Shown: in pieces, positions 1 to 64,000 of the stretch
How positions within the stretch are numbered: position 1 is the stretch's first letter
How the letters are laid out: each line of letters begins with the position of its first letter
DNA from: Xiphydria camelus
Lineage: Eukaryota > Arthropoda > Insecta > Hymenoptera > Xiphydriidae
DNA: 64,000 nt
Reading direction: 5' to 3'
Assembly (NCBI GenBank): GCA_963678675.1
Contig: OY783191.1
Coordinates: 19,905,111 to 19,969,110 of the forward strand
Program-made: the position numbers and the translations under genes
Notes under the pieces: model-generated
Database searches by the model: none
What the model was told of the DNA's origin: nothing
The model's input: the letters and a program-made list of their open reading frames with translations, nothing else

Positions 1-199
1 AGAATTTTTATTCTCTTGTATAACAAATCATAAGTCGAAATAAGGAATTATTAAAAGTACCCAACATTTAAGCGACGATGATCTGGCACTAGCTAGTGCT
101 ATTTTTATAATTATGGTGCAAAAGAAGAAGAAAGATACAAACGGAAAAAACGGAGATGGTGGAGTGTTTCACTATTCAAAAATAGATACAGGTAATTGT

Positions 200-272
200 G
201 TAGTTAGATGGCAAAATCAGATATGTCCAATGAAAATCAGATATGACGTATCTGATTTTGCCATCTAACTAC
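200..272. repeat. Short inverted repeat
   Basis: A 23-base arm at 200-222 (GTAGTTAGATGGCAAAATCA...) returns as its reverse complement at 250-272, with a 27-base spacer that itself repeats part of the arm. It could form a hairpin. No gene is attached to it. Confidence 0.7.
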
Positions 273-2200
273 AGAATTATAAGTTCATACGACGATTCAT
301 TCTCTGGAGTCACTTCTATATGAAAAAGCCAGCTGGGCTAATATTTGTTGTTATACAATTTATTTACAGATATACTGGCAAGGATCTACTAAGAGATTTG
401 TACTCAGGAGAATTTTTGCTTTTTATATTTACTAAAAGAAAGGGCAGTTTTTAAAAATAATTTATTAATTATCCACATAATAGTAATTCAAAGAAATAGA
501 AGGAATGTTTAAATCAAATCGAATAATTCACCTAAAAATAGCAGGAAATGTCAGAGTTTAATTTGACATACTATTGCAAAAAATCAATTAATATTTACTT
601 AAAAAAAGTATAAGAAGAAGAAAAACATAATACTATCATTCAAATACATAATAATAATCTTCAAATTCTATTTCCATTGATTAATCCTCATCATAATTAA
701 ACACAATATCACTTCCACTTTTCTACATCCCTTTCAACGCACGACAGTGTTGTTGGGTTCCGCCAATAATTGCACAAGGAAGAATCGTCTCGATTTTGTG
801 AAAATACTCTGCATCAAGGATAAGCGGAAGTGAGATTTACAGCTTAAAAAGTTTTCACTATAGGAAAAAGACAAGGGTCCTTGAAAGGGGTTTTGGCATT
901 CGGGGTTCGCACCGAAGGGCATGGGTTCATACATCGACTGTCTGGTTATCACATGTTCGGAAAAAAACCCGGTAAGAACGTAGTCTCCTCTTTCTGTACT
1001 TTTGAGAAAGAGCCATGAAGTAATAAATTGTCCCTTCTCCGGACAAGCAAAAATAAGAATACAAAGGCAGTTGAATTTTGAACGAAAATAATTGTAAGCA
1101 CCAAGAATCCTACAGTAATGAATGTAATAACGCAGCACGTATATTTCCGCAAACTGAGGGATGTAAACTGTACTATAAAGCTGTACTCCATACGTATGTT
1201 TTGAATAATTTTTTCTGACTCTCTATATAGGCTGACATTTTTTGAGCATAGTAGACAATGTCTACGAAACCAAGCCAGATAGAGAAAAAATGTTTACTAA
1301 CCTTTTTTGTAGGCTTTGTTTTGCTCAACAGAAAAGTTTATTATAAATTTTTCAGTATCTGTATTACTTTCAAAGATATAATGAAACAGATCATCAAAAG
1401 AATTGATGATACGCATAGTAGCGCGCCATGCCAGTTCGTCCCGAAAGATGAAAAGATGAAGATCGCGCATCACGAATCGCGAATACAGCCTAGCCTTTCG
1501 CGTTATATTCTCGTTCCGCGTTATGTTCTCCTAACTGAATTTTCACAATTAAACAATGCTCGCGCCGTTCTTGGGTCGAAGCGGACCTTCTCCGTTCGGC
1601 CGGTTGCGGAAAGGTCATCTATAAAAAGTGAAAATGTCACTTCTCGCCGTGGTGCCGTTTCGACCCACCTCATTGTTCATCTTTGGCCTGTTTGACCCGG
1701 CACATCTGTTTCTCTGAATGGGGACGTCGAGTGCGTGACGAGAGGATACCTAAACGCCGAGCCCGAACACACTGACTTTGACAACGCGTAATTGGCTCGG
1801 ACTTATATACCTTGCATCTAACAGCAATGGCAATAGCAAGGGTACTAATTAATCGTCTCTGACCATAAAGATGGATCAGGCTACTTTCAATCGATGGTTC
1901 GATCCTTTGTACCTGGATGATCCAGATATTAGGTTTTCCCGCGATCAGTTATTTATTGAATTCATAATTTCTCTGCTTTACAAAGCTGACTCTTACCATT
2001 CGAAATATAGCGGTATCTGCGAGAAGTGGTTCATTGCAATTCGTTCGGTAATTAGCCTTCCGGGCATGGTGCAGGACTGCGAACACATTAGCAGTCTTTG
2101 TTTGCCGAAATATACCGCCCGAAGTGCGTGCACTCTCTATCAGCCCTTAGTCACGATGCATGCGCGAGATACTGGTACGTACGCGTAAATTGAGATAAGA
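273..2200. other. No recognised gene
   Basis: I recognise nothing coding here. The open frames at 1258-1695 and 1871-2188 have ordinary-looking composition but no motif, no splice context and no resemblance to a family I know. The first part (1-720) is very AT-rich; 1400-1800 is moderately GC-rich. Confidence 0.5.
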
Positions 2201-2730
2201 ATTTGTAGAAAACTGCAACTGGCGAATATTTATTATCGCGGTCAAAGATAGAAGAGAAAACATATTATAATTCCTAATGTATGTATGTGAGATTCTGAGA
2301 AACAGCGATTAATTTTGACGGATATGACCATGCTTATTAGCAAACACCGTCTACACTTGCTCATAAGCGTTCCCCTTTTCACCCCCGCCTCAGGAAGCAT
2401 GCTCGAAAATCAACCGTCGGTCGATTTGTGAGCATGCTTATTTTAAGCATGCTCGAAACGAGCAAGGCTTGGATACACATGCTACTAGGAGCAGTTCCTG
2501 GAAAAAAGCATGCTTGCGTGCTCGAAACTAGCATGTGTATCTGGACTTCTAAATAAGCATGCTTAAAGCAAGCACTCGGATACACATGCTATTTACTAGG
2601 AGGCTGTCTGTAGCAGGCAGGCTGTAATTCGTGAAAAACTGCAACTGGCGAATATTTGTTATCGCGCTCAAAGATAAAAGAGGAAATATAATTTGTAATG
2701 TATGTCACATTCTGAGAAACAGCGATTAAA
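2201..2730. repeat. Local direct duplication around a GCATGC-rich core
   Basis: Sequence at about 2201-2315 (GCAACTGGCGAATATTTATT and onward to GAAACAGCGATTAA) recurs at about 2628-2730, bracketing the GCATGC-rich core. This looks like a tandem duplication of roughly 430 bases, or an insertion with long flanking repeats. Confidence 0.6.
2322..2547. repeat. GCATGC-rich repeat, copy 1
   Basis: A block of about 226 bases rich in AGCATGCT palindromes, with a near-identical second copy at 3288-3513 in the same orientation. No coding potential is recognised. Confidence 0.75.
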
Positions 2731-3287
2731 TTTTTATCACGGTCAAATTTGGAAGTAAAATTCCTTGATTCTGTTTATGATTTTCTAGAAATTTGTCAGT
2801 TTAGCGATTACTTTGTTCGCTCGATCAAAGTTACTTCATATACTGAGAAAAGAGTTTATTTGCAGTTAATAAATGTATAATTGATTACGGCGGAAAAATA
2901 TTTTGTTAGGCCAAGTAAATATAATATTAACTATTACAATGTCTCTTTCATTCAAACAAAAATACAGTAATAGCTAATGAATATTTACTTGGCACAAAGA
3001 AACATTTTTTTCGCCATAATCAAGTACTCTGAGGGAAAAAGTCTAGTTAAATACAAACCTATAAGACAAAAATTTATTTGAGATAATTAGACATTTATTT
3101 ACATCGAATAAAAGTTTATTTACATTAAATTAATGTTTTGCATATCTTTTTAATCGAGTACGAACCTGGTAGAACATTTATCTAATTCAAATAGAGTCTT
3201 ATTCAATGAGAATAAATTCCTTTTCATCTCAAGTAAAATTTTTATTAGGTTCAACTAGACACGACGGAACACGACTAGACGCGAGGA

Positions 3288-3513
3288 ATATGAGCATGCT
3301 TATTAGCAAACACCGTCTACACTTGCTCATAAGCGTTCCCCTTTTCACCCCCGCCTCAGGAAGCATGCTCGAAAATCAACCGTCGGTCGATTTGTGAGCA
3401 TGCTTATTTTAAGCATGCTCGAAACGAGCAAGACTTGGATACACATGCTTCTAGGAGCACTTCCTGGAAAAAAGCATGCTTACGTGCTCGAAACTAGCAT
3501 GTGTATCTGGACC
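3288..3513. repeat. GCATGC-rich repeat, copy 2
   Basis: Direct repeat of 2322-2547, almost base for base from CATGCTTATTAGCAAACACC through GTGTATCTGGAC. The flanks differ from copy 1, so the repeat itself is the mobile or duplicated unit. Confidence 0.75.
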
Positions 3514-3561
3514 TTAAAGGTCCAGTTATATAAGTATAAATAAGTATAAATAAGAAACAGG

Positions 3562-3650
3562 GACTAGCATGGATCGAACCACGACGAAGTTCGGGAAGCT
3601 GCCAGCCGCGAGAAGCCGTACTAACTAAACGCACGTGGCTATATTTCCAG
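3562..3650 (-). repeat. Possible tRNA-derived sequence (B box)
   Basis: On the minus strand the sequence GTGGTTCGATCC matches an RNA polymerase III B box, and TAGTTAGTACGG about 40 bases upstream is a poor A box. There is no pairing acceptor stem, so this is not a working tRNA. A tRNA-derived SINE head is the likeliest reading. Confidence 0.35.
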
Positions 3651-3659
3651 CGCTGTGAC

Positions 3660-4472
3660 GTCAGACCAATCACAGGGCGTTCGCGCTACGCGTCATATTT
3701 AAAGGGACAAGCCGATTTTAGAAACCTCAACAGTTCGATAACGAATTAATATTTTGAAAAATGGTTTGGGGGACGTGTACCTTACACATATACGCATCTA
3801 TTCTGAGCAAAACCATTCCATTTAATAATTGAGCGCAAGACCCCTATTGTAAGCAATATAAAATAAGAGTTTCATCACTGACAGGTGCCAATACAGCTAA
3901 ACTTCTCCTACCCACCACGACCAATCAACGATGACACTCATCGTCTATACTTCCATAAAATCTTATATGTTATACTTGTTATATTGCAGGTCCAAGTCTG
4001 GACCCTGTAGGCGATTTACCATAGTAGACTCTAAACTACGCTATTAGTCGTCAACCGGAAAATGCTGTATGATTGGTTATAAAGGCTTACAGTATCAGAT
4101 ACAACCGCTTCTAGAGAAAATCCTTGAATCCCCTCTAACACGGCGGAAGACGTATCCTCGGGCATGCGCGCATGTGGGAAAAGTGTCAAGTATCAAAATT
4201 CGATGATTTTGTCTAGCAACGATTATTGGGTATTGTAAGACATTACAATCAATCAAATGTCCCCCGTAGATTGGCAACCAATAGTGTACAGTTCAGAGTT
4301 TACTACGGTATAATGTCCATTGTGTCCCGTTCTCGAAAACACTCGGCATACATATGCTCGATGCTAACTTTGTATACCAATGCTATAAAAAGATAAATTG
4401 TACTTGTATTATTCACTAGCTATGCTTCTGAACACAACCTGTCTATATTGGCAGTCCTCCCATTCGCATTGG
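3660..4472. other. No recognised gene
   Basis: No motif or repeat that I can name. A stretch near 3998-4060 weakly resembles 6408-6460 on the far side of the next element (shared TAGGCGAT...CTAAACTAC). Confidence 0.5.
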
Positions 4473-4812
4473 TAGGGGAGAGGGTGGAGCATTCGGCTAC
4501 TTTTTACATTAATTTGCATAACTTATACCTAGATAAATATATCAACTTGTTTTGTGTCGCCTCATTAGTTATAGGGTGTAACTATTCAACCTCTCACGAA
4601 TGGTGGCTTTGGCACGTTGAAATATTCTAAAAATGTTTTTAACACTATAGTTACCGTATATTGGCCGAAACCTCCCTTACACGGGGAGGTTTCGTCTTGA
4701 GTCAATGAATACCAGCAGAAGTTTCGGCTCGAAACAAAACACGTGATAATGAAGATAAATATATTTGGTAAATCGTTGACAGGGACAAAATATAGACAGG
4801 AACATCCAGAGA

Positions 4813-5067
4813 GGGTGACATTTTGAAAACTTGCCACCTTAATATCTCAGAAAGTTACGGACATTTTCTAAAAAAAAATACGGTTTCGGCAGTGGAGAGG
4901 GGGAACCAAAGTGACATAATCGGAGACGCACCCCCTCCAACCCCCTATCGGCGTCTCCGATTATGTCACTTTGGTTCCCCCTCTCCACTGCCGAAACCGT
5001 ATTTTTTTTTAGAAAATGTCCGTAACTTTCTGAGATATTAAGGTGGCAAGTTTTCAAAATGTCACCC
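4813..5067. repeat. Near-perfect palindrome (MITE arm family)
   Basis: Arms of about 120 bases are almost perfectly self-complementary around a short centre near 4930-4950. The same arm sequence (GGTTTCGGCAGTGGAGAGGG) occurs at 16380-16500 and inverted at 20400-20573, so this is one family of foldback repeat. Confidence 0.85.
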
Positions 5068-5545
5068 TGTATGTATACATATAGAAGGTAGGTGATGAGC
5101 CGTGTACATTTGTTAATATTGTTCAGTGGGGTACACTTCCGATGAAATTGGAAAAATTATATGATATTAAGGACATTCCAAAGAAAAAAATGAGAAAAGA
5201 ATTGGAGGTGTTCCGATTAATTATAACATAAAAAAATTGTTTAAAAATTTCATCATTTTTTTTTGGCGAATTTTAAAAAAAAATTCAAGATATTTTTTTC
5301 TTGAAATTGGCTCTTCAGAAAGAGTAACATATATTTTTTTTCATGAAAATCGGTCAAGCCGTTCCGGAGAAAAAGCTGTTTTTCAATTTTACTTCCCCCC
5401 CTCATAACTCCCCCCCCTTATAGCGATTAGGTATCTAAAAATTTAGGAGATTTAGTTTCTCATAGATGCCTATCGATCGTATAAATTTGGTACTGATACA
5501 CGTGGGGGCAGATTTCACATGCTTATTCCGCTAGGCCCTTTGTAA

Positions 5546-5980
5546 TTAAAACGATATGATGAAAGAGTCCTGGCTGTAGGTACCGGTTCTATTCGGGATG
5601 CTTAATTTTCCCACAATATCATGTTTGGGAACGTCTTGTTTTACTTCCACAATCGGGAAATTAAAATTGTTTGTTTTTCCTCGTCTCCGGAGAAATGATA
5701 TTGTCAAGTCTTCTCCTATACCGACAATTTTACCAATATAATAGCAGTCTTCCTTTTTCTTCGAAGTTTTGAGGACTTTCACAAGGACAAACTCATGTAA
5801 ATTAAATGAAGAACCGTCATTTCCGATTATCTCCAACGAAGAAAAAGATTCATCTGAGGAATCTGCATTCTTGACTGAAATCTCGGAATCACTGGACGAG
5901 GAGTCTTGTAGAGCTTTCCTCTTCGTTCCACCTACCACAACCTTCTTTTTTGCTGGCCGAATGCTCCCCGTGGGGACTAA
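5546..5980 (-). pseudogene. Transposase C-terminal exon remnant (pogo/DDE type)
   Basis: Open minus-strand frame of about 130 codons. It opens with a basic stretch (RPAKKK...GGTKRKAL), has an acidic serine-rich middle, and ends with a small domain reading EFVLVKV, YYIGKIVGIGEDL, SFLRRRGK and DIVGKL. That tail resembles the C-terminal module found in insect pogo-like DDE transposon proteins (family recognition, not a search). A possible splice acceptor (TTTAG) sits just upstream near 5981. No catalytic core is present, so it is the last exon of a gutted element, the one bounded at 4475-6347. Confidence 0.55.
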
Positions 5981-6349
5981 ATTAATTTAATTATATATTT
6001 CGAAACTTTCAAAAAGATTTTAAGGTAAGGTTCTTACATTTAGGTTTCCCTTATAAATAATAGTAAATTTGTGAACCAAAACTATCAGACTAAAATTAGA
6101 AATTATGACAAAATTTTCGTAACGCTAAATAGTCAAATACTTACTTTGAATATCACTTTAAATCACATTTAATTTTGCACAAAGTCTGAATAAACCAAGC
6201 AACATCAGCCAATGAAAATTAGTTGAAAATGACCGTATCCGACGTACAAATGGAATAACAAGCTACAGAGGCGGGTAGTTTAAATAAAAACACAAATATT
6301 AGTACTGACCTAAACCTCCACCTGGCCGAATGGTCCACCCTCTCCCCTA

Positions 6350-7325
6350 TGTGTCCATTATAGACAAATTCTGCTGCATACAGGGTGTATTCGAGGAAGT
6401 CTGTCTGACATAGGCGATATGCCGTAGTATATTCTAAACTACATGCTATTGGATTATGACTTAAAAATATTCATCAAATACCTTTGACTATGAACGAATG
6501 TCGCAGTAAAGAATTAAATTAGAGATATCTATTCTTTTTGTTTATTGAGCCATAACAATATACCTGACTATACTTGGACAATAGGCCTAGGCGCCGCACC
6601 TCTGAATTAAATGCTGGAAACGTGTTAATGAAAATTAATCTGCTAGAGATAAAGTGATATCATACGGGCCAAAAAATGGCGCAAATGAGACTATTATATC
6701 TGGCATATGAAATTCATCAGGCTACATGTAAGTACATGTATACTAATAGCACCGATGGTTAAAAGTTAAAATGGAATTAAAATCTGTTATATTGACGTAA
6801 ATTCGATTATTTAAGTACTAATGCAACACTGGAAAGAAAAAGTTATAGTTATAGCAGCACGATAATCGAGTTCAGAATAGTAAGTAATCGCTTTAGAGTG
6901 GGATTTCGTTGAAATGCAAAAATACGTGTTCTTTAATTGTGTACCCTCTACAAAATCCAAGTGGTCCGATAAAAATAGAAACGACAATTTTCGTATCACG
7001 GTAAGAAAATTGGTTTTAAAGGGGTAGTTCACCCCCTTCCCTTTCATCCCCATGGGCAGAGGTTAACGTATATTTTCATTACTCGTTATAATGAATAATT
7101 TGTCATGGATCTCATTCCTGTAGGTTCGGTGTTTTTACTTACAACTGCAGAACCATACTGAGCACTGTTGGTCCTGATTTTGGGGGTCGGTTTCACCCCT
7201 TAAAACCTTTTATCGGCCGATAAGAAAAAATACGTATCTCTTAGTTTTTAGTGGACTACAACATGTTACAAGGAGATCAAAATCGGAGGCGGACACCAAC
7301 CTAACACCCCTTGTTAGAAGTAGAA
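6350..7325. other. No recognised gene
   Basis: AT-rich sequence without a recognisable gene. Two opposed motifs near 7020 and 7190 (AGGGGTAGTTCACCCCC and GGTCGGTTTCACCCCTTAAA) look like transposon-derived sequence, but I cannot place the boundaries. Confidence 0.45.
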
Positions 7326-7469
7326 ACCGAAAAAAAGAGAGGTGCAGGTAGGCCGCGGTTAGACTACATTTCGCAAATCGTTAAGGATGTAGGTTGTTCG
7401 AAATACAGGGAAATGAAAAGACTAGCGGAGGATAGGAAAAGATGGAGAATGGTATCAAACCAGTCTTAG
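7326..7469 (+). pseudogene. LINE (non-LTR retrotransposon) ORF2 C-terminal tail
   Basis: An open frame reads KKRGAGRPRLDYISQIV, then REMKRLAEDRKRWRMVS, then a stop at 7467-7469. This GRGRPR...LAxDRxxWR pattern is typical of the last residues of insect LINE reverse transcriptase proteins. It is followed at once by a short TGATGATGAT run, as in LINEs ending in a simple repeat. Only the 3' end is present, as expected of a 5'-truncated insertion. Confidence 0.6.
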
Positions 7470-7566
7470 GACTGATAACTATGATGATGATATCCAATTA
7501 GGTCACAATGGGTAATTATACGCATGCATTCTCAAATACGTGGAATTATAATACTTCTGGTGCATA

Positions 7567-8660
7567 TGGGGCGTTCCACGCCAAATCGGACGCCATTTAG
7601 CTTTTGCATCTCCGATTTTTTTGAAGATTGTTTATGTTTTAGTATTGGTTGAAAGAGGCCTCCATGATTTTTTCAATTTTTTTGTCGAACCGTTTTCAAG
7701 ATATCGTTTTTTCAAAAATTACGTTACTTTTTTGTAAACGTACATAACTGCGAAAAATGGGCTGTTGGAGAATGTCGTGGTCCGCGACTCTCTGTTGAGC
7801 GCCCCGTGGCAAGGAACAGTGTAGATGTTGACGAGGAAGAAAAGGCCGAACGCGAAAGCAATTAACAGTGGAAATTGAGTCTTTAATTTGAGCACCAATG
7901 AGTATACCGCACTTAACACTTATGAGTAGTCCTAACACAATGCTGAGTAGACCGTAAAATGAACAATAAGCACGATATCATTAATCGGCTCCCGATAAGT
8001 TTATACCACGTGAGCAATGGCTGACCGCGTGGTCAGCCCGTGAGAACGTTCGAGAAACCGAATACGGCTCGTATAAGAAACCGAGCACAAGAGCCTCGAG
8101 CACCGAGCGGCCCGATTGAGATTAAGTGCGAGTACCGATGAGAATTTCCGTGATATCAGTAATGAATTGAGCGAATCCTACGAGTTATTCCGTGAGTAGT
8201 AACCGCGCGTTCCGAGAGCCGTTACACAAGACCGAGAAGCACTTGAGAAGAACCGAGCAGAAACTGGAAACGGAAGAGCTGATAAGAACCGAAAGAGATG
8301 AGAGGCACACGTGACCGCGCAACGTGGCATTGATCGACGATCGACGAGCGTTGACGCGAGGTGCTGCCGCGCGACAGTCGAAACCCGAACCGGTCGACAC
8401 AATTGGGGACGCGCCATTATTCAACATGGGCCAAATGGGACGTTTTTTTTTTTGAAATTTTTCTTTTTAAACGTACTTGATAAATGATATGGAAAAAATT
8501 TTTCAAACCATATTTCTATAAGATTTTCAAGTTTTTTATATAAATTTTTGATTTACAAAAAACACGTACTGATCGATTTTCTTAAAAATTTTTTGTTAAA
8601 AACTGTCATCCATTCCACAACTTTTAAGCCTAAGTAGATAATGGGATAACGATGGGATCT
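7567..8660. mobile_element. Foldback/MITE arm with TGGGGCGTTC terminus (left), split by an LTR
   Basis: Begins TGGGGCGTTCCACGCC after a TA. Its sequence returns inverted at 20863-21173 and, for the inner end, at 16190-16284. Arm length without the inserted LTR is about 425 bases. The pair of arms could bound one very large element (7567-21173), or two separate MITEs in opposite orientation. Confidence 0.65.
7763..8426. mobile_element. Solo LTR with 5-bp target duplication
   Basis: A 664-base insertion starting TGTTGGAGAATG and ending TTATTCAACA (TG...CA). It is flanked by the identical 5-base sequence TGGGC at 7758-7762 and 8427-8431. The related copy near 20985-21010 shows the uninterrupted site (AAAAATGGGTCAAATGGG in reverse), which proves the insertion. 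No internal retroelement genes remain, so it is a recombined solo LTR of Gypsy or Bel-Pao type. Confidence 0.85.
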
Positions 8661-8713
8661 ATTTTTTCCACAACCAAAGCCAATACTTTACCGATGTCCA
8701 AGAATTTGATAGT

Positions 8714-9057
8714 TACCGTATGTCCCACTCTGTATTGGCCAGTTTGAAATTACCTTCGGGCAGGCTTGGTCGGTACTCGAGTCATTTAATACCGGTAGAA
8801 GTCGAGTCGGTAGTTAGAGTAGGTGTCAATTCGGGTGAACGAAGCATCTAACCTCGAAATTGTGAATTTATGAATAATGGTGAGTAATTTCCATTATTCA
8901 CAAATTTACAATTTCGAGGTTAGACGCTTCGAACTCCCGAATTGACACCAACTCTAACTACCGACTCGACTTCTACCGGTATTAAATGACTCGAGTACCG
9001 ACCAAGCCTGCCCGAAGGTAATTTCAAACTGGCCAATACAGAGTGGGACATACGGTA
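8714..9057. mobile_element. Palindromic MITE, family TACCGTATGTCC, copy 1
   Basis: Starts TACCGTATGTCCCACTCTG and ends with its reverse complement. The arms of about 150 bases include GTCGGTACTCGAGTCATTTA. It is self-complementary over nearly its whole length and has no coding capacity. Confidence 0.85.
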
Positions 9058-9381
9058 TTGGCCAGTTTGAAATTTACCTTCGGGCAGGCTTGGTCGGTAC
9101 TTGAGTCATTTAATACCGGTAGAAGTCGAGTCGGTAGTTAGAGTTGGTGTCAATTCGGGAGATCGAAGCATCTAACCTCGAAATTATGATTTTGTGAATA
9201 ATGGAAATTACTCACCATTATTCAAAAATTCACAATTTCAAGATTAGACGCTTGGATCACCCGAATTGACACCTACTCTGACTACCGACTCGACTTCTAC
9301 CGGTATTAAATGACTCAAGTACCGACCAGCCTGCCCGAAGGTAAATTTCAAACTGGCCAATACAGAGTGGGACATACGGTA
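9051..9381. mobile_element. Palindromic MITE, family TACCGTATGTCC, copy 2
   Basis: Same family as 8714-9057 and abutting it: the two copies share the 7-base end TACGGTA at 9051-9057. The arms differ by a few substitutions and small indels, so they are not a recent duplication. Confidence 0.8.
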
Positions 9382-9596
9382 GAGTTGGCTTGAGAAGAGT
9401 GCAGTGTGTGTGTGCTGCGTGAGAGTGAAAAGTGTCAAACGTCTGATTTCCCGATAGCTGTCAATTCAAGAGATTGAAGTGTTTCGTCTATTATTCAATA
9501 CTTCGATCTCCCGAATTGACAGCTATCGGGAAATCAGACGTTTGACACTTTTCGCTCTCACGCAGCACACACAGCGCACTCTTCTCAAGCCAACTC
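9382..9596. mobile_element. Palindromic element GAGTTGGCTTGAG
   Basis: A 215-base palindrome from GAGTTGGCTTGAGAAGAGTG to its reverse complement. The arms contain CAAACGTCTGATTTCCCGAT. It directly abuts the previous MITE. Confidence 0.8.
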
Positions 9597-9654
9597 GAAC
9601 TATCAAATTCTTGACCGCCGGTAAAGTATCGGCACTGTAGGTATGTAAGCTTGT

Positions 9655-9800
9655 TTCGTTTGGGCCGGAACATACGCCCTGATAGCAAAGTGGCGCCACC
9701 GTGACTGCACACTGCTTTCACGCGGTGTATTCGAGTGAATGCACTGGGGTGTCCAGATGGATGTCCACCGTGAAGCCACACTGCAGTCACTCAGTGTAAG
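9655..9800. repeat. Dispersed repeat (GCAAAGTGG...CCGTGACTGCACACTGCTTT)
   Basis: This block reappears inverted at about 14670-14745, and a related block lies at 12690-12780. No gene is recognised in it. Confidence 0.6.
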
Positions 9801-9883
9801 CACGGTGAATAAAGTAGGATTTTGCAAAAAGGAGACGCACACGCCTGTGCTGCCGCCTGCCAACCCGCCTACTAGTGTCGGTT

Positions 9884-9990
9884 TTTTTTTTCAAACCCTA
9901 CCCGGGACTCAAACCTGCGATCTTTAGTGTGAGATGCTTCGAGACTGGGAATGCTTTCGCATTCTACCTATTGCGCCACCGACTCTGCAA
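9884..9990 (-). repeat. tRNA-derived SINE-like element
   Basis: On the minus strand GGTGGCGCAATAGGTAG resembles the 5' part (A box) of an arginine tRNA, and CAGGTTTGAGTCCC resembles a B box. An A-rich run (about 10 A) follows. The arms do not fold into an acceptor stem and the middle is too long, so it is a tRNA-derived retroposon or decayed tRNA rather than a gene. Confidence 0.45.
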
Positions 9991-10116
9991 CTGCTGTTAG
10001 TCGACTAGGTCATACATATACAATTGATATCTTGGCTAAAATACCTATTTAATTAAATATTTAGTTTAAATATTTTTGCATCTCAGTGTTGCATTGTGTA
10101 AAGGCCGGTTAATATT

Positions 10117-11684
10117 TATACAATCCGTTCCCCTCAATACATGCCAGCGTAGCACATTGCATATCGGTTGGCGCTATCGCATCCAAGATGGTTCCCTAAA
10201 GTTATGTGACAATACCGACAGCCCGGACACGAACCAAATAGTCTGGACGCAAACCAAATAGACGTTTCAGTCCGAAAAACATCGGTCACCTCAATAATGG
10301 TGAATGTGACAGATGCTCTGACAGATACCTAGTTTGATAATCGTTTGGATTTTGTTCGCACAATCAAGATAGTGAACGGAAGCAGTGCCATTTTTTTCTG
10401 GTTGTGCATAAAGAGCAGGAAAGGAGATATCGGTATCTCAGAAGAAGTGCCATCAAATAAGTTACTTCCTAATTGACCGATTTAACCTCATTTTGATCAC
10501 GTATATAAAGGACAAATACTTTGTGGATATTCTATTTTTTGTTCTCAGCGTCATGCGAGAACGGGACGGATTGATGGAAATTTGATTTTTCTTCGCTGTC
10601 AAAAATCAACCTAGGTAGAAAAGAAATCTCTAGAACTCTGCGGTACAATGCCACGGGAGGAATATCAGGTTCTACCGACATGACATGCTTCGACAAGGTC
10701 TGTATCAACTTTAGCGGTATATTGGGGGCACTGCACTAATCCTGTGGCACATTTTTCTATCTCGGAAAGCCGTGGTAGAAAAATAGGAGATATGATAGAA
10801 TTGGATTACAATAATGAAGTAATTATTTTATTATCTTTTCTTTATCGATGTATTCCCCCTTTAGTATTATCACAAGTTCTAATTTATACACCGACCTGTC
10901 AAACGTGAATGTACGTGGCATTGTACCGCAGAATTCTAGAGATTTTTAATTCCGGCATATTGGAGGTAAAAAAAAATGCATGTATACTGTCAGTACAGGA
11001 AGACGGTATATTATCGGAACGCTGTACAGCTGTACTACCATAATAATATGCTTTCCCAGATAGAGAAATGTGCTACAGGATTAGTGCAGTGCCCCCAATA
11101 TACCGCTAAAGTTGATACAGACCTTGTCGAAGCATGCCATGTCGGTAGAACCTGATATTCCTACCGTGGCATTGTACCACAGAGTTCTAGAGAATTCTTT
11201 TCTACCTAGGTTGATTTTTGACAGCGAAGAAAAATCAAATTTCCATCAATCCGTCCCGTTCTCGCATGACGCTGAAAACAAAAAATAGAATGCCCACAAA
11301 GTATTTGTCCTTTATATACGTGATCAAAATGAGGTTAAATCGATCAAATAGGAAGTAACTTATCTGATGGCACTTCTTCTGAGATACTGATGTCTCCTTT
11401 CCTGCTCTTTATGCAAAACCACAAAAAATGGCACTGCTTCCGTTCACTATCTTGATTATGCGAAAAAAAATCCAAACGATTATCAAACTAGGTATCTGTC
11501 AGAGCATCTGTCACATTCACCACTATTGAGATGACCGATGTTTTTCGGACTGAAACGTCTATTTGGTTCGTGTCCGGGCTGTTGGTATTGTCACAGAATT
11601 TTAGGGAACCATCTTGGATCCGATAGCGCCAACCGATATGCAATGTGCTACGCTGGCGTGTATTGAGGGGAACGGATTGTATAT
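10117..11684. mobile_element. Large foldback element (arms about 650 bases)
   Basis: The left arm from CAATCCGTTCCCCTCAATAC to about 10770 returns inverted from about 11060 to 11684. The central 280 bases contain a segment related to the foldback cluster at 54-57 kb (TAATACCGACCTGTCAAACG-like sequence). Arm material also recurs at about 56460-56660. No open frame is convincing. Confidence 0.8.
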
Positions 11685-12303
11685 ACAGGGTGTCCCTAAA
11701 TATCATGTACAAACGGAAGGAGGTAATTCTTTGGCTTATTTCATGACTAAAAGTTCATATAAACATAGGCCCGTAAAAGCTTCGTTATTGATCTACAGGG
11801 TATTGAAATTTCAACGTTTTTTTAGATAACGCGGTTTTTGTAGCAATGCTTTATTACAATAAGAAAAACCTAAATAATAAACATAACAAAACAACGTTAC
11901 AAAAACAGCTGAAAGTGACCTCCTCCAACCCTTACACATGCCTCCGCTCTTCTTCTCATTGATTCCCGGACTCTTTTGGAACATTCCCGGTGTATTTCTT
12001 ACGGTTTTTTCTCGATAACGGTGGCAGATACGAAAAACTAACCCCCTGTTGATTCTCACAACCATTTGACATGCCCAATGATAGAAGCCCTACAGCATAA
12101 CATACATTCCAAATCTGAGCTAAATATCTTAAAAACTGCATGAGCTATAAAAAAAAAACTAAACAAATTTTGAAATTTCAACACCCTGTAAATCAGTAAC
12201 GGAGCTTTTACGGACCTATGTTTATATGAACTTTTAGTCATGAAATAAGCCAAAGAATTACCTCCTTCCGTTTGTACATGATATTTAGGGACACCCTGTA
12301 TAT
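11682..12303. mobile_element. Foldback MITE with ACAGGGTGTCC ends
   Basis: Starts TACAGGGTGTCCCTAAATAT and ends with the reverse complement ATATTTAGGGACACCCTGTA. The arms are about 130 bases and the interior is unique. This CAGGGTG-ended family recurs at 43671-44079 and 45528-46622. TA at both borders fits Tc1/mariner-type targeting (inference). Confidence 0.75.
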
Positions 12304-12529
12304 CTCATTAAATTTTTTAAAATAATTTGATACTTTCTTTTTCAAAACAGTAGCGATTATGATAATTAATCATTCATTATTTATGGAACAATTCAGTACA
12401 ATTTGCACTGTTTGAAACATCATTATAATATCAATTTTGTTATTTTCTAATTTAAAAATGTTGCTATCAGGGTTTGGAATCAATTAATTGTAAATATACA
12501 ACCGCATATGCGCAGATCAAAATTTGCAA

Positions 12530-12676
12530 CTAAGTAGTTACAAATTTCTTTCTGCGAACAAACCTATTATTATATCAATTTTGTTATTTTATAATTTAAA
12601 AATTGACTAAGTAGTTACAAATTGCTTTCTGCGAACAAACCTATTATTATATCAATTTTGTTATTTTATAATTTAA
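12530..12676. repeat. Tandem duplication, about 79-base unit
   Basis: The phrase TTCTGCGAACAAACCTATTA with flanking AAGTAGTTACAAATT and TCAATTTTGTTATTTTATAA occurs twice in a row. Very AT-rich. Confidence 0.6.
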
Positions 12677-12925
12677 ACATTTTCTGAAGACAGTGCATTC
12701 ACGGTCGGTAAATTTACGAAGTATCCACGTCGTAAAGGCACCGTGACTGCACTGAGTGTAAACACTGTGTCTTCACGGCGTGAACCACTAATAGTCAGGG
12801 AGGCAGCGACTTTATTATGGTGGTCATTTTCCCAAAGCTGATTTTCATTCACATGATAGAGTTCATACTGTGTGTGAGCGAAATGCTTGTCAGCTGCCGC
12901 ACCGCCGCGGCGGTGGGGGTGAATA

Positions 12926-14559
12926 CAGTAGAGCCTCAAACACGTTAAAAAAATAGAAAAATAAAGTGATTTCCCCAAAGTTGAATTTTTGTTTATAGTT
13001 TATTTACATAATGTAATTATAAAAAATCGTAGTCATCTGAACATATTTCGGGGGGAAATGTGTCAAAATATGTCAGCTTACGTATATTTGCGCAATACAG
13101 ACGCCACGCAAACTAATACCACCATACTTTAAATTAAGTTATGTGATTGCTAATTCATTATATTTTATGAAAAACATCGTCAGCTAGGTGTATGGTGGGG
13201 GTCAGTCCGTCAGCTGGAACAATAAACATGCAGCGCGTCGGCTAAAGAGGCTGCGCATTTATAATTTCAGCCGACGACTTTTCCCCCGCAATTGAGCCAG
13301 CTGATTTTTATTTATATCTAGTACGCGCGAGTAATAATGGTTCGTGTAATCAAATTTCAGCTGTGGTAATATAAAGAAACATGACATTTATTGCTACAAA
13401 AGAGTCTATCTTCCTTGAAATTTTAATGGCGATAATAATTATTATTGCAGTTAATTATGCTATTTATTATTATCCAACTATTTAATAATATTTGTTAGAA
13501 ATCAATAAGTTATAGAAAGCAATAGAAGATTTATTGTATAGAAGGCGATATTCATGAATGTAAGAGTAAATATCTAAAAGCCATGCCGTACAGCTGAAGT
13601 GCGGATCTCTGGTAGATAAATATAAGTAAATATTAGAAATCTATGCGTTGCAGTTGGAGTGAGGTCCTCTGAGTTTTCCGAGATAAACAAGGCAAACAGT
13701 ATTAGTTGCAATTATTTTTCCGCAACAAATTATTTCAGAAATATACTAAATACTTATGCTGAACACTAGAGGAACATGTATGGTATATTAGATGCGATTT
13801 TCATAATATATTTATAAAAAATTGTATAAAAATATTATTCGAGATTAAGTGCTTTCATAATGATTTACAAATTGTTTTCCTGTAAGATTTTAATTTTGTG
13901 AGTTAATAGAGTTTAGCTTTGAGGTACAGATTTCAAATAAATATCATATTATTGTATTTTTTATAGGCGAAATCCAAGAAGAGTCAGAAGAAAAAATAAG
14001 TGTGACTGATTCAGGCCACGAAGAATTTGATAAAGATGAAAAAGATACTAATAGCGGTGAATCAACTGCAACAGAGGATGAATAAACGAGGAAATGAGGA
14101 AAAAATGTTCCAGTTTCCATTTTTATTTTTTTAAATTACTGTACGTGTTATTTAGATGTAATTCCAGTTACTGCAATGCATAAAATAGTTGTTAAACAAT
14201 CTCGTATTTTGATTAATAGTTTATAAAACCTGTCCCTTTGATGGGTTTTATAAACTATTTGGGCCGATCATCGTTTAGAGAAATTTACGTACAAATTTGA
14301 TTGAACGAACCAGTATAATTTGTATTAAATATAAATAAAACTCAGCTAGCTGAATTGGGAGGAAAAGTCGATAAAGGCGCAACCTCTTTAGCTGGCGCAC
14401 TGCATGTTTATTGTTCCAGCTGACACATTTCCCCCCGAAATATGTTCAGCTGACTACGATTTTTTATAATTACATAACGTAAATAAACCATAAACAAAAA
14501 TTCAACTTTGGGGAAATCACTTAATTTTTCTAGCTTTTTACGCGTTTGAGGCTCTACTG
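12926..14559. mobile_element. pogo/Tigger-like DNA transposon, internally deleted
   Basis: Ends are CAGTAGAGCCTCAAACACGT at the left and its inverted match at the right (about 160-base arms with some mismatches). TA lies immediately outside at 12924-12925 and 14560-14561. It is inserted inside an older palindromic repeat whose halves lie at about 12690-12923 and 14562-14745. A last coding exon remains at 13967-14085. Confidence 0.7.
13967..14085 (+). pseudogene. Acidic C-terminal exon of a transposase
   Basis: A splice acceptor (TTTTATAG) at 13966 opens a frame that runs to a TAA at 14083-14085. It encodes about 39 residues, strongly acidic (EEFDKDEKDTN, STATEDE at the end). Acidic tails like this are common at the C-terminus of pogo/Tigger-type transposases, and the surrounding terminal repeats support that class. 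No upstream exon is recognised, so it is a leftover. Entry phase is 2. Confidence 0.5.
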
Positions 14560-14748
14560 TACTCACTCCCAATGCCGATATGGCAGCTGACGGCCATTTC
14601 TCTCACACACAGCATGGAATCTATCATGTACATGAAAATCAGCCTTGGTGAAATGACCTTCATGAGAATGTCGCTGCTCCCCGGACTATATGCACTCGAA
14701 TGCACCGCGTCAAAGCAGTGTGCAGTCACGGTGGAGCCACTTTGCTAT

Positions 14749-14770
14749 CGGGGGGGGGGGGGGGGGGGGG
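14749..14770 (+). repeat. Poly(G) run of 22
   Basis: An uninterrupted run of 22 G. It is G-quadruplex-prone and its exact length is unreliable in any assembly. Confidence 0.9.
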
Positions 14771-14947
14771 AGACGCGAAAGACACTCAGCCGCAAAGTTA
14801 TCCATCGCAATTTTCGTTACCGACCGTAGTGAAGGGTTGGAACTAATTTGAAAATGTGCAAACTTTTGAAACCATACCTACATTAACCAAATTCCTTTAA
14901 AATGAGATTTGTCCTTTAGATATCGACTAAAAAATAATCAATTAATA

Positions 14948-16008
14948 ACAGTCACACAAAAAAAAGTGGGCTATATACTTTTGATGCAATATATGTTATT
15001 CATAGTAATTTTGCCTCCTGATCACGATTCCGGGGTGTCAAAATTTGGCTATCACGTCACATTTTTTTTAATCTCAAAAATCCAGCCAAAGATCATGATT
15101 TTCAAAAAGTTAATGGACTTAAACCAAATGCGGTATAGGGGGGTTTTTTGGGTCGCTGATCACGAATCTGAAGTCGGATTTCAAAAATTCAAGATGGCGA
15201 ATCCAGTATTGAGAACGAGATTTTCGAAAACCGACGGATTCATGTCAAATTTGATATAGGAGGGTTTTTTGGGTCGCTGATCACGAATCTGGTCAGATTT
15301 AAAAAATTCAAGATGGTGAACCCAATATGGCGGACGAGATTTTCGAAAATCGACGGATTCATGCCAAATTTGGTATAGGAGGGTTTTTTGGGTCGCTGAT
15401 AACGAATATGAGGTTATATTTACAAAAATTCAAAATTTTACAAAATCTTATCCGCCATATTGGATCCGCAATCTTGAAATTTTTAAATCTGTCTTCAGAT
15501 TCATGATCAGCGACCCGATTTTCGAAAATCGACACATTCATACCAAGTTTGATATAGGGGTTTTTTTTCAGTCGCTGATGACCAATATAGTTATATTTAC
15601 AAAAATTCAAAATTTTCGAAAATCTTGTCCGCTATATTGGATCCGCCATCTTGAATTTTTTAAATCTGACTTCAGATTCATGATCAGCGATTCAAAAAAC
15701 CTTTTATACCAAATTTGGCATGAATCCGTCGATTTTAAAAAATCTCATCCGCCATATTGGATCCGCCATCTTGAATTTTTCAAATCTGACTTCAGATTCG
15801 TGATGAGCTACCCAAAAAACCCCCTATAGCGAATTTGGTTTAAGTCCATTAACTTTTTGAAAATCATGATCTCTTGTTGGTTTTTTGAGATTTAAAAAAA
15901 TGTGACGTGCTGGATAAATTTTGACACCGGATTCATGATCAGGAGGCAACATTACTACGGATAACATATCGCATCAAATGTATACCCCACTTTTTTTTGT
16001 GTGACTGT
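14948..16008. mobile_element. Foldback element built from a ~120-base satellite
   Basis: The ends are inverted (ACAGTCACACAAAAAAAAGT and its complement), and the arms are about 500 bases. The inner arms consist of ~120-base units (GGGTCGCTGATCACGAATCT / ATATTGGATCCGCCATCTTG), forward near 15141, 15262 and 15381 and reversed near 15503-15800. The same unit forms arrays at 25011-25395 and, diverged, at 43065-43440. Confidence 0.8.
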
Positions 16009-16532
16009 ATGGTAATTAATGCACTAATTAGATATTGTGGTATATTCAAATAAAAATTATTGGTCATCGTTCATTAAATTATTAAGGTATATCTATTTTA
16101 TTTCATAAATAACAATGACCGTTGCCGATAAGCCTGAAAAAAGATTAATATTTATTTTCAGCACGGATAACTAAAATATGGAAATTAAAAAATCGAAAAA
16201 AAATTATATCTCATTATCTACTCAGGCTTAAAAGTTGTGGAATGAATGACAGTTTTTTACAACAAATTTTAAAGAAAATCAATCAGTAGGGGAGAGGGCC
16301 ATCTCGTGAGAGGTTGCCAATGTAGTTCATGTATAGGTATACGTATTTAATGTAGTATGTATATGTATACAGAGAGGGTGACATTTTGAAAACTTGCCAC
16401 CCCAATATCTCAGAAAGTTACAGATTTTCTTAAAAAAAATACGGTTTCGGCAGTGGAGAGGGGGAACCAAACTGACATAATCGGAGACGCACCCACTCCA
16501 ACCCGCTTAGGGGTAGACCCTCCAGCTTTGTA

Positions 16533-17051
16533 ATCTTAAATAGCAACCCCCCATGTATGATACAGCGTTGGAAAGCTCTTTAAAAATGCTTTACAACAAC
16601 ACCATATTTTGGTAGGTACCTTTCGATGAGAAGTTTTTGCGAAAATCGAGAAAGAAACTGCTAGAAGTAAGTGTTATCAATTTATTTATTAAAGGTCAAT
16701 TATGTTACAATAAATTTTCGAAGTGATTTCCTTCACCTGATCTTACTCCCTGCGATTTCTTCTTATGGGGACATCTGAAATCTGTTGTTTTTCAAACTCA
16801 ACCAGCAAGCATTAACCAACTGAAACAGAGAATTACGCAAGAATGTCGCAAAATTTCAAGAACAACATTTGAAAGGTTTGAAAAATCAATGGAAATCATT
16901 TCGAAAATTTATTGTAACGTAATTGACCTTTAATAAATCAATTGACAATATATTTCTGGTACTTTCAAAAGGTACCAAAATTTGGTATTGTTGTAAAGCA
17001 TTTTTAAAGAGCTTTCCAACGCTGTATCCCACATGGGGGATTGCTATTTAA
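16533..17051. repeat. Palindromic mariner-derived MITE core
   Basis: Sequence from TTAAATAGCAACCCCCCAT through GGAAAGCTCTTTAAAAATGC returns inverted at about 16969-17051. The centre is a transposase fragment whose own end (AAATTTATTGTAACGTAATT) is also inverted at about 16692-16733. Confidence 0.7.
16733..16933 (+). pseudogene. mariner/Tc1-type transposase C-terminal fragment
   Basis: A 66-codon open frame begins SPDLTPCDFFLWGHLKS and ends with a TAA. The SPDLTPxDFFLWG motif is the hallmark around the third catalytic acidic residue of mariner-family DDE transposases, followed by the usual C-terminal helix region. No start codon and no upstream DD residues are present. It forms the loop of a palindrome, so it is a captured end of a mother element rather than a gene. 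Confidence 0.75.
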
Positions 17052-17411
17052 GGGGTTACATGGGTTTCACGGCTTCAAAAAATTGAATTTTTTGATGTGT
17101 AAACATCTATTACGGTGGTATGAGGGTAAACCTCGGGAAACGGGACGGAAATGTGAAACCGGATGTGATTAGTGCGCAGTGATTCGTGCGCAGCTACTTC
17201 AGCGCTTGCGGCCTAAGGTGGCATTCCATTTTGATGTCGATGATCTCGATATAGTAAATCGCTATACAACCTAGTAATAGCGCAGCTAGCATTGGTGACG
17301 CACACAAGCCTAGTCACTTTCTCCTAGCTTCCCCACGCGCTCCGTAAACAGCTAACACTTCTATATCTGTCTAAATAATCTATATATACCGTAATACCGT
17401 ATACCGCACGT

Positions 17412-17539
17412 CCCGTAAGAAACGCAACAAGCGACATTTTTCTTCGGCAGCATTTGCCGACGGTATTTGAGTCTTTTACATGTGCACCGTTGGCAAATAC
17501 TGCCGAAGGTAAATGTCGCTTGTTGCGTTTCTTACGGGA
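17412..17539. repeat. Hairpin CCCGTAAGAAACGCAACAAG
   Basis: Arms of about 55 bases pair across a short centre containing two versions of GGCA(A)ATACTGCCG. It sits just before three palindromic MITEs. Confidence 0.7.
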
Positions 17540-17540
17540 T

Positions 17541-17887
17541 ACCGTATGTCCCACTCTGTGCATATTGGCCAGTTTGAAATTACCTTCGGGCAGGCTTGGT
17601 CGGTACTCGAGTCATTTAATACCGGTAAAAGTCGAGTCGGTAGTTAGAGTAGGTACCAATTCGGGTGATCGAAGCGTCTAACCTCGAAATTGTGAATTTG
17701 TGAATAATGGTGAGTAACTTCCATTATTCACAAATTCATAATTTCGAGGTTAGACGCTTCGAACTCTCGAATTGACACCAACTCTAACTACTGACTCGAC
17801 TTCTACCGGTATTAAATGACTCGAGTACCGACCAAGCCTGCCCGAAAGTAATTTCAAACTGGCCAATACAGAGTGGGACATACGGTA
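17541..17887. mobile_element. Palindromic MITE, family TACCGTATGTCC, copy 3
   Basis: Same ends and arms as 8714-9057, with a few differences (GTGCATATTGGCC insertion near the left end). Confidence 0.85.
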
Positions 17888-17892
17888 TGCGG

Positions 17893-18157
17893 TACCGTAT
17901 GTTCGTCTCTGTAATGGCCAGTTTGAAAGTTACCTTCGGATAGGCTTGGTGGGTAATAGAGACATTTATACCGTAATTATAATTATTTTCGTAATTTCCA
18001 TTATTCACAAATTCACAATTTCGAGGTTAGCCTCTTCGATATCCCGAATTGACATCAACTCTAACTGCCGACTCGACTTCTACCGTATTAAATGACTCGA
18101 GTACCGACCAAGCCTATCCGAAGGTAACTTTCAAACTGGCCACTATAGAGACGGTAT
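17893..18157. mobile_element. Palindromic MITE, family TACCGTATGTCC, copy 4 (short variant)
   Basis: Starts TACCGTATGTTCGTCTCTG and ends GAGACGGTA. It is shortened in the left arm, where ATAATTATAATTATTTTCGT replaces part of the usual sequence. Confidence 0.7.
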
Positions 18158-18500
18158 ACCGTATGTCCCGTCCAGAACCGCACAGTTACAGGGACCTTGA
18201 AATTTACCTTCGGCCGGGCTTGGTCGGTATTCGAGCAATTTTTACCAGTAGAAGTCGAGTCGGTAGTTAGAGTTGGTGTCAATTCGGGAGATCGAAGCGT
18301 CTAACCTTGAAATCGTGGATTTGTGAATTATGGTGAGTAATTTACATTATTCACAAATTCATGATTTCGAGGTTAGACGCTTCGATCTCCCGAATTGACA
18401 CCAACTCTAACTACCGACTCGACTTCTACCGGTAAAAATTACTCGAATTCGCCACGACCCCCAAGTCCGGCCGAAGGTAAATTTCAAGGTCATATGGACA
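18155..18500. mobile_element. Palindromic MITE, family TACCGTATGTCC, copy 5
   Basis: The left arm runs from CTTGAAATTTACCTTCGGCC; the right arm ends GGTAAATTTCAAGG, followed by degenerate CATACGGACATC repeats to about 18530. Confidence 0.7.
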
Positions 18501-18755
18501 TCGGTCATACGGACATCAACATACGGACATCGGTTATCGAAATAATCGATCTGAACTTGCTGACGACGCCAACGCGGATGACTACGCATGCGCATTCACG
18601 CTTCTCCGTTGATTCTATTGGACGAGGAGACCCACGGGGGTGCTCGTGCAAAACTCGCAATTTTGCTATGGTCTGATTGATCGCGGACATACGGTACATA
18701 TAAATTTGTGCAATATATGTCGCATATGCAACTAGATTAGATTCTAAGGCCGTAC

Positions 18756-18910
18756 AACCTTCAAGGGTTACTAGATTTTATAGCGGTAAAATTCAAGTAT
18801 TCTATACTAATTTAGGAATGCTATTCTATTGAGAAATAACGAGCGGATAAATGGAATTCGACACAACGGTTCGCACCGTTTAATAGTATCTCAGTCATAA
18901 ATACCTCGCC
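18756..18910. repeat. Dispersed repeat shared with 30.7 and 32.0 kb
   Basis: GGTTACTAGATTTTATAGCGG resembles the inverse of 31975-32070. GACACAACGGTTCGCACCGT with CAGTCATAAATAC is shared with the palindromes at 30.5-31.0, 51.4-52.0 and 52.4-52.8 kb. Confidence 0.5.
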
Positions 18911-19094
18911 AATCCTTAGCTAATCCTAAGTTCTCCGAAACGGCATATTGCGGGAATGTAAACTGCGAACACCACGATTTATACCTTTCCTGAAAATCAA
19001 TTATCGGGCGGATCGTCGCGAGCCATCTAATGCAGTACCCGGCTTATCCAGGTACGAGAGAAAAAAAACAAAACGAGTCTGCTAGTACTCGAGC

Positions 19095-19708
19095 CACTGA
19101 TGTGTAAGCATCTCGTGAGCGGTAACTATGGAACGGAAATGTGATTGGGATTTGTGAATATTGGTATCTGTAATCGAAGCAATTTCAAACAATTTTAAAT
19201 CTTATAACTGTAGAAAAATATTTTTCATTTTCATTTTCATTTAATAATGCCGCGCTTATGATAGCTAAAATAAATAAGTGTATCGGAGTAGAGCCGATCG
19301 ACGGGGAGTTACTCTGACTCACTTACTGTACATGGCGAACATCACTTTCATACAACATTGTTCTGCCAGATGTTTACACATCAATTACAAGTTAGAATGA
19401 CTAATTGATGTGTAAATATCTGGCAGAACAATGTTGTATGGAAGTGGTGTTCGCCATGTACAGTAAGTGAGTCGGAGTAACTCCTCGTCGATCGGCTCTA
19501 CTCCGATTCACTTATTTATTTTAGCTATCATAAGCCGATTGTGTCAAGCGCGGCATTATTAAATGAAAATGAAAATGAAAAATATTTTTCCACAGTTATA
19601 AGATTTTAAATTGTTTGAAATTGCTTCGATTACAGATACCAATATTCACAAATCCCAATCACAGTTCCGTTCCATAGTTTCCGCTCACGAGATGTTTACA
19701 CATCAGTG
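19095..19708. mobile_element. Near-perfect palindrome, about 300-base arms
   Basis: From CACTGATGTGTAAGCATCTC to its reverse complement, centred near 19400. The arms include TACTGTACATGGCGAACA and GCCGATCGACG. It is non-coding and lies inside the TTAA-flanked element. Confidence 0.85.
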
Positions 19709-20862
19709 TCTCGCGAGTACTATTTTTATTGTCTTATTAATTTCTACAACATCTCTAGAATATTGTCCTAAATTTTCAAGTCGATCCGAGTAATAGTTTC
19801 GGAGATACAGCCTTGGGAAGTTGCGTGCTCAAGGCCAGCGAGGCTCAGCGCGCCGCAGGTATATCGCGTTTTTCTCGAAACTGTGTTTTCAAAGTCGATT
19901 GTCAAGATTTCTCGAGAACTACTCAACCGATCTTGATGAAATTTTACACAGGTCTTCCAGATACAATTCACAAGGACTTGGACGAAGGATGTTTTTCTTC
20001 AATTACAGCTATTATTTAAAAAACAAATGTAGAGCAAATTTCACCGAAATTTGCATTTTTTTGTCAAAAGGTCTGCCAAAAATCCAATTTTCACTTTTGT
20101 TTTCCTTCGTCCAAGTTCTAGTTTATGGTCTTAACTAAAACACGTATTTTTTTTTCACTTCAAATGATCCTGTCATGAGTTTTGCTGTCAACGCGGACGC
20201 ACCTTTTTTCCGAGGGGTCACCGGAAATGACGTTGCAATGGCGGAGTTTTAAATATTTTTCTACGAAAATTTCAGAAATTCTTTGACAAATGTGTATGTT
20301 TAAGACAATAAACAGTTTAAATGAAATATTTTATTTTTTATATGAAAAAAAATTGTTGAAAATAGGCCGTTTTTTCCCCGAGTAAACCCATGTAACCCCT
20401 TAAGATTACAAAGGTGGGGGGGGGGCTACCCCTAAGGGGGTTGGAGGGGGCGCGAGTCCGATTATGTCATTTTGGTTCCCCCTCTCCACTGCCGAAACTG
20501 TATTTCTTTTAGAAAATCTGTAACTTTCTGAGATACTGGGGTGGCAAGTTTTCAAAATGTCACCCTCTCTGTATACATATACATACTAAATACTTTAAAT
20601 ACGTATACCTATACATGAACTACATTTGCAACCTCTCACGAGATGGCGGTGTTATTGGTCGAAAATTTTGCATGAAAACTGCAAGTGGCCACTGTACCTG
20701 CATGGCCACTATCCCAGCCTCTCCCTTACTGATTGATTTTCTTAAAAATTTGTAAAAAATTCATACTGAAGTTCCATTTATAACGAATTTCAAAAATTAC
20801 TTTTATTTATTTTTTATTAATAATCTACTGAAAAGGTGGCCACTGTACCAGTCTCTCCCCTA

Positions 20863-21173
20863 CGTGTTTTTTGTAAATCAATCATTTATATTTAAAACTT
20901 GAAAATCTTATAGAAATACGGTTTGAAACATTTTTTCGATTTTTTTATCAAAAGTACGTTTAAAAAGAAAAAATTCAAAAAAATGTCCCATTTGACCCAT
21001 TTTTCGCAGTTATGGACGTTTAAAAAAAAGTAACGTAATTTTTGAAAAATCGATCTTGAAAAATTGAAAAAAATCATGGGAGCCTCTTTCAACCAATACC
21101 TACTAAAACAAAAAATTTTCAAAAAAATCGGAGTAAAAGCTAAATGGTGTCCGATTTAGCGTAGAACGCCCCA
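20863..21173. mobile_element. Foldback/MITE arm with TGGGGCGTTC terminus (right)
   Basis: The inverted counterpart of 7567-8600, ending GAACGCCCCA then TA. It carries the uninterrupted version of the site where the solo LTR inserted in the left arm. Confidence 0.7.
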
Positions 21174-21237
21174 TATGTATGACTATTTCCAGCTGTTTTC
21201 TCATATTCTCGGATTATACTGTTAGAACAAATGTATA

Positions 21238-21486
21238 CAGTAAAACCTCGTTTATTGCAAGTCCCTCGAATCGTATGCCTCTCGTTTATCGAAACTCGAG
21301 AGGGCCCCCCACCCCGCTTCTCGACTCAAGGCGAGTTCGCACTGGTCGCTCGTGATTGACTACCGGTGGGAGTCGGAAGGGTTGCAACAACCATGCGCGG
21401 TGGAAGTCGGAGGGGTTCCAATGAACGAGACTTCCTTTCTTTCTGCCTTGCAATAAGTGAAAGTTGCGATAAACGAGGTTTTACTG
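21238..21486. mobile_element. Tigger/pogo-type MITE
   Basis: Ends CAGTAAAACCTCGTTTAT and the inverted ATAAACGAGGTTTTACTG, with TA on both sides (21236-21237 and 21487-21488). It is 249 bases with a GC-rich interior and no coding sequence. Confidence 0.85.
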
Positions 21487-21489
21487 TAT

Positions 21490-22100
21490 ACCTAAAATGG
21501 GCAAACTGATGAAGTTGAAAATTATCTATATCTGTGATTCTTGCTTGAGAAAGTAATTTTTCTAATTTTGCTACTAATTCTCATTATAATTAACATTCGC
21601 TGGATACATTTGATCATTTCCGTATCAATATTCCATAAAAGATTCAATTCATTCAGTTATTTCCTATGTCTTTCATTTTGCGCACAATTACCCGACACAC
21701 GAGAAATTTTTCACTTTTGCATTGTTGTCCTTGCAAAATACGACATCAGCTGATGAAAGTTTATTCAATATGAAGATGTCTTATATTGAATCCAACTCCA
21801 AAAATCACTTCACGGCAATGTACGTGTATTTTCCTTAAGGTAGTATGATCACTCTCCAAAGTGATCGTTGAGTGTCCGTAAAAAAAATATTTAAAAATTC
21901 ATCAAAAAACTATGATTTATAATTGAAAATTCTCTTTGTAAATTATAAAATTTATGACTAAGAATTAGTCGATTATTTTTATTATTTTTCACTTATTATT
22001 CAAATAATGTGCCTCCTTTGACTAGCGTCTTTTTATGTGTGGCAACGCTGTAAACTTCGAAATATTTTCCTCTCAATAACATGAGCGCCATAACGTAAAT
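21490..22100. other. No recognised gene
   Basis: AT-rich. A CCTTAAGGTAGTATG phrase near 21834 is the inverse of sequence next to the TTAA end at 33856, so transposon debris is likely. Confidence 0.45.
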
Positions 22101-22183
22101 ATGGGGCATTCCATGTCAATTTTTAGTAGTAGAAACTTTCGGGTCTCCGATTTAGTTGTTGATTTTTTTTCAAGTATCTTTAA

Positions 22184-22230
22184 CCCTTAAAGGACACTCC
22201 GGGTCTAGATGACCCGGGCTAAAATTCACG
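22184..22230. mobile_element. piggyBac-like terminus
   Basis: TTAA (22180-22183) followed by CCCTTAAAGGACACTCCGGG and a small palindrome GGGTCTAGATGACCC. A TTAA plus CCC start is the piggyBac signature. The matching right end was not found, although a piggyBac C-terminal fragment lies at 25700. Confidence 0.5.
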
Positions 22231-22524
22231 CCTCGATTTATTATCTTAAAACGCCGAAATCGATCACTGTGGTTCCATCTGTCGGTAGTCCGAAGCTTCC
22301 TCTTTACGACACACAGTGCTTCATCCAGTGGACAAAAATTAGATTTTTACTTACGCGATATAGAAAAACTAATTCGTTGAAATCAAAAAGTAATGTCCCT
22401 TATACCCACACCTATCCGTTTTTGATCAACTGAACCACCGTTGCCATGCAAATAAATAAAGAAAGACGCGTCACAGCGTAAACATTCTCGTCTCAACAGA
22501 ATTACAAACTTCTTTTTAGACATT

Positions 22525-24865
22525 ATTTTAAATGTGTATGTAATCTACAAGATAAGGGGATTTTTATTCACTTTATATAAATAAGAAAAGGATTGACATA
22601 TGGAAAAAAATATTCGTAAAACTTATATTTCTTATGTTTTTACAAAAATGATTGCGGAGGCTATTTCTCAAAAAGTTCCAAAAACCTCCTTTTAAGTTTA
22701 GCATTTTATTAAAGCTTGTACATTCCTCTTACTACCTATATATCGTTTTATTTGCTCAGGGCTGCTCAAACCAAACTATAGATATTTTCGTTATGAACGC
22801 CCGAATGACGAATTCTATTTTTTGTCACTAAGCGTCAAATACGAGGTTGACGGGGTTCGAGGCAAGGTGTTGGGGGCTCGAGCCCCCCAACACCCCCCCT
22901 CGAACCCCGTCAACCTCGTATTTGAGACTTAGTGACAAAAAATAGAATTCGTCATTCGGGCGTTTCGCTCCCTCATAACGAAAATATCTATAGTTTGGTT
23001 TGAGCAGCCCTGAGCAAATAAAACGATATATAGATATTAAGAGGAATGTCCAAGCTTTAATAAAATACTAAACTGAAAAGGAGGTTTTTGGAATTTTTTG
23101 AGAAATAGCCTCCTCAATCATATGTGTAAAAACATAAGAAATATATGTTTTACGAATATTTTTTCCGGTATGTCAACCCTTTCCTTATTTATATAAAGTG
23201 AGCCCCCAAACACCCCGCCTCGAACCCCGTCAACCTCGTATTTGACACTTATTGTTAGTGACAAAAAATAGAATTCATCATTCGAGCGTTTCGCGCTCTC
23301 ATAACGAAAATATCTATAGTTTGGTTTGAGCAGCCCTGAGCAAATAAAACGATATATAAGTATTAAGAGGAATGTACAAGCTTTAATAAAATACTAAACT
23401 GAAAAGGAGGTTTTTGGAATTTTTTGAGAAATAGCTTCCGCAATCATATATGTAAAAACATAAGAAATATAAGTTTTACGAATATTTTTTTCGGTATGTC
23501 AACCCTTTTCTTATTTATATAAAGTGAGCCCCCAAACACCCCGCCTCGAACCCTGTCAACCTCGTATTTGACACTTATTGTTAGTGACAAAAAATAGAAT
23601 TCATCATTCGAGCGTTTCGCGCTCTCATAACGAAAATATCTATAGTTTGGTTTGAGCAGCCCTGAGCAAATAAAACGATATATAGGTATTAAGAGGAATG
23701 TACTAGCTTTAATATAATACTAAACTGAAAAGGAGGTTTTTGGAATTTTTTGAGAAATAGCCTCCGCAATCACATATGTAAAAACATAAGAAATATAAGT
23801 TTTACGAATATTTTTTTCGGTGTATCAACCCTTTTCTTATTTATATAAAGTGAGCCCCCAAACACCCCGCCTCGATCCCCGTCAACCTCGTATTTGACAC
23901 TTAGTGATAAAAAATAGAATTCGTCATTCAGGCGTTTCGCGCTCTCATAACGAAAATATCTATAGTTTGGTTTGAGCAGCCCTGAGCAAATAAAACGATA
24001 TATAGGTATTAAGAGGAATGTACAAGCTTTAGTAAAATACTAAACTGAAAAGGTTTTTGGAATTTTTTGAGAAATAGCCTCCGTAATCATATATGTAAAA
24101 ACATAAGAAATATAAGTTTTACGAATATTTCTTTCGGTATGTCAACCCTTTTCTTATTTATATAAAGTTAATAAAAGTGAGCCCCCAAACACCCCGCCTC
24201 GAACCCTGTCAACCTCGTATTTGACACTTATTGTTAGTGACAAAAAATAGAATTCATCATTCGAGCGTTTCGCGCTCTCATAACGAAAATATCTATAGTT
24301 TGGTTTGAGCAGCCCTGAGCAAATAAAACGATATATAGGTATTAAGAGGAATGTACTAGCTTTAATATAATACTAAACTGAAAAGGAGGTTTTTGGAATT
24401 TTTTGAGAAATAGCCTCCGCAATCACATATGTAAAAACATAAGAAATATAAGTTTTACGAATATTTTTTTCGGTGTATCAACCCTTTTCTTATTTATATA
24501 AAGTGAGCCCCCAAACACCCCGCCTCGATCCCCGTCAACCTCGTATTTGACACTTAGTGATAAAAAATAGAATTCGTCATTCAGGCGTTTCGCGCTCTCA
24601 TAACGAAAATATCTATAGTTTGGTTTGAGCAGCCCTGAGCAAATAAAACGATATATAGGTATTAAGAGGAATGTACAAGCTTTAGTAAAATACTAAACTG
24701 AAAAGGTTTTTGGAATTTTTTGAGAAATAGCCTCCGTAATCATATATGTAAAAACATAAGAAATATAAGTTTTACGAATATTTCTTTCGGTATGTCAACC
24801 CTTTTCTTATTTATATAAAGTTAATAAAAATCCACTTACCTTGTAGATTATATACACATTTAAAG
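22525..24865. mobile_element. Foldback element with the right arm amplified in tandem
   Basis: One left arm (about 22525-22880) is followed by its inverted right arm, repeated in tandem. The start phrase AGCCCCCAAACACCCCGCCT is at 23201, 23527, 23853, 24180 and 24506, a period of 326-327 bases. An extra first copy begins at the palindrome centre near 22885. The second-third and fourth-fifth units form a nearly identical 653-base dimer. The outer ends (AAATGTGTATGTAATCTACA and its inverse at 24840-24865) close the structure. Confidence 0.85.
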
Positions 24866-25004
24866 TCCCCCCTCTCCATTACAAAAAAAAAATCATAAGC
24901 ATTTTTTAAAGTTAAAAGAAATAAATAAACAAACAAACTAAGAACTAGAACAAAATTTAATGTTTATTATTTTGAATGTTGTCAAATATAACTTCATACC
25001 CGTA

Positions 25005-25395
25005 ATCAGCGACCCAACAAATCCCCCTATACCAAATTTGGCATCAATCCGTTGATTTTCGAAAATCTCGTCCGCCATATTGGATCCGCCATCTTGAATT
25101 TTTGAAATCTGATTTCAGATTCGTGATCAGCGACCCAAAAAACCCCCCTATACCAAATTTAGCATGAATTCGTCGATGTTTGAAAATCTCATCCGCCATA
25201 TTGGATCCGCCATCTTGAATTTTTGAAATCTGACTTCAGATTCGTGATCAGCGACCCAAAAACCCCCTTATACCAAATTTGGCATGAATTCGTCGATTTT
25301 TGAAAATCTCGTCCGCCATATTAGATCCGCCATCTGTAATTTTTGAAATCTGACTTCAGATTCGTGATCAGCGATCCAAAAAACCTCCTTAACAA
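25005..25395. repeat. Satellite array, ~120-base unit
   Basis: The phrase ATCAGCGACCCAA recurs at about 25015, 25136, 25256 and 25376. Each unit carries CCGCCATATTGGATCCGCCA. It is the same family as the units at 15.1-15.8 kb. Confidence 0.85.
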
Positions 25396-25699
25396 TCATT
25401 TATTTACTGTTTCATTAACCGTCAAGAGAAATTTCTATTTTTGTCCACTCTCCCATATACCTGGAGCACTGTGCGACAGTGTGGAGTATATCGGTCCGTA
25501 AGTGTGAGTGTTGGACTTGCAGTGATTTGCGTCAAACGTTCCGAGATGCCCGGGTCTGTTTGACCCAGTGCGCTCTTAACGTATATTGGAAGTGTCATTA
25601 TCAGGATTTTTGTGGTATTTACCGGTACTAGTCAATATATTGAACCGTAAGTACGATTTTTTGGGTTACTAGAATTTTATAATATTATTTATTATTGAT

Positions 25700-25792
25700 C
25701 GCAAAACAAGAGAACTTTGCCTGACATGCGAACGGCCGATGTGCGACGAACACCGTGCATTCCTTTGCAATGATTGTGCGTCTCTTGACTAA
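25700..25792 (+). pseudogene. piggyBac transposase C-terminal cysteine-rich domain
   Basis: An open frame reads RKTRELCLTCERPMCDEHRA, FLCNDCASLD, then TAA. The C-x2-C, C-x2-H, C-x2-C spacing is that of the zinc-binding tail of piggyBac transposases. The catalytic core is absent. With the TTAACCC end at 22180 it suggests one disrupted piggyBac element whose middle was replaced by the foldback and satellite. Confidence 0.65.
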
Positions 25793-26249
25793 CGCCTTTT
25801 TCATATTTTTGCGTTTACGCACATGACACTGTAGTTTTTCAACTATTCCAGTTGTATTTGCAGCCTATGGGTACAAACTTTTCGGGATAAAATGGAAAAA
25901 ACTTACCGAAAAAGTGACTTGTGATTTTTCGAAAAACACCAACTTCGATTATTCTAATAAATATATTTTTTGAAACACACCGTAATGCTTATTCATTCAT
26001 AAAAGTACATCATTTCAAAAGTATGCAGTTCAAATTTTATCCCACAATATCGAAAAACAGGAAAGTTATTACGATTTGTGTAAAAAAAAAGGTGTGAGTG
26101 CCGTTGTACTCACGGAGGATGTGTAAACACCTTACAATTATCTGCGGTCCGAGTTTAATTGGGGAATATGACGTCGTAGTTCGACATAAAGAAGTTTAAT
26201 TTTTTCTATAATAAAATATTTATTATTATTATATTAGATTTATAACTTA

Positions 26250-26630
26250 CTAGCACCCCGTCCCGGCTTCGCACGGGTAGATTGTGGATTGATTTTGTCC
26301 GTCCACCATTGTTTTAAATACATTTTTAATACAAAACTTTTAGTATTTTTCCCGGGCTACGCAATGGTCATATTGGATTTGACCTTGACCATGACCTTCA
26401 AGGTTATATTCAGGTTAAATTAATTTTTTTCACGTTCAAATGTGTCGACCATTTTTTTTATGTTACCTTTATTGTCAGCGGAGGTCAAATTTAGGTCAAG
26501 TATAGTTCGACTTTTTGAACACCCTGTATAAGATTTACTAACTCAGAAACCTTCGCGGATATGCATCCAACTGTTCCCCAAATTTTCATCGCAATCGGAT
26601 GAATGGTTTAGGAAGGCATAAAGGTTACCG
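26250..26630 (-). mobile_element. Helitron 3' end (non-autonomous)
   Basis: On the minus strand it ends ACCCGTGCGAAGCCGGGACGGGGTGCTAG in effect: a short GC hairpin (26256-26279) about 6 bases before a terminal CTAG (26250-26253), next to a T. This is the Helitron 3' signature. The body (CCTTCCTAAACCATTCATCC, GTTTCTGAGTTAGTAAATCT) matches the Helitron at 50135. Confidence 0.7.
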
Positions 26631-26945
26631 CACACTAGGGCGTCGCGTCGCGGCGCGTCAAAATACTGACTGGATAAAATATATACAAATAAATGTATTA
26701 CCGCACACTAGAGCGGCGCGGCGCGGCGCGGCGCGTCGCGTCGCGTCAGGGACGGGGTTCTTGCCCAGAGCGGCTCTTCGCGTCGCGTCGCGTCAAAATA
26801 CCGACTGGATAAAATACATACAAATGAATGTACTACCGCACACTAGAGCGGCGCGGCGCGGCGCGTCGCGTCGCGTCGAGGACGGGGATTCTTCCCTTCG
26901 AATCCTTGGCGTCAAACGACGCGTCCCGACGGGACGGTCATAAAG
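26620..26945. repeat. GC-rich tandem repeat (CGCGG/CGTCG)
   Basis: Three copies of TACCGCACACTAG followed by GCGGCGCGGCGCG and CGTCGCGTCG runs, spaced by the AT-rich phrase GACTGGATAAAATA. The long open frame here is a by-product of the repeat. Confidence 0.75.
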
Positions 26946-27539
26946 ACGGGTCGTCTTTGTCCGTCACACAATAGACGAAATTCGGAATATCGATTCTTAC
27001 CACTCACTATCATCGCGATCGAAATACCTCGTAGTTAATATTGCGACTAGACGGGCGAATTCTCCAAGACTGGCACACTGAAAAAAGTATTTAGCTAATC
27101 CAGCTATGTTTCTAGCTGCCTCAGACACAACTAGACAAATATTGCTAGCGTAGCAAGAATTCTTGCTATGGCGAAGAAAATTATATTGCGTTTTTTATTG
27201 AAAATAGAAACAAAAAGTGTTGTATCTCAAAACTGACATTTTTAATTTTCATTATTTTTTTAACCTAAATTTCTAAATCTTTTACTGTAGTTTTGAGAAC
27301 ACTTAGAAAGTGTTGCCTCCCATAGAAATTTTTTAATGAATTTTTTAGTGATTTGAAATGTCAGTTTATGCTAGCGTAGAATAGATTTTTTTGCCCTGCT
27401 AAAATGTAACTCCAGTACATGATTTTATAAAATTGTACAAAATTTGTTATTAATATGACAAATCGAATTATTAAAAATGTAATCCTATAAATATAGGCAT
27501 TTTAAGTATCTAAAAATGTCTGATGCATTAGTATGTTTA

Positions 27540-27605
27540 TGGTTGTGTATTGCATTAGTATTCGGTCTCACACGTGGATAACTCGGTTTCGATTCTCACT
27601 GACAG
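27540..27605 (+). repeat. tRNA-like sequence, left arm
   Basis: GGTTGTGTATTGCATTAGTA resembles an A box region and CTCGGTTTCGATTCTC a B box, with TCTCACACG between, somewhat like a valine tRNA. No acceptor stem pairs. Likely a tRNA-derived element, not a gene. Confidence 0.45.
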
Positions 27606-27845
27606 TCAAAACTTTTTCAACAAATTTTACAACAAATATCTGGTAAATTTTAAATTTGAATAAATTTTTTAATTCCATTTCATTTTTTGATTCACTTCAC
27701 TATACAAATTTTCTAAATTTAAATAGACAACAAAAACTAAATAGACAAGTTTCAATTTCTAGACATTATTATTATCGGTTGAAAATAATTAAAATTAAAA
27801 ATTTACCAGATATTTGCTGTATAATTTTTTGAAAAAGTTTCGGCG

Positions 27846-27912
27846 CTGTCAGTGAGAATCGAACCCGAGTTATCCACGTGTGAGACCAAATACTAGTGCA
27901 ATACACTACCAT
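27846..27912 (-). repeat. tRNA-like sequence, right arm
   Basis: The inverted copy of the previous feature, with a better B box (CGGGTTCGATTC) and A box (GGTAGTGTATTGCAC). It lacks a pairing acceptor stem. Confidence 0.5.
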
Positions 27913-28559
27913 AAACATACTAATGTGTCAGATATTTTTAGATACTTAAACGGCCCATATTTATAGGATTACATTTTTAATAATTCGATCTGTCATATTA
28001 ATAACAAATTTTTTACAATTTTATAAAATCATGTATTGGAATTACATTTTAGCAAGGCAAAAAAAAAATCCATTCTAAGCTAGCATAAACTGACATTTCA
28101 AATCACTAAAAAATTCATTAAAAAATTTCTATGGGAGGGGCCTCTATGGGGAAAGTGGGGCCACTTTCTAACTGCTCTTAAAATTACCGTAAAAGATGTA
28201 GAAATTTAGGGTAAAAAAATCATGAAAATTAAAAATGTCGGTTTTGAGACAACACTTTTTGTTTCCATTTTCAATAAAAAACGCAATATAAAAAATAATT
28301 TTATTTCGAAATCTTCACAAGAAAATACAAATTTTTCATATGGGTCATTTTTGTTATATTTTCTTAATTTAAGCCGTAAATCGCAATAAAAAGAAAAAAA
28401 ATGAGAAATATAAAAATTAATAATAGCTGAACGACTTATGGAATCGTTCTGAAAATTTAGGCCACTTTTTATATTGATTCAAGATACTTGAAAAAAAATC
28501 AACAACTAAATCGGAGACCCAAAAGTTTCTACTACTAAAAGTTGGCATGGAATGCCCCA

Positions 28560-29770
28560 TATACTCTCACCATGGCTAGTCAGCCACGATATAAGGGAAA
28601 ATTTGAGAGGAACAGAAAGATTGAGTGGCGTGAAAATGTCATTGTAGCGAATAAAAAACGTAAAATTGCACCTAAAACGTCAAATGAAACCACTCCACTG
28701 ACGCGACGTTGCCGCATCTACTAGACACGCAATTTCCGAACACCGAGAAGCAGAAATTATTTATAACTAAAGTATCAAACGGTCAATAATTTTAATCGGT
28801 GGTTGTAAATTTTTGTTTTTTTCCCCCGTTGTTTGGTATTTTCTTTTATATTTTAATCTTGGATCTTACCTAAAAACCCTCAAAAAATGTGATTTGCCCA
28901 TAAGACTAGGTTATAGCCTAATTGGTAATTAATTTTTATCAAACATACTAAACGATCAATCTACCACAAATTGCACCAGGAGGGGTTTCTACTGATATTA
29001 ACTTGCATAAAAATATACCGAAAGCGTCAGAGCCGCGGATGCCGTGTACTATCGCCCTTATCAACTGCCGTGACGCGCGAGAGTATACTCGAAACCTCTC
29101 CCCAACTTTGCTCCGCCACCTCGCAGCCTCTCCTTCAAAAGCATTGCCAAGCCGGCACTTTCTTCGAGAGCCTTTCTCTCTTTAAGGGCGAGAAATTCTC
29201 ATCTCGGGGATCAATCATCGCGCCGAGTATATAGAGGCGCCTCTCGAGCGAAATCCGTTATCCGATGGAATCGACTGCTAGATGCTGACGAAAAGCGATT
29301 GCAAACTCGTCGAATTAAATCGCATCTTACGATGACTATGTCGTGTCTTAATGACTTTCGCTGTACTGGGAAACGTTAGACGTCGTGTCAGATGCTTTCG
29401 TCCGTGCATGGAACGCGCCTTGATTGCGCAAACTATTTTAATTAACTAGAACAGAGTTGCAGTCGAGAGTTTTGACGACTAAGGGCCGGTTTTACCGACT
29501 CTAATTGTAAGTTCTCGCTATATATGATGCATCTACCGACGTTACTCAACCTTTCCAAATCTGATTTTGATGAAGAACGTGCGCGTCCTTTCACTCGGAT
29601 TTCATTTACTACCTTGTACCTCAGGTATATCCCACCCCTAATGTCTTTAATTGCTTCGCGAAGTCGGGTAAAGTGCTTTATCGTGTTATTACGCAGTAAT
29701 GTCTCATCTTTGCACTCATTTTTTCCGGATATCCCGTGGTTTGATGTTTCAGAATCTCAACGCGAATGCA
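28560..29770. other. No recognised gene
   Basis: Open frames here are short and without motifs. 28980-29320 is richer in GC than its surroundings and could be unique genomic sequence, but I cannot support a gene. Confidence 0.4.
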
Positions 29771-29772
29771 TA

Positions 29773-30016
29773 CAGTAGGACCTCCCTAATTTCCACCTCC
29801 CTTGAGTAGTTCCCCGCCAAGGGTAGAAGTAGTGTCCCCGCCATTCCTCAGTCCCGTCATTCCCTTTCCAACGCATACCGAAGAGAGATAACAGACGTGC
29901 GGGCGTCTTCCCTTTCTTCTTCTACACCTGTAGACTGGGTGAAGCCGTTTTGGTCCCCAGCCTCTCTAACTTTGAAGAATTCAGCTTGGTGCGTCAAAAT
30001 TAGGCAGGTCCGACTG
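29773..30016. mobile_element. Tigger/pogo-type MITE
   Basis: Ends CAGTAGGACCTCCCTAATTT and the inverted AAATTAGGCAGGTCCGACTG, with TA on both sides (29771-29772 and 30017-30018). 244 bases, non-coding. Confidence 0.8.
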
Positions 30017-30074
30017 TATTTAGTCTCAATTGAAATTTCAAAACATGCATAGAAACAGTTTTTATAGAAACATC

Positions 30075-30150
30075 GGCGGAGCGTTTCATCCCGGAGTCGG
30101 CCTGTGGACTCGTCAGTAAGGCTAGGCCGACTCCTGCTTTAGACGCTCCG
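30075..30150. repeat. Hairpin of about 75 bases
   Basis: GGAGCG...GGAGTCGGCCT pairs with AGGCCGACTCC...CGCTCC, leaving bulges and a loop near 30110. It could be an RNA hairpin or a small palindrome from a repeat; nothing decides. Confidence 0.45.
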
Positions 30151-30529
30151 TGAGGAACGGGCAGTTGCGCTCTTGTATATGTACTTGTACCGTTGTCAGA
30201 TACTACCGAGAGCCGAGAGGGGTCGGCGCCACCTGGTGTCGGGCCGCCACAGCGTGACGGGTCGCTACAAAACAGTTCATTATTTTAAAGCGTCACGTGA
30301 TGTAAAATTGAAAATTGTGATTTTTCGCCGTCTTGCGAATTTCCTCACTTTCTAATGCTATCTAATTTCAGCCTGAGAATCTCATTGTAAATAGATATTT
30401 GATAAGTCAAAGAAACATATAAGGATAAACTTATTCATCAGGAAAGGAACTTCAATAGCCATATCTTATTATCTATGAATTTTAGGCCTACATCGATGTA
30501 AGATACTTTGTTGTAGATACAAAATACGT

Positions 30530-30985
30530 GTGTGTATAATAACATAATATAAAACAGTTTTTATAGAAAAATTGTTAGATGTGAAACATCGAAATTCTTC
30601 TTTGTAGAAAGTATGCGATAGGAAGGATGGACCACGCGTCCCTCGAAAGAACACGTGCGCCAGTGCGCATTAGTATTTATGACTGTGATACTATTTAAAC
30701 GGTACGAACCGTTGTGTCGAATTCCGTTTATCGCGAGACGGAACAGCGACCGATGGCAGAGTTAAGAGAGAGCAAACTAAATGCGCTTTTTGAATTAGAC
30801 ACAACGGTTCGTACCATTTAATAGTATCACAGTCATAAATACAAATGCGCACTGGCGCACGTGTTCTTTCGACGGACGCGTGGTCCATCCTTCCTATCGC
30901 ATACTTTCTACAAAGAAGAATTTCGATGTTTCACATCTAACAATTTTTCTATAAAAACTGTTTTATATTATATGTTATTATATTT
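30530..30985. mobile_element. Palindrome, family GTGCGCCAGTGCGCA, copy 1
   Basis: The left arm (ACAGTTTTTATAGAAAAATT, GGATGGACCACGCGTCC, GCCAGTGCGCATTAG) to about 30725 returns inverted from about 30795. Related palindromes lie at 51411-51975 and 52449-52755. Confidence 0.8.
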
Positions 30986-31299
30986 TTTTTTGGTGTTTTA
31001 TATTGTCACAATCACTCATATTGAACCGAAATACTTGCAACGTGCAACGTATTACGACACTCCGCTATAGGGCTCGTGCACGGCGATTGAGATGCGCAAA
31101 ATAAAACAATCACACATCAAAACTAAGTATCTAATAGTCCATCTGCACACACATCACCGGCATTTTTATATTTTTAATGCTTATGTCAATAACCAGTCGG
31201 AATGGCGTTGTATTATCAATGTCTATTGAGTCTCGAGCAGGAGTTGGTCTTTACACAGAGAATTGCGAACAGTAACTGATTTTAAAAGCGGCTAGCGGG

Positions 31300-31570
31300 G
31301 CAGGGGTATGCTTCGGCTTTTTTCTATGCATCGTGGGATAAGGAAATTCTTCGAAACCACCGAGCTGGAGCATGAGAATTGGCGCCGGGAGAGTACGCAG
31401 ATTCGGCGCCGTCCGGTTGGTGCTATCCCCGAACAAGTGCACGTGCACCGCAATAGTCGAATTTATTGCGGGTCTGCACTTTGTCCGAGGAGAGCGAAAG
31501 GCAGAGTAGAGGGGTTCTGTGCCCTCCCGCGAGGCTCCTGAAATCTGAGCACGCGGTCGAGGGGTCGAGC
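31300..31570. repeat. Dispersed GC-rich repeat, copy 1
   Basis: From TTTCTATGCATCGTGGGATA to GAGCACGCGGTCGAGG. A close copy lies at 51993-52235 in the same orientation and a fragment is inverted near 37370-37440. The long minus-strand frame here is not conserved in the second copy, so I do not call a gene. Confidence 0.7.
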
Positions 31571-31599
31571 ACCGAGTCGTGGCGCGGAGAGAGTCGATG

Positions 31600-32570
31600 C
31601 GTCCCGAGTTAGGCCAAGCGAACGTTGGGTCGCAGTGTGACGTGGGGTGACACAAAGTGAGGTGAAGTGCGTGGGTGAAGTGAGCTGCGTACCCTGGGTG
31701 GTGCGAAAGAAGACTGCGCCGGTCGCTTATACAGGCAAACCTGAGTGTACATGTGACCACATGTACATTCAGGTTTATCTGTATAAGTAACCTGCGCAGG
31801 CAGACCTCTCCGGTACAATGCTTCAAAGCCCATCGAAACCGAGGAAACTCAAGTGGTCGGTTCTGGTCCCGGCCAGGAATCTCGAAATTTTTCGGATCTA
31901 ATTTATGACTGAAAGGGTCCCGAGGAGTGTCGCATTTCTCCAACACACTGGTATACGGCCCAAATGCGAGGAGGGTTTATCCGCTCATTGTTTTTCAATA
32001 GAATAGCAGTCCTAAATTAGTTTGGATATTCGATTTTTACCGCTATAAAATGTAGTAACCCTTGAATTTCATTCATTTCATTTCATCATTCAAAAATTCA
32101 CATTATCAATTAAATACAATAAAATTCACAAAAACATTTAAATACAATGCTTAACCTTGAAATAAATTTGTATTTGACAAAAAATTCTTGTCTGGAAAAT
32201 TGCAAATAATAAGTGTAATAAATTTAAATTCACTATGTTACATAGTTGAAAAATTAAAGTATCATATACACATGGTATCAATACCTAATTGATCAATTAA
32301 CATACCTATAGACACTAATCTCGAGTTAGTAACGATAAATTATTAGGCTTATCAAATTCAAAAATAAAACTTTTTATTTTCAATGACAAGAAATTCATTG
32401 AACTCAAAACTGTCGTATGATTCACATTAATCTTGACAACGGTCATGCAAATAATATTTTTACGAGTAATATTTTTATGAAATAATAGTAATAATAATAG
32501 TAATAATAATACTGTAATATTTTTAAAATATTATTATTAGTACTAAAGTAATAATGAAAATAATAATAGT
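31600..32570. other. Repeat debris, no recognised gene
   Basis: Contains a tight hairpin at about 31724-31786 (ACAGGCAAACCTGAGTGTAC and its inverse), a repeat shared inversely with 18756-18850 at 31975-32070, then AT-rich low-complexity sequence with AATAAT runs. Confidence 0.45.
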
Positions 32571-32572
32571 TT

Positions 32573-33252
32573 AATTGTATTATTTGTATTATAATTTAAT
32601 ATTTTGTGAACGATTCCTATCTGAATTTCATCCGCGGAGTTAATTTTATAAATAATTTAAATAAAATCCTTTTCGGAGTGAATTTCACTCCGGACGGGAT
32701 TAAATTAATTAAAAATCATCCACTCCGCATTCACTCCGCAAATCACTCCGCATTTATAACTACCGATTTTTTTGATAGTGTAGTGTTGCGTACACTGTAA
32801 AAAATCGGGTTAAATGCGGAATGATTTGCTTAGTAAATGCGGAGTGGACGATTTTTAATTAATTTAATCCCGTCCGGAGTGAAATTCACTCCGAAAAGGA
32901 TTTAATTTAATTTAAATTATTTATAAAAAAAATCTGGAGTTAAATGCGGAATGATTTGCGGAGTGAATGCGGAGTGGATGATTTTTAATTAATTTAATCC
33001 CGTCCAGAGTGAAATTCACTCCGAAAAGGATTTTATTTAATTTAAATTATTTATAAAAAATCTGGAGTTAAATGCGGAATGATTTGCGGAGTGAATGCGG
33101 AGTGGATGATTTTTAATTAATTTAATCCCGTCCGGAGTGAAATTCACTCCGAAAAGGATTTTATTTAAATTATTTATAAAATTAACTCCGCGGATGAAAT
33201 TCAGATAGGAATCGTTCACAAAATATTAAATTATAATACAAATAATACAATA
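32573..33252. mobile_element. Foldback element with the right arm in three tandem copies
   Basis: One left arm (AATTGTATTATTTGTATTAT, CGGAGTGAATTTCACTCCGG) is followed by three inverted copies of its inner part, with the phrase AATTTAATCCCGTCC at about 32861, 32991 and 33119 (period 128-130). The outer end is closed by the inverse of the start. Confidence 0.85.
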
Positions 33253-33439
33253 ATTTTTTTTATTATTATTTAGTACTAATAATAATAATATTTTAAGTCC
33301 GCACAAACGTTTGGCAAGTGTGTAAACCCGGCATTATGCCATCTTAAACTAACAAACTAAAGTTCACGAACGAAAAATCACATCCGGTTTTGTGTTTCGA
33401 CCGCAGACCTTCGCAGGCTCTCGCAGATTCACGGCGTGT

Positions 33440-33710
33440 GAAAAGTGCGCCACCTCACACTGCGTCCGAACGTTCGCTGTTGTATAGATGTCTATTGGTT
33501 ACAAAAATCTGCGGTGAGTCGCCCTGCGTCCCCTCACTGAACTGCGTCTCAACGTTCGCTCGGCCGGCTCGCGGCGCGTGAAAACTACGCCACCTCACAC
33601 TGCGTCCGAACATTCGCTGTTATATAGATTTCTATGGGTTACAAAATCTGCAGTGAGTCGCTCTGCGTCACCCCACTTAACTGCGACCCAACGTTCGCTT
33701 GGCCTTAGCG
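33440..33710. repeat. Two-copy tandem repeat, 140-base unit
   Basis: CACCTCACACTGCGTCCGAA occurs at 33451 and 33591, followed by CGTTCGCTGTTGTATAGAT-like sequence and CAACGTTCGCT. Related phrases lie at 31612 and 52895. Confidence 0.65.
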
Positions 33711-34254
33711 TATTCCCATTCGAGCGTCTGGATCCCTAACGGAATCGCCACGCTAACAACCGGTCTCACCGCCGTAGCGCAGCATAAGATGTTTCACATA
33801 AAAAATTATTTTATATTTTAATCTTGGAAATCGATTCGTAACCATACTACCTTAAGGGGTGAGGCCACTATGCGCGTCAAAAAAGGATTTCGGGAATTTT
33901 TTGTAGGAGTTATGACGTAGCGTTTCGGTGAGGGCCCTCGGTGCACTCCGCTACTCACAATCAAGCGGCTACGATACCGCACGCGGGACGACGAAAGCGA
34001 TGGGCGCCAGGCGGGTCACGATCCCGCCACTCGGGGAGATGAACGTAGTTCCCGAAAACGGACGAAACTCGCGAGATCGGGAACGATCCGATCTCGAACG
34101 GGTCCGGCTACCACAATGGTAGAGGGGCGGTTCGAGGTGCGCTGGCTGGGACGCGGAAGGACGGGATCCGCGGACGAAGGCGCGAGAAAGAAAACAGCCG
34201 ACGGCGATGAACAGAATCCTTTATTCGAATCGGGGACGTCACGGATGTCCCCGA

Positions 34255-34385
34255 ACGGTGCTCGCAATCGAGTGCGGAGCTCGCAAACGAAGCGAAACGC
34301 TCGCGATCGAGCACGGACTTCGCGGACGAAGTGAAACGCTCGCGATCGAGCACGGAATTCGCGGACGAAGCGAAACGCTAGGCGT
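34255..34385. repeat. Tandem repeat, about 46-base unit, three copies
   Basis: The unit contains GCTCGCGATCGAGCACGGA and TCGCGGACGAAGCGAAAC. Units differ by a few bases. Confidence 0.75.
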
Positions 34386-34429
34386 GAAGGCGAAGGGTGT
34401 GCGCTAAGACGACGAGCGCTAAACGAAAC

Positions 34430-34695
34430 GAGCGCGGAAATGCAACGAGCGCTCTACAACTGCGAGCGCGGATACGCAACGAGCGCTCTACAACGACAAG
34501 CGCGGATACGCAACGAGCGTTCTAGGTACAACGACGAGCGCGGATACCCAACGAGTGCTCTATAACGACGAGCGCTCTACAACAATGAGCGCGGATACGC
34601 AACGAGCGCTCTACAACGATGAACGCGGATACGCAACGAGCGCTCTACAACGACGAGCGCAGATCCGCAACGAGCGCTCTACAACGACGAGGCTC
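34430..34695. repeat. Minisatellite AACGAGCGCTCTACAACGAC
   Basis: Seven or eight irregular copies of a unit of about 33-36 bases (ACGCAACGAGCGCTCTACAA, CGACGAGCGCGGAT). Open frames on both strands across it are artefacts of the repeat. Confidence 0.8.
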
Positions 34696-36464
34696 GGATC
34701 CGAGGAAATGCCCCGACGAAACGCGTCGACGGAAAGACGCTGCAACGAGGGCTCGCGTGAGCGACGAGACGCGAAAACGCTGGAACGATACGAAAACGGA
34801 ATGCGTGCGCGAATACAATGATCGCTAACACGAAACGAGTGCGCTAAATCGTAACGCGCGGGCGTGAATCTGACGAAGAGGTGCGCGCCGGCTCGACGGA
34901 AGCACGTGGCGACGGTGCGACGGTGAGTCGGAATGTCGGTCGCTAGGCAAGGGGGATCGTACCGAATATCGTCGACTTCGGTAGTCCCCGGTTCTCCTAG
35001 ACGTCCGGTCGTCGGCTCCCCGGTCGGTCGCTCTCCCATCTCGTACTCGGCGCTCGTACTCGTTGTTCGTCCTCGACGCTCGTAACGAACGACGAGAAAC
35101 CACGACTCTCGCTAACGAGAACGAACTCTCTCTCACCCGAAACTCGAGCAACGACCCGCTCGTTACATTATTCGGGCAACGACTGACTGCTCTCCGACCA
35201 AGCCGACGTGGGCGCTTTAGACCGTCAGATGGTGACAGATTCTGGTGCCCCATTTTCGCATACAAGCCTCGAAGAGGGTTGAAAAGTACTTCGATGTTGA
35301 GTAAAATAAAGTGAAATTTACGAATAGCCCCTGGGGATAACATATGGAAAAATCGATTTTTCTTAACATAAATAAAATGTGTTTTTTCCCCATTTTCTCA
35401 CGCAAGCCTTGTTCACTAAATGATTAATTAATAAAACCTAGCTTCGGAAAACCAAAGGCTTGAGTGTTGCATGTGGATAAAGGGTTGAAATAATGGCGTA
35501 ATCTTGTAAGAAAAAATCGAGATTTTGACCGATTTTCCCACACAAGCCTATTGGAAGTATGGAAACGTACATCGTCACTAGCCCGAAAATATCGGCTTGA
35601 GTGGCGCGAATGGATAAGTACATTTTAGGGTCGTAAAATTTAACGGAAATTTTTGTCGATTTTTCAGTTATTTTTCCATGAACGAAATTAATTGCAATAC
35701 AAACTTATAAATTTAAAAGTCCGTAAAAAAGTAATGGCTTGAGTGTAGAGCGTGGCCTTCAAATTTTTAAAACATAGCAAAGTTGCAGAAAATTGTATGC
35801 AAATTGCCGCCATTTTCCCACGCAAGCCGTTTGACATGTGCTTAGAAAAAGTGATTGTGAGACTATATAACAAAAGGCTTGAGAGTCGGACGTGGTCTTC
35901 ATATCAAGAGACACGGCAGTGTCTCGCAGCATGTTCGTTCAAGTAGTTTCGCGCTCAGATTAATTATACATAATGTATTTAAGAAAGTGCTGGCAGAAAT
36001 ATTCTAGAAATTGCCGCCATTTTCCCACGCAAGCCGTTTGACATATGCTTAGAAAAAGTAATTCTAAGACTGTATAACAAAAGGCTTGAATGTCGGACGT
36101 GGTCTTCATATTAATTATACATAATGTATTTAAGAAAGAGCTGACAGAAAAATGCTAGAAATTGCCGCCATTTTCCCACGCAAGCCGTTTGACATATTCT
36201 TAGAAAAAGTGATTCTAAGACTGTATAACAAAAGGCTTGAGTTTCGGACATGGAGCATATTATTTATGTATAAAAGAGCTGACAAAAAATCTATAAATTT
36301 CGATTCTAAAATGATACAACAAAAGGCTTGAGTATCGGACATGGAGCATATTATATATCTAAGGAAGAGCTGACAAAAAATCTAGAAATGTTTATGCAGG
36401 GTTATTATTATTATTATTACATATATATTTATTGGCCTGCTCTTACGGCCTTACGCCATTATAA

Positions 36465-36709
36465 AGGGCCGTTTGCACGGCGATAGTTTCTGCGATAGTT
36501 GCTGTCATGATAGCCTGTAAATAACCCGAAAGTAACTGTCATGCTGACGCGACAGTACTCTCGCGCTATCTCGTCAAGTTAGATAGCGCGAGAGTACTGT
36601 CGCGTCAGCATGACAGTTACTTTCGGGTTATTTACATGGTGATAGTTCATGTGATAATGGCTATCATGACAGCAACTATCGCAGAAACTATCACCGTGCA
36701 AATGGCCCT
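36465..36709. mobile_element. PIF/Harbinger-type MITE
   Basis: Ends AGGGCCGTTTGCACGG and the inverted CCGTGCAAATGGCCCT, with TAA on both sides (36462-36464 and 36710-36712). This 3-base TWA duplication fits PIF/Harbinger. It is almost completely palindromic. Confidence 0.8.
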
Positions 36710-36719
36710 TAATAGTCAG

Positions 36720-37560
36720 AAACTCTGTCCTCGCGCCTCGCGTCCTGTTATGGAAAAGAAATTCTTGAAAAAGTTGCAGCGTATGAAAAATGCAATTAAA
36801 TACCTAATAATAATTATATAGTACATGTAACCCTATTATTTAATGGTAAATAAGCATCTTTTTTATTTGTATTAAAAATCTATGTACACATTCCTTATAG
36901 TTTTCGTTTATTAGTTTGTTTCTTTAATTTTCATTTACTTACAACAGACATACATGTGAGGAAAAAGTTGACATATTTTTTTAATTTTTTTTGCGCGACA
37001 ATTTAGACATGTTATTTCAGATTTCGGTTTATCCTTGAAATAGTGAAACATTTTTTAACACATTAAAATATCATCTTAAACACGTGTCACAGATTCACGT
37101 GTCCCGCTTTTTCATTTGCAAGATCTAGCAACCCTGCTGCCACTGTGAGCAACTGAGCCCACATTTAACGCGCTTTCATAACGCATGTGGATAGCCTCTT
37201 GTGAAGATGTAATAAAGCAGTGCATGTATTTACTGAGTTATTTGTCTTCAAATAAAATAATTGGTAAGTATGTACTGTGATATACATTTATTCAGGCTGT
37301 TCTGACAAACGTGTGCTGCTGACCGACTAAATGGAGCAAGCCAGTCTAGCGATAGCGACAGGCACCTGTTCCTCGAGTCGCAAGCGAAGAGCCCCTCGAC
37401 CGCGTGCTCAAATTTCAGGAGCCTCGCGGGAGGGCACGGAAATCCTTAGCATTCTGTTATCAACAAAACTTTTTAAAAAATTTGGTTATATATTTATAGA
37501 AGATCATTAACAACATTATCTGCATCGACAGTTTTGTTCTAAATGTACAGGGTGGAAAAT
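36720..37560. other. Loop of the foldback, no recognised gene
   Basis: AT-rich. It ends with a fragment (37360-37440) of the GC-rich repeat seen at 31.3 and 52.0 kb, in inverted orientation, and an ACAGGGTGG phrase at 37549. Confidence 0.5.
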
Positions 37561-39179
37561 GATGGAAATTTCTAGAATTTTTCTGTCAGCTCTTTCTTAA
37601 ATACATTATGTATAATTAATATGAAAACCACGTCCGACACTCGTCTTATGTTATATAGTCTTAAAATCACTTTTTCTAAGCATATGTCAAACGGCTTGCG
37701 TGGGAAAATGGCGGCAATTTCTAGAATTTTTCTGTCAGCTCTTTCTTAAATACATTACGTATAATTAATATGAAGACCACGTCCGACACTCAAGCCTTTT
37801 GTTATATACACTTAAAATAACTTTTTCTAAGCACATGTCAAACGGCTTGCCTGGGAAAATGGCGGCAATTTGCATACAATTTTCCTACAACTTTCCGACG
37901 CAAGCCTTCCTTCCGTCCACATCCGATAGTCATGCCAATTTTATAATAATGCCTAACACATCAAAAATAATCTATAGTTTCAAAGGCTTGAATGAAAAAA
38001 TAATTGAAAAATCGACAAAAATTTCCGTTACATTTTACGACCCTAAAATGTACTTATCCATTCGCGCCACTCAAGCCAATATTATTTTCGGGCTAGTGAC
38101 GATGTATGTTTCCATACTTCCAATAGGCTTGTGTGGGAAATCGGTCAAAATCTCGATTTTTTCGTACAAGATTACGCCATTATTTCAACCCTTTATCCAC
38201 ATGCAACACTCAAGCCTTTGGTTTTCCGAAGCTAGGTTTTATTAATTAATCATTTAGTGAACAAGGCTTGCATGAGAAAATGGGGAAAAAACACCTTTTA
38301 TTTATGTTAAGAAAAATCGATTTTTTCATATGTTATCCCCAGGGGCCATTCGTAAATTTCACTTTATTCTACTCAACGTTGAAGTACTTTTCAACCCTCT
38401 TCGAGGCTTGTATGCGAAAATGGGGCACCAGAATCTGTTACTATCTGACGGACTACTTCCCGGTCCTCCGGGTTGCCCCTCGAGCCTACGAGGTGGCTCT
38501 CCGGTAGCCGTTGGCGATCGGTCCGGACGCTCAACGCGTATCGATACGGATGCGTCTCATCCGCATCGACGTCGCGATCGCGTGCGTTATTCCGAAGGGG
38601 CCGATTGCTTCCTTTTGGTGACGCGGAGCGATTCTCCACGTCACAGAGTAGAGTAAAAGCTATAGAATTTTCTTATGAAGTAATTTATCAAGTGTTTTTA
38701 AAGGTACAAAAAAATAGGGGAATGTTGTCAGGGTCGGCCTGTCGTCTAGGTCGGCCATCTGCGATATTTCAGCTTATAAAACTACTTTCTGCAAGCGTGG
38801 TAAAACTTCTATTGATAACAGCAAACTTTTGGTGGCAACACGGAGTTTGAAGCGTGAAATTAAAACGTGTTGTGCACTCAGTGGCTTGGGAAACACGAAA
38901 AAAGTTTTCCAGTATCAGTGAATACGGTACCAGAACTTGAAGTTAAAACATGCAATCGTCAATGTAAGCATATAAGTGTGTCATGTGGTTATCCTTTAGG
39001 AATAGCCCAAGAGGATAATTCAATTTGATAACCCATTTGGTTGTGGTGTGATGCAATGTGGTCCTGGTGTTTGTCGTCAAGGTTGGACCATTTGTGTAGT
39101 CAGCGTTGGCCACCGTGATTTTTTTTCTTTTCAGAGTAATAACAACACTTCGTCATTTTTTGATGCTACGAAACGTTAA

Positions 39180-39386
39180 ATACGAGGTCGTCCACCCAAA
39201 AAAGTGCAGAAAAAGCCCTCTTCGGATGAAGACGAGGACTTTTGCCTCATCTGTTTGGAAGCGTTGCCTCATCGCCTGAATAGTAACAATTCCGTTGCAT
39301 GCATTGAATGCAAAAGAGAAGTGCATTTGAAGTGCGCGAAAATGACGACCAGCTACTTCATTTGTCAAAACTGCGATTCAGAATAA
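39180..39386 (+). pseudogene. AT-hook plus PHD-like zinc finger, C-terminal exon of a transposon protein
   Basis: The frame opens with RGRPPKKVQKK, a classic AT-hook, then an acidic linker (SSDEDEDF). A zinc-binding module follows: FCLICLEALPHR, VACIECKREVHLKC, YFICQNCDSE, stop. The pattern C-x2-C, C-x2-C-x4-H-x2-C, C-x2-C is of C4HC3 (PHD) type. Such tails occur at the C-terminus of insect pogo/CENP-B-type transposases (family knowledge). A TAA lies in frame just upstream at 39177, so only this last piece is intact. The flanking GGGGAATG ends at 38717 and 43523 identify it as part of that element. Confidence 0.65.
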
Positions 39387-39902
39387 TTTAGCGCCTATAT
39401 TTCGTCGATTTTCAGCGGCTGACATAACCTAGACAGCACTGGCCAACCTTGACAGTATTTCTAATTTTTTAAAAATACCCATTACTTTTTAATTTTTCAT
39501 CCAATCAATTCGTAATACCTCGGAAAAGTTTTCTTTTTTCCGGACCTTTCTAAGAATTTGCAGTAATTATAAGAATTCTTTTTTACATGGAAATTATAGG
39601 CGAAAGTCAAAACTATGGCCAACCCTGACGACACACAGTGGGACCGAATGCCGAAAAGCTGGCCAAAAATAGAAAAATAAATGTTTCATTTGGGTTTTTG
39701 TTTAAATTGGATTATCTCAGGTAACACCCCAACAGTCATTAAACAGGTATAAGAGGGTCATTTTCGTTATAACGGCTGTAGAATTTCAGTCGCAAAGTAG
39801 CTTTGGTCAAGCAAGCATCAGTGTCTTAAGTAACGTATAAAAGAGAGTAGTGCAGAAACGCGTATAAAAGTTTTAAAATTCATCCAAGGTCAATCAAACA
39901 AA

Positions 39903-42900
39903 ATGGAAGCGAGTCCTGGAGGTAAGTACAATATAAAAATAGGTTGCAAATTATTAATTTAGTGAACAATAAATATTAGAAGCATAGTGATTATTTGTGT
40001 TTCTTGAATTGAAATTTTAGAAAAGTGTATGTTTAAAATGAAAAAAGTTATAGAATTCTGTAGAGTTCTATCATCAGTTATATGGGAGGTTGTAGCTGAA
40101 GGTATTACCTATAAAATAAATCGAAAATCAGGTGCACCTAGCTGCTCCTTGAGTATTTATGCACATTTTTATGTTTTTATTCGTACTAACAAGGAAACCG
40201 TCCCAGGTGTACCTCACCGATTTCGTTCATTTTGATATGTTATTCTATATCAAAATCTAAGAGATACGTTTTTTTTTAATCTGCGGAAAACATTTCTAGG
40301 GGGTGAAATTAACCCTCAAAATTAATAACTTTTAGAAGTGAGTGCTGGTTTTCACATACTTGCAATTGATCTTTTGAAATAAAATGAAGTGGATAATAAT
40401 GTACATAAAAAATGATGATAAATGCAATTTACTAAATTTCGTTAAGGTAATTAATTTAAAAATTACAAGGGTTGAGATTTTACAGTAATTTTGTGAATTT
40501 ATACATTTACAGTATTTGCGAATAGATGATACAAAACAGATGTTTACGATTTAAAATGTCTGTTTGTATCATCTAGACAGATTTTTCAAATTGTACTTAA
40601 CTTTGCAGTCAAATAATCTCAGCTTACTAGAAATGTGACTTCTGGTTTTCAACGGCTCATATGTATATACAGGGTGTTCATTTAAAAATAAACAGTAACG
40701 CGTAACTTGTTAAAAAGGGATTAACCATTCATTGGTTGATTACGAAATCTCTCTTTAATACATTGCTGAATGTTCAAAAAAATTTAATTTCATGTAACTA
40801 AGAAATATAATTCTCTGTAGGTTCCAGTCAGTCCACTTCAAGTGCATCAATCCCAAATCACTTATCAAGAAGAGAGATTTATGAAAATGTGAAATCTAGC
40901 TGGAATGAAGATATGTCAAAAATTTATTCAAAGCTTGAAAATGTGATGGCTTATAAATTACAGTCAGCATATACTTTACCGGATTTCGTTAAACCGAGTA
41001 TAAGGAAATTGATTTACGAGTTAAAAGAGAGATGGCAAAAGAATAGGAGAATGGAAAACAGATTTCTTACGAATAATGAAGGTTGGCTAGAGGCATTTGT
41101 TACATTTCAAAACGAAGAGGAAAATTATATAATTGGTGACAGAGGTAGGCCTTTTATAGACTTTGCAGCTTCTACTGACAGAAGCGAACGTCGGAAAATC
41201 GAATATTTGCGTACTGAAGCTACTGCTGAAGAATTAACGTATGCGACTCAAATGAAACTACGAGCAGAAGCCAAAGTGGATGCTGCAAAAATGTTAAAAG
41301 TTGTAACAGACAGTGACACTGAAGCTATAAACAGTGTCTAAAGTTTTTACAGGATAATGAACAAGAAGTATTTACAGCAGATGAAGTTCTTTCTTTATTT
41401 ATTGAATTGCAATTTTCAAAAAACAAATACCAAAAAACAGTTACGCAATGCTGTTTTGAAAAAGAAAGTGAAGTTATTTCCGTCTTACAAAGTGCTTTCA
41501 AAAACCAGACAAGAGTGTTATCCAAGGACTAATATTGTAGTGAGCGAATCTTCTGCTGAGATAAAGTTACAACCCCTACTTGATCACACAACCAGTCGCA
41601 TTTTATATAGTCAGCTAGATGTCATCAAAAATTTGAGTACTGAGCAATTAGAAAAATTAGTTTTGATTGGAAAATGGGGTTGTAACGGCAGCTCTGAGCA
41701 CAGTACCTACAAACAAAACTTTAATGTCGATCCAGAGAAAACAGATGAAAATATTTTTTTTACTTCTTTTGTGCCACTCCAACTGATACACGTAAATGAG
41801 TCAACAAAACAAACTATGGTTATTTGGAAGAATTCAAGACCTTCATCCCCAAGATTTTGTAGACCAATTAACATACAATTCTTATGTGAAACAAATGAAG
41901 TAATTGTGGGAGAAACTGCTAAAGTACAGAAACAAGTACAAGAGCTGATACATTTTGAAACTATTTTGAATGGAAAGGAAACAGTTGTAAATTATCAGTT
42001 AACATTGACTATGATTGATGGAAAAGTGTGCAATGCAATCACGAGCACTTTGTCATCACAGCGTTGTTATTTGTGCAAAGCAACATCAAAGGATTTTTAA
42101 TAATATTGACTTTATTCTACGTCAGCAAATTGAAGAAAAAAAATTGGAATTCGGTTTATCGTCTTTACATGCGTGGATTCGCTTGTTTGAGTGTTGCTTA
42201 CACTTATCATATAAATTGGATATCAAAAAATGGAAACTTCGTAATGATGAAGATAAACAGTCTGTACAACTGAGAAAAGAACATATACAAAAAGGTTTTA
42301 AAAAAGAGCTGGGACTGATTGTTGATGAGCCAAAATCTAGCTATGAAAGTACAAACGACGGAAATACTGCTCGTCGTTTTTTTGAAAATTATAAAATTTC
42401 CGCAAGTCTAACTGGTGTCGATGAAGAAATAATTTACAGATTTTATATTTTGTTGCAAACCTTATCATCTGGGTATGGCGTTAATATTGAAAAATTCAAG
42501 AACTATGCTTTGGAAACCGCAAGAAAATTTGTACAACTGTATCCGTGGTATTATATGCCAACAACGGTTCACAAAATTCTCATCCATGGATTTCAGATAA
42601 TATCTCACGCTCTTTTGCCTATCGGACAAATATCTGAGGATGCGCAAGAATCGTGTAACAAATTTTTTAAAACCTTTCGTGAAAATTTTTCACACAAATC
42701 TGCACGAGCGAAGACCATGGAAGATGTATTCAAGAGGTTCTTAATTTCATCAGATCCATTCATTTCAAGCTGCCGAATATTACCTGCTAAGCCACTAAAA
42801 TATCTGTCACCAGAAGTTATTACTACGTTGTTACCTCCATCTGTAACTGTAAATGATGATGGTACTCCAGAAGATGATGTTACATCAATTTCAGATTGTT

Positions 42901-42950
42901 CCTCAGAAAACACGGACATAACTGAACATTCTTCAGATATGATGAAGTAA
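39903..42950 (+). pseudogene. Transib transposase (RAG1-core homologue), frameshifted
   Basis: Exon 1 is 39903-39921 (ATG, six codons, donor GTAAGT). The intron ends CTCTGTAG at 40820 and exon 2 runs 40821-42950, about 716 residues in all. RAG1-like marks are seen: LIGKWGCNGSSEHSTYK, FVPLQLI, RFCRPI, MIDGKVCNAIT followed by CYLC (second catalytic Asp and first zinc pair), HKILIHG (His pair) and SEDAQESCNKFFKTFR (catalytic Glu). At the first catalytic position the family has Asp; here the codon is AAC (Asn), which should kill catalysis. Three frame breaks occur: near 41325 (one base short), near 41438 (A run) and near 42095 (T run). The tail is acidic and serine-rich. The enzyme would cut and paste the element in the nucleus; this copy cannot. 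Confidence 0.88.
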
Positions 42951-43064
42951 ATTTCTTTTTATAAAAATAGGTAAATTAAATTAACATTTTTTTATTTTTC
43001 ATGTGACTATATTTATAAATAGATACTTGCTTGAACAAAGTTGGCCAGTTTGAATAGAGAATTG

Positions 43065-43440
43065 TAATCAGCGACCCCACAAACACCCGAGTACTCAATT
43101 TCACCCAGATTTGATCAATTTTTGAGGAACCTTTCCGCCATATTGGATCCGCCATATTGTTTTTAGAAATTTTGACTTTGGATTCGTAATCTGCGACCCC
43201 AAAAACCCCTGAGTACTCAATTTCACCCAGATTCGATCAATTTTTTAGGAACCTTTCCGCCATATTGTTTTTAGAAATGTTGACTATGGATTCATAATCA
43301 GCGACCCCAAAAACCCTTGAGTACTTAATTTCACCCAGATTCGATCAATTTTTGAGGAACCTTTCCACCATATTGGATCTGCCATATTGTTTTTAGAAAT
43401 TTCGACTTTAGATTCGTAATCAGCGACCCCAAAAACCCCC
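43065..43440. repeat. Satellite-like array inside the Transib right end
   Basis: Units of 108-132 bases, with GCGACCCC at about 43071, 43193, 43301 and 43433 and CCGCCATATTGGATCCGCCA within. Related to, but diverged from, the arrays at 15.1-15.8 and 25.0-25.4 kb. Confidence 0.8.
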
Positions 43441-43670
43441 GAGAAAAAAATTTCAGAGCGACCTTTGATTTTTCGATTTTTGGACAGCTTTTCGGCAATC
43501 GGTCCCACTGTGCGACATTCCCCTGTATTTTTAAAAATTGTTTACTAAGAAATGGCCGCTCCAGGATCCAGTTTCTACGATGAGTTTTTTTGGAGGTTCA
43601 AAACGGGCTAACCGGCTGTACCCACAAATGTGAACCTAGAACAAAAATCCAAAAATTTTGTCTTTAATAT

Positions 43671-44079
43671 ACAGGGTGTTTATTAAGTACTTGTACAAAC
43701 TTTAAAGGGTGATTCTTTGACTAATTTTAAGATAAAAAGTTCATATAAACATGGGTCCGCAATAGCTTGGTTTTTGAGAAACAGGGCGTCCAAAAAACAT
43801 ATTTTATTTGGTTTTTGATTAATATTGTTGTCCAATATTAACATGGCAATAATAACATGGCAATTTGACGAAATTCGGAATACTGGGTGTATTGATGACG
43901 ATAAATTATTATTGAACACCAATATTAATCAAAAAACCAAATAAAATATTTTTTTGGACGCCCTGTATCTCAAAAACCAAGGCATTGTGAACCCATGTTC
44001 ATATGAACTTTTTATCTTAAAATTAGTCAAAGAATCACCCTTTAAAGTTTGTAGAAGTACTTAATAAACACTCTGTATA
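43671..44079. mobile_element. Foldback MITE with ACAGGGTGTTTATT ends
   Basis: From TACAGGGTGTTTATTAAGTA to its inverse at 44079. The arms are about 130 bases. Its inner ends (CAGGGCGTCC) repeat a second, shorter inverted pair. Confidence 0.75.
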
Positions 44080-44087
44080 TCATAAAC

Positions 44088-44241
44088 TAGTAGACTACGT
44101 AGGGAATTTTTAAAATATCGATTTTTCGAAAAATGGTGAGCATATGAAGAAAAGGTTCACGTTTTCACCTAAGAATTTCATATTTAATCGTTTATAAAAC
44201 AAGTTTACAACATATCGAAAAATCCCTACGTAGTCTACTAG
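44088..44241. repeat. Short element with TAGTAGACTACGTAGGGA ends
   Basis: Inverted ends of about 25 bases around an AT-rich 100-base interior. Confidence 0.6.
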
Positions 44242-44389
44242 ATTATATATGTATAAAGATACTCTCAAGATTTGAAGGCAATCGATAAAGATTTGTAGCC
44301 GCTATCGGTTCGCCCGACTTGAAAAATGGTGTTTCGAGAAAAACGCGTTTAAAGTTTTACATTTTACGGTCGAGAATTATAGTATACCT

Positions 44390-44880
44390 TTAATCTGCGA
44401 TGCCTACACCGTATAGTTGGCCTTCGATGTTAACGTTGAGTTCTTCTTCTTCTTTTCTGGCCAATTTTGAGGCAATTCGAGCTATTTTTGCAGCCTCAGT
44501 CAGCGATCGGTTCGAAAAATCGGTACGGAATTCGTCCGCCTCAACGCAGAAATTGTAACAATTGCTTCCAACTGTCACGTCCAACTGTCGTATAACTTGC
44601 ATCACATTACAAATTTCATCGTTGAAAGTGTATACGGCAAGACTCCCAGCAATATTAATAGTTTTTCCGCTTGACGTAGATTTTGGGCCATTGACCACAC
44701 TGTGTTGCGTTTAAACTTTCATTACTATTTTGAGTGAAACCACCTAAGTATCGATTTAGAAGGTCATCACTGCTCAATTCCTCGTAGATGGGATTGATTA
44801 CTTCGAAAACTGTTTTCAACAGAGCCGGCTTATGTGAAAAATTACTTGATGTATTGACAATACGTCCCAACATGCATTTG
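44390..44880 (-). pseudogene. Mutator-like transposase C-terminal fragment
   Basis: Two minus-strand frames join with one shift near 44700. The first has LLNRYLGGFTQNSNESLNAT, the second PKSTSSGKTINIAGSLAVYT, then FNDEICNVMQVI, GSNCYNFCVEAD and GQLYGVGIAD before the stop. The C-x-GxTQNxNESxN...PK...FNDG run is characteristic of the Mutator-like transposase domain found in insect elements (family recognition). The N-terminal part is missing, and a basic stretch ARIASKLARKEEEE lies near the end. It could be the coding remnant of the TTAA-ended element whose right end is at 45037. Confidence 0.65.
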
Positions 44881-45044
44881 ACGCGCCGCGTGGCGCCTTC
44901 GCAAACTGACGTAAACGACCGGTTCGAGATTTGTTCTGACCACGAAAACTTTTTTTTCTTATTCTTGAAGGTTTAAGAAAGGTTTAAACTAATTTTAAAA
45001 AATCGATTTTTTAACAGTTGCATGGTGGCCTTACCCCTTAAGTC

Positions 45045-45527
45045 CGCACAATTCGCCCACTCTTCCCTGCGTAGCACTTCATGCTTAGACTGACGTGGAA
45101 ATGGATATTACCGAAAACGCAATGAGAATGCATAGCATAATAATACCTACTAAAGTTTTGTAAAACAAAAATACCTACCTATACCGTAAAATTGATAAGT
45201 GATCTTGCAATTCAGATTAATTTAAGATATTTAGTCCCATAGAGAGAGAAGATGAAATATGAAAATTAGTTTTGAATAAGGAAATTATTACCTTCTTAAA
45301 CGTGCAAATACGGAACCTCTGAGTTATCAAATATTACCATTGTTGATTATGTTTACCTGTCACTCTAAAGCGCGTTTTTTAAATCACCTACTGCTCGATT
45401 GAAAATCGATATAGATTTACAGATCGTAACGACGTAACGTAAAGCGGACAAGGGGCACGTTACTGATTTGTATATGAACGTCAGCAGGTAACCTATACAT
45501 CCGTTATGCATTCCTATGGTTACACTA
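45045..45527. other. No recognised gene
   Basis: Unremarkable AT-rich sequence without motifs I can name. Confidence 0.5.
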
Positions 45528-46622
45528 TACAGGGTGTCCGTAAAGTATGGAAACGGTTGAATATCTCGAAGAGTACGCTTCAGAACGGGAAACGAAAAAA
45601 TACGTATCCGCGATTTTTTTTTAAACTATCAAATGATACCAAGATTGATCCCACACCCCAACCCCTGTGGGTGGGGCAGGGGGAAGCTTCAAAATCTTAA
45701 ATAGGAACCCCCTACTTTTGATTGCATATTCGCATTCTACATTAAAAACTACATAACTTTTATTTGAAACACTTTTTTCGATTCGTGGCAGATGGCGCTC
45801 TAATCGACGAAATTCAATTTTTTCAGTTTTTGCAATTGAGAGTCGATTTATTCGATTCTGCAATACAATTGCGATAGAAATTTACATTTTTTATTCTCAT
45901 ACTTGATATTTTTGTTAAAAATTTAATTTAGTTTTGCAAATTTGAAGTGCAGATGCGTTCTGTACCTGGAATTCCCCCGGCGGACGGTATATTCCGGGAA
46001 TCGTAGCTATTCTTTCACTAGTAGTCCGTTTTAATGATATCCGTTAACCTGAGTACACGTAAACAGGTACCGCTAATTGCCTGGCCTTCCGGACCCTCGA
46101 ACCTCGATGTATTCCGAAAGGGATTATCCTTGAGTAATTAGCTTATTTCCTCTAACGGAACTTAGTGCGTCACGGGGAATTCCAGGTACAGAACGCATCT
46201 GCACTTCAAATTTGCAAAACTAAATTAAATTTTTAACAAAAATATCAAGTATGAGAATAAAAAATGTAAATTTCTATCGCAATTGTATTGCAGAATCGAA
46301 TAAATCGACCCTCAATTGCAAAAACCGAAAAAATTGAATTTCGTAGATTATAGCGCCATCTGCCACGAATCGAAAAAAATGTTTCAAATAAAAGTTATGT
46401 AGTTTTTAATGTAGAATGCGAATATGCAATCAAAAGTGGGGGTTCCTATTTAAGATTTTGAAGCTTCCCCCTGCCCCACCCACAGGGGTTGGGATGTGGG
46501 ATCAATCTTGGTATCATTTGATAGTTTTTAGAAAAATATCGGATACGTATTTTTTCGTTTCCCGTTCTGAAGCGTACTTTTCGAGATATTCAACCGTTTC
46601 CATACTTTACGGACACCCTGTA
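45528..46622. mobile_element. Foldback element, 450-base arms, ACAGGGTGTCCGTAAAG ends
   Basis: From TACAGGGTGTCCGTAAAGTA to its exact inverse. The arms contain GGGTGGGGCAGGGGGAAGC and CTGTACCTGGAATTCCCC. The central unpaired part (about 45980-46175) is unique. No gene. Confidence 0.85.
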
Positions 46623-46769
46623 TATGAAGAGTATTTTTAAATCATGATTTTCATTTTAATTATAATAAAAGAATTTTCTATTAGACGCAGTAGGGTAATT
46701 GAGAATAATCGGTTGAGTAATCGGTATAGTAGTTATAAGAAAACTAGTAGTAAGAATAAGAAAACTTAC

Positions 46770-47026
46770 TTATCAATTTCACTTAACTGACGCCACGCGT
46801 CCTGCAATATTTCAACTTGAGTCTTCAATGTGCATACAGCGTCATTCAAATTAAATACATTTTCCTTGAAAGAACCCATTTTTTTGATTGTTGGTAGGTC
46901 GGATGATACAACAGACCAAGAATTTTTGCAACCGTTATTCCTGGACACCATGACATTAATATCCTTGAAAGTCATCTTAAGCAGGCTAAGTGCATTCGAT
47001 CCATTATCGGAAGATATTTGAATTTC
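46770..47026 (-). CDS. Candidate internal host exon (unidentified protein)
   Basis: A 257-base minus-strand open frame with an acceptor (ATATTCTAG) before 47026 and a perfect donor GTAAGT after 46770. It reads EIQISSDNGSNALSLLKMTF, then DINVMVSRNNG, SFKENVFNLNDAVCTLKTQ, VEILQDAWRQLSEID. There are no transposase motifs; the end looks helical, perhaps coiled coil. Entry phase is 0 and exit phase 2. Two further minus-strand exons at 53.7-54.1 kb and one at the right edge may belong to the same gene, with introns full of transposons. I do not recognise the product. Confidence 0.5.
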
Positions 47027-47029
47027 CTA

Positions 47030-47854
47030 GAATATTAAAATATGAAAAATTTTATTTTTTTCCCAATCAGAAACGGATTGTTGATTGACGTAGAAACGTC
47101 CTACGTCGTATTGACGTCGATGGATGATCTATTGCCGACTGGATTATTGATAAAAATCCACTAATTCATGACTATTTATTAATATATTTAAACATTTATG
47201 GGGTACATTTTTAAAGAAAATTTATAAAATTTTCTCAAATTTTGTTCCTTACACAGATTTAAGATCTACTTAAAAAATTATATTATGTGTAATCAAATGG
47301 TTCTCTATGTGCGGGAAGAGATCTTAAACTTGAAAATTTTAAATAAATTTATAAATAAAAATAGTTTTATATTAACGTAAATTAAAGCAGATGAAGAAAA
47401 TAATTTACCCGATGGAAAAAGAGTATGTAAATATATGAAAAAAATTACGAAGCCATGACAATTTCTGAAACCTTTATAAAAAAATATGAAAATTCGAATG
47501 AACACGGTTCTAGAGTTGTTCATCGTTTATTACAAAAGAACCAATGAAAAACTATGAAAAAATAATCCGAAAAATTTACATAATTTATGAATGTTATAAA
47601 TAATTATGAAAAACATCGAAATATGTATGGGTATAATAAAAATTAGAAACACTAAATTTAAACAACATTCCTTTCTTTATTTCTCGTAAATACGTTAGTC
47701 TATCCATATAAATAAAGTGTAAAGTTGATATCTGTATAGCCTGGATGGGAACACATTTATTTTGAAGAAATTAGTCTTCCAGTTTTTCTATTCATAGGGA
47801 CTAATAAATTAATATCAAAAAGTGCATTAAAACGATGGTAGGGGAAGATGGGGT
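47030..47854. other. No recognised gene
   Basis: Low-complexity AT-rich sequence, probably intronic if the flanking exons belong together. Confidence 0.5.
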
Positions 47855-48162
47855 AATCAGGAATATGCACCTATTTTTTTTACATTAAAAATGGATTGAG
47901 CACGTAAAAAAAGTTGGGACGTGTTTTTTTATTTTTGTTTCTGACGCGAAATTAAGCCGTAGGAGATTAATAAACTTTGCGCTAAGCTCCGCCCACTTGA
48001 AACGGCCGGTCGAGCGGCACGCCGGGCCGTGACGTCACTATGCACTCTCGGATATCGTATTCGTGTTGACGGCGTCTGCAGAACCGTAAGCGTGTGTTAT
48101 AGTTCTTCGTTTTGAGGACTGTTTAACTGTTTCGAGTACGAAGCTTGTGTTGTGCTGTGAAA

Positions 48163-48292
48163 ATGGACAGTGGATTTGTACAAGGGAAATCTGACAATTT
48201 TTGACGCAAATCGATGCTTTGTCAGTGTTCGCTTTTCTTGGATCAAACCCAGATTTCATTGGAGCAGAAACGCGAAATATTAAAGCAATAAG
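48163..48292 (+). pseudogene. SWIM-gene exon 1, copy 1 (frameshifted)
   Basis: Begins [13 protein letters not shown], then a TGA. The intact copy at 63328-63201 is two bases shorter at this point and continues in frame. The exon end has a perfect donor (AG then GTAAGA). Downstream the intron resembles that of the other copy, but no SWIM exon follows here. So this copy lost the SWIM product. Confidence 0.7.
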
Positions 48293-48921
48293 GTAAGATT
48301 TAAAGATACGGTATGAATAAGTCAGATTGTATACCTCAAAATAAAATAAATAGCAGTCTAGGCAGCTGCCTATATATAATTTGTAAATATACACGGTGTC
48401 GCCTTTTCGATGTACCTACGGAGTTTTGGGAAAAACGTTATAGAAAAAATCCAGTTACACATCCTCGGGGTCGATTTTGAAAAAAATTTAATGCTGTCAA
48501 AATCTCACGGCTAACTAGATCCAGTATTGAGATACAGGGTGTTTTTCATTTTTTGCCATTTCCTTCATGGCCTTATATTTCGATTATTTTTAAAGATAGA
48601 AGAACAGTATAACGGTGATTTTTCGTAGATCTTTATGTAGTTGTTTACAATAATATTTGTTTTTAATACATGATTGGTATTAGATATTTATAAGTGGTAT
48701 TATTTCATTCAATAGATACTACTTAGTTGTTATAAGTACTTAAAATTTTTATAAGTACTCTGCTGTTTTTCAACTATGTTGTTGGTAACTTTCTTTAAAT
48801 TTACGTTATCTTAATGTAAATTTTTGGAAATATACCATTAATAAAATATGTACAATATACAGTACAATACAGTTACAACAATGTCCAAATATAGGTATAT
48901 AACTCTATACCTATAACTTAC

Positions 48922-49232
48922 ATTAAAATGGTCCTCACAACAGTATAGCGAGGTCTTTAGAGAAAGTGGCGGNNNNNNNNNNNNNNNNNNNNNNNNNNNN
49001 NNNNNNNNNNNNNNNNNNNNNNNNNNNNNNNNNNNNNNNNNNNNNNNNNNNNNNNNNNNNNNNNNNNNNNNNNNNNNNNNNNNNNNNNNNNNNNNNNNNN
49101 NNNNNNNNNNNNNNNNNNNNNNNNNNNNNNNNNNNNNNNNNNNNNNNNNNNNNNNNNNNNNNNNNNNNNNNNGTTTGTACATCTCGGCACTGTACAACAT
49201 TTATAAATCCTTCTTCCTTCCTTCTTCGACAT
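48922..49232 (-). CDS. THAP-domain exon (interrupted by the assembly gap)
   Basis: The minus-strand ATG at 49232 opens MSKKEGRRIYKCCTVPRCTN, the N-terminus of a THAP zinc finger (first Cys pair). After the gap the frame resumes as PPLSLKTSLYCCEDHFN, matching the C-x2-H part of THAP, and stops at a perfect donor GTAAGT at 48921. THAP domains bind specific DNA and occur in P-element-type and other transposon proteins. The missing middle is inside the 200-N gap, so its length is unknown. The rest of the protein is not found. Confidence 0.75.
48973..49172. other. Assembly gap (200 N)
   Basis: Exactly 200 N, a conventional placeholder for a gap of unknown size. It falls within a repeat-rich exon. 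Confidence 0.98.
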
Positions 49233-49869
49233 TCTACTATCAAACGTCAAACAAAAATAGTCACAAAAAATAAACAAACTTCCACTTCACTTGTACTCTT
49301 CCGATACGCAAGGCATTGAGAAACATGCTAGAAGGTGCACTGGCGGGCCGGTTTCGTGCATAGTGACGTCACAAGCCAGCGCCTCCCACAACGGAGCATT
49401 TTGAAATACGTCACTGGGAGGCGTGGCCGTGCTACTTTTAAAGTAATGTTTTTGGGGTAGGAGTTTTTCTTATCCACTTTTTACTATTAGTACTGTGTTT
49501 TGAATAACTTTAACTATTATGTCTGCTGTGTTTCATGCATATCAAAATTTCATGCATATTCCTGATTGCGGAACCTAACGGAGATGGCAAAAAAAGCAAT
49601 GAAATAAAAATGTTGTAAAATCAACTTATACTTTAAAATGAACTTAGGTTGTTAATCGTTGATGTCAATCACACGTTTTTTTAAAAAACTAAAAACAATT
49701 AAAATTTCAAGAAAAATATAAGATGCGATTCGGATTTACCCCGATTCCTCTGCGGTAATTGCGAATAGATGTCGTTATTATGTTATACAGTGTTCAATGT
49801 TATCGATAATAACGCCAAGTATCTAGCTAACAATAAGCGTCTAATCCGTTTTAACATATAACCTTTCCA

Positions 49870-50085
49870 TATCCCGTGTGGAAATGTCCATTGGGCCCCA
49901 AATGGGCCCCAATCCCGTGTGGAAATGTCCATTGGGCTCCAATTGGTCCCCAATTGGGCTTCCCAATTACTAATTGGGCGCCAATTAGGCAGCCCAATCA
50001 GTGTCCAATTGGGCATTCGTTGGGCTTGTAACGCTCAGCCCTATCTATACCCAATTTGGGCAGCCCAATTGGATAATCCTATTTA
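49870..50085. repeat. Cluster of CCAATTGGGC motifs
   Basis: Many copies of CCAATTGG and CCCAATTGGGC-type half-sites in both orientations, plus a direct repeat of CCGTGTGGAAATGTCCATTG at about 49875 and 49915. Confidence 0.7.
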
Positions 50086-50134
50086 CGCCCGATCAACCTG
50101 AAATGTTACTTTTAATGAATAATAAGATTAATAA

Positions 50135-51457
50135 TCTATATATATAAAAATGAATGTTTGTCTGTCTGTCTGTCTGTATGTCTCTTATGCCTTCCTAAAC
50201 CGTTCGTCCGATTGCGATGAAATTTTGGGAAATGGTTGGACGCATGCCCGCGATGGTTTCTGAGTTAGTAAATCTTATACAGGGTGTTCAAAAAGTCCCG
50301 GTACGGCCGATTATCTCAGCGGGAAAACATTTTAGAGAAAAATGTTTAATACAAAACTTTAAGGATTTTCCCTTGGCTACCCAGTGGTCGTATTGGATTT
50401 GACCTTGACCGTGACCTTTAAGGTAATATCAAATGCCTTCCTAAACCGTTCATCCGATTGCGATGAAACTTTGGGGAATGGTTGGACGCATGCCCGCGAA
50501 GGTTTCTGAGTTAGTAAATCTTATATAGGGTGTTCAAAAAGTACCGGTACTGATGATTATTATGCCTTCCTAAATCGTTCATCCGATTGCGATGAAACTT
50601 TGAGGAATGGTTGGACGCATGCCTGCGAAGGTTTCTGAGTTAGTAAATTTTATACAGGGTGTTCAAAAAGTCCAGGCACAGCTGATTATCTCAGCGGGAA
50701 ATCATTTTAGAGAAAAACGTTTAATATAAAACTTTTAGGATTTTTCCCTGGCTACCCAATGGTCATATTGGATTTGACATTGACAATGACCTTCTAGGTA
50801 AAATTGATTTTTTAAAATCCGAACCTCTATTTTATATACCGGAAATGAAAAGAGCGGGAAATTTCACGTTCAAATATGTCCTTGACCATTATTTCCATGT
50901 GACCTTTATGGTCAGCGGAGGTCAAATTGAGGTCAAGTAGAGTTCGGCTTCGTATCATGAAAGCTATGGGCCCTATACAAATTCTTTTTGATAGTAGGAT
51001 TTAGGATTTTTTAGTGGCTGTACAATGGTGATATTGTATTTGGCCTTGACCATGAACTTCATTTGGAATCTCTTACATCTGACATAATATTCCAAATCAG
51101 TTACACGAAAAATCCCTTAGTGCCAACCAAATTTAATCGAGGTAACAATCATCACTGGCAAATTCAAAGGCGAAGACGTCCTCATTCACGCATACCTATA
51201 TGATTTCCAACGATTTAACATTCGAATTCAAGCGGCTCCAGTTCCCTTTGCGTCTTGCTTTTGCTATTACCATCAACAAAGCACAAGGTCAATCGTTGAC
51301 TATTGCTGGCTTAAATTTGGAAAATTCATGTTTTTCACACGGCCGATTGTATGTGGCTTGCTCCAGAGTTGGCACACCGAAAAATGTACACGTTTTTACT
51401 CCAAATAAAACAAATGAAGTGAATACAATTGAAAGAAAACCAAAAATAGAGATATAA
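50135..51457 (+). mobile_element. Helitron, internally rearranged
   Basis: The 5' end TCTATATATATAAAAATGAA followed by GTTTGTCTGTCTG is typical of insect Helitrons, and an A precedes the TC. Three partial copies of a leader unit (CCTTCCTAAACCGTTC..CCGATTGCGATGAAA) follow at about 50191, 50433 and 50565, then a helicase tail. The same leader occurs in the Helitron end at 26250-26630. The 3' CTAG end is not seen; a palindrome replaces it. Confidence 0.75.
51137..51457 (+). pseudogene. Helitron Pif1-like helicase C-terminal fragment
   Basis: The frame reads FEFKRLQFPLRLAFAITINK, AQGQSLTIAGLNLENSCFSH, GRLYVACSRVGTPKNVHVFT and ends at 51457. These are motifs V and VI of Pif1-type helicases as carried by Helitrons, which replicate by a rolling-circle-like mechanism. 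Upstream, ITGKFKGEDVLI is in another frame, so there is at least one frameshift near 51190. The Rep nuclease domain and helicase motifs I-IV are missing. The last 45 bases also form part of the palindrome that follows. Confidence 0.8.
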
Positions 51458-51975
51458 ATAATAGTATATACAAATAATACGTGTCTGTATAATAACATAT
51501 AATATAAAACAGTTTTTATAGAAAAATTGTTAGATGTGAAACATCGAAATTCTTCTTTGTAGAAAGTATGCGAAGGAAGGATGGACCACGCGTCCGTCGA
51601 AAGAACACGTGCGCCAGTGCGCATTTGTATTTATGACTGTGGTACTATTAAACGGTACGAGAGAACCGTTGTGTCTTATTCAAAAAGCGCATTTAGTTTA
51701 CTCTCTCTTAACTCTGTCATCGGTAAGTACTGTTTAATAGTATCACAGTCATAAATACAAATGCGCACTGGCGCACGTGTTCTTTCGACGGACGCGTGGT
51801 CCATCCTACTTATCGCATACTTTCTACAAAGAAGAATTTCGATGTTTCACATCTAACAATTTTTCTATAAAAACTGTTTTATATTATATGTTATTATACA
51901 CACACGTATTATTTGTATATACTATTATTTATATCTCTATTTTTGGTTTTCTTTCAATTGTATTCACTTCATTTG
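51411..51975. mobile_element. Palindrome, family GTGCGCCAGTGCGCA, copy 2, containing the helicase tail
   Basis: The left arm starts inside the helicase gene (CAAATGAAGTGAATACAATT) and the right arm ends with its inverse. The rest matches the palindrome at 30530-30985. Confidence 0.8.
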
Positions 51976-51992
51976 ACAATGATCAATACTTG

Positions 51993-52260
51993 TTTCTATG
52001 CATCGTGGGAGAAGGAAATTCTTCGAAACCACCGAGCTGGAGCATGAAAATTGGCGCCGGGAGAGTACGCAGATTCAGCGCCGTTCGGTTGGTGCTATCC
52101 CCGAAGAAGTACACGTGCACCGCAATAGTCGAATTTATTGCGGGTCTGCACTTTGTCCGAGGAGAGCATAAAAGGCAGAGGGTTTCTGTTGCCTCCCGCG
52201 AGGCTCCTGAAATCTGAGCACGCGGTCGAGGCCCTTCGCTTGCGACCCGGCGCCTATCAC
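51993..52260. repeat. Dispersed GC-rich repeat, copy 2
   Basis: Close copy of 31300-31570 in the same orientation and, as there, lying after a GTGCGCCAGTGCGCA palindrome. The pairing of the two suggests one composite repeat. Confidence 0.7.
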
Positions 52261-52448
52261 TCTCGCTAGACTGAGTTACTATCTATTTAGCCGGTCAAAT
52301 AGACTGAAATTTCTCTGGCAGTAAATTTTTATCGTGTATCCACTGCACAATCTAGCTAGATTTATTTTTCTCAACCGAGATTCTAGACTAACTCTCGCTA
52401 GATTGTTCTCAATGCTGTGTCCACTTGAGTAAATCTAGCTGAAAACGA

Positions 52449-52755
52449 AAGAACACGTTCGCCAGTGCGCATTTGTATTTATAATTGTGATACTATTAAA
52501 CGGTACAAACCGTTGTGTCTGATTCAAAAAGCGCATTTAGTTTACTCTCTCTTAACTCTGCCATCAGTCGCTGTTCCGTCTCGCGATAAACGGAATTCGA
52601 CACAACGGTTCGTACCGTTTAATGGTATCACAGTCATAAATACAAATGCGCACTGGCGCACGTATTCTTTCAACGGATGCGTGGTCTATCCTTCCTATCG
52701 CATACTTTCTACAAAGAAGAATTTCGATGTTTCACATCTAACAATTTTCCTATAC
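52449..52755. mobile_element. Palindrome, family GTGCGCCAGTGCGCA, copy 3 (left arm truncated)
   Basis: The left arm starts at AACACGTTCGCCAGTGCGCA and the right arm continues further (GGATGCGTGGTCTATCC, TTTCACATCTAACAATTT). Same family as 30530-30985. Confidence 0.75.
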
Positions 52756-53149
52756 AAACGGTATTTAAATGTTATTTTTAAACGTGCTAACCAATGATCA
52801 ATCAATCCTCATGCTTTCATTAATGAGGGTAAATACTGCTTCGTACACCGATACAGTGAGCGTGTAGTAGTAAGTGGTTAAGCTAGGGCTCGGCGAACGT
52901 TGGGACGCAGTTCAGTGGGGAGACGCAGGGTGACCGTTGCCTCTATATCTATATATAGAATAGATATAGATATAGAGGCAATGTTCAACGTTCACCTGGC
53001 CTTATATTAGCGTATTTAGCCACTCCAGCGACGTTTCACGAGCAGCCGGTCTCACCCCCGAAGCGCGACATAAGATGTTTCACATAAAAAAAAACAAGCT
53101 CGAAGTCATGAGCAGACCGGGCAAGATAAAAATGGCGCGTTCGATCGTA

Positions 53150-53250
53150 GTCGATTTAATATGTCTTTGTTATTAGTCGAATCGAACGAAGTAGCTCGTT
53201 TTGCGACTTCATGCGATTCGACTAATAACAAAGAAATTTTAAGTCGACTA
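53150..53250. repeat. Hairpin CTTTGTTATTAGTCGAATCG
   Basis: An inverted pair of about 40 bases separated by a 30-base loop. Confidence 0.65.
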
Positions 53251-53375
53251 TACGGTCGAACTACCAAATCGATCGACTTGAGTCGAGTCGTGGCAGCGCG
53301 CTTTAAGAAACTAAAAACTACTCGCTGCAGCTACTCGTTCTCGCGCCGTCCTCTGTCGTATTCTCGCTCCCGGCG

Positions 53376-53490
53376 TTGCCACCTTTGCTACGCGGGTGCC
53401 ATGCTTCTGCGTCTTCGGCTTTGCTACCTCTGCTTCGCGGGTGCCATGCTTCTGCGTCTCCAGCTTTGCCACCTCTGCTTCACGGAAGCC
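53376..53490. repeat. Minisatellite, 48-base unit
   Basis: Two and a half copies of GCTACCTCTGCTTCGCGGGT followed by GCCATGCTTCTGCGTCT. The open frames over it are repeat artefacts. Confidence 0.7.
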
Positions 53491-53737
53491 ACGCTCCGCG
53501 TTGGACTTCCCTGCGTTCTCGTCGTCCTCCGTCCCAGTCCCTTGCGTAATAGCTTATCCAATTGCCTCGATAGCTGCCTTCTCTGAAGAAGGGGCTTCCT
53601 TGCTGTTCCTTCGAGTTACGGCATCTGACAAAAAACATTACAAAATGATATATTGCAATCATTACTTTGAACGGATTTTACTTCGTAAATATATTTCAAA
53701 AACAATAATTTACATGAAAAATATTAATCACTCTCAC

Positions 53738-53900
53738 CTATTATGCACTGATGGAGCCTGAAATCTAGGAGAAACTTGTTAGACGCTTTGCGGACATTTG
53801 TGAATTTAATAGCAAGATCTTTTGCTAGATATTTCTTCATGTTCAACACGCTTTTGGAGATATTTCCCTCTATATCCATGAGTGAGTTGAGAGAAGAAAT
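53738..53900 (-). CDS. Candidate internal host exon (unidentified protein)
   Basis: A 163-base minus-strand frame with an acceptor (TTACTTGCAG) before 53900 and a donor GTGAGA after 53738. It reads ISSLNSLMDIEGNISKSVLN, MKKYLAKDLAIKFTNVRKAS, NKFLLDFRLHQCII. No transposon motifs; predicted helical and basic. It follows the next exon upstream (53985) after a short 84-base intron and in matching phase 0. Exit phase is 1, which does not fit the exon at 47026, so at least one exon is missing or lost between them. Confidence 0.55.
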
Positions 53901-53984
53901 CTGCAAGTAAAATTAAAATTTGTAATGTATGTAATATTTGTAATACATTACAATATGAATAACTATCTGAAACGTAAAACTTAC

Positions 53985-54080
53985 AAAATCCTCGCGGAAT
54001 TTGGTATCCTCCAATTTGTCACCGAATTCCGTAAGATCTAATATATCTTGGAACGGAAGATTCAAGTTATTGTCCGTGCA
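53985..54080 (-). CDS. Candidate host exon, 5' end cut by a foldback element
   Basis: A minus-strand frame reading DNNLNLPFQDILDLTEFGDK, LEDTKFREDF, with a perfect donor GTAAGT after 53985. On its 5' side the frame meets a TAA and the foldback sequence that begins near 54080 (ATAATTATAAAAACCCC). I find no acceptor. The foldback may have landed in the exon or just beside it. It splices in phase with the exon at 53900. Confidence 0.5.
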
Positions 54081-56125
54081 TAATTATAAAAACCCCATAT
54101 AATTCAGCCCTGACAAGTACAATATTATCGAGCTGTACCTTATCGAGGAGATCTTTCGACGTAATGATTCCGAAACGTTTTTATCGAGAAATATATATTT
54201 CTGACATACGGTAGTGTTCACGAATATTATAAAATATCACAGGAATGTTACAGAAAAGTTACTTGCAAAAACGTGCATTGTGGGGTGTAAATTATGATAT
54301 TTTGTAATTTCCATCGTTACACCAGAGGCCAAGAAGAGATGAAATAGAAGCGAGGTACATGTAAACTTCACATTTGACAGGTCGGTATATAAATTGGAAC
54401 TTGTGTGATAGTATAATATATAATAACTATTATATAAAATAGTTTTCGAATAAATGCGTGGACAAAACCGTGTCGCCATAAACCCCGGCGACTTCGAAAC
54501 AGATGCGAGAAGCACGGACGGTTGTAAATTGGAAGGAAGGACGGAGGAGGAAGAGGAGGAGGAGGAGGACAAGGACGAGGACGAGGACGAGGACGAGGAT
54601 GACGACGTCGAGGACGACGACGTCGAGGACGGCGACGACGACGATGACGACGAGGACGGCGACGATGAGAACAACAACGATGAGGACGGCGACGACGAGG
54701 ACGGCGATGACGAGAACAACGACGACGACGATGACGACGAGGACGGCGACGACGAGGACGGCGATGACGAGGACGACGACGACGACGACGGTGACGACGA
54801 GAACGACGACGTCGATAATGGCGATGACGAGGATTTCGTGGACGATGACGACAAGGACGACGAGGACGGCGACGACGGCAACGGTGACGATGAGGACGGC
54901 GAGGACGACGATGAGAACAACGACATGATACTGCTGCAAAAGCTTGGAGGAGCGCCGCGATAGCGGCGCAGGGGCAATAGCCCTCCGGGGGTTGACGAGC
55001 GAAGCGAGTAGGGGGCGGAACCCCCTAGTCGATAAAGAAAAAAATAATAATAAAGTAGTTACTCCATTATTGTAATCCAATTCCATTGTATCCCTTATTT
55101 TTCTGCCACGACTTTGATTGTTGATAGTGAAGAAAAATCAAATTTATCGGTTGATCCATCCACTATCAACAATCAAAGTCGTGGCAGAAAAATAAGGGAT
55201 ACAATGGAATTAGATTAACTACTTGAAAGAATAACTACTTTATTATTTTTTTTCTTTATAGATATATTTCCTCTTTCGTATTATACCTTCACAAGTTCCA
55301 ATTCATATACCAACCTGTCAAACGTGAAGTGTACATGTACCTCACTTCTATTTCATCTCTTCTTCGCCTCTGGTGTAACGATGGAAATTACAAAATATCA
55401 TCATTTACACCCCACAAAGCACGTTTTTGCAAGTAACTTTTCTGTAACATTCCTGCGATATTGTACAATATTCGTGAACACTACCGTATGTTAGAAATAT
55501 ATATTTCTAGATAAAAACGTTTTGGAATCATTACGTCAAAAGATCTCCTCGCTAAGGTACAGCTCGATAAGATTGTACTTGTCAGGGCTGAATTATATGG
55601 GGTTTGGGGGGTGAAGTGGGGTTTATTTCTATAACACATTATGAATAACACAATTATATCCAGGATTTCACTATTTAAAATATACCGAACTTACTCTACA
55701 TAGAAATTAAGAAACTATATTAATTTGAGTTAACCTTTCTATAGATAATAATGACAGAATTATTAAAAGTGATATATTTCGTCTTTCGTATTATACTATC
55801 ACAAGTTTCAATTTATATACCGACCTGTCAAACGTGAAGTGTACATGTACCTCATTTCTATTTCATCTCTTCCTCGCCTCTGATGTAACGATGGAAATTA
55901 CAAAATATCATAACTTTTCTGTAACATTTCTGCAATATTTTACAATATTCGTGAATACTACCGTATGTTAGAAATATATATTTCTCAATAAAAATTCGTG
56001 AATGTTGCAAAACATCATAGAAACGTTTCGGAATCATTACGTCGAAAGATCTCCTCGATAAGGTACAGCTCAATAAGATTGTACTTGTCAGGGCTGAATT
56101 ATATGGAGTTTTTATAATTATTTTA
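54080..56125. mobile_element. Foldback cluster with acidic-codon microsatellite core
   Basis: The left arm (54080 to about 54450: CAGCCCTGACAAGTACAAT, GAGATCTTTCGACGTAATG) returns inverted at about 55130-55600 and again, in the same orientation as that second arm, at about 55770-56115. So the right arm is present twice. The ends ATAATTATAAAAACYCC match at both borders. Between the arms lies a (GAN)n microsatellite. Confidence 0.75.
54538..54925 (+). repeat. (GAC/GAG/GAT)n microsatellite
   Basis: Nearly 390 bases of GAN and GGC triplets. It gives an Asp/Glu-rich frame (54454-54963) and also open Thr/Arg, Ser and Val/Leu frames. Because several frames are open for the same reason, I treat this as a simple repeat and not a gene. 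Confidence 0.85.
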
Positions 56126-56459
56126 GGAAGTCCCAGAAGATTACAGGTGCAGCAAAATATCGATGTTGTGCTAGAAAGAATGAGGAATAACCCTCGAACC
56201 CCCTAATCGGTATCAGTGATTCCTCATTGACCGTCGTTACACCAGAGACGAAGAAGAAATGAAATAGAAGTGAGGTACATGTCACTTCAGGTTTGACAGG
56301 TCGGTGTATAAATTAGAATTTGTGATAGTGCGAAAGAGGAAATATATCGTTAGGGAAAAAATAATGATAAAGTAATTACTTGATTATTGTGATCCAATTC
56401 CACATTGCATCTATAATTTTTCTGCCATAGCTTGTTGACAGAGAAGAACAACTATCGAT

Positions 56460-56665
56460 TCGTCCCGTGCTCGAATGACGCTGAAAACAAAAAATAGAAT
56501 ATCCACAAAGATATTTGTCCTTCATACGCAATCAAAGTGAGGTTAGAACGGTCAGATAGAAAGTAACTTATCTGATGGCAATTCTTCTGAGATACTGCCG
56601 TCTCCTTTCCTGCTCTTTATGCACAGGCAATCAGAGAAAAATAACACTGCATCCGTTCCCCAGAT
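56460..56665. repeat. Fragment of the 10-11 kb foldback family
   Basis: GCTGAAAACAAAAAATAGAA, AACTTATCTGATGGCA and CTCCTTTCCTGCTCTTTATG match the right arm of 10117-11684 (about 11265-11465). Confidence 0.8.
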
Positions 56666-56809
56666 AGAAAAGTTCTAGTAGTTTGACGGCAAATTACCGC
56701 CACGTCTTGGCGATGTGCTGGCAAAACTTAATACTTCTGCCGTGACATTATGCCGCAAATTTGCGGATGTTAAATTCCGGTACATTGGAGGCAGCAGCAA
56801 AACGAAGTG

Positions 56810-57240
56810 CATGTATACTATCGGAACACCGTGCTTACATATTACCAGTACACCATACCACCATACTGCCAGATCATTATACATCCATACTATCGGAACA
56901 CCGTGCTTGCATATTACCGGTACACCATACCACCATACTGCCAGATCAGTGTACATCCATACTATCGTGATAACGTCAATGCATATTGCCGGTAAATCGC
57001 TCCAGTATTCTGCCGGAACGTTGCATATCTAGACTAGTGCAATAACATGCTTGTACATTAATGACATTGCATTCAGATATGTTGCAGGAATGTTGTACAT
57101 CTATACTACTGTAATAACGTGCTTGTACATTATGGGTACAGCATACCAGTATGCTGCCAAAACGTTGTACACCTACACTACCGTATAACCTGCTGCACAT
57201 TAATGGCACAGCACACCAATATACTGCTGAAACGTTTTAT
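56810..57240. repeat. Tandem repeat, about 73-base unit
   Basis: About six diverging copies of ATACTATCGGAACACCGTGC, CATATTACCGGTACACCATA, CCACCATACTGCCAGATCA. The copies become less alike to the right. A single related unit lies at 10980-11050 inside the foldback. Confidence 0.75.
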
Positions 57241-57244
57241 ATTA

Positions 57245-58180
57245 AGGAACTTGGTAGAATTTCGCGCTAAAAATACGTATTTTAAAGTGAGAAGATACCC
57301 CCATATCGTTATACCGTTATAATGTGCTTGCACTTGCACATCAACGAATCACCAAACAATATCTGCAGGGTGAGTCAGAAAAAGCCGCAATACTAAATTT
57401 TAGGGATAACAAAATTATAGGGATATCAGATCTAAGCAATATTGTCAGTGCCGTTTATTGTTTCAATATATTCCTTAATTATTAAAAGTATTTTTATGTT
57501 TCGGACTCCATTATCAAAAATATTGCATTCCTTAATTATTAAAAGTATTTCTATGTATCGGACTCCATTATTAGGCTGCTTTGCTGTTTCATGCTTTGCA
57601 TATTATTTTGTTCTTCTTCGGACGTCGATTCAATAACAGCCCCATCCTTGTATCACTGTGGGACAATTATCTGGCTCTTCTCCCCTCGCCAACATTTTCC
57701 TGCAAACCGTATGAAATTCAACAAATAAGAAGGAATCTATAGTACATGTAGTGAAAATGAAATTTTACAGATAATAAACCAAAATTTTTGAGCAAATTAT
57801 TACAACGTAAATAATAGTAGTAATAAATAAAATTATAATAATGACGCGGTTAGTAATGAGACAAATTTAACAAAACATAAGTTGGCAAGCCCAAAAACGA
57901 TGAAACCAACGTTATTTGTATTGACAACTTTATTTTCACGTCAATTTAAATAAAAGCGCGATAACTCAGTCCAAATGAAAGGTAGTTTCACGTTAATGAC
58001 ACCTTGTGTATTTGGCAATGCAAATGTCATTGTGGGAGAGTATTTTTGTGTGAACAAATCGTACCCCGTAGCTTATTTATATCTGTGTATCCCTTATCAC
58101 TGTACAAGCAACAGACGAATTCCTCTAGGCATGTCTGTAACATGTCTGTAATTGTAAGTGATGATCCTAATGATGTAAGG
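57245..58180. other. No recognised gene
   Basis: Contains a 55-base tandem duplication at about 57470-57576 (TCCTTAATTATTAAAAGTAT twice) and otherwise AT-rich sequence. Confidence 0.5.
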
Positions 58181-58189
58181 ATAGGCACG

Positions 58190-59699
58190 AATTTCGAAAA
58201 CTTCCAATTTAGATTTTACTGACAACTTTCCATGATGAACAAATGAACTGGTAGTGTCGCATCCGGATAATGCATGCATATTCAACATAGCATGGCTCTT
58301 TGCTACACCTAAATCCCGAGAAATGATGGTGACATTAATGACCCTTCATTTGTTTCTAGTTCCTGTATCAAACAGTAACACGTTTTCAATTTCGTTGGCG
58401 TAACTTAATAACAACATAAAAACATCTATGTCTGTTGATATAATTCTGATAGGCAAATTGTCTTCACAGGATTGAGAAGCATGAAAGCAATGTAATGTAA
58501 TTTTAGTATCCGCCTCCTCTTGTGAAGAGCATAGCTCTTCTTGTATCGTATAATTCACAGTTGAACCGTCTTCGCTAGTAAACAACATGCACTGATCATT
58601 ATGTGATGAGTAAAGATTTCTACCATGAAAATAGTGGGCATATATGTCTTGTTTCCATTCATTATGGTGAAGGTTGACAAGATGTTCCTTGTTTTTGCCA
58701 TTACTGAGGAATTTTTTCCAATCCCGAGGAATTTTTTTCTTAGGTATCTCCACGGCCCCTTCTTAGTCCCTCAATATTTTTAATAGATACATCTGCGTAA
58801 ATATCCGTCACGAAATCTATCCTCTTGCATTTTGGAAAGCGGCTTAAGACTATCTCGGCGAGCTCACCAAAGGTTTCTGGAATATTACTCAGAGCTTGAA
58901 AGTAAGCCATGCCATCAATCATATAAATGCATTCTTCAACCTTAGGAGGTTCATTTACCGCACCCTTGATCTCCAAAGCATGGAGTAGTTTGGCCTTGTC
59001 TGTTTTTGTAGGACACCCATCAGTTTGCTAATGCCCATGGTACTGGTCCTAATGGATAGGATAACAGCATCTCTAGGCTAATTTGACGTTCCTGGGACAG
59101 GAGCAAAGCTCGAGCAAAAATATTTCTTTCTGCTCTTATCTCAACTAATCTGTTTTGAGAGGACGTAACAATTATCTTCTCTTGAATACTCTTAAAAGTT
59201 TTAAGCTTTTCTCTTCAGTGGTTCGTTAAATGTTTTATTCTTTAAAATAAATCTGTCTTGTAGGAAAGTGTTGTAGGCAGCTTTCCCCAGAATATCTACA
59301 TTGAGTAAATCTTCTTCCACCGATTCAGGTGCAGGCCTTCCAGATGATAAACAGAACAGAGAATCCTTGTCGTCAACTTCAAATGGATTGATAGCTTCAT
59401 TAGGATTAGACTCAATAGCTTCAATTACTTTCAAGACACTTTGCTCACTTCGTTTCGTTTCTCCTATTTGCATGTCTCGGTGAGAGGAATCTGATGTATG
59501 TAACATACTTGCTTTTTCAAATGCCAATTCTACATATTTAGCACGTTCATGCCTTGTAATACACCATCGTGCATATGCCCAGAAATGTCTGCTGTAACCC
59601 ACTATGCCGCCGGTGCATTTGGCATATCGATTGATTGTCTGTTCTATTGTGATGTCAATAGAATTTCTAGAACTTGGAACTTGTGATCTACAGACGTTA
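58190..59699 (-). pseudogene. Transposon-borne protein with FEN/XPG-like nuclease motifs, decayed
   Basis: Minus-strand remnants in order: TINRYAKCTGGIVGYSRHFW and INPFEVDDKDSLFCLSSGRP (59699-59201); SLEMLLSYPLGPVPW; TDGCPTKTDKAKLLHALE; YMIDGMAYFQAL and CKRIDFVTDIYADVSIK (to 58740); SQEEADTKITLHCFH and STDIDVFMLLL (about 58520-58420); then LSGCDTTSSFVHHGK (about 58264). At least three frameshifts (near 59215, 59030, 58750) and an in-frame TGA at 58346 break it. The order E-E-A-D, D-x-D, G-C-D looks like the acidic cluster of FEN/XPG-type nucleases (my inference). The family is widespread in animal genomes as repeats. Its 5' end is cut near 59700 by a foldback repeat. Confidence 0.65.
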
Positions 59700-60174
59700 T
59701 TAAGGGGTATGAATCGACCTTCCGAATTCCGTCGCTCAGTGCGACGGAACACTGTGGTTTTCCACGTTTTTCCGGGATATGCTGTAATTGACAAGAGGCA
59801 AACAACTAAAACCTTAAACTACATGGCAATACCAACAAAAAAATATGTGAGTCAGAAATTTCCACGGGGGGAAGGGGGGGGGGGGTATACACGAGCCTTC
59901 GCTCTATAGGGGTGACCAAGGAGAGTTTATATAGGAAGTTTGCCCCCCGTTCGCATTATTTTCCACGTCAACGAGGGGCCATCTTCATGTATCAACCTTC
60001 CCCGGTCTCCCCTACACAAATTTCATGGAGGGTAGCCAAGCGTTTTCTACGCTCTCCTCAAATTGTAAGAAAGTCGTCAATGTTCACACGAGCGACGGAA
60101 TTTCGGAAGTTCCTTTCATACCTCTTAATAACATCGATCATAAATAGCTCGCCGACTATAATTAATAATTATCC

Positions 60175-60776
60175 CTTTTAGTGCCGAGCGAAACTCGGGT
60201 TTATACGAAGATAACCGGATGAATTTGACGAGTTTACTAAGTTTGGGAAAACGCTCATAAAAACCGAACGATATTTTAGAAATTCAAAATGCAGCGTATT
60301 ACGGAAGAAAGAGAGAATAATGTAATGTATCAATTGTATTTCAATATATATTGAAAATCATACGAATAACCTAAATATTAAACATGATGAAAGACATATA
60401 CTTAAACAAGTTTTTCTTCTACAAACAATATTTGCACATAATAATAATCATCGTTTGATCATAGTTTTATGTAGGTCACGTAGTATGAAGTATAAGTATT
60501 ACATTTTCAATCATTTTTAATAAAATAACGTATGAAATCGCCCGGGCGATTGAGAGTCACCTCTTGAGTGCAAAGGGTTAAACCCAAAAACAATTTTTTA
60601 AATTCTTTTGCATTGAAATTAGACCGTTTATAACGTTTTATAAATTTATTTTGAGATAGAGCTTTCTCGCAATGCGAAGAATATGGCGCCATCGCATACG
60701 CAACGATATATCGTCGTTTGCACTTTTCGCAAGTGTAGCGAACGACAATAGGTATATCGTCGTCCGGCACTAAAAG
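60175..60776. mobile_element. piggyBac-like MITE
   Basis: Ends CCCTTTTAGTGCCGAGCG and the inverted CGTCCGGCACTAAAAGTG. TTAA follows the right end; at the left the border is TTAT, with TTAA a few bases further out. The intact arm at 63690 shows the empty site (ATTAATCGCG in reverse). The minus-strand frame inside starts in the terminal repeat, has two C-x2-C-like pairs and is not recognisable as a transposase. Confidence 0.6.
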
Positions 60777-61387
60777 TGTTAATCACATCGTCGGCGAAGC
60801 GGTTCATTTCGGTGAACATTGGTCGTTAACCCCCTTTCATGCATACATTTTCGGAAATTTAGATTTTCATTAAGAAAATCGACCGTGGGGATCAATAGTG
60901 AATTGAATTCCTGGATAAGCTTGTAATTAAGTTTTCTCTAATTGGCCATCGACTGCATTCGTCATTTCTTTCCTTAAGCCGGCTTGATATTAGCGTTACC
61001 GCGGAAGACGACTTGCTGCGATCTGTCCGATACTTTCTTTCCGAGAATCAGGAATATGCATGAAATTTTAATATGCCTAAAACACAGCAGACATAATAGT
61101 TAGAGTTATTCAAAACACAGTACCACACAATAGTAAAAAATTGATAAAAAAAACTCCTACCCCAAAAACATTACTTTAAAAGTAGCACGGCCACACCTCC
61201 CACAGTGACGTATTTCAAACCGCTCCGTTGTGGGAGGCGCTGGCTCGTGACGTCACTGTGCACGAAACCGGCCCGCCAGTGCAACTCCTAGTCTGTTTCT
61301 CAATGCCTTGCGTATCGGAAGAGTACAAGTGAAGTGGAAGTTTGTTTATTTTTTGTGACTATTTTTGTTTGACGTTTGATAGTAGAA

Positions 61388-61515
61388 TGTCGAAGAAGGA
61401 AGGAAAAAGGATTTATAAATATTGTATAGTTCCGAGATGTACAAACACATCTGTGGCAACACCGGAAAAAATATTCTTTTCCGTTCCAAAAAATCAGGAT
61501 ATCCGGAGATTTTGA
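61388..61515 (+). pseudogene. THAP-domain ORF, truncated
   Basis: Reads MSKKEGKRIYKYCIVPRCTN, TSVATPEKIFFSVPKNQDIR, RF, stop: 42 residues. It is the first half of a THAP zinc finger (C-x4-C then the P-x-K-x-FFxVPK pattern). The second half (C-x2-H), present in copy 1 at 48922, is missing. The break coincides with the 3' end of the opposing SWIM gene, supporting an internal deletion. The full protein would be a DNA-binding component of the element. Confidence 0.8.
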
Positions 61516-61531
61516 GCAAAATATATGTCGG

Positions 61532-63328
61532 TTAAGTATAATGCATGTAAAGTTTTTCCACTTCACTAAAGTTTTCCAAATATTTTCCTAAAACTGAGTC
61601 TTTGCTACTTTGCCCTATTACAGAATATAAAAATGACTGATCGGTTGGAAAGCGTGGTGTTGTTGACAACTTTTTGCTCAGTTCCTTTCCCCGTATAAAT
61701 TTTTTGGACGTTCCGACCTCTGATAACATTGATTTTCGCCAATAATTCGTCACTGATGTAGTCGCAGGTTCTTCACTACGGCGGTGTAGCCACATCAAAA
61801 AAGTAAAATCATGCTTACAACCACCTACGCAAAAAAGGTGAATTAATACTTCATACTTCCATACTACTAAAATACTTCCATACTAGTTCGGTTTAATTAT
61901 TCTTTAACAATCTTACCCAAGGATGCTGCACAACAGTTGCAGTTAACAGATATAATTTGCCTATCCTTCTCATTACATACAGCAACAATTTCGTAAGGGT
62001 GCTTTCGCACTCTGTGTTCAGGAGTAATTTTTCCTTTTACTGTGCATAATGCACCCTCTCTCTTAACTTGCACATAGCCGACAGCGTTATCGCTATATGA
62101 CTCACGAGTGGAACTAAAAAAAATCCAAATAATGGTTTGCTACACATGTACAGTGTGGCGCCTTTTCGATGTATTTACGGGGTTTTGGGATAACTGTTAT
62201 AGTAAGAGAAAATCCTTTTGTATATTCTCGGTACCGATTACGTAGATGCTGATGATAGTTTACCGAGATGCTCATACTTAGCCAAGAATTTGTAACACTC
62301 TGTATACATTTTAGGATACCAATGAAAGGGTATTTTAACACATTGCATGCGGGAAACGTAGTTTAACGTTTTTCGCAATCTGTCACTGGAGCGCGGGTCA
62401 CGTAAACGTACATATTTAGTAGATTTGTGCTATATAAATAATTAATTCTTTTGAAAATAATTTCATTGCATCTCTGAAAGGCTGAATTAATCCAAATATT
62501 CCTAATTTATTTGGTCCTTTTCGTAATTGAATATATCCTACAATTTTTCGCTCTTGTAAAAAATTATATACTAATAAAAACTATTATTACTAAAATTAAT
62601 CCTCTAATTATTACATTAATTATATCATTTATTTAAAAATTTATCTCTATTTGTATAGACGGGTATCGTATAAATTCACGAAAAAACGCCCGATGCACGC
62701 GTAAGTCCGCGACGATATATGCCCGCATGCAATGTGTTAATTTGAAGTCAAATTGTAAATTATATTATATTGAGTATTCCATTTAAAAGAAAAACTCATT
62801 TTCACACCATAACTCAAAAACCAAAAACCCAACAAAAAAATTAAAGTCGGTCATTGGAAACTACTAAAGATCTACGAAAAATCACCGTTATACTGTTCTT
62901 CTATCTTTAAAAATAACCGAAATATAAGGCCTTGAAGGAAATGGCAAAAAATTAAAAACACCCTATATCTCAATACTGGATCTAGTTAGCCGTGAGATTT
63001 TGACAGCATTAAATTTGTTTTCAAAATCGGCCCCGAGGATGTGTAACTGGATTTTTTCTGTAACGTTTTTCCCAAAACTCCGTAGGTACATCGAAAAAGC
63101 GACACCGTGTATATTTACAAATTACATATAGGCAGACTGCTATTTATTTTATTTTGAGGTATACAATCTGACTTATTCATACCGTATCTTTAAATCTGAC
63201 CTTATTGCTTTAATATTTCGCGTTTCTGCTCCAATGAAATCTGGGTTTGATCCAAGAAAAGCGAACACTGACAAAGCATCAATTTGCGGCAAATTGTCAG
63301 ATTTCCCTTGTACAAATCCACTGTCCAT
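61532..63328 (-). CDS. SWIM zinc-finger protein of a transposon, three exons, intact frame
   Basis: Exons 63328-63201, 62113-61917 and 61824-61532 total 618 bases: 205 residues and a stop. Exon 1: [20 protein letters not shown], then [20 protein letters not shown]. Exon 2: [48 protein letters not shown]. Exon 3: [40 protein letters not shown] and onward to KLYMHYT. The C-x-C...C-x-H across the second intron is a SWIM zinc finger (DNA or protein binding). In related insect proteins this part is followed by a YqaJ-type exonuclease domain (family knowledge); here the protein stops first. The exon 1 donor is AG/GTCAGA, weaker than the GTAAGA of copy 1. Intron 1 holds another foldback and a MITE. 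Confidence 0.75.
62148..63112. mobile_element. Foldback element inside SWIM intron 1
   Basis: GTGTGGCGCCTTTTCGATGT at 62154 pairs with the inverted ACATCGAAAAAGCGACACCG near 63088. Half of it is also in copy 1 of the two-gene element (from 48390), so it predates the split of the copies. Confidence 0.65.
62339..62736. mobile_element. TTAA-flanked MITE (piggyBac type)
   Basis: Ends CACATTGCATGCGGG and the inverted CCCGCATGCAATGTG, with TTAA on both sides (62335-62338 and 62737-62740). 398 bases, AT-rich interior, no gene. Absent from copy 1. Confidence 0.8.
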
Positions 63329-63902
63329 TTTCACAGCACAACACAAGCTTCGTACTCGAAATAGTTAAACAGTCCTCAAAACGAAGAACTATAATACACG
63401 CTTACGGTTCTGCAGACGCCGTCAACACGAATGCGATATCCGAGAGTGCATAGCGACGTCACGGCCCGGCGTGCCGCTCGACCGGCCGTTTCAAGTGGGC
63501 GGAGCTTGCGCAAACTTTATTAATTTCTTATGGCTTAATTTCGCGTCAGAAATAAAAATAAAAAAACACGTCCCAACTTTTTTTACGTGCTCAATCCATT
63601 TTTGATGTAAAAAAATAGATGCATATTCCTCATTAACGACCTATGTTCGCCGAAATGAACCGCTTTGCCGATGACGCGATTAATTATAGTCGGCGAGTAA
63701 TTTATGATCGATGTTATTAAGAGGTATGAATCGAACTTCCGAAATTCCGTCCCTCGTGCGACGGAACATTGACGACTTTCTTATAATTTTAAGGTATTCC
63801 TAGCGCTTATGAGCGTATTTTCAATGTGCCACAAGCAGGCCCCCCATAAATTAGTAATTCTACGTAAAAAGTGAATTTTGGTTAATGAAGATTAATACTT
63901 AC

Positions 63903-64000
63903 ACCAACCATACTCACATACCCGATAACAAATCCTTTATCCTCTATGAAAGGCAATTTTTTAAATATTGACGCCAACAAAACTGTGTCGCATACACATC
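63903..64000 (-). CDS. Candidate host exon at the window edge
   Basis: A minus-strand open frame enters from beyond the window: VCDTVLLASIFKKLPFIEDK, GFVIGYVSMVG, then a perfect donor GTAAGT after 63903. It exits in phase 0, which would fit the exon at 54080-53985. No transposon motif. It may be part of the same unidentified gene as the exons at 53.7-54.1 and 46.8-47.0 kb. The acceptor lies outside the window. Confidence 0.45.

Follow-up and report, generated by a model that had tools for sequence, protein, structure and literature searches.

The element near the end of the window, the 64,000-nucleotide stretch of Xiphydria camelus DNA analysed here, carries the start of a THAP gene on one strand and a SWIM-like gene on the other, and the question it raises is what kind of enzyme moves it. 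An earlier note, made from the letters of the window, had proposed a mobile system that is not a standard DDE transposon. Our analysis instead indicates, with a probability of about 95%, that this element, referred to below as E2, is a non-autonomous, internally deleted ISL2EU transposon of the PHIS superfamily, which at that level of confidence settles the question in favour of ISL2EU and against a DDE-free system.

E2 spans 61049..63631 (2,583 bp) between two proposed AT target duplications, the left one at 61047..61048 with an A preceding it at 61046, and the right one at 63632..63633 with a T next to it at 63634; both are proposed from the A|AT|T target found at the paralogous empty sites of other copies. 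Its inverted ends carry AATCAGGAATATGCA, exact at 61046-61060 on the plus strand and with one mismatch at 63620-63634 on the minus strand. Within the window alone the end motif, at up to three mismatches, is not above chance (4 found versus a mean of 2.80 in shuffles, 28 of 100 of which reach 4). In the 357-Mb host genome the 15-base end is beyond chance, with 148 exact matches versus none for a reversed control, and the inverted ends described in the earlier note are confirmed. The 99 stretches that match the 15-base end in viral contigs are presumed to be chance. Of the 148 end positions, 100 were listed, and these form 33 pairs that face each other at distances of up to 15 kb, 21 of the pairs being 1,500-1,750 bp long. 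The flanks of E2 also hold a 51-nt inverted repeat (60779-60829 and 63633-63683; 88% complementary), the right arm of which starts where E2 ends, and E2 may have inserted in another repeat.

A genome search for fuller copies, as the earlier note had suggested, was carried out by fetching 20 of the 33 facing pairs. The middle that E2 has lost was retained in one of these, L132 (G000 contig 6; 6,034 bp), where it encodes not one but both of the enzymes that had been considered for it, a YqaJ nuclease and a DDE transposase. Using blastn, we found that E2 matches L132 at 501-2624 (95.8%) and 6084-6534 (94.1%), while 3,459 bp of L132 (2625-6083) are absent from E2, the deletion junction lying at 61502..61508 of the window. 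E2 is thus L132 minus 3,459 bp, and its description as a mobile element with an internal deletion is upheld. L132 has two convergent genes, with the SWIM gene continuing into the YqaJ nuclease and the transposase on the opposite strand, and it is the only one of the 20 fetched pairs in which both a YqaJ region, by tblastn, and a full transposase frame occur. As it stands, L132 has broken frames in both genes, and there is no complete working copy among the 20.

The window contains a further copy of the same transposon, absent from the earlier note. This copy, E1, lies at 47858..49564 (47855-49567 with its outer end bases) in the orientation opposite to E2, is interrupted by a 200-base N gap at 48973-49172, and matches the ends of E2 with 95.3% identity over 790 bp at one end and 92.9% over 408 bp at the other. 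Its version of SWIM exon 1 (48163..48288, plus strand; the end placed by likeness to the E2 exon) has a frame broken after 13 residues, and its THAP start (49173..49232, minus strand) is cut by the N gap. By blastn E1 matches L132 at 501-1281, 5707-6035 and 6140-6534 (94.6-96.2%). Its deletion junction, at approximately 1281 to 5707 of L132, is shared by five of the nine loci that we compared with L132 (L135, L137, L142, L148 and L150), the 10 other fetched loci having been left out of this comparison. By these alignments the 1281/5707 deletion class has multiplied, and E2 and the common 1.6-kb copies are deletion derivatives; the usefulness of this locus lies partly in such a multi-copy ISL2EU family, of which one deletion class has been amplified within a single genome. 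In L142 (G000:C6:11028485-11031025), a 1.5-kb copy is inserted within another copy of the same ISL2EU-type family. The L131 copy contains a 404-residue frame (4019-5233, plus strand) that has no Pfam match; just before it, a frame at 3726-4058 (plus strand) resembles by eye a frame that spans the left flank of L132 (211-678, plus strand), and this region may be another repeated element.

The SWIM-like gene on the minus strand of E2 has three predicted exons, placed by a splice model and by relatives, at 63201..63328, 61917..62113 and 61532..61824; the last, which includes the stop codon, is truncated, the YqaJ part having been deleted. With two GT-AG introns of 1,087 and 92 nt removed, the frame stays open for 205 residues, in agreement with the uninterrupted three-exon gene described previously. 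The junctions then given, 63201-62113 and 61917-61824, hold as a splicing model, with the proviso that the figures denote the last and first bases of exons. Among 142 candidates, 17 relatives of the 205-residue protein were found at E ≤ 0.001 (best E 7.7e-53), in moths, beetles, spiders, a sea spider and a sawfly, and since the longer of these align with it almost to its end, the splicing is supported. The SWIM label rests on a C-x-C...C-x-H pattern, which we take to be a SWIM finger, and on the source names of the relatives; a Pfam scan of the 205 residues gave no SWIM match even at E 10. Six relatives were also scanned with Pfam, and YqaJ was found in four (P0004, P0007, P0010 and P0017), as had been claimed for the relatives of this protein; P0003 matched Viral_alk_exo only, and P0005 fell just under the Viral_alk_exo cut-off. 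In L132, the plus-strand frame 2387-3220 matches Viral_alk_exo (E 1.1e-12) and YqaJ (E 4.3e-9). As SWIM exon 1 is present in 20 of 20 fetched copies, the SWIM gene belongs to the family.

The plus strand of E2 carries, facing this gene as the earlier note had stated, the remnant of the first, THAP-encoding exon of the transposase gene (61387..61515; 42 codons and a stop), in which the match to L132 stops near 61502. The E2 THAP start itself (ATG 61387) is under the Pfam cut-off (E 0.015; 16.5 bits versus 23.9), while the THAP exon passes it in all four other copies scanned (E 2e-8 to 3.2e-8), these having been chosen because they are open, with several of the 15 listed copies broken. When the 53-residue THAP remnant was used as the query for homologues, no candidate emerged. 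On the minus strand of L132, the frame 4002-5483 matches DDE_Tnp_4 (E 4.8e-38) and HTH_Tnp_4 (E 3.5e-10) in Pfam, and the THAP exon lies upstream of it on the same strand, joined by a putative intron with its donor at 5985 and its acceptor at 5484; as it stands, the L132 THAP exon is out of frame. The pairing of THAP with a SWIM/nuclease protein in one element is nonetheless borne out, with the SWIM gene of L132 running into YqaJ and the THAP exon on the opposite strand. The DDE region of L132 has 439 relatives, and among the 120 listed many have THAP with DDE_Tnp_4 and several HTH_Tnp_4 as well, so that all three domains occur within one protein (for example P0022 and P0034). Eight relatives were aligned with the L132 transposase and a THAP exon. 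L132 has the two aspartates and the glutamate of a DDE triad at what we presume to be the triad positions. None of the solved structures searched matched the L132 transposase. The L133 locus has a distant DDE_Tnp_4-like stretch (36% identity, residues 292-418) that looks like part of a different element.

To define the target site, we joined the two flanks of each of 22 copies and looked for matches to them in the fetched loci and the window. Where the copy has AAT...ATT, paralogous empty sites read AATT for L131, L148 and L140, the last over 118 bp only. The empty site of L142 reads AAAT in five paralogues (the window, L131, L133, L136 and L132), in which one base differs, although a 2-bp duplication is still consistent with the length. 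These sites fit an A|AT|T target with a 2-bp AT duplication. The alignment of empty sites proposed earlier succeeded for these four copies but not for E1 or E2, for which nothing in the 22-copy screen extended across the junction. The matches of L134, L144 and L146 fall within their own loci, and the L148 flank gave short matches (59-69 bp) to the window and to L134. Left ends with an A three places before CAGG number 21 in the fetched loci and window, versus none genome-wide with another base at that place, and AAT stands at 43 of 43 ends in the fetched loci and window, loci that were selected by a pattern containing AAT.

We refer to E2 as ISL2EU because that group is described in the literature as having a transposase with THAP, HTH and DDE, a YqaJ second gene and an A|AT|T target. 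In the passages of Han et al. that deal with ISL2EU (PMC4482050), insertion at A|AT|T duplicates AT, most autonomous candidates encode a transposase that combines DDE, HTH and THAP, and YqaJ is carried by a second ORF; those of a second source (PMC9179366) likewise describe elements of two ORFs, with a YqaJ exonuclease and a DDE transposase that has HTH or THAP. The pairing of THAP and YqaJ in one transposon has therefore already been described. In the Xiphydria family the DDE and HTH parts are seen in L132, THAP in the four open copies and all three joined in relatives; the YqaJ ORF is that at 2387-3220 of L132; the duplication is seen at AATT (L131, L140 and L148) or AAAT (L142); and the two-gene layout is the same. 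The family differs in that its ends begin CAGG, whereas in those passages ISL2EU ends usually begin GG, which is a tendency; in that L132 is longer than the mean of ~4,840 bp given there; and in the SWIM-like finger of its YqaJ protein, which these ISL2EU passages do not mention. Database arthropods contain the same two protein families, THAP-HTH_Tnp_4-DDE_Tnp_4 and SWIM-YqaJ, known there from proteins alone, with up to 58% identity in the SWIM part and 62% in the DDE part over the aligned stretches. We file E2's family as a putatively new ISL2EU family by these published features.

A DDE-free system driven by the THAP protein and a SWIM/YqaJ nuclease, as originally proposed, draws on E2 alone, which displays just a THAP start and a SWIM-like gene, and on SWIM relatives that carry YqaJ. 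The middle that E2 lacks encodes HTH_Tnp_4 and DDE_Tnp_4 in L132, and relatives unite THAP, HTH and DDE in a single protein, which leaves this reading with almost no probability and overturns the claim that the element is not a standard DDE transposon. A fuller copy belonging to a known superfamily was the outcome that the earlier note itself had named as contradicting its proposal, and the features of L132 are those of ISL2EU. THAP domains are also found in P, Kolobok and other superfamilies, and the SWIM gene could have been captured by chance in one copy of such an element. Kolobok makes TTAA duplications and P 8-bp ones, neither of which fits empty sites of AATT or AAAT in copies reading AAT...ATT; with SWIM exon 1 in all 20 fetched copies and a transposase that matches DDE_Tnp_4, we regard this alternative as just as improbable.

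Slightly less remote, though still very unlikely, is another PHIS group (Spy, PIF/Harbinger, Pangu or Nuwa) that has acquired a YqaJ gene. PHIS transposases carry the Pfam label DDE_Tnp_4, and the ends of the present element begin CA rather than GG. The passages of PMC4482050 on these groups describe transposases of one DDE type as common to all of them, and Spy shares with our family its superfamily and DDE type. According to the same passages, Spy elements have a single ORF and insert at AAATTT without a duplication, in contrast to the 2-bp duplication at AATT and the two genes found here; Repbase, according to a passage in PMC12730594, also counts Spy under ISL2EU. For the remaining groups they give duplications of TWA (PIF/Harbinger), ANT (Pangu), CWG (NuwaI) and probably TNA (NuwaII), and second proteins of the Myb/SANT type, whereas the empty sites found here fit the duplication of a 2-bp AT, and Pfam, on the given frames, identifies the second protein as YqaJ.

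The DDE transposase of ISL2EU elements works by cut-and-paste, with A|AT|T as the site of insertion. By this family knowledge, the transposase encoded by fuller copies would excise the element and reinsert it at A|AT|T, with the THAP domain probably recognising its ends and the SWIM-YqaJ protein acting as an accessory, perhaps by binding or trimming DNA ends. Since both enzyme domains are absent from E2, it would be mobile only with proteins from a complete copy.

The GASPDG...VEVKCP stretch in L132, of which slightly altered versions occur in P0007, P0010 and P0017, resembles the active-site pattern of acidic residues and a lysine in lambda-exonuclease-like enzymes. We consider it possible, but on this resemblance somewhat doubtful, that the SWIM-YqaJ protein has a nuclease activity on which the DDE transposase depends, in which case ISL2EU would be a two-nuclease transposon. 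Among solved structures, lambda exonuclease is no more than a weak match to P0004 (E 0.12). The SWIM-like finger of the YqaJ accessory is a further useful finding; what this accessory does is a question that the ISL2EU passages of PMC4482050 leave open. Among the listed titles and beginnings of abstracts, outside subscription journals and Repbase, we found no description of a SWIM finger in a YqaJ accessory; the word "swim" in PMC4746887 refers to a LINE branch and a swim bladder virus rather than to a SWIM finger, and PMC10225492, by its title, concerns scallop swimming. The SWIM-YqaJ alignment pattern gave six matches in viral contigs, none of them confirmed, and six in genome contigs, of which one, on a Facklamia contig, was confirmed; with E 5e-4 over 24 residues, this last match was judged to be chance.

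The first intron of the SWIM-YqaJ gene contains a 60-nt inverted repeat (62146-62205 and 63055-63114; 78% complementary) as well as a fragment of mitochondrial ND1 (62416-62580, minus strand; NADHdh E 6.6e-14 in Pfam). The ND1 fragment, which lies at 1558-1719 in L132, also occurs in L131, L140, L133, L136 and the copy around L142, at 86-94% identity, and seems to be a captured piece of mitochondrial DNA that was multiplied by the transposon.
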